This document shows, one piece after another, positions 1 through 45,190 of a stretch of 45,190 nucleotides of DNA. Source of the DNA: Clostridium sp. (lineage in GTDB: Bacteria; Bacillota; Clostridia; Clostridiales; Clostridiaceae); contig NZ_JAUNLM010000014.1 of assembly GCF_030532265.1 (NCBI RefSeq), positions 1 through 45,190 on the forward strand. Direction: 5' to 3'. The notes below the pieces were generated by a model. That model was given only the letters and a program-made list of their open reading frames with translations, searched no databases and was not told where the DNA came from. Position numbers and translations under genes: made by a program. How positions within the stretch are numbered: position 1 is the first letter of the stretch; the number at the start of each line of letters is the position of its first letter.

Positions 1-54
1 GAACAATCCCCTCCTAAGGGATAGATACAGGTTCGATTCCTGTTGGGAGTGCCA
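1..54 (+). tRNA. tRNA-Arg (anticodon CCT), 3' part only
   Basis: The window opens inside a tRNA. The anticodon stem ATCCC/GGGAT encloses the loop CTCCTAA, giving anticodon CCT (reads AGG, Arg). A T-arm ACAGG-TTCGATT-CCTGT follows, then the 3' acceptor strand and an encoded CCA at 52-54. The 5' acceptor strand and most of the D-arm lie outside the window, so identity rests on the anticodon loop alone. Confidence 0.9.
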
Positions 55-66
55 CTTATATATAAG

Positions 67-97
67 AAAAGGCTTAACCGTAATGGTTAAGCCTTTT
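67..97 (+). terminator. Rho-independent terminator after tRNA-Arg
   Basis: The inverted repeat AAGGCTTAACC / GGTTAAGCCTT with a 5-nt loop is followed by a T run, 12 bases after the tRNA CCA. Confidence 0.85.
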
Positions 98-272
98 TAT
101 TGTGCTTAAAAGGTGACAAAAGTTTGTATTAGTACATTAGAAATAGTTTAATTCAGTTTTTATTATGTAATAAAATTTTACTTTTTAAGTAATTAAAACT
201 TACCTCTTTTTAAAAAATTACTTTTGAATACGTTAACATAAAGTTAAAGGAAATATTAGGAGGTAAATAATA

Positions 273-1304
273 ATGAAAAAGAAAAGTTTAATTGCTGTAA
301 CTCTTTCAGCAGTTATAAGTTTAGGTTTATTTGCTGGGTGTGGAGCAGATAAAAAAGAAGAAAAGGCATCAGGAGAAACTTTAACAATTTATTGTGGTCT
401 TATGGAAGATCATATGGTAAAAGCGGTTGAAGAATTTAAAAAGGAAACAGGAATAGATGCACAAGCGGTAAGAATGTCATCAGGTGAAATACTTGGCAGA
501 ATAAGAGCAGAAAAAGATAATCCTAAGGCTTCAGTTTGGTTTGGAGGCCCAGCAGATGCATTCGTTCAAGCTGGAGATGAGGGATTATTAGAAGCTTATA
601 ATTCACCAGAAGCAAAAGAAATACCAGATAAATATAAAGATCCAAAAGGATTATGGACTGGAATTTATGTTGGTTATTTAGGATTTGCTTCAAACTCTAA
701 ATTATTAAAAGAAAAAGGAATAGAGGCTCCAAAAAGTTGGGCAGATTTATTAAAACCTGAGTTTAAAGGTCAAATTTCTATGGCAAATCCAGGTTCATCA
801 GGAACTGCATATACAATGCTTGCTACTATTGTTCAACTTATGGGAGAAAAAAAGGGAATGGAGTATATGGCTAAATTAAATAAAAATATTAAGTCATATG
901 AAAAGTCAGGAACTGCTCCAGCTAGAATGGCAGGACAAGGTGAAGTTATGGTTGGTATTTCATTCTTACATGATGCAATTAAATATAGAGAAGAAGGAAT
1001 GAAGGATTTAGTTTTAACTGCACCTAGTGAAGGAACTGGATATGAAGTTGGTGCTGTTGGTATATTAAAAGGTGCTCCAAATCAAGAGGGAGCTAAAAAG
1101 TTTGTAGACTTTGTTTTATCTAAAAAAGGTGAAGAAATAGGACAAACTGTTGGTTCATATCAATTTTTAACAAATCCAGCTGCAAATAGTCCAAGTCAAG
1201 CAGCAGAAATTAAAGATACTAAACTTATAAATTATAATTTAGAATGGGCAGGAAGCAATAGAGGTAAATTAGTAGAAGAGTGGAATAAAGCAATAAAAAA
1301 ATAA
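273..1304 (+). CDS. Solute-binding lipoprotein of an AfuA/FbpA-type ABC importer
   Basis: This 343-residue protein has a lipoprotein signal: basic start, hydrophobic stretch and lipobox LFAG-C with Cys23 as the lipid anchor, so it should sit on the outer face of the membrane. The rest matches the ferric/phosphonate/hexose-phosphate binding-protein class (IYCGLMEDHM near the start, LKPEFKGQI in the middle, SYQFLTNP near the end). The paired tyrosines that bind iron in FbpA-type proteins are not evident; SYQF occupies the region where I would expect them. A phosphorylated sugar or aminoethylphosphonate is therefore as likely a substrate as Fe3+ (inference). It is first in an operon with the permease and ATPase, and AGGAGG lies 8-14 bases before the ATG. 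Confidence 0.85.
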   Translation: MKKKSLIAVTLSAVISLGLFAGCGADKKEEKASGETLTIYCGLMEDHMVKAVEEFKKETGIDAQAVRMSSGEILGRIRAEKDNPKASVWFGGPADAFVQAGDEGLLEAYNSPEAKEIPDKYKDPKGLWTGIYVGYLGFASNSKLLKEKGIEAPKSWADLLKPEFKGQISMANPGSSGTAYTMLATIVQLMGEKKGMEYMAKLNKNIKSYEKSGTAPARMAGQGEVMVGISFLHDAIKYREEGMKDLVLTAPSEGTGYEVGAVGILKGAPNQEGAKKFVDFVLSKKGEEIGQTVGSYQFLTNPAANSPSQAAEIKDTKLINYNLEWAGSNRGKLVEEWNKAIKK

Positions 1305-1322
1305 ATTTAAAATTTTAAGGTA

Positions 1323-1359
1323 AGGACAATATACTATTTAATAAATAGTATATTGTCCT
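1323..1359 (+). other. Long perfect hairpin between binding-protein and permease genes
   Basis: An 18-bp near-perfect palindrome (arms begin AGGACAATATAC, end GTATATTGTCCT) lies in the 98-base gap between the binding-protein and permease genes. No T run follows directly. In importer operons such stems commonly protect the 3' end of the abundant binding-protein message or partly terminate transcription; that role is inferred here. Confidence 0.7.
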
Positions 1360-1402
1360 GCTAAGTTTAGTTGTTTTTATAAGCTGAAGGGAGAAAATAA
1401 TC

Positions 1403-3103
1403 ATGTCAATGTACACTAGGAAGTTAAAACTAAAGCATGAATTAAGAGATATGAAAAAGATATGGAGAGATCCGATACTTTTAACTACAATAATATTTCT
1501 TATAATTTCATTATCAATATTCATATTATATCCTTTGTATTCAGTACTAAAGGTAAGTTTTATAGATGCAGGTAAAGAGTTTAGCTTTGCATCATATAAT
1601 CAAGTTTTAAAAGACTTAGATTTTAGAGCAACATTTTGGAATACTATAAAACTTGGAGTAACTGTTGGAGTATTATCAACTATAATTGGATTTATATTTG
1701 CTTATGCAGATGCGTACATAAAATCACATTTTAAGAAATTATTTAAATTAGTATCTATATTACCAATAATTTCTCCACCTTTTGTATTAGCATTATCAGC
1801 TATTATGTTATTTGGACAATTTGGTATTATAACTAGACAATTACTTGGAATGAATGATGCTAATATTTATGGATTTAAAGGCATTGTAATGGTTCAAACT
1901 ATGACATTTTTTCCAATAGCCTATCTTTTATTAATTGGATTACTTAAAAAAATTGATCCAGCTTTGGAAGAGGCTTCAAGAAGTATGGGAGCATCAAGGT
2001 GGACAACTTTTAAAACAGTAACATTACCTCTTATGCTACCTGGGATTGCAAATGCATTTTTATTAACTTTTATTGAAGTAGTAGCGGATTTCTCAAATCC
2101 TATGGTTATTGGAGGTAGTTATTCAACATTAGCAACTAAAATATATATGCAAGCAATAGGAAATTATGATATGAGTGGAGGAGCTGCAGTTGCAGTTATA
2201 CTTTTAGTTCTTTCAGTTCTTTTATTTGTATTAGAAAAGTTTTGGATTGAAAGAAAATCATATGTAACAGTAACAGGTAAGGCATCAAAAGAAAGAATAT
2301 TAATTGAAGATTCTAATATAGTATGGCCAATAGATATATTCTGCTTATTAGTTACTATATTTGTATTAGCATTTTATATTTTAATACCGTTAGGCGGATT
2401 CTTTAAGGTAATGGGTGTAGATTATTCATTAACTTTAGAGCATTTTAAATATGTATTTGATTTAGGATTTGAATCAGTAAAAGATACAGTAATATTATCA
2501 CTTTGGGCAACACCTATAACAGGAATTATAGGAATGGTTATAGCATTCTTAGTTGCAAGAAAGAGATTTATTGGTAGAGGATACATTGAGTTTGTATCAT
2601 TACTAGCTATGGCAGTTCCAGGTACTGTTTTAGGACTTGGATATATAAATGCGTTTAATGCAAAACCATTACTTTTAACAGGTACATGTTTAATTATAGT
2701 AATTGCTTTTGTAGTTAGAAGTTTACCAGTAGGAATAAGAGCTGGAATAACTTCACTTGGACAAATAGATCCAGCAATAGAAGAAGCGGCACAAGATTTA
2801 GGAGCTAATTCTAAAAAAGTATTTACATCTGTTACACTTCCTCTTATTAAATCAGCTTTCTTTAGTGGATTAGTATATACATTTGTAAGAAGTATGACAG
2901 CAGTAAGTGCAGTAGTATTTTTAGTTACACCTAAGTATCAATTATTAACTGCATCAATACTTTCACAAGTTGATACAGGAAGATTTGGTGTTGCATCAGC
3001 ATATTCAACTGTATTAATAGTTATAGTTTATATAGCTATAGCATTGATGTATTTTGGGTTAAGTAAGATGGGTGTAAGTAAATCAAGTGATAGTGTTATA
3101 TAA
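1403..3103 (+). CDS. Two-domain ABC importer permease (FbpB/AfuB type)
   Basis: This 566-residue integral membrane protein is a fusion of two binding-protein-dependent permease domains. Each carries the cytoplasmic EAA loop that docks on the ATPase: EEASRSMGASRWTTFKTVTLP in the first half and EEAAQDLGANSKKVFTSVTLP in the second (each cited only as the loop, about residues 190-212 and 458-480). Around twelve membrane segments are visible. Fused permeases of this length are typical of the Fe3+/phosphonate/hexose-phosphate branch. A ribosome site GAAGGGAG precedes the ATG. The ATPase gene follows 23 bases downstream. Confidence 0.88.
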   Translation: MSMYTRKLKLKHELRDMKKIWRDPILLTTIIFLIISLSIFILYPLYSVLKVSFIDAGKEFSFASYNQVLKDLDFRATFWNTIKLGVTVGVLSTIIGFIFAYADAYIKSHFKKLFKLVSILPIISPPFVLALSAIMLFGQFGIITRQLLGMNDANIYGFKGIVMVQTMTFFPIAYLLLIGLLKKIDPALEEASRSMGASRWTTFKTVTLPLMLPGIANAFLLTFIEVVADFSNPMVIGGSYSTLATKIYMQAIGNYDMSGGAAVAVILLVLSVLLFVLEKFWIERKSYVTVTGKASKERILIEDSNIVWPIDIFCLLVTIFVLAFYILIPLGGFFKVMGVDYSLTLEHFKYVFDLGFESVKDTVILSLWATPITGIIGMVIAFLVARKRFIGRGYIEFVSLLAMAVPGTVLGLGYINAFNAKPLLLTGTCLIIVIAFVVRSLPVGIRAGITSLGQIDPAIEEAAQDLGANSKKVFTSVTLPLIKSAFFSGLVYTFVRSMTAVSAVVFLVTPKYQLLTASILSQVDTGRFGVASAYSTVLIVIVYIAIALMYFGLSKMGVSKSSDSVI

Positions 3104-3126
3104 CAAAGTAAGGAGTTGTAGTAATT

Positions 3127-4200
3127 ATGGAAAGAAGCAAAGGTGTAAATATAAAAAATTTAACTAAGATATATTTAAGTCATAATAAAAATTCAGAGTT
3201 TAAGGCTGTTGATAATATATCAGTAGATATAAAAGCTGGTGAATTTGTAACTCTTTTAGGTCCATCAGGTTGTGGTAAAACAACTACATTAAGAATGGTT
3301 GCTGGATTTGAAATACCTACAGAAGGAGAAATTTATCTTGGCGGTGATAAAATAAATGATTTAACACCAGATAAGAGAGATACAGCTATGGTTTTCCAAA
3401 GTTATGCGTTATTTCCTCATTTAAATATATTTGATAATATTGCATATGGATTAAAGCTTAAAAAAATGAGTAAGGAAGAAATTAAAGAAAAAGTAAATAA
3501 TATAATAGATCTTGTTGGTCTTAAAGGTATGGAAAATAGAAGTCCAAATCAACTTTCAGGAGGTCAACAACAAAGAGTTGCCCTTGCAAGAGCATTAGTT
3601 ATGGAACCGGGAGTATTACTTTTTGATGAGCCTTTATCAAATTTAGATGCAAAGCTTAGAGTTTATATGAGAACTGAAATAAGAAAAATTCAAAAGAAAA
3701 CAGGAATAACTGCTATATATGTAACTCATGATCAATCAGAAGCTATGAGTCTTTCAGATAGAATTATAATTATGAAAGATGGAATTATAGAACAAGTTGG
3801 TACTCCTGAAGAAGTATATGGAAAACCAAGTAATAAATTTGTTGCGGAATTTATAGGTAATGTAAACTTTTTAAAAACTAAAGTTGAAAAGATAGAAGAC
3901 GGAAAAGCTTTAGTTAAAATTGGCGAAAACAAATTTAAACTTAATTATAGTGGAAATAAAAAGGTTTCTGATGAAGTTAGTGTAGTTTTAAGACCAGAAG
4001 CAATAGAAATTGGAAAGGAAGGAATACTTGAAGGGAAGGTTATATCATCAACATTTATGGGATCATATCAGGATTATATAGTTGAAGTAAATGGTGATAA
4101 TATTTGTATAGAAGTAACTAATCCTAAAGCAAAAGAACATTTCTCAGAAGGAGATATGGTCAAGCTTAATTTTAATCCACAAGTTCTTCATATTGTTTAG
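3127..4200 (+). CDS. ABC importer ATP-binding protein (FbpC/PotA-like)
   Basis: The 357-residue ATPase energises the importer encoded by the two genes before it. Walker A GPSGCGKT is at about residues 45-52, a Q-loop at FQSYALFPH, the ABC signature LSGGQQQR near residue 143, Walker B LLFDEP, and the switch His in YVTHDQSEA. The last ~110 residues fit the TOBE-type regulatory domain found in the CUT1/Fe3+/polyamine ATPases. AAGGAG precedes the ATG, and the gene is co-directional and closely spaced with the permease. Confidence 0.9.
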   Translation: MERSKGVNIKNLTKIYLSHNKNSEFKAVDNISVDIKAGEFVTLLGPSGCGKTTTLRMVAGFEIPTEGEIYLGGDKINDLTPDKRDTAMVFQSYALFPHLNIFDNIAYGLKLKKMSKEEIKEKVNNIIDLVGLKGMENRSPNQLSGGQQQRVALARALVMEPGVLLFDEPLSNLDAKLRVYMRTEIRKIQKKTGITAIYVTHDQSEAMSLSDRIIIMKDGIIEQVGTPEEVYGKPSNKFVAEFIGNVNFLKTKVEKIEDGKALVKIGENKFKLNYSGNKKVSDEVSVVLRPEAIEIGKEGILEGKVISSTFMGSYQDYIVEVNGDNICIEVTNPKAKEHFSEGDMVKLNFNPQVLHIV

Positions 4201-4265
4201 ATTTAGATATATCCCTTTAGTTAAAATATTATTTTATATTATATATAAAATAGGGGAGGCCGATA

Positions 4266-4976
4266 ATGGAGATAAGGGATATTGTAATTAGATTATTTTT
4301 AGCTGTTTTAATAGGGGGAGCTATAGGATATGAGAGAGAATTTAAAAATAGACCTGCTGGATTTAGAACTCATATATTAGTATGTGTAGGTGCTACAGTA
4401 GTTTCTTTAATACAATCTCATATGGCTGAAACGGCAATGAATAATATAATATTACATCCTGAATTAAGTAATGTTATAAAGGTTGATTACGCAAGGCTTG
4501 GAGCACAAGTAATAACAGGAGTTGGATTTTTAGGGGCAGGTACTATATTACATGATAAAGGATCTATAAAAGGCCTTACAACTGCTGCTTCTATTTGGGT
4601 AGTTGCTTGTGTTGGATTGGCTATAGGAATGGGTTATTACTCTATAGGTATACTTTCAGGAATATGTATAGTATTAGTTCTTGGGGTACTTAAGAAGTTT
4701 CAAAATAAATTTATAACTCAACCAGATTGCATAAAGGTTCAAGTATCATATGTTGACAAAAAAGATGCGTTAGAATATATTGAAAGTTACTTAATGAGAA
4801 AAGCTATAAAAATAAAGAATATAGAATTTTACATTAAGGATAATATTAAAGGGTATAATAACGTTGATAGCTGCTTATATACTATTGAAATTCCTAGGAG
4901 TATTGATATAAGCAATTTAATTAGCGAATTATCTAGAAGCGATAGCATTTTTAGTGTTGAGTTAGTAGAAGATTAA
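4266..4976 (+). CDS. MgtC/SapB-family membrane protein
   Basis: This 236-residue protein shows the MgtC hallmark near its start (GYEREFKNRPAGFRTH) and a second conserved block (GVGFLGAGTI). Four to five membrane segments fill residues 1-145, followed by a soluble, ACT-like C-terminal domain of about 90 residues. MgtC proteins are linked to growth in low Mg2+ and to inhibition of F-type ATP synthase in pathogens; the role in clostridia is not established. It has its own strong ribosome site (GGGGAGG) 66 bases after the ATPase gene and may be the last gene of the importer operon or have its own AT-rich promoter. Confidence 0.85.
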   Translation: MEIRDIVIRLFLAVLIGGAIGYEREFKNRPAGFRTHILVCVGATVVSLIQSHMAETAMNNIILHPELSNVIKVDYARLGAQVITGVGFLGAGTILHDKGSIKGLTTAASIWVVACVGLAIGMGYYSIGILSGICIVLVLGVLKKFQNKFITQPDCIKVQVSYVDKKDALEYIESYLMRKAIKIKNIEFYIKDNIKGYNNVDSCLYTIEIPRSIDISNLISELSRSDSIFSVELVED

Positions 4977-4979
4977 AAG

Positions 4980-5012
4980 AATGTTGCAAAATTAATTTTG
5001 CAACATTTTTTA
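4980..5012 (+). terminator. Terminator after the mgtC-like gene
   Basis: AATGTTGCAAAAT / ATTTTGCAACATT forms a tight hairpin followed by a T run, just after the stop codon at 4976. Confidence 0.9.
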
Positions 5013-5095
5013 TGTTTAAAATGGAATTATAAAATAAGTTAAATATTAACAATATGTAAATTGGATTAATAAAAACATAAAATATATTATTTTAT

Positions 5096-6802
5096 ATGTA
5101 TAATCAAATTATGAGTAAACGTTATCGTACATTTAAAAATAGAATTACAATTGCATTTATAATAGTATCAATATGTCCATTTTTAATATTTGGATTTTAT
5201 AATTTAATTTATACTTATAATTCAACAAGAAAAGAAGTAAAAAAATTTACTTTAGCAAGTATTAAAAATAGTTCTGAAAATATAACAAATTCAATGGTTG
5301 GCTTTAGTAATATGGTTGACTTTATATCTTCTAATAATGAAATTATAGATATAGTTAAAAGTGATGATAAAAATAATAATGAGAAAAAATTTAAAAATAC
5401 ACAAAAGTTATATAATATAACCTCAACTTTAATTTCAACAATGCCAATGAAAATGCCAATACATATTATAGACAAGAATAAGGTAAGTAGGTATTCATCA
5501 ACTAATTATTATAAACCAATATATAAAGATGTTTATGGGGATTTTTACAAAAGCTTAGAAGAAGATGAAAATAGAGTTCATCAAAAGATTTATAGAAGAT
5601 TTGATAGTGAATTACATCAGGATATAGTTTTGGTATTAGGTAAGGCTATAGTAGATAAAAATAAGAAGGTTATAGGATATGTAATTATTGAGATTTTAGA
5701 AAAATATTTTAATCAATATATTGATGATGTAACCTTTTTTAAGGACAGTAATATATACGTTACTGATATAAATAATAAAATAATAGTAGACAGGAACCAT
5801 ATAGAGAATGTAGGGAAAAGTTTAAATGATGTAATTAATAAAAATGATAAAATTTATTATTCAAGTAAAGATATAAAGAAATTTAATGTTATTTCTACCA
5901 TTCCTAAAAAGGATTTGTATTATGAGTTACTAAGTAATATAAAGGTATTTTTGATTTTGATATTAATTGTAATTATTTTAGGAACAATAGTTATTTATAA
6001 TATTAGTAAAAGAATCTCAAATCCAGTACATGAAATGAGTGAGGTTATTAAACAAATTGAGGATGGTAATCGTAATATAAAGGTTAAGTATAGTGGTGAT
6101 GATGAGCTAGGTGAACTTTGTGATAAGTTTAATTCAATGATACAAGAAATAAATAGGCTTATAGAAGAAGATTACAATAAAAGAATATTAATAAATCAAG
6201 CTAAATTTAATGCTTTAAAAGCTCAGATAAATCCACATTTTTTGTATAATGCGCTAGGAACTATTAATTGGATGGTAAAGTTAGGTGAAAAGGATAAAGT
6301 TACAAAGATGATAAATGCTTTATCAAAACTTTTTAGATATTCATGTAAAAATAGTGAAGATGAGGTTCTTATAGGAGAAGAACTCAAAGCTATAGATAAT
6401 TATTTATACATACAAAAAGTTAGATATGAGGATAAACTAAATATTGAATATTTAATAGAGGATGAAATAAAAAATTGTGAAATAGTAAGATTAACCCTTC
6501 AACCAATCGTGGAAAATGCTATAATTCATGGACTTTCTAATAAAGCTGGTAAGTGGAAGATTATTATTAGTGGAAAAATAGAAGGTTCTGATATAGTATT
6601 TGAAATTAAGGATAATGGGGTAGGTATAGGAAATAGTAAACATACTGGAGAAGGCGTTGGAATTGATAATGTTGATACTAGAATTAAGATACAGTATGGA
6701 GAAAAGTATGGTATAAGTCATAAATCTGAAGAAAATTTAACTGTATTTATTATAAGAATACCTTTAAGGGAGGCAGTAAATGAAAAAAGTTCTTTTAGTT
6801 GA
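5096..6802 (+). CDS. YesM-type sensor histidine kinase
   Basis: This 568-residue membrane kinase has one membrane segment near residues 20-42, an extracytoplasmic sensor domain to about residue 280, a second membrane segment, a HAMP linker (after NISKRISNP), and the LytS/YesM-type phosphoacceptor INPHFLYNAL with His381. The ATPase domain has LQPIVENAIIHG (N box) and DNGVGIG (G1 box). It overlaps the response-regulator gene by 23 bases, so the two are translationally coupled. ATGs at 5096 and 5111 are both possible starts and neither has a good ribosome site. The class often senses sugars or sugar phosphates, which fits the adjacent binding-protein importer; the ligand is inferred. Confidence 0.9.
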   Translation: MYNQIMSKRYRTFKNRITIAFIIVSICPFLIFGFYNLIYTYNSTRKEVKKFTLASIKNSSENITNSMVGFSNMVDFISSNNEIIDIVKSDDKNNNEKKFKNTQKLYNITSTLISTMPMKMPIHIIDKNKVSRYSSTNYYKPIYKDVYGDFYKSLEEDENRVHQKIYRRFDSELHQDIVLVLGKAIVDKNKKVIGYVIIEILEKYFNQYIDDVTFFKDSNIYVTDINNKIIVDRNHIENVGKSLNDVINKNDKIYYSSKDIKKFNVISTIPKKDLYYELLSNIKVFLILILIVIILGTIVIYNISKRISNPVHEMSEVIKQIEDGNRNIKVKYSGDDELGELCDKFNSMIQEINRLIEEDYNKRILINQAKFNALKAQINPHFLYNALGTINWMVKLGEKDKVTKMINALSKLFRYSCKNSEDEVLIGEELKAIDNYLYIQKVRYEDKLNIEYLIEDEIKNCEIVRLTLQPIVENAIIHGLSNKAGKWKIIISGKIEGSDIVFEIKDNGVGIGNSKHTGEGVGIDNVDTRIKIQYGEKYGISHKSEENLTVFIIRIPLREAVNEKSSFS

Positions 6803-8213
6803 TGACGAAATATATTCATTAAAAGGTATGGAAGTAGTTATTCCATGGGATGAAATTGGTTGCGTTATTTGTGGATCAACAACTGATTCTAATGAGGCTA
6901 TAGAAATTGCAATTAAAGAAAAGCCTGATATTGTTATTACTGATATAAATATGCCTTGTATAGATGGTCTTGAATTATTAAATATATTAAAGGGTAAACT
7001 TCCAAGATTACAAGGTATAGTTATAACTGGGTATGACGACTTTAAGTATGCAGTAAAAGCAATAAAGCTAAATGTTATAGATTTTATACTTAAGCCATTA
7101 GATGAAGAAGAGTTAATTTGCGCCGTAAATAAAGCTATTAATAAACTTGAGATATTTAATAATGTTGTTAAGCCAGATAGAAAATTATTAGATATTGTAA
7201 GGGGTGAAACTAATTTAGCCGATATATATAATTATTTTACAAGTGATTGTGTAGTTATGGCTTTTATAGATATTAATAAAAGAGATGATAAAAAAATACA
7301 AAACTTAATTGATAATATTTATAAGGAATTAAAAATTAACAATAAATATTACATATTAAAACCTCATAATTACAGAATTGTTTTAGTTATAGATGGAGAA
7401 GTTAAAGATGTGGAACATTTATTTAAAGATATATGTAAAAAAGAATTATCTATAGCTGTAACTAAAGCACATAAATTAAATAATATAATTAAGTGTTATG
7501 CTGAAGGAAAAAAATTAATTGAAGAAACTTTTTATTTAGGTTATGGAAATATAGTTAGTAAAAATCAAGAGAGAATTAATATGTCAGAAAAAGATATAAG
7601 AAATAATTTAGATAAGGTTTATATAGCATTAAATGGAGAGAGTAATTTACTTATAAGAAATAGCATAGAAGATTTATTTAAATTTTTGAAGGATAATAGA
7701 ATTAATAAGGAAATATGTACAAGTATAACATTGGATATTTTATTTAAATTAAGGGGAAGTATTGATATTTTAAAAAATAAAGAAAATAATATTGAAATTA
7801 AAGAAATAGGGTTAACTATAGATTATTTGAAAAGTATAGTAATATTAGAGTCAGAAAGGTATATTGAAATAAAAAAAGAATCTTGTTGGATTAGAGAAGA
7901 TAGAAGTATTGATAGATGTATAGAGATTATAGAAAATAATTATATGGAAAATTTAAAGTTAAAAGATGTAGCAAAGGAATTATATTTGAATGAATCTTAT
8001 TTTAGTAGAAGATTTAAAAGTACTGTTGGAGTAGGTTTTAATGAATATCTAACTAAAGTAAGAATGGAAAAGGCTATAGAATTTTTGAAAAAAGGTAAGA
8101 AAATTAAAGAGGTATCAAGAGAAGTTGGCTATATAGATTATAGAAACTTTTCTATAAATTTTAAAAAATATACAGGTTTTAATCCAAGAGAATATAAAAG
8201 GAAATTGAGCTAG
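6780..8213 (+). CDS. YesN-type response regulator, AraC family
   Basis: This 477-residue protein has an N-terminal receiver domain (acidic pocket D8-D9, phospho-acceptor D55 in ITDINMP, T83, K105 in LKPLDE) and a C-terminal AraC/XylS double helix-turn-helix from about residue 385, ending in the typical GFNPREYKRKL. The middle ~230 residues are a linker of the YesN type. It is the partner of the overlapping kinase and is preceded by AGGGAGG inside the kinase gene. Its likely target is the importer operon upstream, by analogy with HptSR-type systems that respond to hexose phosphate; this is inference from position. Confidence 0.9.
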   Translation: MKKVLLVDDEIYSLKGMEVVIPWDEIGCVICGSTTDSNEAIEIAIKEKPDIVITDINMPCIDGLELLNILKGKLPRLQGIVITGYDDFKYAVKAIKLNVIDFILKPLDEEELICAVNKAINKLEIFNNVVKPDRKLLDIVRGETNLADIYNYFTSDCVVMAFIDINKRDDKKIQNLIDNIYKELKINNKYYILKPHNYRIVLVIDGEVKDVEHLFKDICKKELSIAVTKAHKLNNIIKCYAEGKKLIEETFYLGYGNIVSKNQERINMSEKDIRNNLDKVYIALNGESNLLIRNSIEDLFKFLKDNRINKEICTSITLDILFKLRGSIDILKNKENNIEIKEIGLTIDYLKSIVILESERYIEIKKESCWIREDRSIDRCIEIIENNYMENLKLKDVAKELYLNESYFSRRFKSTVGVGFNEYLTKVRMEKAIEFLKKGKKIKEVSREVGYIDYRNFSINFKKYTGFNPREYKRKLS

Positions 8214-8235
8214 ATAATTATCTAGCTCAATTTAA
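8202..8235 (+). terminator. Terminator overlapping the response-regulator stop codon
   Basis: AAATTGAGCTAGAT / ATCTAGCTCAATTT is a near-perfect palindrome that contains the TAG stop of the regulator gene and runs into TTTAATT. It ends the two-component operon. Confidence 0.8.
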
Positions 8236-8477
8236 TTATTAATAATATTTTAGTGTTAAAAATATATACAATTTTAATGATTTATATAAAAATGTTATAT
8301 TTATATAACAAAAATGTAAAATATTGTTGTATAATTATATAAAGATAACTTTATATAATTACTAGATTATCACTAATTTATTGAAATCTTAATATAACTT
8401 ACATTTAAGCTTTTTAATTGATACTTAACTTTAAGCGACTTAATATAAATAAATTTTGTATAAAGGAGAGATTTTTT

Positions 8478-8672
8478 ATGAGTAAGGTATTAAATAATAA
8501 GTCATTAGGGTTGTATGTAGTTGGTATTTTATCTAGTGTTTGTATAATTTCTGTAGTTGGGCATATACTTATATACTTATTGTTTGATATTATTAATTTA
8601 AGAATGATAACTGTAACATATATTTCTTTGTTTTTAGGTTGTATTTTAAAATTAATTAGCTTTCTTTACTAA
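8478..8672 (+). CDS. Small membrane protein, unknown function
   Basis: A 64-residue protein begins at the ATG at 8478, which has AAAGGAGAG seven bases upstream; an in-frame ATA further upstream is not needed. Two hydrophobic segments (about residues 10-35 and 42-62) with a short loop suggest a two-pass hairpin membrane protein. Two cysteines fall in or near the segments. No family is recognised. It stands alone, with 264 bases of AT-rich DNA before it and a long gene-poor gap after it. Confidence 0.6.
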   Translation: MSKVLNNKSLGLYVVGILSSVCIISVVGHILIYLLFDIINLRMITVTYISLFLGCILKLISFLY

Positions 8673-9329
8673 ATGTTTAAGTTTAATTAAATTAATTTAT
8701 ACTTTATATAATATAAAACCTTCTTTTTGATTTAATTCTTTAGATTCTAAAATATTTTCTTTAAATTAATCAGCAATATATTTTAAATAAATAATTATGC
8801 AAATATATAATTATCATAATAAAAGAAGTAGAAAAGCTAATAATAAATTATAAGTAACATATTAATAGTTATTTATAGTTTTAATACAACTATATTATAA
8901 AGATATATCTCTAAATTATTTAAAATAAAAGGCCTAATTTTTTGTAAGGTCTTTTATTTTTTTGAAGATAAATTTTTTTACTTAAAAAATTTATATAATT
9001 TATATAAGGAACTAATAAGTTTAAGAAATAATGTAAAAATGAGCAAAAGAAATAAGGCTTAGAAAATTAAATGGAAGCTTAAAAGTTATTTAAAAAAGTT
9101 TTTGCAGAAAGAGAAATATAAACAGTTATAGGCGTTTATATAATAAATGCTATTAATGAAGTAACTGTATGTATAATTTTAGAAGTTATAATGGAGTTTT
9201 TAATAATACATTTTTAGATGTATTTTATTGATTTACTCTGTAGAAAAGTTATACACTTATATGAGGATAACATATTTAAACATATAATTTATAAAATTGA
9301 CTAATGAGAATAGGAGAGTGAATTATCAA
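8673..9329 (+). other. Gene-poor AT-rich gap, possible decayed gene
   Basis: There is no intact gene in this 657-base stretch. A terminator lies at 8922-8963. From about 9095 to 9220 one frame reads as a protein-like hydrophobic stretch (TVIGVYIINAINEVTVCI) interrupted by stops on both sides, which could be the remnant of a coding sequence. I cannot identify the ancestor, and chance is possible in DNA this AT-rich. Confidence 0.3.
8922..8963 (+). terminator. Probable terminator in the gene-poor gap
   Basis: AAAATAAAAGGCCT pairs with AGGTCTTTTATTTT (one G-T pair) across a short loop, followed by more T. It is 250 bases after the small membrane protein gene. The repeat could also work on the minus strand. 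Confidence 0.6.
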
Positions 9330-10259
9330 ATGAAAATTGCAATTGCTGGAGCCGGTGCAATGGGCTCACGTTTTGGGTATATGCTACATGAAGCAGGTAA
9401 TGAAGTTTTATTAATAGATTTATGGAAAGAACATGTAGATACTATCAATAAAAAAGGATTAACAATTGAGGAAAATAAAATAAGTAAACAAGTTAATATT
9501 AAAGCTGTATTACCTAAAGATGCAAAAGAAACACCAGATTTAGTTATACTTTTTACTAAATCAATGGGGCTTGAAAGTATGTTAGAATCTATAAAAGGAA
9601 TTTTAGGTAAAGATACAAAGGTATTGTGTTTATTAAATGGATTAGGACATGAAGATACAGTTGCAAAGCATGTTGATAAGAAAAATATTTTTATGGGAGT
9701 AACTTTATGGACAGCTGGATTAGTAGGTCCAGGACATGTTACATTAACAGGTGATGGTAGTTTAGAGGTACAAAATATTTATCCTAACATGGATAATGAA
9801 GCAAAGAAAATTTGCAGGGTTTTAAATAAAGCTGGTTTAAATGCACATTATAGCGAGAATGTTTTATTTTCTATATGGCGTAAGGCATGTGTTAATGGAA
9901 CGTTAAATAGTTGCTGTACAATTTTAGATTGCAATATAAAAGAATTTGGTGAAATTAAAGAATCTGCAAGTATTATACGTAAAATAATTAAAGAATTCTC
10001 TGAAGTTGCTAAATATTATGGAGTAAAGCTTGATGTTGAAGAAATTGCTAAAGGAATTGAGAATATTTATGATCCAAATAAGGCTGGGGAGCATTATCCA
10101 TCAATGCATCAAGATTTAATTCAACATCATCGTCTTACAGAAATTGATTATATTAATGGGTATGTATCAAGAAAGGCTAAAGAATTAAATATAAATACTC
10201 CTTATAATGATTTGATTACTAGTTTTATTCATGGAAAAGAGCAATTATTAGTTAAATAA
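9330..10259 (+). CDS. Ketopantoate reductase-like protein (PanE/ApbA family)
   Basis: This 309-residue protein has the N-terminal Rossmann motif GAGAMGS directly after the start (MKIAIAGAGAMG) and the family's C-terminal helical domain with a conserved Lys-Asn block (WRKACVNGTLN). The reaction of the family is NADPH reduction of 2-dehydropantoate to pantoate in CoA synthesis; stand-alone paralogues may use other 2-oxo acids. I chose the ATG at 9330, since AGGAGAG lies just upstream and the Rossmann strand starts there; an in-frame TTG at 9297 would add 11 atypical residues. No other pantothenate gene is adjacent. Confidence 0.82.
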   Translation: MKIAIAGAGAMGSRFGYMLHEAGNEVLLIDLWKEHVDTINKKGLTIEENKISKQVNIKAVLPKDAKETPDLVILFTKSMGLESMLESIKGILGKDTKVLCLLNGLGHEDTVAKHVDKKNIFMGVTLWTAGLVGPGHVTLTGDGSLEVQNIYPNMDNEAKKICRVLNKAGLNAHYSENVLFSIWRKACVNGTLNSCCTILDCNIKEFGEIKESASIIRKIIKEFSEVAKYYGVKLDVEEIAKGIENIYDPNKAGEHYPSMHQDLIQHHRLTEIDYINGYVSRKAKELNINTPYNDLITSFIHGKEQLLVK

Positions 10260-10279
10260 ATATAAAAATCAATAATAAA

Positions 10280-10315
10280 GGATATACTCAAAATATTGAG
10301 TATATCCTATTTTTA
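10280..10315. terminator. Bidirectional terminator between convergent genes
   Basis: GGATATACTCAA / TTGAGTATATCC is a perfect inverted repeat with a T run on the plus side and an A-rich flank on the other. It lies between the PanE-like gene and the convergent gene ending at 10327. Confidence 0.85.
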
Positions 10316-10326
10316 TAAAATAAATA

Positions 10327-10890
10327 TTATTTAGAAATTTTCTCATAAATTATAGGGCTTTCAAATCCAAAGGTTATTTTTCCATCTTTTTTAAATACTT
10401 CACTAACTTCTAAAATATTATCTTTTACGGTTTCTTTTAAAATAAATGTTGTTTCTGAATTAAAATAGCTTATGCTTTCCCCTTTAAATTCACCATTTTT
10501 ATAAATATAAGTCATTGGGGTGAATTTTTCAGATATTTTTAAGTCATTAAAATTCATTTTTAAATTTAAATTATCATTTCTAAAGTCTTCTTTTTTAATA
10601 TTATTAGGAATATCATATGAAGTTAAAACAATATTTCCATCAGCATTTAAGTTGAATAAGAATAAGTGTGGAAGAGAGTTTTTAAAGTTACCTATTTCGT
10701 AATAGCTTTCTTCCAATACAAAAAATCCATGAAAATTAGTAGGAATATTAAAAATTTTATCGTTGCAAATACCATTTATATGCATAGCTTTAGGATGAAT
10801 TAATTTATTTTCCTTTAGTTCTAGACTTACTTGATTCTTGTTGTCAAAAGTTCCACATAAATTATTTATAAAAGTATTTAAAATATTCAA
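10327..10890 (-). CDS. Unknown protein, faint CpcT/CpeT resemblance
   Basis: A 187-residue soluble protein with no signal peptide or membrane segment. The start is set at a TTG at 10890-10888, because the strong site GGAGGTG lies six bases upstream; a TTG five codons earlier overlaps that site and is unlikely. The opening (LCGTFDNKNQ) and a later HPKAM recall the first strand of the CpcT/CpeT beta-barrel family, which bind bilins in cyanobacteria and have uncharacterised relatives elsewhere. The match is weak. The protein alternates short beta-like stretches (FHGFFVLEESYYEIG, LFLFNLNADGNIVLTSYD), as a lipocalin-like barrel would. Confidence 0.6.
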   Translation of the reverse strand: MNILNTFINNLCGTFDNKNQVSLELKENKLIHPKAMHINGICNDKIFNIPTNFHGFFVLEESYYEIGNFKNSLPHLFLFNLNADGNIVLTSYDIPNNIKKEDFRNDNLNLKMNFNDLKISEKFTPMTYIYKNGEFKGESISYFNSETTFILKETVKDNILEVSEVFKKDGKITFGFESPIIYEKISK

Positions 10891-11007
10891 GATTAACACC
10901 TCCAAATAAATTCTATAAATTAAGTATATTACTTTGAATATACATAAGATAGAAGAAATATAAATAATTATATAATTTTAAATCTTTAAGATAATGGAGA
11001 AGGAGAT

Positions 11008-11397
11008 ATGAGCATTCAATCAAAGATAATTGATAAATTAATAAAGATAAATATCCATAAATGTGAGAAAGGAAAAATTATTATGGAAATGAGGTGTTTA
11101 AGAAATATTGATAGTAAATATAACAAGTATGAGAAGCTTTTTAAGAAGGCTATATCAAAATTAAATGGAATTACAGAAGTTTATTTAGATTCGAATAATG
11201 GTTTTGTAATTATAAATTATGATGAAAATAAGCAGAATAAAGAAAACATAATTGATTGGGCATATAAAATTAGGAAAATAGGAATAGAAAATGTAGACTT
11301 GATAAAAAATAAAGGGAGAGACAATTTACCTTATGTAGTAAAAATTTTAGAAAAAAAGTTAGAAATAGAAGCAAAAAAGTATTTGTTAAAAAAATAA
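11008..11397 (+). CDS. Small protein with an HMA-like fold, unknown function
   Basis: A 129-residue basic protein that starts at an ATG six bases after AAGGAG. The segment from about residue 50 to 95 (KLNGITEVYLDSNNGFVIINYD and the helix after it, given here only in outline) has the strand-helix pattern of heavy-metal-associated domains: a helix, then 'GI-x-V', then a hairpin ending in 'NYD'. The CxxC metal-binding pair of true HMA domains is absent, as in the non-metal HMA_2-like proteins. The only cysteines are near residues 19 and 30. Function unknown. Confidence 0.55.
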   Translation: MSIQSKIIDKLIKINIHKCEKGKIIMEMRCLRNIDSKYNKYEKLFKKAISKLNGITEVYLDSNNGFVIINYDENKQNKENIIDWAYKIRKIGIENVDLIKNKGRDNLPYVVKILEKKLEIEAKKYLLKK

Positions 11398-11523
11398 CTA
11401 ACAAAAATCGACAAAGTTCAAAGCGTTGGTATAACTAGCTTAATAAGACTTTTTACGACATAAAAATACAAGGTATTGTTAAATATATAACAATAGCAAT
11501 AAAAATAGTTAAAATTTTAACAT

Positions 11524-11544
11524 ATTCAAACCAAAGGTTTGAAT
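11524..11544. promoter_or_regulatory. 9-bp palindrome upstream of the CorC-like gene
   Basis: ATTCAAACC-AAA-GGTTTGAAT is a perfect inverted repeat. It lies about 30 bases before a TATAAT (11575-11580) that looks like the -10 of the CorC-like gene, so it is placed like an operator; no T run follows, so it is not a terminator. No regulator is known. Confidence 0.45.
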
Positions 11545-11624
11545 TTGTATATATGTAAATCTTTTTCTCTATGATATAATGAAAAATAATATATTTAATT
11601 TGAATTATGGGAGAGTGATAATTT

Positions 11625-12875
11625 TTGGACTCTAGTTATACGGGACAAATAATTTTATTAATAGTGCTACTTATTCTTTCTGGATTCTTTTCAATGTCAG
11701 AAACAGCATTAATGTCTTTAAGTAAAATTAGAATTAGACACATGGTTGAAGAAGGGGTAAAAGGAGCTAAGCTCGTAGAAAAATTAATAGAAGATCCAAA
11801 TAAGCTTTTAGGAGCTATTTTAATAGGAAATAATATAGTTAATATAGGTTCATCTGCTATAGCTACTTCGTTGGCTGTTAAGATTTCAGGTGGAAGTGAA
11901 TCAGCTGTTGCTATTGTTACAGGAGTAATGACGGTTCTTATACTTATATTTGGTGAAATTACACCTAAGTCTATTGCAAAACAAAAATCAGAAAATGTAT
12001 CATTAAAAGTTAGCAAACCAATAAAATTTTGTGTTTTTATTTTTAAACCCTTTGTATCCATATTTACTGTTGTGTCAGCAGTATTTATTAAACTTTTAGG
12101 GGGAGACCCAAAAGCTACTGAACCATTTATTACAGAAGAAGAGCTTAAGACAATGGTTGGTGTAAGCGAAGAAGAAGGTGTACTTGAAGATGTTGAAAAA
12201 GAGATGATATTTAATGTTTTTGATTTTGGTGATTTACAGGTTAAAGATGTAATGGTTCAAAGAGTTGATATTACTGCTGTAGAAGTTAATTCAAGTTATG
12301 AAGAACTTATGAAAGTAATAAAAGAAGATCAATTTTCAAGAATTCCTGTTTATGATGATACAATAGATGATGTAGTTGGAATAATAAATGTTAAAGATCT
12401 TATTATAGCTGGATATGAAGGTGAAGAATTTGATGCTAAAAAATATATGCGTGAACCTTTATATACGTTTGAATTTAAAAAAATAATTGAACTTTTTAAT
12501 GAAATGAAAAAATCTAGAAATCATATGGCTGTTGTTCTTGATGAGTATGGTGGTACAGTAGGAATTGTTACAATTGAAGATTTAGTAGAAGAAATAGTTG
12601 GTGATATTGAAGATGAATATGATAAAGAAAGAGAAATGATTGAAGTCATTAAAGAAGATGAATATGTTGTTGATGGAAGTGCTAGGCTAGATGATGTTAG
12701 TGATCTTATTGGAGTTAATATGGAGTCAGAAGAATTTGATTCTGTAGGTGGTTTAATTATTGGAGAACTTGGTACAATTCCTAGTAAGGGCCAAGAAGTA
12801 ATGATTGGAAAGATAAGATTTGTAGTTGAAGAAGTTGAAAAAAATAGAATTTTAAAGGTAAGAATATATACTTAA
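11625..12875 (+). CDS. CorC/HlyC-type membrane protein (CNNM, CBS pair)
   Basis: This 416-residue protein has a CNNM (DUF21) membrane domain of about four segments in residues 1-150 (MSETALMSLSKIRIRHM, GNNIVNIGSSAIAT), a pair of CBS domains (about residues 205-325) and a C-terminal CorC_HlyC domain (DGSARLDDVSDLIG). The family is annotated as hemolysin but is more likely a Mg2+/Co2+ or Na+-coupled exporter. The start is a TTG at 11625 with GGGAGAG upstream. It lies upstream of tadA and lgt and could share a transcript. Confidence 0.88.
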   Translation: MDSSYTGQIILLIVLLILSGFFSMSETALMSLSKIRIRHMVEEGVKGAKLVEKLIEDPNKLLGAILIGNNIVNIGSSAIATSLAVKISGGSESAVAIVTGVMTVLILIFGEITPKSIAKQKSENVSLKVSKPIKFCVFIFKPFVSIFTVVSAVFIKLLGGDPKATEPFITEEELKTMVGVSEEEGVLEDVEKEMIFNVFDFGDLQVKDVMVQRVDITAVEVNSSYEELMKVIKEDQFSRIPVYDDTIDDVVGIINVKDLIIAGYEGEEFDAKKYMREPLYTFEFKKIIELFNEMKKSRNHMAVVLDEYGGTVGIVTIEDLVEEIVGDIEDEYDKEREMIEVIKEDEYVVDGSARLDDVSDLIGVNMESEEFDSVGGLIIGELGTIPSKGQEVMIGKIRFVVEEVEKNRILKVRIYT

Positions 12876-12881
12876 AGTTAG

Positions 12882-12900
12882 AGGACAGATAATCTGTCCT
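12882..12900 (+). other. Short hairpin between CorC-like gene and tadA
   Basis: AGGACAGAT/ATCTGTCCT forms a compact palindrome in the 51-base gap, followed by TTAATTATATTT. The T run is weak, so it is a leaky terminator or an RNA-processing stem. Confidence 0.5.
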
Positions 12901-12926
12901 TTAATTATATTTAAAGTGGTGATTAT

Positions 12927-13379
12927 TTGGATTATATGAAATTAGCTATTGATGAAGGGAAAAAAGCATTAAACTTAATGGAAGTACCTGTTGGAGCTAT
13001 TATAGTAAAAGATGATGAAATTATTGGAAGTGGGTATAATCTTAAAGAAACTAAAAAAAGTGTTATATCTCATGCTGAAATTATTGCAATAGAAAATGCT
13101 TGCAAAACTATTGGGGATTGGAGACTTAATGGAGCTTCTATGTATGTTACTTTAGAGCCTTGCCCTATGTGTGCTAGTGCTATAATTCAAAGTAGAATTT
13201 CTAAATTATACATAGGTACATTTAATAAGGATATGGGGGCGTGTGGAACGGTTGTAGATATTGTAAATAATAAATATTTAGATACTTTTATTGATATTGA
13301 ATGGGTATATAATGAAGAGTGTAGCAACTTATTAAAAGAATTTTTTAGGAAGAGAAGAAAAGAGAAAAACTTAAAATAG
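12927..13379 (+). CDS. tadA: tRNA-specific adenosine deaminase
   Basis: This 150-residue enzyme deaminates A34 of tRNA-Arg(ACG) to inosine. The zinc site is complete: H49-A-E51, with the catalytic Glu, and P78-C79-P-M-C82. The length is normal for TadA. The start is a TTG at 12927; GTGGTG upstream serves as a modest ribosome site. The tadA position close to the SRP RNA and dnaX is conserved in many Firmicutes, here separated from them by lgt and the element. Confidence 0.93.
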
Positions 13380-13393
13380 AAAGGAGAAATTTT

Positions 13394-14179
13394 ATGAATG
13401 ATCCTGTAGCTTTTAAAATATTTGGCTTTGATATCATGTGGTATGGTGTATTAATAGGATTTGGTATAATATTAGCATTTATATTAGCTTATTTTAATTC
13501 TAAAAGAAAAGGTTTAAAGTTTGAAAACTTAATAGATATATTTTTAATTGCATTTCCTTGTGCAATAATAGGTGCTAGAGTTTATTATGTGATATTTGAA
13601 TGGAGCAATTATAAACATAATTTTATTGATATATTTAATATAAGACAAGGTGGTCTTGCTATTCATGGTGGACTTATAGGAGCTTTTTTAGCTGCTTTTA
13701 TTTATACTAAGATTAAAAAGATAAATTTTTTAGCTTATGCAGATTTAGTTGCACCATCAATAATATTAGCTCAAGGGATTGGACGATGGGGTAACTTTAT
13801 GAATAGTGAAGCTCATGGAGGACTTGTTTCTAAGGAATTTATATCAAAATTTCCATTATTTATTCAACGTGGTATGTTTATAGATGGTGAGTATTATCAC
13901 CCAACCTTTTTATATGAATCAATATGGGATTTATTAGTTTGTATAGTATTGGTTATTATACTTTATAAAGTAAAAAAAGGATATGAAGGCATTGTAATAA
14001 GTTCTTATATGATTTTATATTCATTAGGAAGATTTTTTATAGAGGGGTTAAGAACAGATAGCTTAATGTTTTTTGGGTTTAGAATAGCTCAATTAATTTC
14101 ATTTGCAGGAATTATTTTAGGTATAATATTTATTATAATTATTATAAGGAAAAATAAAGAGAGAATGATTTTTGGATAA
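13394..14179 (+). CDS. lgt: Prolipoprotein diacylglyceryl transferase
   Basis: This 261-residue membrane enzyme moves diacylglycerol from phosphatidylglycerol to the lipobox cysteine of lipoproteins. It has about seven membrane segments, the Lgt signature [13 protein letters not shown] near residue 130, and the conserved HPTFLYES block and [11 protein letters not shown] near the end. AGAAAGGAG lies before the ATG, 14 bases after tadA, so the two genes are probably cotranscribed. Its product would lipidate the binding protein encoded at 273. Confidence 0.94.
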
Positions 14180-14186
14180 AATTTAT

Positions 14187-14225
14187 AAAAGCTAATGTAT
14201 ATAATTATATACATTAGTTTTTATT
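14187..14225 (+). terminator. Terminator after lgt
   Basis: CTAATGTATATAA / TTATATACATTAG is a perfect palindrome between AAAAG and a T run, eight bases after the lgt stop. Confidence 0.85.
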
Positions 14226-14288
14226 TATGTAAAATTAATAATTTTTTGATATAATTTAAAATAAATATTTTTAGTTAGGGGATATACT

Positions 14289-14504
14289 ATGGAAATGAGA
14301 AAAATATCTAATGTACTAACTGTAATAGAATTGTTAGTACTTATTTGTATAATATTTGTTGCAAAAACAGGAGTAATAAGAATTGCTTTATTTGTATTTT
14401 TAATGCCTATTTTACTTATAAATGGTCAAATGAAAAAACAAATGTTTAAAGAGGAAAAGGAAAATAGAGATAAAGAATTAAATGAAACAGAAGATAAAAA
14501 ATAA
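14289..14504 (+). CDS. Small membrane protein with charged tail, unknown
   Basis: A 71-residue protein with two hydrophobic segments (about residues 8-25 and 29-47) and a strongly charged C-terminal tail rich in Lys and Glu. TTAGGGG lies before the ATG. No family is recognised. It lies between lgt and the tRNA-Ser promoter. Confidence 0.6.
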   Translation: MEMRKISNVLTVIELLVLICIIFVAKTGVIRIALFVFLMPILLINGQMKKQMFKEEKENRDKELNETEDKK

Positions 14505-14565
14505 TAAGAAATTTATAGTTAATTATTTTATGTATTAATACTTTTTAATAAAGAAAATGTTTCTA

Positions 14566-14594
14566 TTGAACTAAAATAACATTTATGATAGAAT
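14566..14594 (+). promoter_or_regulatory. Native promoter of the tRNA-Ser/SRP RNA unit
   Basis: TTGAAC, a 17-base spacer and TAGAAT lie about 92 bases before the tRNA-Ser 5' end. It now faces only the truncated tRNA copy at the left end of the element. Confidence 0.55.
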
Positions 14595-14685
14595 GAAACA
14601 GTATTAAAATTTAATACGTTTATAATATAATTTATATATTAAGATTTAGATAGGTTAAACTATTTAAGCTTAAGTTTTTTAATCT

Positions 14686-14751
14686 GGAGAGATGTCCGAG
14701 TGGTCGAAGGAGCACGCCTGGAACGCGTGTGTAGGGGAAACTCTACCGTGG
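14686..14751 (+). pseudogene. Truncated tRNA-Ser(GGA) copy, left attachment site (attL)
   Basis: These 66 bases equal the 5' part of the tRNA-Ser gene at 31330 base for base: acceptor 5' strand, D-arm, anticodon arm (GGA) and variable arm. After 14751 the sequence diverges and the T-arm, 3' acceptor strand and CCA are missing, so no functional tRNA can form. It is the chromosomal half of the gene left at the int-proximal end of the insertion. Confidence 0.9.
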
Positions 14752-14814
14752 TCAATCCAATTTTGTAGATAAATCAAGGGTTCACGAGGAATCTATTTAA
14801 AAATAAGAGATGTG

Positions 14815-14865
14815 TAAGGAATACGATATTTTGAATAAAAATCAAATAATCGTGTTCCTTTTTTG
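14815..14865 (+). terminator. Terminator just inside the left end of the element
   Basis: AAGGAATACGAT pairs with ATCGTGTTCCTT (one G-T pair), with further inner pairing of TTTTGA/TCAAAT, and a run of six T follows. It would stop transcripts entering from the chromosomal tRNA promoter before the integrase gene. Confidence 0.8.
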
Positions 14866-14917
14866 ATGCCTAAAATTAAGTTTTAGAATACTAAAATTTA
14901 GCTTTAGGAGAGAGAAT

Positions 14918-15856
14918 ATGAGAAAGAAAATAGCATTGAAAAATAACAAAAAGAAATTTAGTGAAGGTTATGATGAATTTATAAATTACTGTAAGGTTAG
15001 AAATTTAAGACCAGCAACTATAAAACATTATAATGATATTATTAAATATACTTGGAATGACTATTTTAATGCAGATAGATATATAGATGAAATTAATTTA
15101 AAGACAATTGAAGGATTCATAATTTACTGTAAGAGTAAAGGTCAAAAAGAGGTAAGCATAAATACAAATATCAGAGGCATTAGAGCAGTATTATATTATT
15201 TTATGAAGTTAGATTATTTAGATGAATTTAAAATATCTGAAATAAAGCAAAATAAAGATATTATAGAAACTTATACGAAGGAAGAAATAGAAGTTTTATT
15301 AAAAAAGCCTAATATTAAGAAATGCCCATTTTATGAGTATAGAAATTGGGTTATTTGTAACTTCTTATTAGCAACAGGATGTAGAGCAAGTACATTAGTG
15401 AACATAAAAGTTAAAGATATAGATTTAGATAATGGATTAATATACTATAGTCATACAAAAAATAGAAAACAACAAGCAGTACCAATTAGTGGAACATTGC
15501 AAGTGATTTTAGTTGAATATATAGCTTATATAAGTGATAATGAGTATTTATTCCCTAATGCATATGGAGAACAATTAAAGCCAGGAAGTTTATCTCATAC
15601 TCTTATGAATTATAATCGTAGACGAGGTATAGAAAAAACAGGATGTCATAGATGGAGACATACATTTGCAAAGATGATGATTTTAAATGGATCTGATGTC
15701 TTTAGATTACAAAAAATGCTTGGACATAGTGATATGAAAATAGTTAAAAACTATGTAAATATGTTTTCTACAGACTTACAAGAGAATTTTGATAGATTTA
15801 ATCCATTAGAAACTGTTCAACAAAAGAAAAAAGAGTATATAAAAATAAAAAAATAG
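14918..15856 (+). CDS. Tyrosine recombinase/integrase of the element
   Basis: This 312-residue enzyme should catalyse site-specific recombination at tRNA-Ser. It has an N-terminal SAM-like DNA-binding domain (about residues 15-110) and a C-terminal catalytic domain with R156 (GCRAS), H244-x-x-R247 (HRWR), H270 (LGH) and nucleophile Y279 (KNYVN). It is shorter than many phage integrases, lacks an arm-binding domain and looks XerC/D-like. GGAGAG precedes the ATG. No excisionase gene lies next to it. Confidence 0.93.
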   Translation: MRKKIALKNNKKKFSEGYDEFINYCKVRNLRPATIKHYNDIIKYTWNDYFNADRYIDEINLKTIEGFIIYCKSKGQKEVSINTNIRGIRAVLYYFMKLDYLDEFKISEIKQNKDIIETYTKEEIEVLLKKPNIKKCPFYEYRNWVICNFLLATGCRASTLVNIKVKDIDLDNGLIYYSHTKNRKQQAVPISGTLQVILVEYIAYISDNEYLFPNAYGEQLKPGSLSHTLMNYNRRRGIEKTGCHRWRHTFAKMMILNGSDVFRLQKMLGHSDMKIVKNYVNMFSTDLQENFDRFNPLETVQQKKKEYIKIKK

Positions 15857-15871
15857 ACTACTGTCAATACA

Positions 15872-15928
15872 TTAAAAAGATTTTTGATAATTATAGTTTT
15901 TATAGTTATTAAGAGTCTTTTTTATTAA
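15872..15928 (+). terminator. Probable terminator after the integrase
   Basis: AAAAAGA and GATAATTATA pair imperfectly with TATAGTTATTAA and TCTTTTTT. The stem is imperfect but the run of T at the end is strong. Confidence 0.5.
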
Positions 15929-16016
15929 TCATAAAATTAAAGTATTTGTTAAGTAAATTTTATTATAATAAAATATATATGTGTAAATTTGTAAATTTAG
16001 GAGTTGAATATAGATA

Positions 16017-17434
16017 ATGATAAACTTTCAAGACAAGGTTAATTTAATATGGAATAATGCAGAGAAGTTAAGAGGTGTATATAAAAAGGAGCAATACGGT
16101 AATGTTATTCTTCCTATGTGTGTATTAAGAAGATTTGATTGTGTACTATCTAAAACTAAGGAAGATGTTTTAAATGAGAATGAAAAATATAAATCACTTC
16201 CAGAGGAAGCAAGAGAGCAAATATTAATAAGAGTCTCAAATGAAAGTTTCTTTAATACAAGTAAGTTTGATTTTAAGAAACTTTTAGATGATTCAGATAA
16301 TATAGCTGATAATTTAAGAGATTATATAAATGGATTCTCTAAAAGTGCAAGAGAAATAATAGAGTATTTTGATTTTGATAAAGAAATAGATAAGATGGAC
16401 AGTTATTATTTGTTGAGCATTTAGTTAGTAAGATGAAAAATGATGAAGAAGGATCAAGAATAGCAATAATAATGAATGGCTCTCCATTATTTACAGGAGA
16501 TGCAGGAAGTGGAGAAAGTGAAATAAGAAGATATGTTTTAGAAAATGATTTAGTAGAAGGTATAGTAGCTATGCCAGAACAACTTTTCTATAATACAGGA
16601 ATATCAACATATGTTTGGATCTTAACTAACAAGAAATCTGATGAAAGAAAAGGAAAAGTACAACTTGTAAATGCAGTAGATTTTTATGAAAAGATGAGAA
16701 AGTCTATGGGAAATAAAAGAAATCAAATTTCAAATAGCCAAATAGATGAAATAGTTAGAATATATGGTCAGTTCAAAGAAGGAGAAAATTGCAAAATATT
16801 TGATAATGAGGACTTTGGATATAAAAAGATAACTGTTGAAAGACCTTTGAAAATGAGCTTTAAAATAACAAATGAAACTATAAGTAAAGTTAAAGAAAGT
16901 AATATATTTAAAAAGATTGCAAGTTCAAGAAAAATAGGAGAAGCAGGTGAAATCGAAATAGAAGAAGGTAAAAAACTTCAAAATAGTATAATTTCTATAT
17001 TAAATGATCTAAGAAGTGAAGAAATTTACTTAAATAAAGAAGAATTTACTGAAAAACTGAAAAAAGCTTTTAAAGAAGAAAACATTAAAGTAAGTGCAGG
17101 AGTATTAAAAGGAATACTTCAAGGACTTGGGCAAAAAGATGAAAAAGCAGAAGTTTCAAGAGATTCTAAAGGAAATTTAGAGGCAGATCCAGATTTAAGA
17201 GATACAGAAAATGTACCATTAAAGGAAAATATACAAGAGTATATGGCAAGAGAAGTTATTCCACATGTAAATGATGCTTGGATAGATAAGAAGAAAACGA
17301 AAATAGGATATGAGATACCATTTACAAGATATTTCTATAAGTATACTGCTTTAAGAAGTTCAGAAGATATAATGAAAGATATAAGAGATATTGAAAAAAA
17401 TATAAATGAGAAGTTAGAAAGACTTTTAGGATAG
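16017..17434 (+). pseudogene. hsdM: Type I modification subunit HsdM with internal deletion
   Basis: Two reading frames together make a broken HsdM. Frame one, 16017-16424, encodes the N-terminal helical domain (NLIWNNAEKLRG, LPMCVLRRFD). Frame two, open from about 16394 with its first ATG at 16433 to 17434, resumes at the tail of the methyltransferase domain (LLFVEHLVSKMK, then RIAIIMNGSPLFTGDAGSGE). The SAM-binding motif I and the NPPF/Y catalytic motif IV, which belong between them, are absent; roughly 200 residues are missing by family length. The join falls in GATGGACAG, which fits both flanks in different frames, so a deletion across a short repeat with a -1 shift explains it. No methylation activity is expected. 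Confidence 0.88.
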
Positions 17435-17445
17435 GTGATGAAAAA

Positions 17446-18771
17446 ATGAGATATAAATCTTATGAAAATTATAAGAATAGTAATATTAATTATTTGCCAA
17501 AACTTCCGAGTGAATGGGATATAATGAATATGAAATACTTAATAAGCGATATTCAAACAGGGTCTACACCATCAACTAAAAATGAAGATTATTTTAATGG
17601 AAATATTCAGTGGTTTACTCCAGGTGATTTCACAGGAAAATTCTTAATTAAATCAAATAAAACTATAACTGATTTAGCAATTAATGATAATCAAGTAAAA
17701 CTTCTTAAAGGAGGAACTGTATGTATAGTTGGAATTGGAGCTACATTAGGAAAAGTTGCTATACTTAAGAATGAGAGTAGTTTTAATCAACAAGTTACAG
17801 GAATAAGTACTAATGAAAAATTAAATAATAAATATTTATATTATTGGTTATTAGATAATAAAGAAAAAATTAATAAAATAGCTAATTATACTACTTTGCC
17901 AATTATAAATAATGAATTTTTAAAGAATCTCAAAGTATTTGTTCCATCTATAGAAGAACAAGAAAAGATAGTTGAATTTCTCGATAAAAAAACTTCTGAA
18001 ATTGATGGACTGATTAATAAAAAAGAAAGATTAATAGAATTATTAAAAGAAAAACAAGAAGTATTGATAAGAGAAGCAGTAACAAAAGGCTTAGATAAAA
18101 ATATAAAAATGAAAAATAGTGGTATTGATTGGATTGGAGAAATTCCAGAAAATTGGGATATATCACTTTTAAAATATATTTCACATTCTGATAAATATTC
18201 TATAGTTGATGGACCATTTGGATCTGATATGAAGAATGAAGAATATGTTGATGAAGGTGTTCCTATAATTCAGTTAAATAATATTGGTGAAGGTATTCAT
18301 AAGTTCAATAATATAAAATATATTACTGAACAAAAAGCAGAAGATCTAAAGAGACATACTGTATATCCAGGAGAAATAGTAATAGCTAAAATGATGCCTG
18401 CTGGAAGAGCAACTATAGTTTCAGATAGGTTTGATAAATATATAATTTCATCTGATAGTATACGTCTTAAATTAAGTAATGAATACAATTATGAATTTGT
18501 GATGCATTGCCTAAATTCATATGGGAAATTTGAAGCTAATATAAATTCTACTGGTTCAACAAGAAGTAGAATCAATTTATCAATAATTAAAAATATGAAA
18601 ATTGCTATACCAAATAAAAATGAACAAGATATGATAGTAAATTATTTAAATAAGAAATTAAGTATATTACAAGAGTTAAATGATCAAATTTGGACTCAAA
18701 TTAAATTGTTAAAGGAATATAGACAGTCATTAATATCAGAACTTGTTACCGGAAAGATAGATATAAGATAA
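17446..18771 (+). CDS. hsdS: Type I restriction specificity subunit
   Basis: This 441-residue HsdS has two target-recognition domains (about residues 1-150 and 222-375), each followed by a conserved helical spacer (EEQEKIVEFLDKKTSEIDGL and NEQDMIVNYLNKKLSILQEL). The internal duplication is clear: LPSEWDI starts the first half and IPENWDI the second, and the ends read TKGLDK and VTGKIDI. The full-length architecture and intact frame suggest a bipartite DNA target. The gene starts 11 bases after the hsdM stop with GGTGATG upstream. Without an active HsdM it cannot form a working methylase by itself. Confidence 0.92.
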   Translation: MRYKSYENYKNSNINYLPKLPSEWDIMNMKYLISDIQTGSTPSTKNEDYFNGNIQWFTPGDFTGKFLIKSNKTITDLAINDNQVKLLKGGTVCIVGIGATLGKVAILKNESSFNQQVTGISTNEKLNNKYLYYWLLDNKEKINKIANYTTLPIINNEFLKNLKVFVPSIEEQEKIVEFLDKKTSEIDGLINKKERLIELLKEKQEVLIREAVTKGLDKNIKMKNSGIDWIGEIPENWDISLLKYISHSDKYSIVDGPFGSDMKNEEYVDEGVPIIQLNNIGEGIHKFNNIKYITEQKAEDLKRHTVYPGEIVIAKMMPAGRATIVSDRFDKYIISSDSIRLKLSNEYNYEFVMHCLNSYGKFEANINSTGSTRSRINLSIIKNMKIAIPNKNEQDMIVNYLNKKLSILQELNDQIWTQIKLLKEYRQSLISELVTGKIDIR

Positions 18772-18957
18772 TTATATTCTTAAATGAAATAAAATATATA
18801 AATACACTTATAAGATAAGAAACTTATAAATTTCAATAATGAGAAGAATTATTAGTGCGTTTAAAGTAGAAATTATATCTTATAGTAAAAAAGTAAATTC
18901 AGTTAATTAAAGAAAAGATTATAAATTATATAATAAAATATTGAGGATGTGATTGTA

Positions 18958-20226
18958 ATGGATAAAAACAAAAAAGGTATAGTTTTAAATAATAAATCAA
19001 TATCAAACTTCACTTTCTCAATAGACAAAGAGAGTGACTTATTGAAAAAGATGAAAAAGTTAGATGTTAATGAAATGTTTAATTCATTAAAAAATATAAA
19101 GGGATTGGATAATATTAATTCTATTAACAAAGAATTTAATTCTTTAAAGAAAGTAAGTGCATTAAATCTTACTCCTATTAATGAAGCATTAAATTCATTA
19201 AAAAATATAAAGGGATTGGATAATATTGGTTATGTTAACAAAGAATTTGATTCTTTAAAGAAAGTAAGTGCATTAAATCTTACTCCTATTAATGAAGCAT
19301 TAAATTCATTAAAAAATATAAAGGGATTGGATAATATTGGTTATGTTAACAAAGAATTTGATTCTTTAAAGAAAGTAAGTGCATTAAATCTTACTCCTAT
19401 TAATGAAGCATTAAATTCATTAAAAAATATAAAGGGATTGGATAATATTGGTTATGTTAACAAAGAATTTGATTCTTTAAAGAAAGTAAGTGCATTAAAT
19501 CTTACTCCTATTAATGAAGCGTTAAATTCATTAAAAAATATAAAGGGACTGGATAATATTAGTTCCATTAGCGAAACATTTAATGAACTTAAGTTAAATA
19601 ATAAAAATAAAATATTCGAACAAGCTATATTAGAAGTAAATGATATTGTTAAATTAGGAATTGCATATGAAATTAAAGATATTAATACGATTATATCAAA
19701 AAATGAGTATATAGAAAATAGTACACCAATAAAAGAAACAAATGAAGTTTTAAAGAATGATGAACTCAATATAGAGCAGAAAGTATATTCTGTTATAGAA
19801 AAATTTAAATATAAACATCCTATAATAGTTATGTTTTTAGTTATTTTTATACTCTCATCAATTCAATCTTATATAGAGGATATTGGAAAAGGAATTATAG
19901 AGAAGTCTATTATTTTAGTTCAAGCTAATATAAGCAGTACAAAATCAAATAAAGATATTAAGCATAATGTAGTTAAAAATATTGATAAAGAAGCTAAAGA
20001 TAACAAAGAATATATTTTAAATACATACAGGTTTGTTAGTGCTAATGCACTAAGTGTAAGAGTTAGTAATAATATAAAATCTAATAAAATATGTGAATTA
20101 AATTATGGAGATGTAGTAAAAATTCTAAAAAAGAATAAGAACTGGTCTTTTATTGAATATGAAAAAGATGATGCTTGTATAAAGGGATGGGTATTTACAA
20201 GATATATTAGTAGGTTTGAAAAATGA
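18958..20226 (+). CDS. Membrane-anchored SH3-domain protein with tandem 37-residue repeats
   Basis: A 422-residue protein of unknown function. After about 41 residues come four tandem 37-residue repeats (each begins NSLKNIKGLDNI, ends TPINEAL) and a partial fifth, to about residue 201. A linker, one membrane segment near residues 287-306 (VMFLVIFILSS) and a C-terminal bacterial SH3 domain at about 357-421 (ALSVRVSNN, GWVFTRYI) follow. No signal peptide is seen, so the repeats are probably cytoplasmic and the SH3 domain outside. The ATG at 18958 is chosen over a GTG at 18949, since GAGG at 18943 suits the ATG. It sits between hsdS and hsdR, an unusual accessory position. Confidence 0.75.
   Translation: MDKNKKGIVLNNKSISNFTFSIDKESDLLKKMKKLDVNEMFNSLKNIKGLDNINSINKEFNSLKKVSALNLTPINEALNSLKNIKGLDNIGYVNKEFDSLKKVSALNLTPINEALNSLKNIKGLDNIGYVNKEFDSLKKVSALNLTPINEALNSLKNIKGLDNIGYVNKEFDSLKKVSALNLTPINEALNSLKNIKGLDNISSISETFNELKLNNKNKIFEQAILEVNDIVKLGIAYEIKDINTIISKNEYIENSTPIKETNEVLKNDELNIEQKVYSVIEKFKYKHPIIVMFLVIFILSSIQSYIEDIGKGIIEKSIILVQANISSTKSNKDIKHNVVKNIDKEAKDNKEYILNTYRFVSANALSVRVSNNIKSNKICELNYGDVVKILKKNKNWSFIEYEKDDACIKGWVFTRYISRFEK
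19081..19560 (+). repeat. Tandem 111-bp coding repeats (4 full, 1 partial)
   Basis: Units start at 19081, 19192, 19303 and 19414, with a 36-base partial unit at 19525. Units 2 and 3 look identical at DNA level; unit 4 differs by one base near its end (GCG for GCA); unit 1 has a few changes. The period of 111 keeps the frame. Near identity implies recent or continuing copy-number change. Confidence 0.95.
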
Positions 20227-20323
20227 TCTTTTTTATTATTAAAATATTATATTTACATAAGATACATTGCTTACAAATGCATTTATTAGTAGGTAAGTTG
20301 TTTTAAGAAATGGAGTAATTAAT

Positions 20324-20794
20324 ATGGATAGCAATTTTAATGAAAATTTATCATTAATAAAAAAGTTTTTTGATATAACTAAAGAATTAGAAGAAAAAAA
20401 TGTAATAAGGTCAAGCAAGTATTTAGGAGATATAGCTGAATATATAGTTTCTAATTTATATGGTATTACTTTATGTGAATCACAAAAAAATAAAGGATAT
20501 GATGGTATTGATAAAGACGGTAAAAGAGTTGAAGTGAAATTTCATAATGCAAAAAAAGGCACAAATCTAATAATGGACAAGTATGACGAAATAGATGATG
20601 AAGAAAAATTCGAAAGATTAATTATTATTATTGGACCTGATAGCAAAATAAGGCCAAATACTGAAAATAAAGACACATACTTAATATATGATATTGATGA
20701 TTATAGTAGTGGGAATATAGCAAAAGAAGAGTTGGAAGAATGGATTATAAATAAGAGATTAGATTGCAATTTAAATGAAATAAAAAAATATTAG
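20324..20794 (+). CDS. PD-(D/E)XK nuclease-like protein in the type I locus
   Basis: This 156-residue protein carries the residues of a restriction-endonuclease fold: E39 in GDIAE, D60 in GYDGID, and E70-V-K72 in RVEVKFH, with a strand-helix layout around them (RLIIIIGP later). These match the D-x9-E-x-K spacing of small nucleases of the Mrr/DUF6998-like kind. Nuclease activity is inferred. GGAG lies eight bases before the ATG. It ends 18 bases before the hsdR start and is probably cotranslated with it. Confidence 0.7.
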   Translation: MDSNFNENLSLIKKFFDITKELEEKNVIRSSKYLGDIAEYIVSNLYGITLCESQKNKGYDGIDKDGKRVEVKFHNAKKGTNLIMDKYDEIDDEEKFERLIIIIGPDSKIRPNTENKDTYLIYDIDDYSSGNIAKEELEEWIINKRLDCNLNEIKKY

Positions 20795-20812
20795 ATTATG
20801 GGAGGTAATATA

Positions 20813-23800
20813 TTGGATTTTGATTATTCAGAAAGAAATTTTGAAGAGCAAATAGAAGATTATTTAATATCAAGTGGATATGAAAAAAGAATTTTAACTG
20901 ATGATAAAGCAAATGGTAAATTTGATTTAACTCTTTTTAAAAAATATGCAATTGATGTAGAAATACTATTTAGATTTTTAGAAAATACTCAAGAAAAGGC
21001 TCTTAATAAATTAAAAAAGATATATAAGGATAATTATAAAGAAAAGATTTTAGAAAGATTAAATAAGGAACTCCATAATAGAGGTATGATTGATTGCTTA
21101 AGACATGGAATAAGAGATTATGGAGAAACATTAAAACTTGCATATGATAAACCAGTATCATCAATGAATTATTCTATTTTGGAGAAGTATAATAAGAATA
21201 TTTTTACTATTAGTAGACAAGTTTATTATAGTAAAGATAATAATAATTCAATTGATATGATGATTAGTTTGAATGGATTACCTATTGTAGTTATAGAACT
21301 TAAAAATCAACTTACAGGACAAAATGTAGAAGATTCAAAAAAACAGTTTAAAGAAGATAGAAATCCAAAGGAAATATTATTTAAATTTAAGGAAAGAACT
21401 ATAGTTTTCTTTGCTGTTGATACTGATGAAGTATATATGACTACAAGACTTAATAAAAATAAGACTTTTTTCTTACCTTTTAATAAGGGGAATGAAGGAG
21501 GGGCTGGAAATCCTCCTAATGGAGATAATTTTAGAACTGCATACCTTTGGGAAAACATATTACAAAAAGATAGTTTGCTTGATATATTATTTAGATTTGT
21601 ATATATAAAAATAGAAGAAATAAAAGATTGTAACGATAAAATTATTGAAAATAAAGAAATTGTAATATTTCCAAGATATCATCAATTAGATGCAGTAAGA
21701 AAAATAGAGGAGCATGTAAAAGAAAATGGTGTAGGAAATAATTATTTAGTACAACATAGTGCAGGATCAGGAAAGACGAACACAATTTCTTGGCTTACTC
21801 ATAGATTAGCTAAAATACATGATAAAAATGATAACGCAATTTTTAATACAGTTATTGTCATAACAGATAGAAGAGTTTTAGATAAACAATTGCAAGATGC
21901 TGTATATCAATTAGAACATAAAGCTGGTATAGTAGAAAAAATAGATAAACATTCAAGTCAGCTTGCAAATGCTTTGATTAATGGAACAAAAATTATTATA
22001 ACAACTCTTCAAAAGTTTCCGTTTATATTAGAAAAAGTTAAGGAAAAAGAACTTGGAGAAAATAACTATGCAATAGTTATAGATGAGGCACATAGTTCTC
22101 AAAATGGGAAATCAGCAATTGCAGTAAAACAAGCTTTAAGCTCTAAAGACATTGAAAAAATTAGAGAAATAGATAATGAATTTGATAATGAAGATTATAC
22201 AGAAGATAAAATAAGAGAGATAATTGCTAAAAGTGGTAAACAAGATAATATATCATTTTTTGCATTTACTGCGACACCAAAGGCTAAGACAATAGAGATG
22301 TTTGGTCAAATTGGAGAGAGTGGAAAACCAGAAGCATTCCATATTTATACAATGAGACAAGCAATTGAAGAAGGGTTTATATTAGATCCTCTTCTTAATT
22401 ATACAACGTATAAAACTTTTTATAATGTAACCAAATTAATAAAAGATGATCCAAAAGTATCAAAGAAACAAGCAACTAATGCTATAGTCAAATCTGTGGC
22501 TTTACATCCGTACAATATATCTCAAAAAACAAGAATAATAATAGAGCACTTTAGACAATGTGTTATGCATAAAATTAATGGAAAAGCCAAAGCAATGCTC
22601 GTAACATCATCAAGATTACAGGCAGTTGAATATAAAAAAGCATTTGATAAGTATATAAAGGAAAAAGGGTATGTAAATATAAATACGTTAGTAGCATTTT
22701 CAGGGAGTATAGATGATAATGGAGTTAGTGTAACAGAACCTGAATTGAATGGATTTTCAGAAAAGAAATTACCTAAAAAATTTAAAAAAGATGAGTATAA
22801 AATACTTATAGTTGCTGAGAAATACCAAACTGGTTTTGATGAACCATTATTATATGCTATGTATGTAGATAAAAAGTTAGATGGAATAAAGGCAGTACAA
22901 ACATTATCCCGTATTAATAGAACATGTACAGGAAAAGATGGGACATTTGTATTAGACTTTGTTAATGATTGGGAAGATATTCAAAAAGCATTCCAACCAT
23001 ACTATGAAGTTACAGGAATATCATCAGAAACAGATCCAAATCTTTTATATGATTTAGATGACTTATTAAGAGGGTATCAAATATTTACAGAAGAAGAAAT
23101 AAATAAAGTAAATGAGATATTTTTTAAAGGAACACATAAAAGTTACAAAGGTTCGGAAAAAGTAAATGGAACAATAGATTTAGCAGTTGAAAGGTTTAAG
23201 AATTTAGAAACTGAAGATGAAAAAAATGAGTTTAAAAGTATAGCTGCAAAATATATAAGATTATATTCATTTGTATTACAAATAGGTCCTTTTTCAGATG
23301 TATCATTGCATAAGTTATATATATATATAACTTTTTTATTAAAGAAATTACCTAAAGGAAAGAAAGATAAATTTAAATTAAGTGATGAAGTAGCATTAGA
23401 ATATTATAAAAATACAAAAACATTTGAAGGAAGTATATCATTAATAAAAGAAGGACAAGTTAATTTAGATCCAACGAGCTTTGGAAAGAGCACAGGTAAA
23501 AAAGATGAAGAAAAAGAGAAGTTATCTACTATAATAGAAAGAGTTAATGAAAGATTTGGAACAAATTTTACAGAAACAGATAGACTTTCTATTGATCAAA
23601 TTAAAGAAGATATGGTAAATAATGATGAACTTAAGATAAAAGCACAAAATAATACTATAGAAAATTTTAAATTTTCGTATGATAGTAAATTCATGGATAT
23701 AGTTATAGATAGAATGGGTCAAAATGAAAAATTCTTTACTAAATTACTTGCAGATGAGCAATTTAGAGAAGAAATAAAAGAGTATCTTTTAATGAATGTA

Positions 23801-23821
23801 TATAAAGAATTAAATGGATAA
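20813..23821 (+). CDS. hsdR: Type I restriction endonuclease subunit
   Basis: This 1002-residue HsdR is full length. The N-terminal nuclease has D148 and E162-L-K164 (VVIELKNQ). The SF2 translocase has Walker A AGSGKT (317-322), DEAH (424-427), FTATPK, and motifs IVAEKYQTGFDEP and QTLSRINRT. A C-terminal helical domain follows. I chose the TTG at 20813, since GGGAGG lies seven bases upstream and the protein then begins MDFDYSERNFE as relatives do; an ATG at 20798 overlaps that site. It needs HsdM and HsdS to cut DNA, so the system appears inactive unless a second methylase is encoded elsewhere. Confidence 0.93.
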   Translation: MDFDYSERNFEEQIEDYLISSGYEKRILTDDKANGKFDLTLFKKYAIDVEILFRFLENTQEKALNKLKKIYKDNYKEKILERLNKELHNRGMIDCLRHGIRDYGETLKLAYDKPVSSMNYSILEKYNKNIFTISRQVYYSKDNNNSIDMMISLNGLPIVVIELKNQLTGQNVEDSKKQFKEDRNPKEILFKFKERTIVFFAVDTDEVYMTTRLNKNKTFFLPFNKGNEGGAGNPPNGDNFRTAYLWENILQKDSLLDILFRFVYIKIEEIKDCNDKIIENKEIVIFPRYHQLDAVRKIEEHVKENGVGNNYLVQHSAGSGKTNTISWLTHRLAKIHDKNDNAIFNTVIVITDRRVLDKQLQDAVYQLEHKAGIVEKIDKHSSQLANALINGTKIIITTLQKFPFILEKVKEKELGENNYAIVIDEAHSSQNGKSAIAVKQALSSKDIEKIREIDNEFDNEDYTEDKIREIIAKSGKQDNISFFAFTATPKAKTIEMFGQIGESGKPEAFHIYTMRQAIEEGFILDPLLNYTTYKTFYNVTKLIKDDPKVSKKQATNAIVKSVALHPYNISQKTRIIIEHFRQCVMHKINGKAKAMLVTSSRLQAVEYKKAFDKYIKEKGYVNINTLVAFSGSIDDNGVSVTEPELNGFSEKKLPKKFKKDEYKILIVAEKYQTGFDEPLLYAMYVDKKLDGIKAVQTLSRINRTCTGKDGTFVLDFVNDWEDIQKAFQPYYEVTGISSETDPNLLYDLDDLLRGYQIFTEEEINKVNEIFFKGTHKSYKGSEKVNGTIDLAVERFKNLETEDEKNEFKSIAAKYIRLYSFVLQIGPFSDVSLHKLYIYITFLLKKLPKGKKDKFKLSDEVALEYYKNTKTFEGSISLIKEGQVNLDPTSFGKSTGKKDEEKEKLSTIIERVNERFGTNFTETDRLSIDQIKEDMVNNDELKIKAQNNTIENFKFSYDSKFMDIVIDRMGQNEKFFTKLLADEQFREEIKEYLLMNVYKELNG

Positions 23822-23824
23822 GTA

Positions 23825-23853
23825 AAAAAGAGCTTTTAAAGCTCTTTTTATTT
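23825..23853 (+). terminator. Terminator after hsdR
   Basis: AAAAAGAGCTTT / AAAGCTCTTTTT with a T tail lies right after the hsdR stop. A near copy of this hairpin occurs at 24978. Confidence 0.88.
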
Positions 23854-23956
23854 AAAGTTATTTACATAACTTTATAATGAAATGAATAAGATTGTATATA
23901 AAATTGATTAGTGGATAAAATTTCTATATAAATAATTAATATAAGGGAGAAGTTTT

Positions 23957-24889
23957 ATGAATGAGTATGGTGCTTTTAAAGTATGTTGTGAAAATAGAAA
24001 TGTGCGTGAATATAATATGTATCACAATCCAAAACCTATATTGATGAATGATGATTTAAGGGAAAGCATAGAAAGGTTATTATGGTATGTACCAGGAATT
24101 GACTCAGTTCAATCATATCGGCATGAATTAATAGATGATACATTATATTCAGAAGCTGTTTTTGAATTTATTTTAGAATATATAGGTATAGATAAAAATA
24201 AAGATACAGCTATACTAAATAAAAATCAATTAAGTAAATATATAAGAAGTTATGAAAATAAGATTTGTGAATCATGTCAGAAAATAATTTTAAGCATTGG
24301 TAAAAATTACAATACTAATAAAAAAGAAACTATCACGAGGTCGCTTCTTAGACATATTAGAAATTCTATTGCACATGGAAGTTTTGTAACTATTAATGAT
24401 TTAGTTATATTTAGAGATAAAAACAAATATGATGATGACATGGCTTTTATAAAAATAAGAGCTTCAAAGTTAAATCAAGCTTTAAAACTAATCGAAAAAC
24501 ATGATGGTATAACACAAGAAAAAATAATTTCAAAGGTATTTAAGAATAATGGTTTTAATGTTTATATGGGAAGGTATAAAGTTAGCAAGGGAAGAAAAGT
24601 TATCTATCCAGATATGATTTTAGAAAAATGCGGGAAAAAATTTATTATAGAAATAAAGCATCATAAGATAAAATCAAGGAAAGTTAATAAAGATTTTATA
24701 AATAATATGATTATATATTATGAAGAATTAAATGAAGAGTATACTCCTATTGTTATTTGTGATAAAAGTACTATACTGGAAGAGACTAAATATATATTGT
24801 TAGAAAATAATATTATATTATTGGATAAACGTGAAATAAAGAAATTAATTAATTTAGATAAAAGCTTATTTAAAAATACTTTATTATAA
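23957..24889 (+). CDS. HEPN-like domain fused to a PD-(D/E)XK nuclease-like domain
   Basis: A 310-residue soluble protein. The mostly helical N-terminal part ends in R135-NSIA-H140, the Rx4H motif of HEPN ribonuclease domains, with the usual surrounding LLRHIRNSIAHG. From about residue 180 comes a Mrr-like region: a helix (ISKVFKNNGF), then D219 in YPDMIL, E232-I-K234 in FIIEIKHHK, then a helix and strand (TPIVICD). That is the order of a restriction-endonuclease fold. Both catalytic sites look intact. An RNase plus DNase fusion suggests an abortive-infection or restriction factor (inference). GGGAGA precedes the ATG. It has its own terminator and is separate from hsdR. Confidence 0.75.
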   Translation: MNEYGAFKVCCENRNVREYNMYHNPKPILMNDDLRESIERLLWYVPGIDSVQSYRHELIDDTLYSEAVFEFILEYIGIDKNKDTAILNKNQLSKYIRSYENKICESCQKIILSIGKNYNTNKKETITRSLLRHIRNSIAHGSFVTINDLVIFRDKNKYDDDMAFIKIRASKLNQALKLIEKHDGITQEKIISKVFKNNGFNVYMGRYKVSKGRKVIYPDMILEKCGKKFIIEIKHHKIKSRKVNKDFINNMIIYYEELNEEYTPIVICDKSTILEETKYILLENNIILLDKREIKKLINLDKSLFKNTLL

Positions 24890-24977
24890 ATAAAGGAGAA
24901 ACTATCTAACTATAATATTTAGAATAAATTTTATAGGAATAGACAAGCTTTCTATTAATTAAATTAAATAAGGTAAG

Positions 24978-25004
24978 AAAGAGCTTTTTAAGCTCTTTTT
25001 TGTT
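24978..25004 (+). terminator. Terminator after the HEPN-nuclease gene
   Basis: AAAGAGCTT / AAGCTCTTT followed by a T run. It resembles the terminator after hsdR, which suggests cassette-like duplication of this terminator. Confidence 0.85.
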
Positions 25005-25153
25005 TAAAGTTATATAGATAATTTCAAACATAAAATAGAAAAATAAAGGGATATTTTATATAGTTATAGTATAATTTGCTTTATTTTATATAATTATCCT
25101 TAATTTATATAAATAATAGAGGAAACTTAATAAATAGTATTACGAGGTGTGAA

Positions 25154-25681
25154 ATGGATAAAGTTTCAATAGATGAGTTACTTTTAGAAAAAGAGCGTAT
25201 AGAGATAATGAAAAATGCAAGAATAGATATACTTGAATTTGAAACACAAAATAATATTGCATTGGAAGAAGCAAAGGCTAAAGGATTAAATTTTATGGTT
25301 CAAACTATTGTTGCGATGCAAGAAAAGTTAAATGAAGTAGCTCAAATAAGAATAGAAATTATAGAAAAAAGATACTTACAAATAGTAAATGAAATAGAAG
25401 AAGTTTATAGAAGTTTAAATAAAAGGATTGATTCTGACAATTATAAATACACTGAAGAGAAATTGCCTAAATTATTAGCATTATTAGAAAACTATGAAGT
25501 AGGAAGTGTAGCTCATAATATATATAAGAAAAAAATTGAAGATGATATAAGCATGCAAATAAAGAGTTATACTATTCAAATTGAAGCATTATCAAAACGT
25601 CAGGATCAAGTAATTGCAAGTTTTTTAAGAGGTAAAGAACGTATAATTGAACAAACAAATCAAATTACTGAAGGTATTTGA
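25154..25681 (+). CDS. Coiled-coil protein, unknown function
   Basis: A 175-residue, Glu/Lys/Ile-rich, almost entirely helical protein with no cysteine, membrane segment or signal peptide. Long heptad-like stretches occur at about residues 5-100 and 125-170. GAGGTGTG lies before the ATG. No family is recognised. It follows the HEPN-nuclease gene by 264 bases, with a terminator between, so it is probably an independent unit. Possible roles include a scaffold or a sensor partner of a neighbouring nuclease; this cannot be decided from the sequence. Confidence 0.65.
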   Translation: MDKVSIDELLLEKERIEIMKNARIDILEFETQNNIALEEAKAKGLNFMVQTIVAMQEKLNEVAQIRIEIIEKRYLQIVNEIEEVYRSLNKRIDSDNYKYTEEKLPKLLALLENYEVGSVAHNIYKKKIEDDISMQIKSYTIQIEALSKRQDQVIASFLRGKERIIEQTNQITEGI

Positions 25682-25982
25682 AAAAAATTAATTAAAAATG
25701 TAAAATTTGTTATATAAGTAAATATAAATTAAACTGAGTTATGGGTTATAAAAATAATATGATTAGGATTATTTATTTTATTAAGTTAAGTTATAAAGAG
25801 ACTTAATGAAGAAGGCTACTAAGTTTTTAATGAAAGACTTTAGGTAAAATAAAATATAAATTCATTTAGAGGAGAGGGTGAAGCGAAGCAAACCCATAAC
25901 TTCCATACGCCTAAACTTTGTCTAATTAATGATTATAGTTTAAACAAATAAAAGCGTATGGATTATTGTCCGGAGTAAGAAA
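25682..25982 (+). other. Structured non-coding leader before the helicase/PIN cluster
   Basis: No gene is visible here. From about 25868 the composition becomes less AT-rich and two hairpins appear. One is GGGT...GCGAAGC...ACCC (25876-25895). The other is CCATACGC (25903-25910) with GCGTATGG (25954-25961), enclosing an inner TAAAC/GTTTA pair. The second stem ends 11 bases before GGAG (25972-25975), which precedes an ATG at 25983. It could be a cis-acting RNA leader, a small RNA or an origin-like element. It matches no riboswitch that I recognise. Confidence 0.5.
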
Positions 25983-27075
25983 ATGAGGAAATACATATGA
26001 AAAAAATGATAGTAAATACATAAATAAAAATAAAAATAGAGCTAAGGAGTATATAAAAGAAAATAATAAATATAAGGAGTATATAATTGATAATTATGAA
26101 AATTTGAAATCTAAGATATGTTTGAACATACAAGTTAATACATTAGAAGAAGCAATCAAAGAATTAGAAAAAATAGATATAAGAAAGCTTTTAAATATAA
26201 AGACTATATTAGGAGAAGAATTTGAAACAGATTTAGATGTGGATACTGGAATTGTAGCATTTATAATTAAAAGTGAGGATGACTTAGAAGAAAAAATATT
26301 AAAATTAAAATGGGAAAATAAATTTGAAGATTATACTTTAAACAGATACTTTAATTTTGGCAAAGAAATAGCTGAACTTAAATTTTTAAGAAATAATAAA
26401 AAAGCAAAAATAATTTTAAATAATAGAGATAAAACATATAAGATGGAATTTTTAGATGGTCAATATTGTTATGGAATAGTAGATTTATATGAAATAATAA
26501 TGAAAGTTGATTATTATACAGCATTAAAGGAATTAATATCATTAACTGAAATATTTGTTAGTGATATAAAGGATATAGCAAGTAATTATACTTTTAATTA
26601 TAGTAGAATTTGTTTTTGGGATAAATATAAATTTTATTATCCTTCAGCAGATAAATTTATTGGAAAGCATTTAAATAAGCTTAAAATATTATTAGATGAA
26701 GGAGTAAATGACTTATATAAAAACTATAAAGATGCTTCTATTTTTAGTGTTTCGTTAGAATTTTTAGCTAAAAATATAGGAATAAGTAAAAAAACCTTAT
26801 CTCCTATAATAAATATATTTACGGCAATTGGGTTAATTGAAAAAATTGATGATATTAAAGAAAAGAAGACAAGTTATAATAATATAACTTATTATAGAAT
26901 TCCACGTTGGACAGAAGATGTACTAAATGAAGCGAATTACTTATGTAGTAAATTTTTAGAGTTAAATGTATCTCCTACTAAAGTTACTTCTAAACATATA
27001 GCTATGGTTTTAGGAAAAGAAAATACTTTAAAAATAGTAAGAGATGATAAGGCTATAAAACTATTAGCTAAATAA
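25983..27075 (+). CDS. Initiator-like winged-helix protein, apparent frameshift near start
   Basis: The uninterrupted frame runs to 27075; its first usual start codon is a TTG at 26104 (323 residues) without a ribosome site. The same frame is open back to 25987 and reads like protein (RAKEYIKENNKYKEY). A good start, GGAG plus ATG at 25983, lies one base out of frame; removing one A from the AAA at 25988-25990 would join them into about 363 residues. Residues 100-165 (from the TTG) echo the DnaG CHC2 zinc domain without its cysteines (DLYEIIM, YYTALKEL). A winged helix follows (VSLEFLAKNIGISKKTL). It may be a replication or regulatory protein; the function is unproven. Confidence 0.6.
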
Positions 27076-27132
27076 ATTATTTATTATATATTTTAATATA
27101 TTTACATATAAGATATTAGGGGAAGTCATTAG

Positions 27133-28650
27133 ATGAATACAAAAGAAAATTTTAATGAATTAGAGAGTGTAAAACAAGAATTTATAAATACTATAAATAG
27201 TAATTTAAGAGGAGATACATATATAAAATTAAGTGATTTTAAAAAGAACTTTAGAGATAAGTATGATAATAAGTATATAGGACAAATTTTAAATATACTA
27301 ATTAAAGATAAGATGATAATTATAAAAGAATATGGTAATAAAAAAATTATAACTTTAGAAAAGTTATATAAGATAGAAAAAGAGATTATAGATTTAATAA
27401 TTGAAATAAAAGCAAAGAGAAGTATAGTTGATACTAAGTGCTTAAATAAATATATAGATAAAGTAAATGATATTAAATTAAATAATGAACAAAAGGATGC
27501 TGTATTCAATGCCTTAGGACAAAATATATGTATAATAAAAGGTAAAGCAGGAACAGGAAAAACAACTATAGTAAAAACCATATTATCAATATACAAGGTT
27601 ATAAATAATAGTGGAATAATAGATATAGTTTCTTTCACTGGTAAAGCTGTAAATAGAATATCTTTAGAAGATATAAAAGGAGCTCAGACGATACATAAAT
27701 TTTTAAAGTTAAGTACTAATAAAAATAAAAATAAAAAGGATATATTTAAAGATACAAATTTATTGGTAATTGATGAAGCAGCTATGGTGGATTTAGAATT
27801 ATTTTATAGGTTGCTAAAGAGTGTAAAAAATAATGAGAATATAAAAATTGTATTATTAGGAGATATTAATCAATTGAATCCAATAGGTTATGGAAATATA
27901 TTCAAAGAGCTTGTAAAAAGTAAATTAATAAAAGTTATTAATTTAAATAAAGTTATTAGACAATCAGAAAATTCTTTAATATTAAAAAATGCAGAAAATA
28001 TACTGATTAAAAAGAAAAATTGGATAAAAAATAAAAAGAATGAATTTGAATTTTATGATATTAGTGATAAAAAAGAGATAAGAAAACAAGCTGTTAATAA
28101 ATTTAAAGAGTTAATGGAATGTGGATATGATATTAAAGATATAGTTATATTAAATTCTCAAAATGATGGTGAATTAGGAGTAAATGCTATAAATAGAGAA
28201 TTAGTAAATGAAATAAATAATAGAGAATATAGAGATGAAAAGGGATTTGTTGTATTAGACAGAGTAATCAATATAAAAAATGATTATAAAAAGAATGTAT
28301 TTAATGGTGAAGAAGGAATTGTAGTTGAAATAAATTTAAAAAATATAGTAGTAGAATTTAATAATAAAACTATAATGTATACATTTCAAGAAGCACAAGA
28401 AATGCTAAAATTAAGTTATGCTAATACTATACATAAGATGCAAGGTAGTGAATATAAAGTAGTTATTCTTTTAGTTGATGAAAAGGATAAAATGTTAAAT
28501 AGAAATTTATCATATGTTGCAGTTACAAGGGCAAAAGAAAGATTTGTAGGTATTGGAAGTAGAGAGATATTTTTAAGATCTGTAGAAAAATCTGATAATA
28601 GAAGAATGTTATTAAATTACATATTAAAAGAAGATAATGAGATAATTTAA
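27133..28650 (+). CDS. RecD-like superfamily 1 helicase
   Basis: This 505-residue ATPase has an N-terminal ~110-residue helical domain, then Walker A GKAGTGKTT (137-145), motif Ia VSFTGKAVNR, Walker B VIDEAAMVD with D214-E215, motif III LLGDINQLNPIG, motif IV VIRQSENS, and C-terminal TIHKMQGSEYKVVIL and YVAVTRAKE. These are SF1B RecD2/TraA motifs, in the right order. It is shorter than RecD2 (about 720-750 residues) and lacks most of its N-terminal domain. It has AGGGGAAG before the ATG, 57 bases after the preceding gene, and 107 bases before the PIN-domain gene, so a single operon is likely. Confidence 0.88.
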   Translation: MNTKENFNELESVKQEFINTINSNLRGDTYIKLSDFKKNFRDKYDNKYIGQILNILIKDKMIIIKEYGNKKIITLEKLYKIEKEIIDLIIEIKAKRSIVDTKCLNKYIDKVNDIKLNNEQKDAVFNALGQNICIIKGKAGTGKTTIVKTILSIYKVINNSGIIDIVSFTGKAVNRISLEDIKGAQTIHKFLKLSTNKNKNKKDIFKDTNLLVIDEAAMVDLELFYRLLKSVKNNENIKIVLLGDINQLNPIGYGNIFKELVKSKLIKVINLNKVIRQSENSLILKNAENILIKKKNWIKNKKNEFEFYDISDKKEIRKQAVNKFKELMECGYDIKDIVILNSQNDGELGVNAINRELVNEINNREYRDEKGFVVLDRVINIKNDYKKNVFNGEEGIVVEINLKNIVVEFNNKTIMYTFQEAQEMLKLSYANTIHKMQGSEYKVVILLVDEKDKMLNRNLSYVAVTRAKERFVGIGSREIFLRSVEKSDNRRMLLNYILKEDNEII

Positions 28651-28757
28651 TAAAAAATATAAAATGATATAACAAGCAATAAAAATAATGATTATTAAAT
28701 ACCTTTTTATTAATTAAGTAATATATAATATTGATTTAAATTTAATTGGGGGATAAA

Positions 28758-30803
28758 ATGCAAGAAAACACATTTGATGAAAAAAGTATATTTAGATTAT
28801 CAACTTTGTTATATAAAGATGATAATTATAATGTAAAAAAGGATACTACATTAAGAAAAATTATAGAATCTATATTTATAGATAATAAAAATGAAAAAAT
28901 ATCTGTAATTCAAGCTATGAAGTTTTGTGAAAGTAAATATTTTTTAACTTTGCAAAAAGAAGAAATTGAAAGAATAATTAAAAAAAACAATGATAGATTT
29001 ACTATAAAATATGATAATGAAAGATTATATTTTAATTTAGAAAATAAAAGATATGAATCTATGATTAAAAATGATTATAATTATTTAGACAAATATATAA
29101 ATTTATTTATAAATTTATATAAATATGATTTAGAAAAAACGAGAGATATTCTTTATAAGTTTTTATATGAAATTTTTACTACAAATCTAAATTGTTATCA
29201 GCATTGTATAAATAATAATTCTTTAAAAGAAAATATAACAGTTGATTCTTCTAAATATACTGAACAAGAAATAAAAATTATAAATGAATTTCTTGAATAT
29301 GAAGATGAAGAAAAAAACAAAGCTATATTTAATTTAGTTAGCTTATCACTTGAATATTGTATGTTAACTGGAAATAATAATTTAATTAATAATAACCAAT
29401 TAAGAAATAAAGAATTTTTTTTAGATACTAATATAATATATAGAGCTATAGGGGTTAACGGAGATGATAGAAAAGAGTTAACAAGGAGTTTTCTAAAAAA
29501 CTGCAAAGAAAGAAAAATAAGATTAAATATATCTAAATATACTGAAGATGAATTTAATAATTCATTAGATTATTATATTAAACAAATTAAAAAATATAGA
29601 AATGCTTACAATAATTTTAATTTATATAGCAATTATGGAAAAGGTGAAGATTTATATAATAGATATTGTGAGTGGAAAAGTGGTAAAAATAATGATGATT
29701 TAAATATGTTTAAAGCGAACATTATATTAATGTATAAATCTTTAAAACAAGAATTTAATATAGATACTAACTATAGTGATTTATTAGATATGAAATCAGA
29801 AATTATTAAAAAAAATGTAGATGAGACTAAATTAGAAATATCTACTGTGAAAAGTGGAAATGGTGAATTTTCTAATGAAACTGATGCTAAAAATGTCATT
29901 TTGATAGAAGAAAAGAGAAAAAAACAAAATGTTAATACTCAAAAGTTATTAGAAATAAAATATTTTTTAATATCAACTGATTTAAAATTAAGAGAATGGG
30001 ATTATGAAAGAAGAAATGGAAATCAACCAATAGTATTTCTACCTACTCAATGGTTAAGTATAATTCTAAGGTTTACAACAAGGACATCAAATGATTTTAA
30101 GAGTTTTGTGAGTTTTTTGAGTTTAAGAAATAATGAATCTTATATAGAAAAAGAAAAAATAAATGTTATATTAAATTGTATTTCTGAAATAAGTAATGAT
30201 ATTTCAACTCAAAACTTATTAGCGAGAGAAATAATAGAAAATGAAGCTAATGAAATATTGAAAGAAAATAATTATGATCAATTAGAAGAGTTCGTAAAAA
30301 AAGAGAGTGAAAAAATAATAGATAAAAGGTTAAAAGACAAGGATGAAGAGATAGCATTAGAAAAACATCACAAAGATGAATTAGAGAAAAAGTATAATAT
30401 AAAGTTAAAAGAGAAAGAGGAAAAAATAAAGAGTCAGAATAAATTAAATGAAAAAAGAGATGAATATATAATAAATAATAATATAAAAAGAAGAATAGTT
30501 AGGAATGTTACAATTAGAATTATATGCATTATATTTATAATAGTTATTGCAATTTTACATTTATTCTTTTTGGATTGGAAATATAATTTTGTAACTAAAA
30601 TTTATAGTTGGGCTAATTGTGATAGTAGAAAAACAATATTACAGATTGGTATCGATGTGATTCTTACTGGAGTTTTCATAAAATTTATTATTGATATAAA
30701 AAATTTATTATTTAATAAAGAGTCAAGTCAATATAAAAAAATAGAGCATAAAGAAAGAAACAAATATAATGAAATAATTAATATGGAATCAGAGTATAAT
30801 TAA
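28758..30803 (+). CDS. Membrane-anchored PIN-domain protein
   Basis: A 681-residue protein. A helical N-terminal region (1-215) leads to a PIN-like nuclease: D223 in FFLDTNIIYRA, an acidic residue in SKYTEDEFNN, the Asp of NETDAKNVILIEE, and ISTDLKLREWD. That is the D-E-D-D pattern of the PIN active site. A long charged coiled coil (about 500-575) and two membrane segments (about 585-605 and 628-648) follow, with a basic tail. The ATG at 28758 has GGGGGA upstream; a TTG four codons earlier overlaps that site. The domain order suggests a membrane-tethered RNase effector controlled by the helicase before it (inference). Confidence 0.78.
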   Translation: MQENTFDEKSIFRLSTLLYKDDNYNVKKDTTLRKIIESIFIDNKNEKISVIQAMKFCESKYFLTLQKEEIERIIKKNNDRFTIKYDNERLYFNLENKRYESMIKNDYNYLDKYINLFINLYKYDLEKTRDILYKFLYEIFTTNLNCYQHCINNNSLKENITVDSSKYTEQEIKIINEFLEYEDEEKNKAIFNLVSLSLEYCMLTGNNNLINNNQLRNKEFFLDTNIIYRAIGVNGDDRKELTRSFLKNCKERKIRLNISKYTEDEFNNSLDYYIKQIKKYRNAYNNFNLYSNYGKGEDLYNRYCEWKSGKNNDDLNMFKANIILMYKSLKQEFNIDTNYSDLLDMKSEIIKKNVDETKLEISTVKSGNGEFSNETDAKNVILIEEKRKKQNVNTQKLLEIKYFLISTDLKLREWDYERRNGNQPIVFLPTQWLSIILRFTTRTSNDFKSFVSFLSLRNNESYIEKEKINVILNCISEISNDISTQNLLAREIIENEANEILKENNYDQLEEFVKKESEKIIDKRLKDKDEEIALEKHHKDELEKKYNIKLKEKEEKIKSQNKLNEKRDEYIINNNIKRRIVRNVTIRIICIIFIIVIAILHLFFLDWKYNFVTKIYSWANCDSRKTILQIGIDVILTGVFIKFIIDIKNLLFNKESSQYKKIEHKERNKYNEIINMESEYN

Positions 30804-31071
30804 TTAGAAATTAATAATATAATATAGAATTATATATAAAAAAATAACTAAAGATTAGTGTTTTTCTTTTATAAGCTAAAAGTTTATAAAAAAATTTATT
30901 GGTATAGAAGGTTAATTATTATATATGATATTTACAAAATATAAGTTAAATAAAATTAATAGTTTAAATATTTTAAGGTATTATGATAAAAATATATTTA
31001 AGTTCTTGAAAATATAAGTATTAAAAATATAAATTTAGAAGTGATAAAAATATTTTAATAAAATTATAGTA

Positions 31072-31110
31072 ATTACATTCTATAAATATAAAATGTTTAT
31101 AGAATGTAAT
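31072..31110. repeat. 15-bp perfect inverted repeat near the right end
   Basis: ATTACATTCTATAAA (31072-31086) and TTTATAGAATGTAAT (31096-31110) are exact reverse complements around a 9-base loop. No T run follows, so it is not a clear terminator. Its position, 220 bases inside attR, fits an element-end structure or an operator. Confidence 0.75.
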
Positions 31111-31172
31111 ATATAATACTATTATTGTTTTCAACTTTATATTTTTCTGATAAGAATTAATTAAATATTTTA

Positions 31173-31201
31173 TTGAATTTGAAAAATATATATGGTATTA
31201 T
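31173..31201 (+). promoter_or_regulatory. Element-supplied promoter for tRNA-Ser and SRP RNA
   Basis: TTGAAT, a 17-base spacer and TATTAT lie about 129 bases before the complete tRNA-Ser gene and inside the element. The left (native) promoter has the same spacing. The leader after each has AGTATT followed by AATACGTTT-like sequence, which hints at shared ancestry. Confidence 0.5.
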
Positions 31202-31329
31202 TGTGTTAGTATTCTGAATACATACGTTTTAGGATTAAAAAAAGGATACAACACATGTTTAATTGTGTTCTTTACTCATCAAGAAATCATGTGTATTCAT
31301 CGTAGAATCAAGTGATACTAATAACATAT

Positions 31330-31419
31330 GGAGAGATGTCCGAGTGGTCGAAGGAGCACGCCTGGAACGCGTGTGTAGGGGAAACTCTACCGTGGGTTCA
31401 AATCCCACTCTCTCCGCCA
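31330..31419 (+). tRNA. tRNA-Ser (anticodon GGA), complete; contains attR
   Basis: A complete class II tRNA: acceptor GGAGAGA/TCTCTCC with discriminator G and encoded CCA at 31417-31419, D-arm, anticodon arm CACGC-CTGGAAC-GCGTG with anticodon GGA, a long variable arm, and T-arm GTGGG-TTCAAAT-CCCAC. The first 66 bases are duplicated at 14686 and came with the element or its crossover; the last 24 bases belong to the chromosome. It abuts the SRP RNA. Confidence 0.95.
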
Positions 31420-31690
31420 GACCGTGCTAGATGGGGAGTTAGCGGTGCCCTGTAACCTGCAATCCGCTATAGCAGGATCGAATTCCTCGGGGAGGCTTTA
31501 GCTTGTGTGGTCTGCCCTATGTAAGTGGTGTTGATGGCTGGGTCCCACGCAACGGGAGCCCATGAACCTTGTCAGGTCCGGAAGGAAGCAGCAATAAGTG
31601 GTTCCTTCCGTGTGCCGTGGATCAATCTGGCCTGAGCTAACTGCATAGGTAACGCATATAAGCTACTGTCGAAGCGAGGTGCACGGTTTT
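31420..31690 (+). ncRNA. ffs: Signal recognition particle RNA (large Bacillus/Clostridium type)
   Basis: This RNA of about 270 bases has the invariant SRP helix 8 core, GTCAGGTCCGGAAGGAAGCAGCA (31574 region; core tetraloop GGAA), and the Alu domain with GGTGCCCTGTAACC near its start and GAGCTAACTGC near its end. The ends pair: ACCGTGC with GCACGGT, followed by a T run that stops transcription. It starts directly after the tRNA-Ser CCA, so the two are almost certainly cotranscribed. It is the RNA scaffold for Ffh in cotranslational membrane targeting. Confidence 0.95.
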
Positions 31691-31710
31691 TTAATGTTAT
31701 TTTGAGCATG

Positions 31711-31747
31711 AGAATACATATATTCAAAATAAGAATACATATATTCA
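31711..31747. repeat. Two tandem 16-bp palindromic boxes, 21-bp period
   Basis: AGAATACATATATTCA occurs at 31711-31726 and again at 31732-31747. Each box is itself nearly palindromic (GAATA/TATTC). A 21-bp period equals two helical turns, which suits paired binding of a dimeric regulator. Confidence 0.6.
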
Positions 31748-31814
31748 GTAAATAATTAATTTAGGTTACTCTTCAATAGGATTAACAATATAGGACAAAA
31801 ACAATAGGATAAGA

Positions 31815-31862
31815 AAGAGAGGGAGACTTGCATCCAAGAGCAAGTACCCCTCTTTTTCTTGT
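31815..31862 (+). terminator. Strong terminator downstream of the SRP RNA
   Basis: AGAGGGAGACTTGC pairs with GCAAGTACCCCTCT with a small internal mismatch, followed by TTTTTCTTG. It is 130 bases after the SRP RNA end and could be its back-up terminator or the end of a small RNA. Confidence 0.75.
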
Positions 31863-31923
31863 TTATAAATAAGTGGAGTTACAATTTTAAATGATAAATA
31901 AGTTTAGTATAAAATATAATTTA

Positions 31924-31952
31924 AAAAAAGCAGTCATTAAAATGACTGCTTT
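31924..31952 (-). terminator. Terminator of the thyA-folA operon
   Basis: Read on the minus strand, AAAGCAGTCATT / AATGACTGCTTT is followed by a run of T. It lies just beyond the folA stop. Confidence 0.88.
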
Positions 31953-31967
31953 AATATATTTGATAAA

Positions 31968-32462
31968 TTATTTTCTTAATAAATCAATAAATTCAAAATT
32001 TAATCCACTTTTTTCATCAATTTTTGTTTCTGAAGTGTGGATAACTTTCCATTCATCAAGGTTTATTTGTGGAAAAAATGTATCTGCATCGAAATCCTTA
32101 TAAACTTTTGTTAAATAAAGTTTATTTGCAAATGGAAGAAATTCTTTATATATTTCTCCACCACCAATTATAAAGATTTCTTCATTAGAATCTTTATAAT
32201 ATTTAATAGCATCTTCAATATTATTGATAATAGTTACCTTATCAGAATCAACATTAAAATTTTTATCTCTAGTTAAAATTATATGTTCTCTATTTGGCAA
32301 AATTCCTGGAAGAGATTCAAAAGTTTTTCTTCCCATAAGTATTTTATGACCAGATGTTATCTCTTTAAATCTTTTTAAATCTTCAGAAATGTGCCATAAA
32401 AGAGAGTTATCTTTACCTATTGCATTATTAGATGCTGCTATTGCAACTATTATAGATAACAT
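31968..32462 (-). CDS. folA: Dihydrofolate reductase
   Basis: This 164-residue enzyme reduces dihydrofolate with NADPH. It shows the family signatures: ISEDLKRFKEIT for the substrate pocket, GHKILMGRKTFESLP for cofactor binding, and IIGGGEIYKEFLP with the nucleotide-binding glycines. AIGKDNSLLWHISED contains the conserved Trp and acidic active-site residue. The ATG overlaps the thyA stop by one base (TAATG), so translation is coupled: thyA makes dihydrofolate and folA recycles it. Confidence 0.95.
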   Translation of the reverse strand: MLSIIVAIAASNNAIGKDNSLLWHISEDLKRFKEITSGHKILMGRKTFESLPGILPNREHIILTRDKNFNVDSDKVTIINNIEDAIKYYKDSNEEIFIIGGGEIYKEFLPFANKLYLTKVYKDFDADTFFPQINLDEWKVIHTSETKIDEKSGLNFEFIDLLRK

Positions 32463-33253
32463 TAAACAGATACCTCCATTTTGATTGCAGGATGATGCTG
32501 ATAATTTTCAAGTTTTATATCATCTGGTGTAAAATCATAGAAGTCTTTTATTTCAGGATTTATCCATAATTTTGGTGCATCAAATGCTTCATCTTTTCTT
32601 GATAATTGAATTTTCATTCCTTCAACTTGGTTTTCATAAATATGTGCATTATTTATAACATGAGTAAATAATCCAGGTTTTAGTCCAGTTACTTGTGCTA
32701 TAAGATGAACAAGAACTGCATATTGGCTAGTGTTAAATGGAACACCTAGAGGGATATCTCCTGAACGTTGTACAAGCATGCAGTTTAATCTTCCATCAGT
32801 TACATCCCACATTGTAAGGAAGCAACATGGGTGAAGAGCACCAGTATCTAAATATGGTATTTGCCATAAATTAATCATCATTCTTCTATCTTGTGGATTA
32901 TTTTTTAAAGCATCTATTAAGTTATCAATTTGATTAAATTTTTTAACAACCCAACCATATGATGTTCCTATAGTTCCATCATCCATCATCCATTCATTCC
33001 AAATCTTAACGTTTTGTTCTTGAAGTTTCTTAACGCTATTTGATTGGTCTTTATATATCCATAAAAGTTCTTTAACAGCAGTTTTAAAAGCAACAAATTT
33101 AGTTGTAAGAATAGGAAACTCTTTTTCTAAATCAAATTGCATTATTTGATGTGGAAGTTTGTATGTAGCTACTCCAGTTCTATTTTGATCGTAATATCCG
33201 TCATTTAAAATTTTTTCTACAATATCAAGATATTGCTTATCGTATAAACTCAT
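32462..33253 (-). CDS. thyA: Thymidylate synthase
   Basis: This 263-residue enzyme methylates dUMP with methylene-tetrahydrofolate. The catalytic Cys143 lies in [11 protein letters not shown]. The dUMP-binding arginine block is QDRRMMIN, and [16 protein letters not shown] carries the folate/dUMP site. The start has GAGAGGAG about 10 bases upstream. It is the first gene of a thyA-folA operon on the minus strand, opposite to the surrounding dnaX group. Confidence 0.95.
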
Positions 33254-33330
33254 TGAAAAAAACTCCTCTCATTTTAGTATCATATTATTTTAACATATTA
33301 TTTTAATTAAAAAATGAAAACTGCAAAAAT

Positions 33331-33362
33331 AAAAACGTTAGCTTTTTATTAAACTAACGTTA
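33331..33362 (-). terminator. Terminator overlapping the end of the four-His membrane protein
   Basis: On the minus strand, AACGTTAG / CTAACGTT with an AT-rich loop is followed by a run of T. The 5' arm includes the last codons of the gene. Confidence 0.8.
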
Positions 33363-33966
33363 TATGTAAACACATTAATATTATAAATATAATACCAAGT
33401 CCTTTATGAGCATGGATACTTTTATTAAAAATTCTAAAAATACCTGTTATAAGTATTAATAATAGGTCAATAAGGGCCAAAATACCAATAATATATCCAA
33501 CTCTCCACTTAAATCCTAAATGTAAAAATATATAAGCATGAATTAATATTAAAGAAATTGATATTAATGCTATTATTATATGAAATCTTTGAAAAATTTT
33601 TGATATACTAAATAAATATTTTTTAATTTTTCCTAATATAGTATTTTCTAAAAATTCATTTTGAACTTCTGTTGGAATTACTATATTAATTTTATTTAGC
33701 CACTTATTTAATATATTTTCTCTTTTTTGATTTAGATTTTTGATTATACATCTAAGAGCAAATAAAGTAATTGCTAAGAAAAAACCTATTTCAGCTAATG
33801 TTGAAAGTGATTTTGCAAAATCTTTTAAATTTTTAGAATTAAAATTTATTAAGTAATTAGTTGAGACGGAATAATAAATAAATCCAGCTGAACATACTAC
33901 AAGTATTATTCCTAATAAGAAATATATTAAATTGTTTTTTTGAATTGGAAGTAATTTTTTATTCAT
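33349..33966 (-). CDS. Probable b-heme-type membrane protein (four spaced histidines)
   Basis: This 205-residue protein has about five membrane segments (around residues 12-34, 57-75, 127-149, 153-177 and 187-204). Two helices each carry histidines 14 residues apart: H129/H143 and H187/H201. This Hx13H pair pattern is that of diheme four-helix membrane cytochromes and ferric-reductase-like proteins. No flavin or NAD domain is fused. The function is unknown, and metal rather than heme binding is possible. GAGGTGAG precedes the ATG at 33966-33964. It lies upstream of dnaX and divergent from it. Confidence 0.6.
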   Translation of the reverse strand: MNKKLLPIQKNNLIYFLLGIILVVCSAGFIYYSVSTNYLINFNSKNLKDFAKSLSTLAEIGFFLAITLFALRCIIKNLNQKRENILNKWLNKINIVIPTEVQNEFLENTILGKIKKYLFSISKIFQRFHIIIALISISLILIHAYIFLHLGFKWRVGYIIGILALIDLLLILITGIFRIFNKSIHAHKGLGIIFIILMCLHITLV

Positions 33967-34208
33967 TAACTCACCTCAAGTCTTTTTATAAATATGTTAG
34001 CACTAAAATATTTAAATTTATTATATGTAAACTAAAATTTAAAAAAGTATTAGCTTATTTAATAAATAAAATATATTATAAATTAAAATTATTATTTAAA
34101 AGTATAGTAAAAGGGTATAATTACTATTAATGTTTATACGTAGTTTTATTAATATATTTATTGTATAATTAATTTAAGTTTAACTTTAGAAAAAGAGGTG
34201 GAAAGCCC

Positions 34209-35849
34209 TTGGCATATACAGCGTTATATAGAGAGTGGAGACCAAAAACATTTGAAGATGTAGTAGGTCAGGAACATATAACAACAACATTAAAAAATCA
34301 AATATTAAATGATAGAATAGCTCATGCATATCTTTTCTGTGGAACAAGAGGTACTGGTAAGACTTCTACTGCAAAAGTATTTGCAAAGGCATTAAACTGT
34401 TTAAATCTTAAAGATGGTGAGCCTTGTAATGAATGTGATATGTGTAAAAAGATAAATGAAGGGTTAGCAATTGATGTTACAGAATTAGATGCGGCTTCAA
34501 ATAATGGTGTAGATAAAATTAGAGATATTATAGATGATTCTAAATATCCACCACAAGAAGCAAAGTATAAGGTTTATATAATGGATGAGGTTCATATGTT
34601 GTCAACTGGAGCCGTTAATGCATTCCTTAAAACTTTAGAGGAACCCCCATCAAATGTAATATTTATCCTTGCAACAACAGATCCTCAAAAGCTTCCAATA
34701 ACAATTCTTTCAAGATGTCAAAGGTTTGATTTTAAAAGAATAAATAATTCAGAAATAACAGGAAGACTTAGAACTATAGTAGAGAATAAAGGCGTTTTTG
34801 CAGATGATAAAAGTTTAAATCTTATTGCAAGAGTGTCAGATGGTGCTATGAGAGATTCCTTAAGTATATTAGATCAAGCCATTGCTATGGGAGATGGAAA
34901 TGTAGATTATGAAGAGTTAGTATCAATGCTTGGGTTAGTTACAAATGAGTATTTATTTGATTTAACTTCTGCAACTATAGAAAGAAATATAGAAAAAGCT
35001 ATAACTATAATTGACAAAATAGTATTTGCAGGGAAGGATGTATTTTTATTTATAAAAGATTTAATAGCACATTATAGAAATCTTTTAATGATTAAGGTTA
35101 CAAATAACCCAGAAGAAGTTCTTGACATGTCACTTGAAAATATTGCTTTAGTAAAAGAGCAAGGTGATAGAATAAGAGTTGAGGAAATAATGAGAAGCAT
35201 AAGAATTCTTCAAGAAGCAGAGACAAATGCAAAAATGTCAAAGCAAGCAAGATTATATTTAGAACTTGCAATAATTAAGATATGTAAAATAGAATATGAT
35301 ACATCTAATGAAGTAATTCTTAGCAGAATAAATAAATTAGAAGCAGCATTAAAGTCAGGAAAAATTCAAATCGAATCAGTGAATGCTGTTAATTCAAATA
35401 ATATTAGAAGTAAGCAAGTAATAGATAATAGTACATCAAAAGGTGGAAACAATATAAATAAGAAAGATTCTAATAATATATTAGTAGAGGATGAAAATCT
35501 TTCAAATGATGTAACTATTCAATTAGTTAAATCTGCTTGGAAGGATATATTAGAAGAATTTAAAAACAGGAGAGCAATGATAATTTATGCATCAATAACA
35601 ACAGGAAGGCCTATTGATTGCAAAAATGGTGTAATAACTATTCAATATAATGAGCAATATTCATTCAATAAAGATAGATTAGAAAAGCCTGAAAATAATA
35701 AAGTTGTAAATGAGGTTTTCTCTGAGGTTTTAAAAAACAAAGTGAGAGTTCATTTTACTGTTATTGATGAAAACAAAGAAAATTCTGATCCGGAGAAGGT
35801 TTTAACAGATATTATAGGAACTGAGTTTTTAGATATTATTGATGAATAA
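34209..35849 (+). CDS. dnaX: DNA polymerase III subunits gamma/tau
   Basis: This 546-residue clamp-loader ATPase has Walker A GTRGTGKTS near residue 45, a four-cysteine zinc site (CLNLKDGEPCNECDMC), a DEVH Walker B (VYIMDEVHMLS), and the SRC arginine-finger motif (ILSRCQRFDF). A tau-type C-terminal region extends beyond residue 370. The start is a TTG at 34209 with GAGGTGG upstream and MAYTALYREWRP as in relatives. Together with ebfC and recR it forms a classic Firmicutes cluster downstream of the SRP RNA. Confidence 0.95.
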   Translation: MAYTALYREWRPKTFEDVVGQEHITTTLKNQILNDRIAHAYLFCGTRGTGKTSTAKVFAKALNCLNLKDGEPCNECDMCKKINEGLAIDVTELDAASNNGVDKIRDIIDDSKYPPQEAKYKVYIMDEVHMLSTGAVNAFLKTLEEPPSNVIFILATTDPQKLPITILSRCQRFDFKRINNSEITGRLRTIVENKGVFADDKSLNLIARVSDGAMRDSLSILDQAIAMGDGNVDYEELVSMLGLVTNEYLFDLTSATIERNIEKAITIIDKIVFAGKDVFLFIKDLIAHYRNLLMIKVTNNPEEVLDMSLENIALVKEQGDRIRVEEIMRSIRILQEAETNAKMSKQARLYLELAIIKICKIEYDTSNEVILSRINKLEAALKSGKIQIESVNAVNSNNIRSKQVIDNSTSKGGNNINKKDSNNILVEDENLSNDVTIQLVKSAWKDILEEFKNRRAMIIYASITTGRPIDCKNGVITIQYNEQYSFNKDRLEKPENNKVVNEVFSEVLKNKVRVHFTVIDENKENSDPEKVLTDIIGTEFLDIIDE

Positions 35850-35998
35850 AGGCTAATATTAATTGGTACATTATAAAATGAAAAAACATATTTATATATA
35901 GTAGTTATACTATTAAATACTGAGCTTATATGTATAGTAAAGTAAAAGAAAATGCTATATAATTAGATTTAGAATCTATTAATAAGGAGGATATATAT

Positions 35999-36337
35999 AT
36001 GGCAAGAGGTGGATTCCCAGGTGGTATGGGAGGAATGAATAACTTAATGAAACAAGCACAGCAAATGCAAAAGAAAATGGAGCAAATGCAAAAAGAGCTT
36101 GAAGAAAAAGAATTTGTAGCATCAGTTGGAGGCGGAGCTGTAACTGTAACTGCAAATGGTAAAAAAGATATATTATCTATTAACATAAAGCCAGAAGTAG
36201 TAGATGAAGATGACATAGAAATGTTAGAAGATTTAGTACTAAGTGCAGTAAATGAAGCATTAAGAAAAGCAGAACAAGAAACTGCAAGTCAAATGGGTAA
36301 AGTAACTGGTGGATTAAACATACCAGGATTATTCTAA
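35999..36337 (+). CDS. ebfC: YbaB/EbfC-family nucleoid-associated protein
   Basis: This 112-residue DNA-binding protein has a Gly/Met-rich start ([13 protein letters not shown]), a helix with [13 protein letters not shown], and the conserved core [17 protein letters not shown], as in YaaK of Bacillus subtilis. It binds as a dimer and shapes chromosomal DNA. AAGGAGG lies nine bases before the ATG. It is conserved between dnaX and recR. Confidence 0.92.
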
Positions 36338-36353
36338 TTTAAAAAATATATTT

Positions 36354-36381
36354 AAAGCCAGCTTTCAGCTGGCTTTTTATA
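36354..36381 (+). terminator. Terminator or attenuator between ebfC and recR
   Basis: AAAGCCAGCT / AGCTGGCTTT with a TTC loop and a T tail. recR follows 110 bases on, so read-through or a second promoter is needed. Confidence 0.85.
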
Positions 36382-36491
36382 ATTAAATAGAAAAGTTGTT
36401 AAAAGTTAAAAACTGTATTAAACTATAAGATAGTTTTACGTATAGTAATAAAAGTAAAAGTAAAATTATATAATTTTAAGGGGAGATATTT

Positions 36492-37088
36492 ATGGAATTT
36501 TATCCAGTTGCAATAGAAAAATTAATAGAAGAATTTGCTAAATTACCTAGTATAGGTAAAAAAACAGCGCAAAGATTAACTCTTCATGTATTAAATTTAC
36601 CTGAAGATGAGGTTAGGGAATTTGCTGATGCTTTAGTTAAGGCTAGAGGAACTATTAAATATTGTTCAGTTTGTGGGAATTTTACAGATTCAGATCCTTG
36701 TGCAATATGCAGTAATCCAAGTAGAGATAAGAGTACTATATGTGTAGTAGAACAGCCTAAAGATATTATGACAATGGAGAAGGTTAAAGAATATAATGGT
36801 CTTTATCATGTACTTCATGGAAATTTATCACCTATGCAAGGAAGAGGTCCTCAAGATATTAGGATAAGGGAATTAGTTTCAAGAATGAGAGAAGAAATTA
36901 AAGAAGTTATTATAGCAACAAATCCTAATATAGAAGGTGAAGCAACAGCTATGTATATAGCTAAAATACTTAAACCGTTAGATGTAAAGGTAACAAGAAT
37001 TGCTGCCGGGATACCTGTTGGTGGAGATTTAGAATACGCAGATGAAGTTACACTTTCAAAAGCATTACAAGGAAGAACTCAAATATAA
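36492..37088 (+). CDS. recR: Recombination mediator protein
   Basis: This 198-residue RecR helps load RecA with RecO. It has an N-terminal helix-hairpin-helix ([17 protein letters not shown]), a four-cysteine zinc finger ([16 protein letters not shown]) and a Toprim domain (CVVEQPKDI to the [16 protein letters not shown] block). Length and order are standard. GGGGAG lies before the ATG. Confidence 0.95.
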
Positions 37089-37094
37089 AAAAAG

Positions 37095-37114
37095 AAGGGC
37101 TCATTAGAGCCCTT
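37095..37114 (+). terminator. Hairpin after recR
   Basis: AAGGGCTC-ATTA-GAGCCCTT lies just after the recR stop; the tail is AATATA rather than T, so it may be a weak terminator. Confidence 0.6.
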
Positions 37115-37352
37115 AATATAGATGGGAGTTAGAAGTTTTGTTTGAGAATGAGTGAAAAGCTTCTTATGATAACAATGTATGATTATTTTAAGAATGTGTT
37201 ACTTAAAATTTAAAATTAGTTTCTTATTTATGTATTAATATTATAAAATTTGTCCATTATTATGAATAATAGAAATTAATAATAGAATAGTTATAAATAG
37301 AAAAAAACTTATGTATATATAAAATAAGATTTAAAATAAAGAAGGTGAGATT

Positions 37353-37601
37353 ATGGATATTGAATTAATTATCTATGGAATAATAGGAATTATAATATTA
37401 TATGTTCTTTTAAAATTATTAAAATGGCCAATTAAGTTACTATTAAATGGGATATGTGGAGTAATATTGTTGTATATTATTAATTTAATAGGAGTAAACT
37501 TTGGTATACATATTGGGATTAATATTATAACTGCACTTATTGCTGGAATATTTGGAATACCAGGAGTTATAGCTATAATATTATTTCAGATGTTTTTATA
37601 A
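37353..37601 (+). CDS. bofA: BofA-family membrane protein
   Basis: This 82-residue protein is almost all hydrophobic, with two or three membrane segments and the family's C-terminal block (NIITALIAGIFGIPGVIAI). BofA tethers and inhibits the SpoIVFB protease that processes pro-sigma-K late in sporulation. Position after recR is conserved with Bacillus. GAAGGTGAG precedes the ATG. Its presence fits a spore-forming host. Confidence 0.85.
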   Translation: MDIELIIYGIIGIIILYVLLKLLKWPIKLLLNGICGVILLYIINLIGVNFGIHIGINIITALIAGIFGIPGVIAIILFQMFL

Positions 37602-37647
37602 AAATAAGTCATTTATCAATAATAATTTGATAAATGACTTATTTTTA
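37601..37647. terminator. Bidirectional terminator between bofA and glutaminase
   Basis: AAAATAAGTCATTTATCAA / TTTGATAAATGACTTATTTT is a long stem between two convergent genes, with T on either side. Confidence 0.9.
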
Positions 37648-37663
37648 TATAATGAAATATAAA

Positions 37664-38596
37664 CTATCTAAATATATCTAATTCTAATTTATCTGTTATA
37701 TCTTTAAGCAATTTTATGCTAGCAATACTATTTCCGTATTTATCAAGAGCAGGACTGAATAAACCTATACCACATTTACTAGGAACTGATGATATAATAC
37801 CACCACCAACACCACTTTTTGAAGGAACACCAACATGAACAGAAAATGTTCCAGATTCATCGTATAACCCACAAGTAGTCATTAATGATTTAACAACAGT
37901 AGCTGTTTCTATTGAAAATAATCTTTCATTATTCCAAGGCATAACACCTTCATTTGCAAGTACTGCACCCATTCTAGCTAAGCCTTTTGCAGTTACAAGC
38001 ATAGAACATTGTCTAAAGTAAGAATCTAATATATCAGGTATATCACCTTTAATCATATTATTTCCTTTCATATAATAAGCAAGAGATCTATTAACATCCC
38101 CAGTAGCTTTTTCAGATAAATAAATTTCAGTATTTAATTCAATTTCATCATCATCCATTATTTTTTTAAAGAAATCTAATATTCTCCTTGATCTTTCTTC
38201 TGAATTTTTACCTTTAATAAGAGAATTTACTTTAATTGCGCCAGCGTTTATAAATGGATTAGTTGGTTTATTTCTATGATTTATTTGCATATTCATAATA
38301 GAATTGAATGCAAACCCAGTTGGTTCTGTACCAACTTCATTAAATACATTTTCAATTCCGTTATCCAATATAGCAAGTATTAAGGCTGGAACCTTAGAAA
38401 TACTTTCTATTGCAAATCTTACTTCACATTCACCTGCTGAATATTCTCTATTATTTTCTAGATTATAGATTGAAATACCTAGTTGATTAGGATTAACTTC
38501 TGCAAGAGCTGGTATATATGTAGCGACATGTCCATCTTCAATATATATTTTATTTTTTTCTATTAAGTAGTTTAAGTTTACTTTATTTATATTCAT
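37664..38596 (-). CDS. glsA: Glutaminase
   Basis: This 310-residue enzyme hydrolyses glutamine to glutamate and ammonia. The beta-lactamase-like active site S65-I-S-K68 is present, with the conserved FNSIMNMQ, NPFINAGAI and SGVGGGI blocks. Length is normal for the family. GAGGTGA precedes the ATG on the minus strand. Near the gadC-type antiporter, its ammonia and glutamate could serve acid resistance. Confidence 0.93.
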   Translation of the reverse strand: MNINKVNLNYLIEKNKIYIEDGHVATYIPALAEVNPNQLGISIYNLENNREYSAGECEVRFAIESISKVPALILAILDNGIENVFNEVGTEPTGFAFNSIMNMQINHRNKPTNPFINAGAIKVNSLIKGKNSEERSRRILDFFKKIMDDDEIELNTEIYLSEKATGDVNRSLAYYMKGNNMIKGDIPDILDSYFRQCSMLVTAKGLARMGAVLANEGVMPWNNERLFSIETATVVKSLMTTCGLYDESGTFSVHVGVPSKSGVGGGIISSVPSKCGIGLFSPALDKYGNSIASIKLLKDITDKLELDIFR

Positions 38597-38898
38597 AAAT
38601 TCACCTCATTTTTAATTTATTTTCGTCTATTATTTGGCGTATAGCTAAAGCATATCACTGTAAAATTATCTATTCAATTAACTTAAAATGAATATTTATA
38701 TGGTTATTTAAAATAAAGTAAACGAATGATTTATAAATAATTAATTTTTAAATATTTAAAACCTAATTAATTTAAGCATGATTTGTTTTTATATATAGCA
38801 ATTAAGAATTTGTTAAGAATTTAATAAGAAATAATAATGTTTTATATTAAGAAGTTACATTTATAATTTTATTATAGAAAAGTTAGGGAGGTTACTAA
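38597..38898. other. Divergent promoter region between glsA and ABC exporter
   Basis: No gene is seen in these 302 AT-rich bases. They must hold the promoters of both flanking genes. The plus-strand candidate is given separately; I could not fix the glsA promoter. Confidence 0.6.
38810..38838 (+). promoter_or_regulatory. Promoter candidate for the ABC exporter operon
   Basis: TTGTTA, a 17-base spacer and AATAAT lie about 60 bases before the ATPase gene. Confidence 0.45.
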
Positions 38899-39813
38899 AT
38901 GAATGTTTTAGAGGTTAAAAATCTTAAAAAAGTAATCGGAAGACGTGAAATAATAAAAAATTTAAATTTTGAGGTAAAAGAGGGAGAAATATATGGTTTC
39001 TTAGGTCCAAATGGAGCTGGTAAAACAACAACTATAAGAATGTTAGTAGGACTTATAAAACCTACTTCTGGAGAAGTTAAAATATGTGGAGAAGATTTAT
39101 TTAAAAATAAAGAAAAAGCTTTAAAAGATGTTGGAGCAGTTGTTGAAAATCCTGAACTTTATAAATATCTTTCAGGAAGAGAAAACTTAATGCAAATTGC
39201 AAGAATAAGAAATGTAAAAAAAGAAGAAGTTAATGAGCTTATAAAACTTGTTGGGTTAGAACATAGGATTAATGATAAAGTTAAAAAATATTCTTTAGGA
39301 ATGAAACAAAGACTTGGGCTTGCAGCAGCGCTTATAGGAAATCCAAGGTTATTAATATTAGATGAACCTACAAATGGATTAGACCCATCAGGAATTATAG
39401 ATTTTAGAGAAATAGTAAAAAAAGCAGCAAGAGAAAGAGGTATGGCTGTATTTATATCCTCTCATATATTAAGTGAGGTTCAACAATTATGTGATACTGT
39501 TGCATTTATAAATGATGGGGTCATAAAAGCTGTTGAAAATATGGAGGATGCAGTAACTGGAACAGAAAAAGAGAGTATAACATTAATTATTAATAATGAT
39601 CAAAATAAAGTTTGTGAAATACTTTCAAGACAACCTTTTGTAATAACTTCAACTATATTAGATTCTAGAATAAATGTTGTTATACACTCAGGAACAACTC
39701 CTGAGCTTATTAAAACATTAGTTAATGAAAAAATATCGATAGAAGAAGTTTATAAAAATAGGGAAGGTTTAGAGCAAAGATATATGGAACTTGTTGAAGG
39801 AGGTATAAGATAA
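38899..39813 (+). CDS. BcrA-type ABC transporter ATPase
   Basis: This 304-residue ATPase has Walker A GPNGAGKT (residues ~35-42), signature YSLGMKQRLGLA, Walker B LLILDEPTNGLDP and the switch block FISSHILSEV. It belongs to the ABC-2-linked drug/peptide group (BcrA-like). GGGAGG lies upstream. The stop overlaps the start of the permease gene by one base (TAATG), so both are made together. Export of an antimicrobial peptide or lipid-targeting drug is the usual role; the substrate is not known. Confidence 0.9.
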   Translation: MNVLEVKNLKKVIGRREIIKNLNFEVKEGEIYGFLGPNGAGKTTTIRMLVGLIKPTSGEVKICGEDLFKNKEKALKDVGAVVENPELYKYLSGRENLMQIARIRNVKKEEVNELIKLVGLEHRINDKVKKYSLGMKQRLGLAAALIGNPRLLILDEPTNGLDPSGIIDFREIVKKAARERGMAVFISSHILSEVQQLCDTVAFINDGVIKAVENMEDAVTGTEKESITLIINNDQNKVCEILSRQPFVITSTILDSRINVVIHSGTTPELIKTLVNEKISIEEVYKNREGLEQRYMELVEGGIR

Positions 39814-41081
39814 TGTTATTTACCTTAATTAAGAATGAGTTAATTAAAATACTTAAAAGAGGAAAAACTTGGGTTGTATTTGGATTATTTTGCTTAGCAA
39901 TGATTGGATTAGTTACTGTTCATAAGATAAGTGCAAATGATATGGAACACTGGAGATCTCCTCAAGGTCAAATAGAAATGATAGATAATAATTTAAAATG
40001 GCAAAAGGAGGAACTTAAAAATTCAACAAATAGTTTAAATGAACTTAAATCTAAAAATGAAAGTAAAGATGTTATAAAATCACAAGAAGAACATATTTTA
40101 TATCTTAAAGGTGAAATTAAAAGATTAGAAGATGATAGAAAACTTCAGGAACAATTATTAAGTGGTGAGAAAACAATTGATTGGAGAGATTCATTAAGGT
40201 CTGATATAAAAGAACTAAAAAATAGCATAAATAGTATGGAACTACATGAAGAAAATAAGGCACATATAGAAGATTTAAAAAGAGAAATAGAAAAAAAGCA
40301 ATATTTTTTAGATAACAATATTAAACCAATAGAACAATGGGAGTTTTATCCTGGCAATTTAGCTATTCAAGGAATGATGATATTAGGAATGGTTATATTA
40401 GTTTCTGGTATAGCTGTATTTATGAGTGATATAGTTTCAGGAGAATTTACTCCAGCAACAGTTAAATTTTTATTGGTTCAACCTATATCAAGAGCAAAAG
40501 TTATATTATCAAAATTTATAGCGGTAATAATAACTGTTGTTTCAATGATATGTGGTGTAGAACTTGCAACGTTTGGAATTGTTGGTGCAATTACAGGATT
40601 TGCTGATTTAAAAATGCCGGTTCAACTTGGCGTTAAATACCAAATAAATCAAGAAGTATTCTTAAGAGATGGATTTAAGCAGTTAGAGAAAGTTATAGGT
40701 TCAGGATATCAATCAACTATGGGAGATTTTGTTCTTAAGAGTTTCTTATTGCAAGTTTTATTTATAATAACTTGTTGTGCATTTATATTTATGATATCAG
40801 CTATATTTAAGAGTAGTATGATAACAATGGCAGTTTCAGTAATTATATCAGTTTCAGCAACTGTATTGCCTATGGTAAGTGAAAAATTTTCTGAAATTGC
40901 ACAATATATTTTCTTAAATTATGGCAATACTCCAAGTATTATAAGTGGAGATATAGCATTTAATTATCATAGTAATATATATTTTACACCTAAGTTAGGA
41001 ATAATAATAATGATAATAACAATTGTTATTTCTTATATTGTATCTCACATTGTATTTAGTAGAAGAGATATGTTGATGTAA
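39813..41081 (+). CDS. ABC-2 type exporter permease with long extracytoplasmic coiled coil
   Basis: This 422-residue membrane protein has one N-terminal membrane segment (about 19-37), then a charged coiled coil of roughly 130 residues (about 50-175), then five membrane segments (after GNLAIQGMMILG). The arrangement fits BcrB/NatB-like ABC-2 permeases, in which an outer domain may sense ligand. It is translationally coupled to the ATPase. No regulator gene is adjacent. Confidence 0.83.
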   Translation: MLFTLIKNELIKILKRGKTWVVFGLFCLAMIGLVTVHKISANDMEHWRSPQGQIEMIDNNLKWQKEELKNSTNSLNELKSKNESKDVIKSQEEHILYLKGEIKRLEDDRKLQEQLLSGEKTIDWRDSLRSDIKELKNSINSMELHEENKAHIEDLKREIEKKQYFLDNNIKPIEQWEFYPGNLAIQGMMILGMVILVSGIAVFMSDIVSGEFTPATVKFLLVQPISRAKVILSKFIAVIITVVSMICGVELATFGIVGAITGFADLKMPVQLGVKYQINQEVFLRDGFKQLEKVIGSGYQSTMGDFVLKSFLLQVLFIITCCAFIFMISAIFKSSMITMAVSVIISVSATVLPMVSEKFSEIAQYIFLNYGNTPSIISGDIAFNYHSNIYFTPKLGIIIMIITIVISYIVSHIVFSRRDMLM

Positions 41082-41089
41082 CTATGAAA

Positions 41090-41117
41090 AGAACAAGGTC
41101 AAAAAAAACCTTGTTCT
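41090..41117 (+). terminator. Terminator after the ABC exporter operon
   Basis: AGAACAAGG / CCTTGTTCT encloses an A-rich loop; T-rich sequence follows after a short gap. Confidence 0.65.
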
Positions 41118-41226
41118 ATATTACGTTTACATTTTTTTTTAGTATTTACATATTTAATTAAAAAATATATAATAAATTCTGCTAATTTATTAACGATGTG
41201 AATTGAATTAAAAAGGAGATGATTAA

Positions 41227-42318
41227 ATGCTTAAAATTATGAGAGCACCTTCAAGATACGTTCAAGGTGAAAATGCAATTTTAGAATTAAAAAATCATGT
41301 AGAAACATTAGGAAAATCTTTTCTTATTGTAGCTGATTCATTTGTTATGAATATGATGAAAGAAACTATTGAAAAGTGTTTTGAAAATAGTGAAAAAAAT
41401 ATTTTCTTTGAACTTTTTAATGGTCAAAGTACTAAGAAAGAAATTGAAAGACTACAAGATGTTATAAAAAGCAATAATTGTGATGCAATAATAGGTATCG
41501 GAGGAGGAAAAACTTTTGATACTGTTAAAGCAGTTGGACATTTTGAAGAAATACCAGTTGTTATAATACCAACAATAGCAGCAACAGATTCTCCTTGTAC
41601 TGCACTTTCAGTTGTGTACAAAGAAGATGGCGAATTTAGTCAATATTTATTCTATCCAAAGAATCCAGATCTTGTATTAGTTGATAGTAAAATTATCTCT
41701 AAGGCTCCAGTTAGATTTTTCGTTGCAGGAATGGGAGATGCACTTGCAACTTTCTTTGAAGCAAGAACTTGTTTAAATGCTAAGTCACCTAACCTTGTTT
41801 CAGGTGCAGTATCTCAAGCAGGTTATGCACTTGCAAAACTTTGTTATGAAATATTATTAGATTATGGATTAAAAGCTAAATTAGCTGTTGAAAATTCAGT
41901 ATCTACTCCTGCTGTTGAAAAAGTTTTAGAAGCATCAACTTATTTAAGTGGAGTTGGAGCAGAAAATGGTGGTCTTGCTGCAGCACACTCAATATATAAT
42001 GGATTTACAGTTCTTGAAGAATGTGAAAAGTATATGCACGGAGAAATAGTTGCATTTGGTACATTAGTACAATTAATATTAGAAGATAGACCTATGGAAG
42101 AAATAGAAGAGGTTATAAACTTCTGTTTAGATGTAAATCTTCCAATAACTCTTAAGCAAATTGGATTAAAAGAAGTTAATAAAGATGACATAATGAAAGT
42201 TGCAGTTGCAGCTTGTGCTGAAGGTGAAACTATACATAATACTCTAGGTGGAGTTAAAGTTGAAGAAGTATTTAATGCTATACTTACAGCTAACTCATTA
42301 GGAGAACAATACATATAA
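41227..42318 (+). CDS. gldA: Glycerol dehydrogenase
   Basis: This 363-residue iron/zinc-type alcohol dehydrogenase oxidises glycerol to dihydroxyacetone with NAD+. It has the NAD-binding GIGGGKTFDTVKA, a TIAATDSPCTALSV block, and the metal ligands of the family: Asp in GMGDALATFFEA, and His in AAHSIYNGFT and YMHGE. Length matches GldA. AAAGGAG precedes the ATG, with its own terminator after it, so it is probably single. Confidence 0.93.
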   Translation: MLKIMRAPSRYVQGENAILELKNHVETLGKSFLIVADSFVMNMMKETIEKCFENSEKNIFFELFNGQSTKKEIERLQDVIKSNNCDAIIGIGGGKTFDTVKAVGHFEEIPVVIIPTIAATDSPCTALSVVYKEDGEFSQYLFYPKNPDLVLVDSKIISKAPVRFFVAGMGDALATFFEARTCLNAKSPNLVSGAVSQAGYALAKLCYEILLDYGLKAKLAVENSVSTPAVEKVLEASTYLSGVGAENGGLAAAHSIYNGFTVLEECEKYMHGEIVAFGTLVQLILEDRPMEEIEEVINFCLDVNLPITLKQIGLKEVNKDDIMKVAVAACAEGETIHNTLGGVKVEEVFNAILTANSLGEQYI

Positions 42319-42334
42319 AAATTTATAACATAAA

Positions 42335-42375
42335 TAAAAATAACGTAGAAATTTAATTTCTACGTTATTTTTATT
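42335..42375 (+). terminator. Terminator after gldA
   Basis: AAATAACGTAGAAA / TTTCTACGTTATTT followed by a T run. Confidence 0.9.
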
Positions 42376-42496
42376 TATGTTAAATTTATATGTTTTAATT
42401 TAAAAATAAAGTTATAATTAATAGTATAAATTATTTATAATATAATTTATTTAAATATAATATAAATTTAAATTTAAAATATAGGGGGAATATTTA

Positions 42497-42673
42497 ATGG
42501 CAGCAGGAGTTGGAGTTAATTGTTTAGAATGTCCGGAAAAAAAGAATGGTAATTGCAAAGGAAATGACTTACAATGTGTGTGTTTTAAATGTCCAAGAAA
42601 GTTAAGTGAATGTATAATAACAAAGTATTGTAGGGAAACTGAATCTGTACTGTACTTTAATGAAGAATATTAA
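42497..42673 (+). CDS. Small cysteine-rich protein (8 Cys), unknown
   Basis: A 58-residue protein from the ATG at 42497, with GGGGGA eight bases upstream. It has eight cysteines (9, 12, 20, 27, 29, 32, 39, 45) in CLECP and CVCFKCP patterns that suggest bound Zn2+ or an iron-sulfur cluster. The CxCxxCP core recalls the DUF2769 family of small Cys-rich proteins; I am not certain. It ends 20 bases before the carboxypeptidase gene and may share its transcript. Confidence 0.7.
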   Translation: MAAGVGVNCLECPEKKNGNCKGNDLQCVCFKCPRKLSECIITKYCRETESVLYFNEEY

Positions 42674-42693
42674 AATAAGGAGATTTTGGGGCA

Positions 42694-44190
42694 ATGAGAG
42701 AAGAAAAATTAAAAGAATTAAAAGAGTATATTAAAAATATACAAAAAACAATAGGGGCTTTAGAGATTATTTATTGGGATATGCAAACTAAAATGCCTAA
42801 GAAGGCCATAGAGCAAAGATCAGAGATAATTGAACATTTATCAGGTGAAGTATTTAAAATGACAACATCAGATAATATGGAAAAGTTATTAAGCTATTTT
42901 GATAAAAATGTGGAAGGCTTAAATGAAATTGATAAGGCTATAATTAAAAATGCAAGAAAAGAGTATAATGAAACAAAGAAGATTCCGGAAGATAGATATA
43001 GAAAATTTGTGGTGGCTCAAGCACTTTCTCAAAATGCATGGGAAGAAGCTAAAGAAAAGAAGGATTTTGAAATATTTAAACCACATTTAAAGAATATAAT
43101 AGATTTTCAAAAAGAATTTATAGAGTATTTAGGATACAAAGATAATAAGTATGATACGTTATTAAATAAATATGAAGAAGGTTTAACTGTTAATAAACTT
43201 GATAAAGTTTTTGGAGAACTTAAAGAAGGAATATTAAATATACTTGAAAAAATAAATTCTAGTGGAAAGATAATAGATAAAAGTTTTTTATTAGGGGAAT
43301 TTAATAAAAATTCTCAAGAAAAGATATCAAAGTTTATATTAAATAAGATGGGATATGATTTTGAAGCTGGAAGATTAGATGAAAGTATGCATCCTTTTAC
43401 AACTAGCTTTGGGAACAAGGATGTAAGAATAACAACAAATTATAATATACCTGATTTTACATCAGCATTATTTAGTTGTATACATGAAGGTGGTCATGGA
43501 ATATATGATCAAGATATTCCAGATGAATTTCAAAAAACAGGATTAGATACAGCTCTTTCAATGAGTATTCATGAATCACAATCAAGATTTTATGAAAATA
43601 TTATAGGAAGAAGTAAGGAATTTTGGGAGTACTTTTTACCGTTTGTAAAATATGAGTTTGAACAATTTAAAGATATAAGTTTAGATAAATTTTATGAAGC
43701 TATAAATTATGTAAAGCCTTCTCTTATAAGAACAGAAGCAGATGAATTAACATATAGTCTGCATATAATAATAAGATATGAAATTGAGAAGGCGCTTATA
43801 AATGGAAATCTAGATATAGATGATGTAAAAGAAGAATGGAATAAAAAATACAAAGAGTACTTAGGAGTAGAACCATCAAATGATAGTGAAGGAATATTAC
43901 AAGATGTTCATTGGTCAGATGGTTCATTTGGATATTTTCCAAGTTATGCATTAGGGAATTTGTATGGAGCTCAAATATTAGAAGTTATGAAAAAAGATTA
44001 TAAATCTATGTATGATGATATAAGAATGGGAAACTTATATGGAATTCATAATTGGTTAAATGAGAATATTCATAAGTATGCTAGTTTATATTCACCTAGT
44101 GAAATAATATTAAAAGTTAGTGGAGAAGAATTAAATCCTAAATATTTTATAAAATATTTAGAAAATAAGTATTTAGAAATATATAAATAA
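42694..44190 (+). CDS. M32-family metallocarboxypeptidase
   Basis: This 498-residue peptidase has the M32 zinc motif H264-E-G-G-H268 (HExxH), an MSIHESQSRFYEN block supplying the third ligand, and family blocks near the end (DVHWSDGSFGYFPSYALGNL). It removes C-terminal residues from peptides in the cytoplasm. Length is typical of the family (Thermus carboxypeptidase 1). AAGGAG precedes the ATG. Confidence 0.93.
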   Translation: MREEKLKELKEYIKNIQKTIGALEIIYWDMQTKMPKKAIEQRSEIIEHLSGEVFKMTTSDNMEKLLSYFDKNVEGLNEIDKAIIKNARKEYNETKKIPEDRYRKFVVAQALSQNAWEEAKEKKDFEIFKPHLKNIIDFQKEFIEYLGYKDNKYDTLLNKYEEGLTVNKLDKVFGELKEGILNILEKINSSGKIIDKSFLLGEFNKNSQEKISKFILNKMGYDFEAGRLDESMHPFTTSFGNKDVRITTNYNIPDFTSALFSCIHEGGHGIYDQDIPDEFQKTGLDTALSMSIHESQSRFYENIIGRSKEFWEYFLPFVKYEFEQFKDISLDKFYEAINYVKPSLIRTEADELTYSLHIIIRYEIEKALINGNLDIDDVKEEWNKKYKEYLGVEPSNDSEGILQDVHWSDGSFGYFPSYALGNLYGAQILEVMKKDYKSMYDDIRMGNLYGIHNWLNENIHKYASLYSPSEIILKVSGEELNPKYFIKYLENKYLEIYK

Positions 44191-44204
44191 ATAAGTTAAA
44201 ACTT

Positions 44205-44246
44205 AAAGCAGTATTTTGTAAAAATAAAAAATACTGCTTTATTTTT
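44205..44246 (+). terminator. Terminator after the carboxypeptidase
   Basis: AAAGCAGTATTTT / AAAATACTGCTTT followed by ATTTTTG. Confidence 0.9.
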
Positions 44247-44425
44247 GTTTAAATTACAGTAAATTAATAAATTATATAAAAAAATATTCAATTTAACTTA
44301 ACAAAATATAAACAAGTAAACAAATTAGTAAGAAAGTTATAGAATATGTGTATATAAATTGATAAAAGTAACAAATTTTAATAATTAGTAATTAATTGCA
44401 TAAAAAAAGTTTTTACAGACCTTTT

Positions 44426-44439
44426 TGAAAACGATTAAA
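44426..44439 (+). promoter_or_regulatory. Possible CcpA (cre) site upstream of gadC
   Basis: TGAAAACGATTAAA fits the cre consensus TGWNANCGNTNWCA except at one position. It is about 235 bases before the promoter candidate, so a direct role in its repression is doubtful. Confidence 0.3.
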
Positions 44440-44660
44440 ATGGCTTGCTTATTGGGTTTTTAAAATTAATAAATATACAATATGATGGTGAAAATGAGGA
44501 AAATGGCTAATTCTCAAGGTTTTCTAGACTTATCAAAATGATATTAGTATATATACTATGAAATACTTATTAATATTAAGTTATCAAATAATAATTTAGT
44601 TAAATTACTTATAATAATAATTTTTAGGATTTTGTGGCGTATTATAATGAAATTTAAATT

Positions 44661-44688
44661 TTGAATTAAATACTATAGTTGCTATACT
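44661..44688 (+). promoter_or_regulatory. Promoter candidate for gadC
   Basis: TTGAAT, a 16-base spacer and TATACT lie about 90 bases before the gadC ATG. Confidence 0.4.
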
Positions 44689-44778
44689 TTGTGTAAAAGC
44701 TGAATTAATTTTTAAGCTTGTCGACAAATTTAAGAATATTAGTTCATTGAAAAATAAATATTGAAGGAGCGTAAAATT

Positions 44779-45190
44779 ATGGATAATGGATCAGTAGAAA
44801 GTAAAAAAAGTTTAACTTTATTTGGATTCTTCGCAATAACAGCATCCATGGTAATGACAGTATATGAATATCCAACATTCGCAACTTCAGGTTTTCATCT
44901 AGTATTTTTCTTATTACTAGGCGGATTTTTATGGTTCTTACCAGTAGCTTTATGCGCAGCAGAAATGGCTACAGTTGATGGTTGGCAAGAAGGTGGAATA
45001 TTTGCATGGGTAGGAAATACATTAGGTGAAAGATTTGGATTTGCAGCAATATTCTTTCAATGGTTTCAAATAACTGTTGGATTTGTAACAATGATTTATT
45101 TTATATTAGGGGCGCTATCATATGTATTTGATTTTCCAGCACTTAATACTAATCCAATTATAAAATTTATAGGTGTTTTAGTAATATTTT
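44779..45190 (+). CDS. gadC: Glutamate:GABA antiporter, N-terminal part (cut by window end)
   Basis: The first 137 codons of an APC-family transporter run off the window. About four membrane segments are visible, and [20 protein letters not shown] near the start and the block [18 protein letters not shown] match the GadC/YjeM group. GadC exchanges glutamate for GABA to consume protons in acid resistance. GAAGGAG lies 10 bases before the ATG. A decarboxylase gene (gadB), if present, would be outside this window. The substrate is inferred from the N-terminal part only. Confidence 0.8.

What the first reader, a model, noticed from the sequence alone, without database searches (positions are those of the whole stretch)
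25868..30803. Candidate new defence system: structured leader, initiator-like protein, RecD-like helicase and membrane-anchored PIN protein
Three co-directional genes with small gaps inside a defence-type island combine a winged-helix/primase-like protein, an SF1 helicase and a 681-residue PIN-domain protein with a coiled coil and two C-terminal membrane segments. A nucleic-acid sensor or motor beside a membrane-tethered nuclease is the layout of known anti-phage systems, yet I do not recognise this trio. The system-level role is inference; the domains are read from motifs.
Basis: partly seen in the sequence, partly recalled or inferred. Interest (0 to 1): 0.75.

Follow-up and report, generated by a model that had tools for sequence, protein, structure and literature searches.

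The report
Replication pair beside separate PIN nuclease
The three neighbouring genes are real but are probably not one defence system: two look like the DNA-copying genes of a mobile element, and the third belongs to an unnamed family of membrane-tailed nuclease-like proteins that often sits among known anti-phage genes.

Summary
The observation mostly holds: three co-directional genes encode a winged-helix initiator-like protein (P1), a RecD2-like helicase (P2) and a PIN-like protein with two C-terminal hydrophobic segments (P3). The structured leader is weak. All lie in a 16.6-kb integrative element bounded by a 67-bp tRNA-Ser repeat.

The trio is not a conserved unit. P2 relatives lie beside or one gene from P1 in 4 of 5 related loci (the fifth contig ends), with a primase-like gene upstream in 3. 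P1 or P2 relatives were found at 0 of 10 loci with P3 relatives; P3 relatives at 0 of 14 P1-like stretches.

P3 is the interesting part: a diverged family (window plus 9 intact relatives) with invariant D223, E265 and D376, and no defence or PIN assignment of the window protein in four libraries. Six of its 10 intact loci have recognised defence genes nearby; those neighbours were chosen by eye, without a random control. Best reading, by inference: a stand-alone, membrane-anchored PIN RNase in phage defence. No fold prediction was obtained (12 requests, all busy), and nothing here tests activity.

The parts
14685..14751 (+). attL-like repeat: 5' part of a tRNA-Ser gene, left end of the element
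   Evidence: 67-bp perfect direct repeat with 31329-31395; in L016 the genes lgt, tRNA-Ser, SRP RNA and DHFR are contiguous
14918..15856 (+). tyrosine recombinase (integrase) just inside attL
   Evidence: Pfam Phage_integrase E 1.6e-30
25868..25990 (+). claimed structured leader upstream of P1; an AT-rich hairpin, weakly supported
   Evidence: z -1.78, 16 of 200 shuffles as stable; no such stability in three relatives; no Rfam match
26104..27075 (+). P1, winged-helix initiator-like protein (TTG start as read; conserved frame open back to 25987)
   Evidence: PHROG DnaD-like helicase loader E 3e-4; relatives in L011-L015 and in the C-terminal part of longer open frames
27133..28650 (+). P2, RecD2/Dda-like SF1B helicase without the RecD2 N-terminal ~200 residues
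   Evidence: TIGR01448 342 bits, profile 208-704 of 713; PDB 3e1s E 2e-30; phrog_4412 307 bits
28758..30803 (+). P3, PIN-like protein with a charged coiled-coil-like stretch (by eye) and two C-terminal hydrophobic segments (residues ~588-606 and ~627-645)
   Evidence: family alignment A8, invariant D223 E265 D376; sub-threshold Pfam PIN matches in three relatives
31329..31395 (+). attR-like repeat inside the intact tRNA-Ser (31330-31419), right end of the element

Best explanation
The three genes are two modules that sit side by side in a tRNA-Ser-integrated element. P1+P2 are a replication pair of such elements: P1 binds the origin region through its winged helix and brings in or works with the RecD/Dda-like helicase P2 (role inferred from relatives and neighbours). 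P3 is a separate cargo gene, a single-protein defence nuclease. It sits on the inner face of the membrane through two C-terminal helices, with a coiled coil as spacer, and is kept inactive until phage infection. Its PIN domain (D223, E265, D376, usually D408) then cuts RNA and stops growth or phage production. Shown here: the sequence family, its conserved acidic residues, its hydrophobic tail, and the lack of linkage to P1/P2 in the loci examined. Inferred: membrane placement, RNase activity, triggering and defence.
For: P2 relatives beside P1 (L011, L012, L014) or one gene away (L013): 4 of 5 P1 loci, none with PIN. DUF3991+Toprim_2 primase-like gene upstream of P1 in L011 by Pfam, similar genes by eye in L012 and L013. 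In the phylum search, P1's profile matches mostly the C-terminal part of longer open frames (505-662 aa in 9 of 10 places outside the window); one lies on a 17.2-kb contig with ParA-like and recombinase-like genes by eye; the long relative in L015 has weak PHROG DNA-primase matches (E 0.005-0.006). P3 family: 0 of 10 PIN loci with P1 or P2 relatives. Known defence genes near P3 relatives: GajA 622 / GajB 495 bits in L022; IetA 256, IetS 148, retron RT 308 and ATPase-Toprim 564 bits in L031 (same genome as L032); LmuB 165 and PDC-S60 454 bits in L033; QatA 343 bits in L002; pAgo_II 731 bits in L003; type I RM genes in the window. Single-protein PIN defence exists in print (DS-3, PMC13092281, passages seen).
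Against: Three of the 10 intact PIN loci (L045, L046, L047) have no PADLOC match among the neighbours tested (10 proteins), and L023 has only a 28-bit type II restriction match in the one neighbour tested. For the five other positive loci the neighbours scanned were chosen because they looked defence-like or were annotated so, and no random-locus control was run, so 6 of 10 is not an enrichment test. D408 is not conserved in 3 of 10 members. No Pfam PIN model reaches its cut-off in the 9 of 10 members run (L002 not run). Partner genes differ between loci (DUF6765, P63C, none). No fold model was obtained (12 requests, all busy). For P1/P2: no RecD-like relative was found at the 9 further P1-like stretches, and the integrase relatives (16 of 67 genus genomes, own included) are not linked to P1-P2 where both occur: about 60 kb away in G043, on another contig in G023, far away in G051, so the pair is not shown to belong to this element's own core. 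The element may be partly decayed (P1 start unclear; hsdM lacks its middle).
Confidence: 0.65

Rival explanations
1. The trio is a new three-gene defence system: P1 senses foreign nucleic acid, P2 processes it, and P3 cuts RNA or DNA at the membrane.
For: Same direction, gaps of 57 and 107 bases, location in an element with restriction genes; PADLOC RecD-type model hits for P2 (typeIV_RecD 212 bits).
Against: 0 of 10 other PIN loci have P1 or P2 relatives; 0 of 14 P1-like stretches have a PIN relative. P1+P2 recur with a primase-like gene instead in 3 loci.
Confidence: 0.06
2. P3 is a stability or growth-control gene (toxin-like PIN nuclease) that keeps the element in the population rather than fighting phage.
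For: PIN domains are best characterised in VapC toxins (PMC13092281 passage); P3 relatives occur on two plasmids and on this element.
Against: By eye no small partner recurs beside it, but ORFs under 80-90 aa were not listed, so a short antitoxin could have been missed. Three relatives lie among housekeeping-like genes by eye (L045-L047).
Confidence: 0.2
3. P1+P2 in this window are a decayed remnant and P3 is the only working gene of the three (compatible with the best explanation).
For: The P1 frame conserved in relatives has no standard start codon at its beginning; no match in the window to the primase-like genes of L011-L013; hsdM of the same island lacks its catalytic middle.
Against: P2 is a long open frame that keeps its helicase motifs (read by eye), and P1 is open over the conserved region; the assembly is a 131-contig draft, so small errors are possible.
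Confidence: 0.35

Closest known systems
RecD2 / Dda-type SF1B helicases (TIGR01448, phrog_4412, phrog_325)
   Same: P2 aligns to RecD2 profile positions 208-704 of 713 and to phage exonuclease V / Dda-like families.
   Different: Lacks the RecD2 N-terminal part and stays below the TIGR01448 cut-off; encoded beside an initiator-like gene.
Primase-type (AEP-like, CHC2-like, winged-helix; labels by eye) Rep-like proteins
   Same: P1 relatives match their C-terminal part (L015, L065-L069); L015 has weak CHC2 (E 0.02) and HTH_24 (E 0.03) Pfam matches.
   Different: P1 has no primase-polymerase part; in L011-L013 a separate primase-like gene precedes it.
DS-3 and DS-5 PIN-nuclease defence systems of E. 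coli (PMC13092281, passages seen)
   Same: PIN ribonuclease domains whose catalytic residues are needed for phage defence; DS-3 is a one-protein system without antitoxin.
   Different: In DS-3 the PIN domain is described as split between the N- and C-terminus, and DS-5 needs a second protein; the passages seen mention no membrane tail. Their sequences were not at hand, so homology is untested.
Pfam PIN families PIN_3, PIN, PIN_12
   Same: Sub-threshold matches at the LDTN-type motif of three P3 relatives.
   Different: No member run reaches a curated cut-off; about 110 residues lie between E265 and D376, and there is a long N-terminal region and a C-terminal hydrophobic tail.

Membership tests
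PIN-domain superfamily (for P3) | Conserved acidic residues of the active site | tested here: met
   D223, E265, D376 in 10 of 10; D408 in 7 of 10
PIN-domain superfamily (for P3) | Match to a curated PIN profile | tested here: inconclusive
   PIN_3 E 3.5e-5 (25.1 bits, cut-off 27) in L046; PIN 0.011 in L022; PIN_12 0.59 in L003; none in the window protein or the other 5 members run; L002 not run
PIN-domain superfamily (for P3) | PIN fold | not tested
   Structure prediction answered busy at all 12 requests
RecD2 helicase (for P2) | TIGR01448 equivalog cut-off | tested here: not met
   342 bits against 500: a RecD2 relative, not RecD2 itself
Replication module of an integrative element (P1+P2) | Recurrent linkage of initiator-like and helicase genes, with primase-like gene | tested here: met
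   P2 beside or one gene from P1 in 4 of 5 relatives (L015's contig ends 90 bases after the gene); primase-like gene upstream in 3 (Pfam for L011 only). Not seen at 9 more distant P1-like stretches
Replication module of an integrative element (P1+P2) | Autonomous replication | not testable with these tools
   needs experiment
Known defence system (PADLOC 2023) | Model match of the trio | tested here: not met
   P1 and P3: no family up to E 1; P2: RecD-type and other helicase or ATPase models only
New three-gene defence system | Conserved co-occurrence of all three genes | tested here: not met
   0 of 10 PIN loci and 0 of 14 P1-like stretches

The most novel reading that the evidence does not exclude
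P3 founds an undescribed, widely scattered family of membrane-anchored single-protein PIN ribonucleases that act in phage defence; in some lineages it is paired with a DUF6765 protein (whose His/Asp pattern looks, by eye, like a zinc-dependent phospholipase C), giving a two-gene system that attacks RNA and membrane.
Probability: 0.3. Interest if true: 0.65.

Novelty: new variant of a known kind. Interest (0 to 1): 0.42.

Why it matters
It removes a probably false three-gene system and replaces it with a cleaner target: one gene family, found from a Halanaerobiales MAG to Hymenobacter plasmids, often next to known defence genes, with conserved acidic residues that can be tested directly. A membrane-tethered PIN nuclease would link RNA cleavage to the membrane in phage defence. 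It also shows how replication genes of integrative elements can be mistaken for the sensor half of a defence system.

Tried and rejected
Trio as a system: rejected by the co-occurrence test. Leader as a conserved structured RNA: weak z-score, no Rfam match, no comparable stability in relatives. Phage or viral origin of P1 or P3: no match in the phage collection and none by pattern scans of viral contigs (each rests on two short peptide patterns and is insensitive). Plasmids: P1 none; L011's P1 five plasmids of Paenibacillus, Aneurinibacillus and Brevibacillus at 27-29% identity, two of them looked at; P3 two Hymenobacter plasmids. Pattern scans of genome contigs for P3: none with the window protein and, with L022+L045, only L022's own locus, a Halanaerobiales MAG. 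PDB by sequence: none for P3 or P1 profiles up to E 1.

Rows dropped: G036 in the P1 search, because the match lies in a CNNM-type gene and holds two stops; G431 (a PIN_12 protein) and G461 (a hydrolase-like ORF by eye) in the P3 search; G683 (E 7e-4) and G521 (two fragments with stops on contig C149) were not followed. L048 (G247) and the second copy in L031 (G505) look broken and were left out of the alignment of 10. L064 is a P1-profile hit that gave no blastp match; it is counted among the 14. Of the 10 places outside the window, the stretches of 7 were fetched.

Literature: five PMC searches on PIN and phage defence found no description of this family in their listings, and one on DUF6765 found no paper; most subscription papers are not held. 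PMC13092281 and PMC8195603 were seen as passages only; the rest as search listings.
Full report
What is there. The window is contig C60 (45,190 bases) of a draft genome of 2.48 Mb in 131 contigs. The three ORFs are present as described: P1 TTG 26104-27075, P2 27133-28650 and P3 ATG 28758-30803, all on +. They lie at the right end of an integrative element. A 67-bp perfect repeat (14685-14751 and 31329-31395) covers the 5' part of tRNA-Ser; the intact tRNA-Ser is at 31330-31419, followed by the large SRP RNA; a tyrosine recombinase lies just inside the left repeat; and in a same-genus genome (L016) the flanking genes lgt, tRNA-Ser, SRP RNA and DHFR are contiguous. The element is about 16.6 kb and also carries type I restriction-modification genes and an mREase_II-like gene.

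P1 and P2. P2 is a RecD2/Dda-like SF1B helicase (TIGR01448 342 bits, below the 500-bit cut-off; PDB 3e1s E 2e-30; phrog_4412 307 bits). P1 has a winged-helix region with weak matches to a DnaD-like helicase loader (E 3e-4) and O-like initiators (E 0.007). P1 relatives were found in 6 of the 97 other genomes searched (7 of 98 with its own); one (G036) is noise, leaving five. A RecD-like gene lies next to P1 in L011, L012 and L014 (P1 is a 198-aa form in L014), and one gene away in L013; in L015 the contig ends 90 bases after the P1-like gene, so nothing downstream can be seen. In L011 the gene upstream of P1 has DUF3991 and Toprim_2; L012 and L013 have similar genes by eye. A profile search hit 10 of 299 genomes of the phylum, own included. 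Outside the window, 9 of its 10 matches lie in open frames of 505-662 aa, mostly towards the C-terminus where looked at; five of these proteins (L065-L069) and L015 look, by eye, like primase-polymerase plus CHC2 plus winged helix, with weak profile support in L015. One lies on a 17.2-kb contig with ParA-like and recombinase-like genes by eye. No RecD-like relative was found at the 7 stretches fetched from that search or at the two plasmid stretches, so P2 is tied to the short form of P1 only. This reads as element replication, by inference. The L012 stretch also carries a CBASS set (cyclase 402, E1-E2 772, JAB 157 and 2TM effector 223 bits), so stretches with P1-P2 can carry other defence genes. 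Against ownership by this element: integrase relatives (16 of 67 genus genomes, own included, E up to 1e-40) are not linked to P1-P2 where both occur: about 60 kb away in G043, on another contig in G023, far away in G051.

A caveat on P1: the frame conserved in relatives extends upstream of TTG 26104 to 25987 with no ATG, GTG or TTG in it. P1 may start at the TTG and lack a conserved stretch, use a rare start, or be damaged; a draft-assembly error is also possible.

P3. The window protein reaches no curated cut-off in Pfam or NCBIfam and has no PHROGs match up to E 0.01 or PADLOC match up to E 1. Weak hits in two Hymenobacter plasmids (about 20% identity) opened the family. Searches gave: 1 of 98 relatives with the protein alone, own only; 5 of 398 phylum genomes including own (two new members, two dropped); 1 of 68 genus genomes, own only; 3 of 14 in the family of G372; 7 of 59 in its class (one split copy, one in fragments not followed); and 3 of 291 in the window's class including own (one new member, one not followed). 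Ten intact members were aligned (A8): window, L022, L045, L032, L033, L023, L046, L047, L002, L003. L222, D223, T262, E265, D376 and R387 are invariant; D408 is kept in 7 of 10; all ten have C-terminal hydrophobic segments, two overlapping ones in L002. Pfam PIN models touch three relatives at the right place without reaching their cut-offs (9 of 10 members were run). The A1 profile picked up a true PIN_12 protein at E 4.5e-4, and profile comparison with that protein aligns the LDTN motif at E 0.001 but only 22% probability. The N-terminal region resembles a winged helix by eye; L023 has a weak Penicillinase_R match there (E 0.012).

Is the trio conserved? Not in what was examined. With P1, P2 and relatives as queries, 0 of 10 PIN loci (11 stretches; the 9 intact relatives plus the split L048) hold a P1 or P2 relative, and 0 of 5 P1 loci hold a PIN relative (tblastn, E 1e-3); 0 of 9 further P1-like stretches do (blastp on ORFs of 90 aa or more). 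Flanks were up to about 10 kb and shorter at contig ends.

Is P3 a defence gene? Six of the 10 intact loci, window included, have recognised defence genes in the fetched stretch: window (type I RM), L022 (Gabija), L032 with overlapping L031 (IetAS, retron I-B), L033 (LmuB, PDC-S60), L002 (Qat) and L003 (pAgo, TIR). L023 has a 28-bit match in the one neighbour tested; L045, L046 and L047 have none among 10 neighbours tested. In the five positive loci outside the window I picked the neighbours by their look or annotation, and no random control was run, so this is suggestive only. DUF6765 genes sit beside P3 in L022 and L032 and one gene away in L033; genes annotated P63C precede it in both Hymenobacter plasmids (Pfam run for L002). 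The partner varies, which fits a self-sufficient protein with optional helpers. PIN nucleases in phage defence are already in print (DS-3, DS-5; PMC13092281, passages), so the kind is known; I found no description of the membrane-tailed family in five searches.

Verdict. The trio is best read as a replication pair beside a separate cargo gene. The cargo gene is worth a test. No structure model could be obtained because the prediction machine was busy at all 12 requests.

Noticed in passing
14685-14751 and 31329-31395: 67-bp perfect repeat of the tRNA-Ser 5' part bounds a 16.6-kb integrative element; a same-genus genome shows the site without it.
   Followed up: yes
16017-17434: The type I methyltransferase gene is in two ORFs, an HsdM_N piece and a C-terminal piece, with no NPP motif in either; the catalytic middle is missing while hsdS and hsdR are present.
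   Followed up: partly
25154-25681: 175-aa ORF upstream of P1 is 54% identical over 162 residues to part of a 402-aa protein on the same stretch as P1-P2 in G023 (L014 9916-11124); function unknown, weak type I specificity-subunit match in PADLOC (E 0.001).
   Followed up: partly
L022 5919-7031, L032 6475-7617, L033 11458-12486: DUF6765 proteins beside or near PIN relatives; the HAYADTxAHQxF-type pattern looks, by eye, like a zinc-dependent phospholipase C. No paper in the library names DUF6765.
   Followed up: partly
L031 3542-4831 and L048 8629-10349: Broken-looking further copies of the PIN family in G505 and G247, suggesting turnover of this gene.
   Followed up: partly
L012 1218-4928: CBASS set (cyclase, E1-E2, JAB, 2TM effector) on the stretch that carries a P1-RecD pair.
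   Followed up: yes
23957-24886: 310-aa ORF with weak HEPN (pEK499 p136, E 0.001) and Hjc nuclease (E 0.002) matches, directly after hsdR.
   Followed up: no
26026-26085: Two adjacent 30-nt copies (80% alike) in the stretch before the P1 TTG.
   Followed up: no
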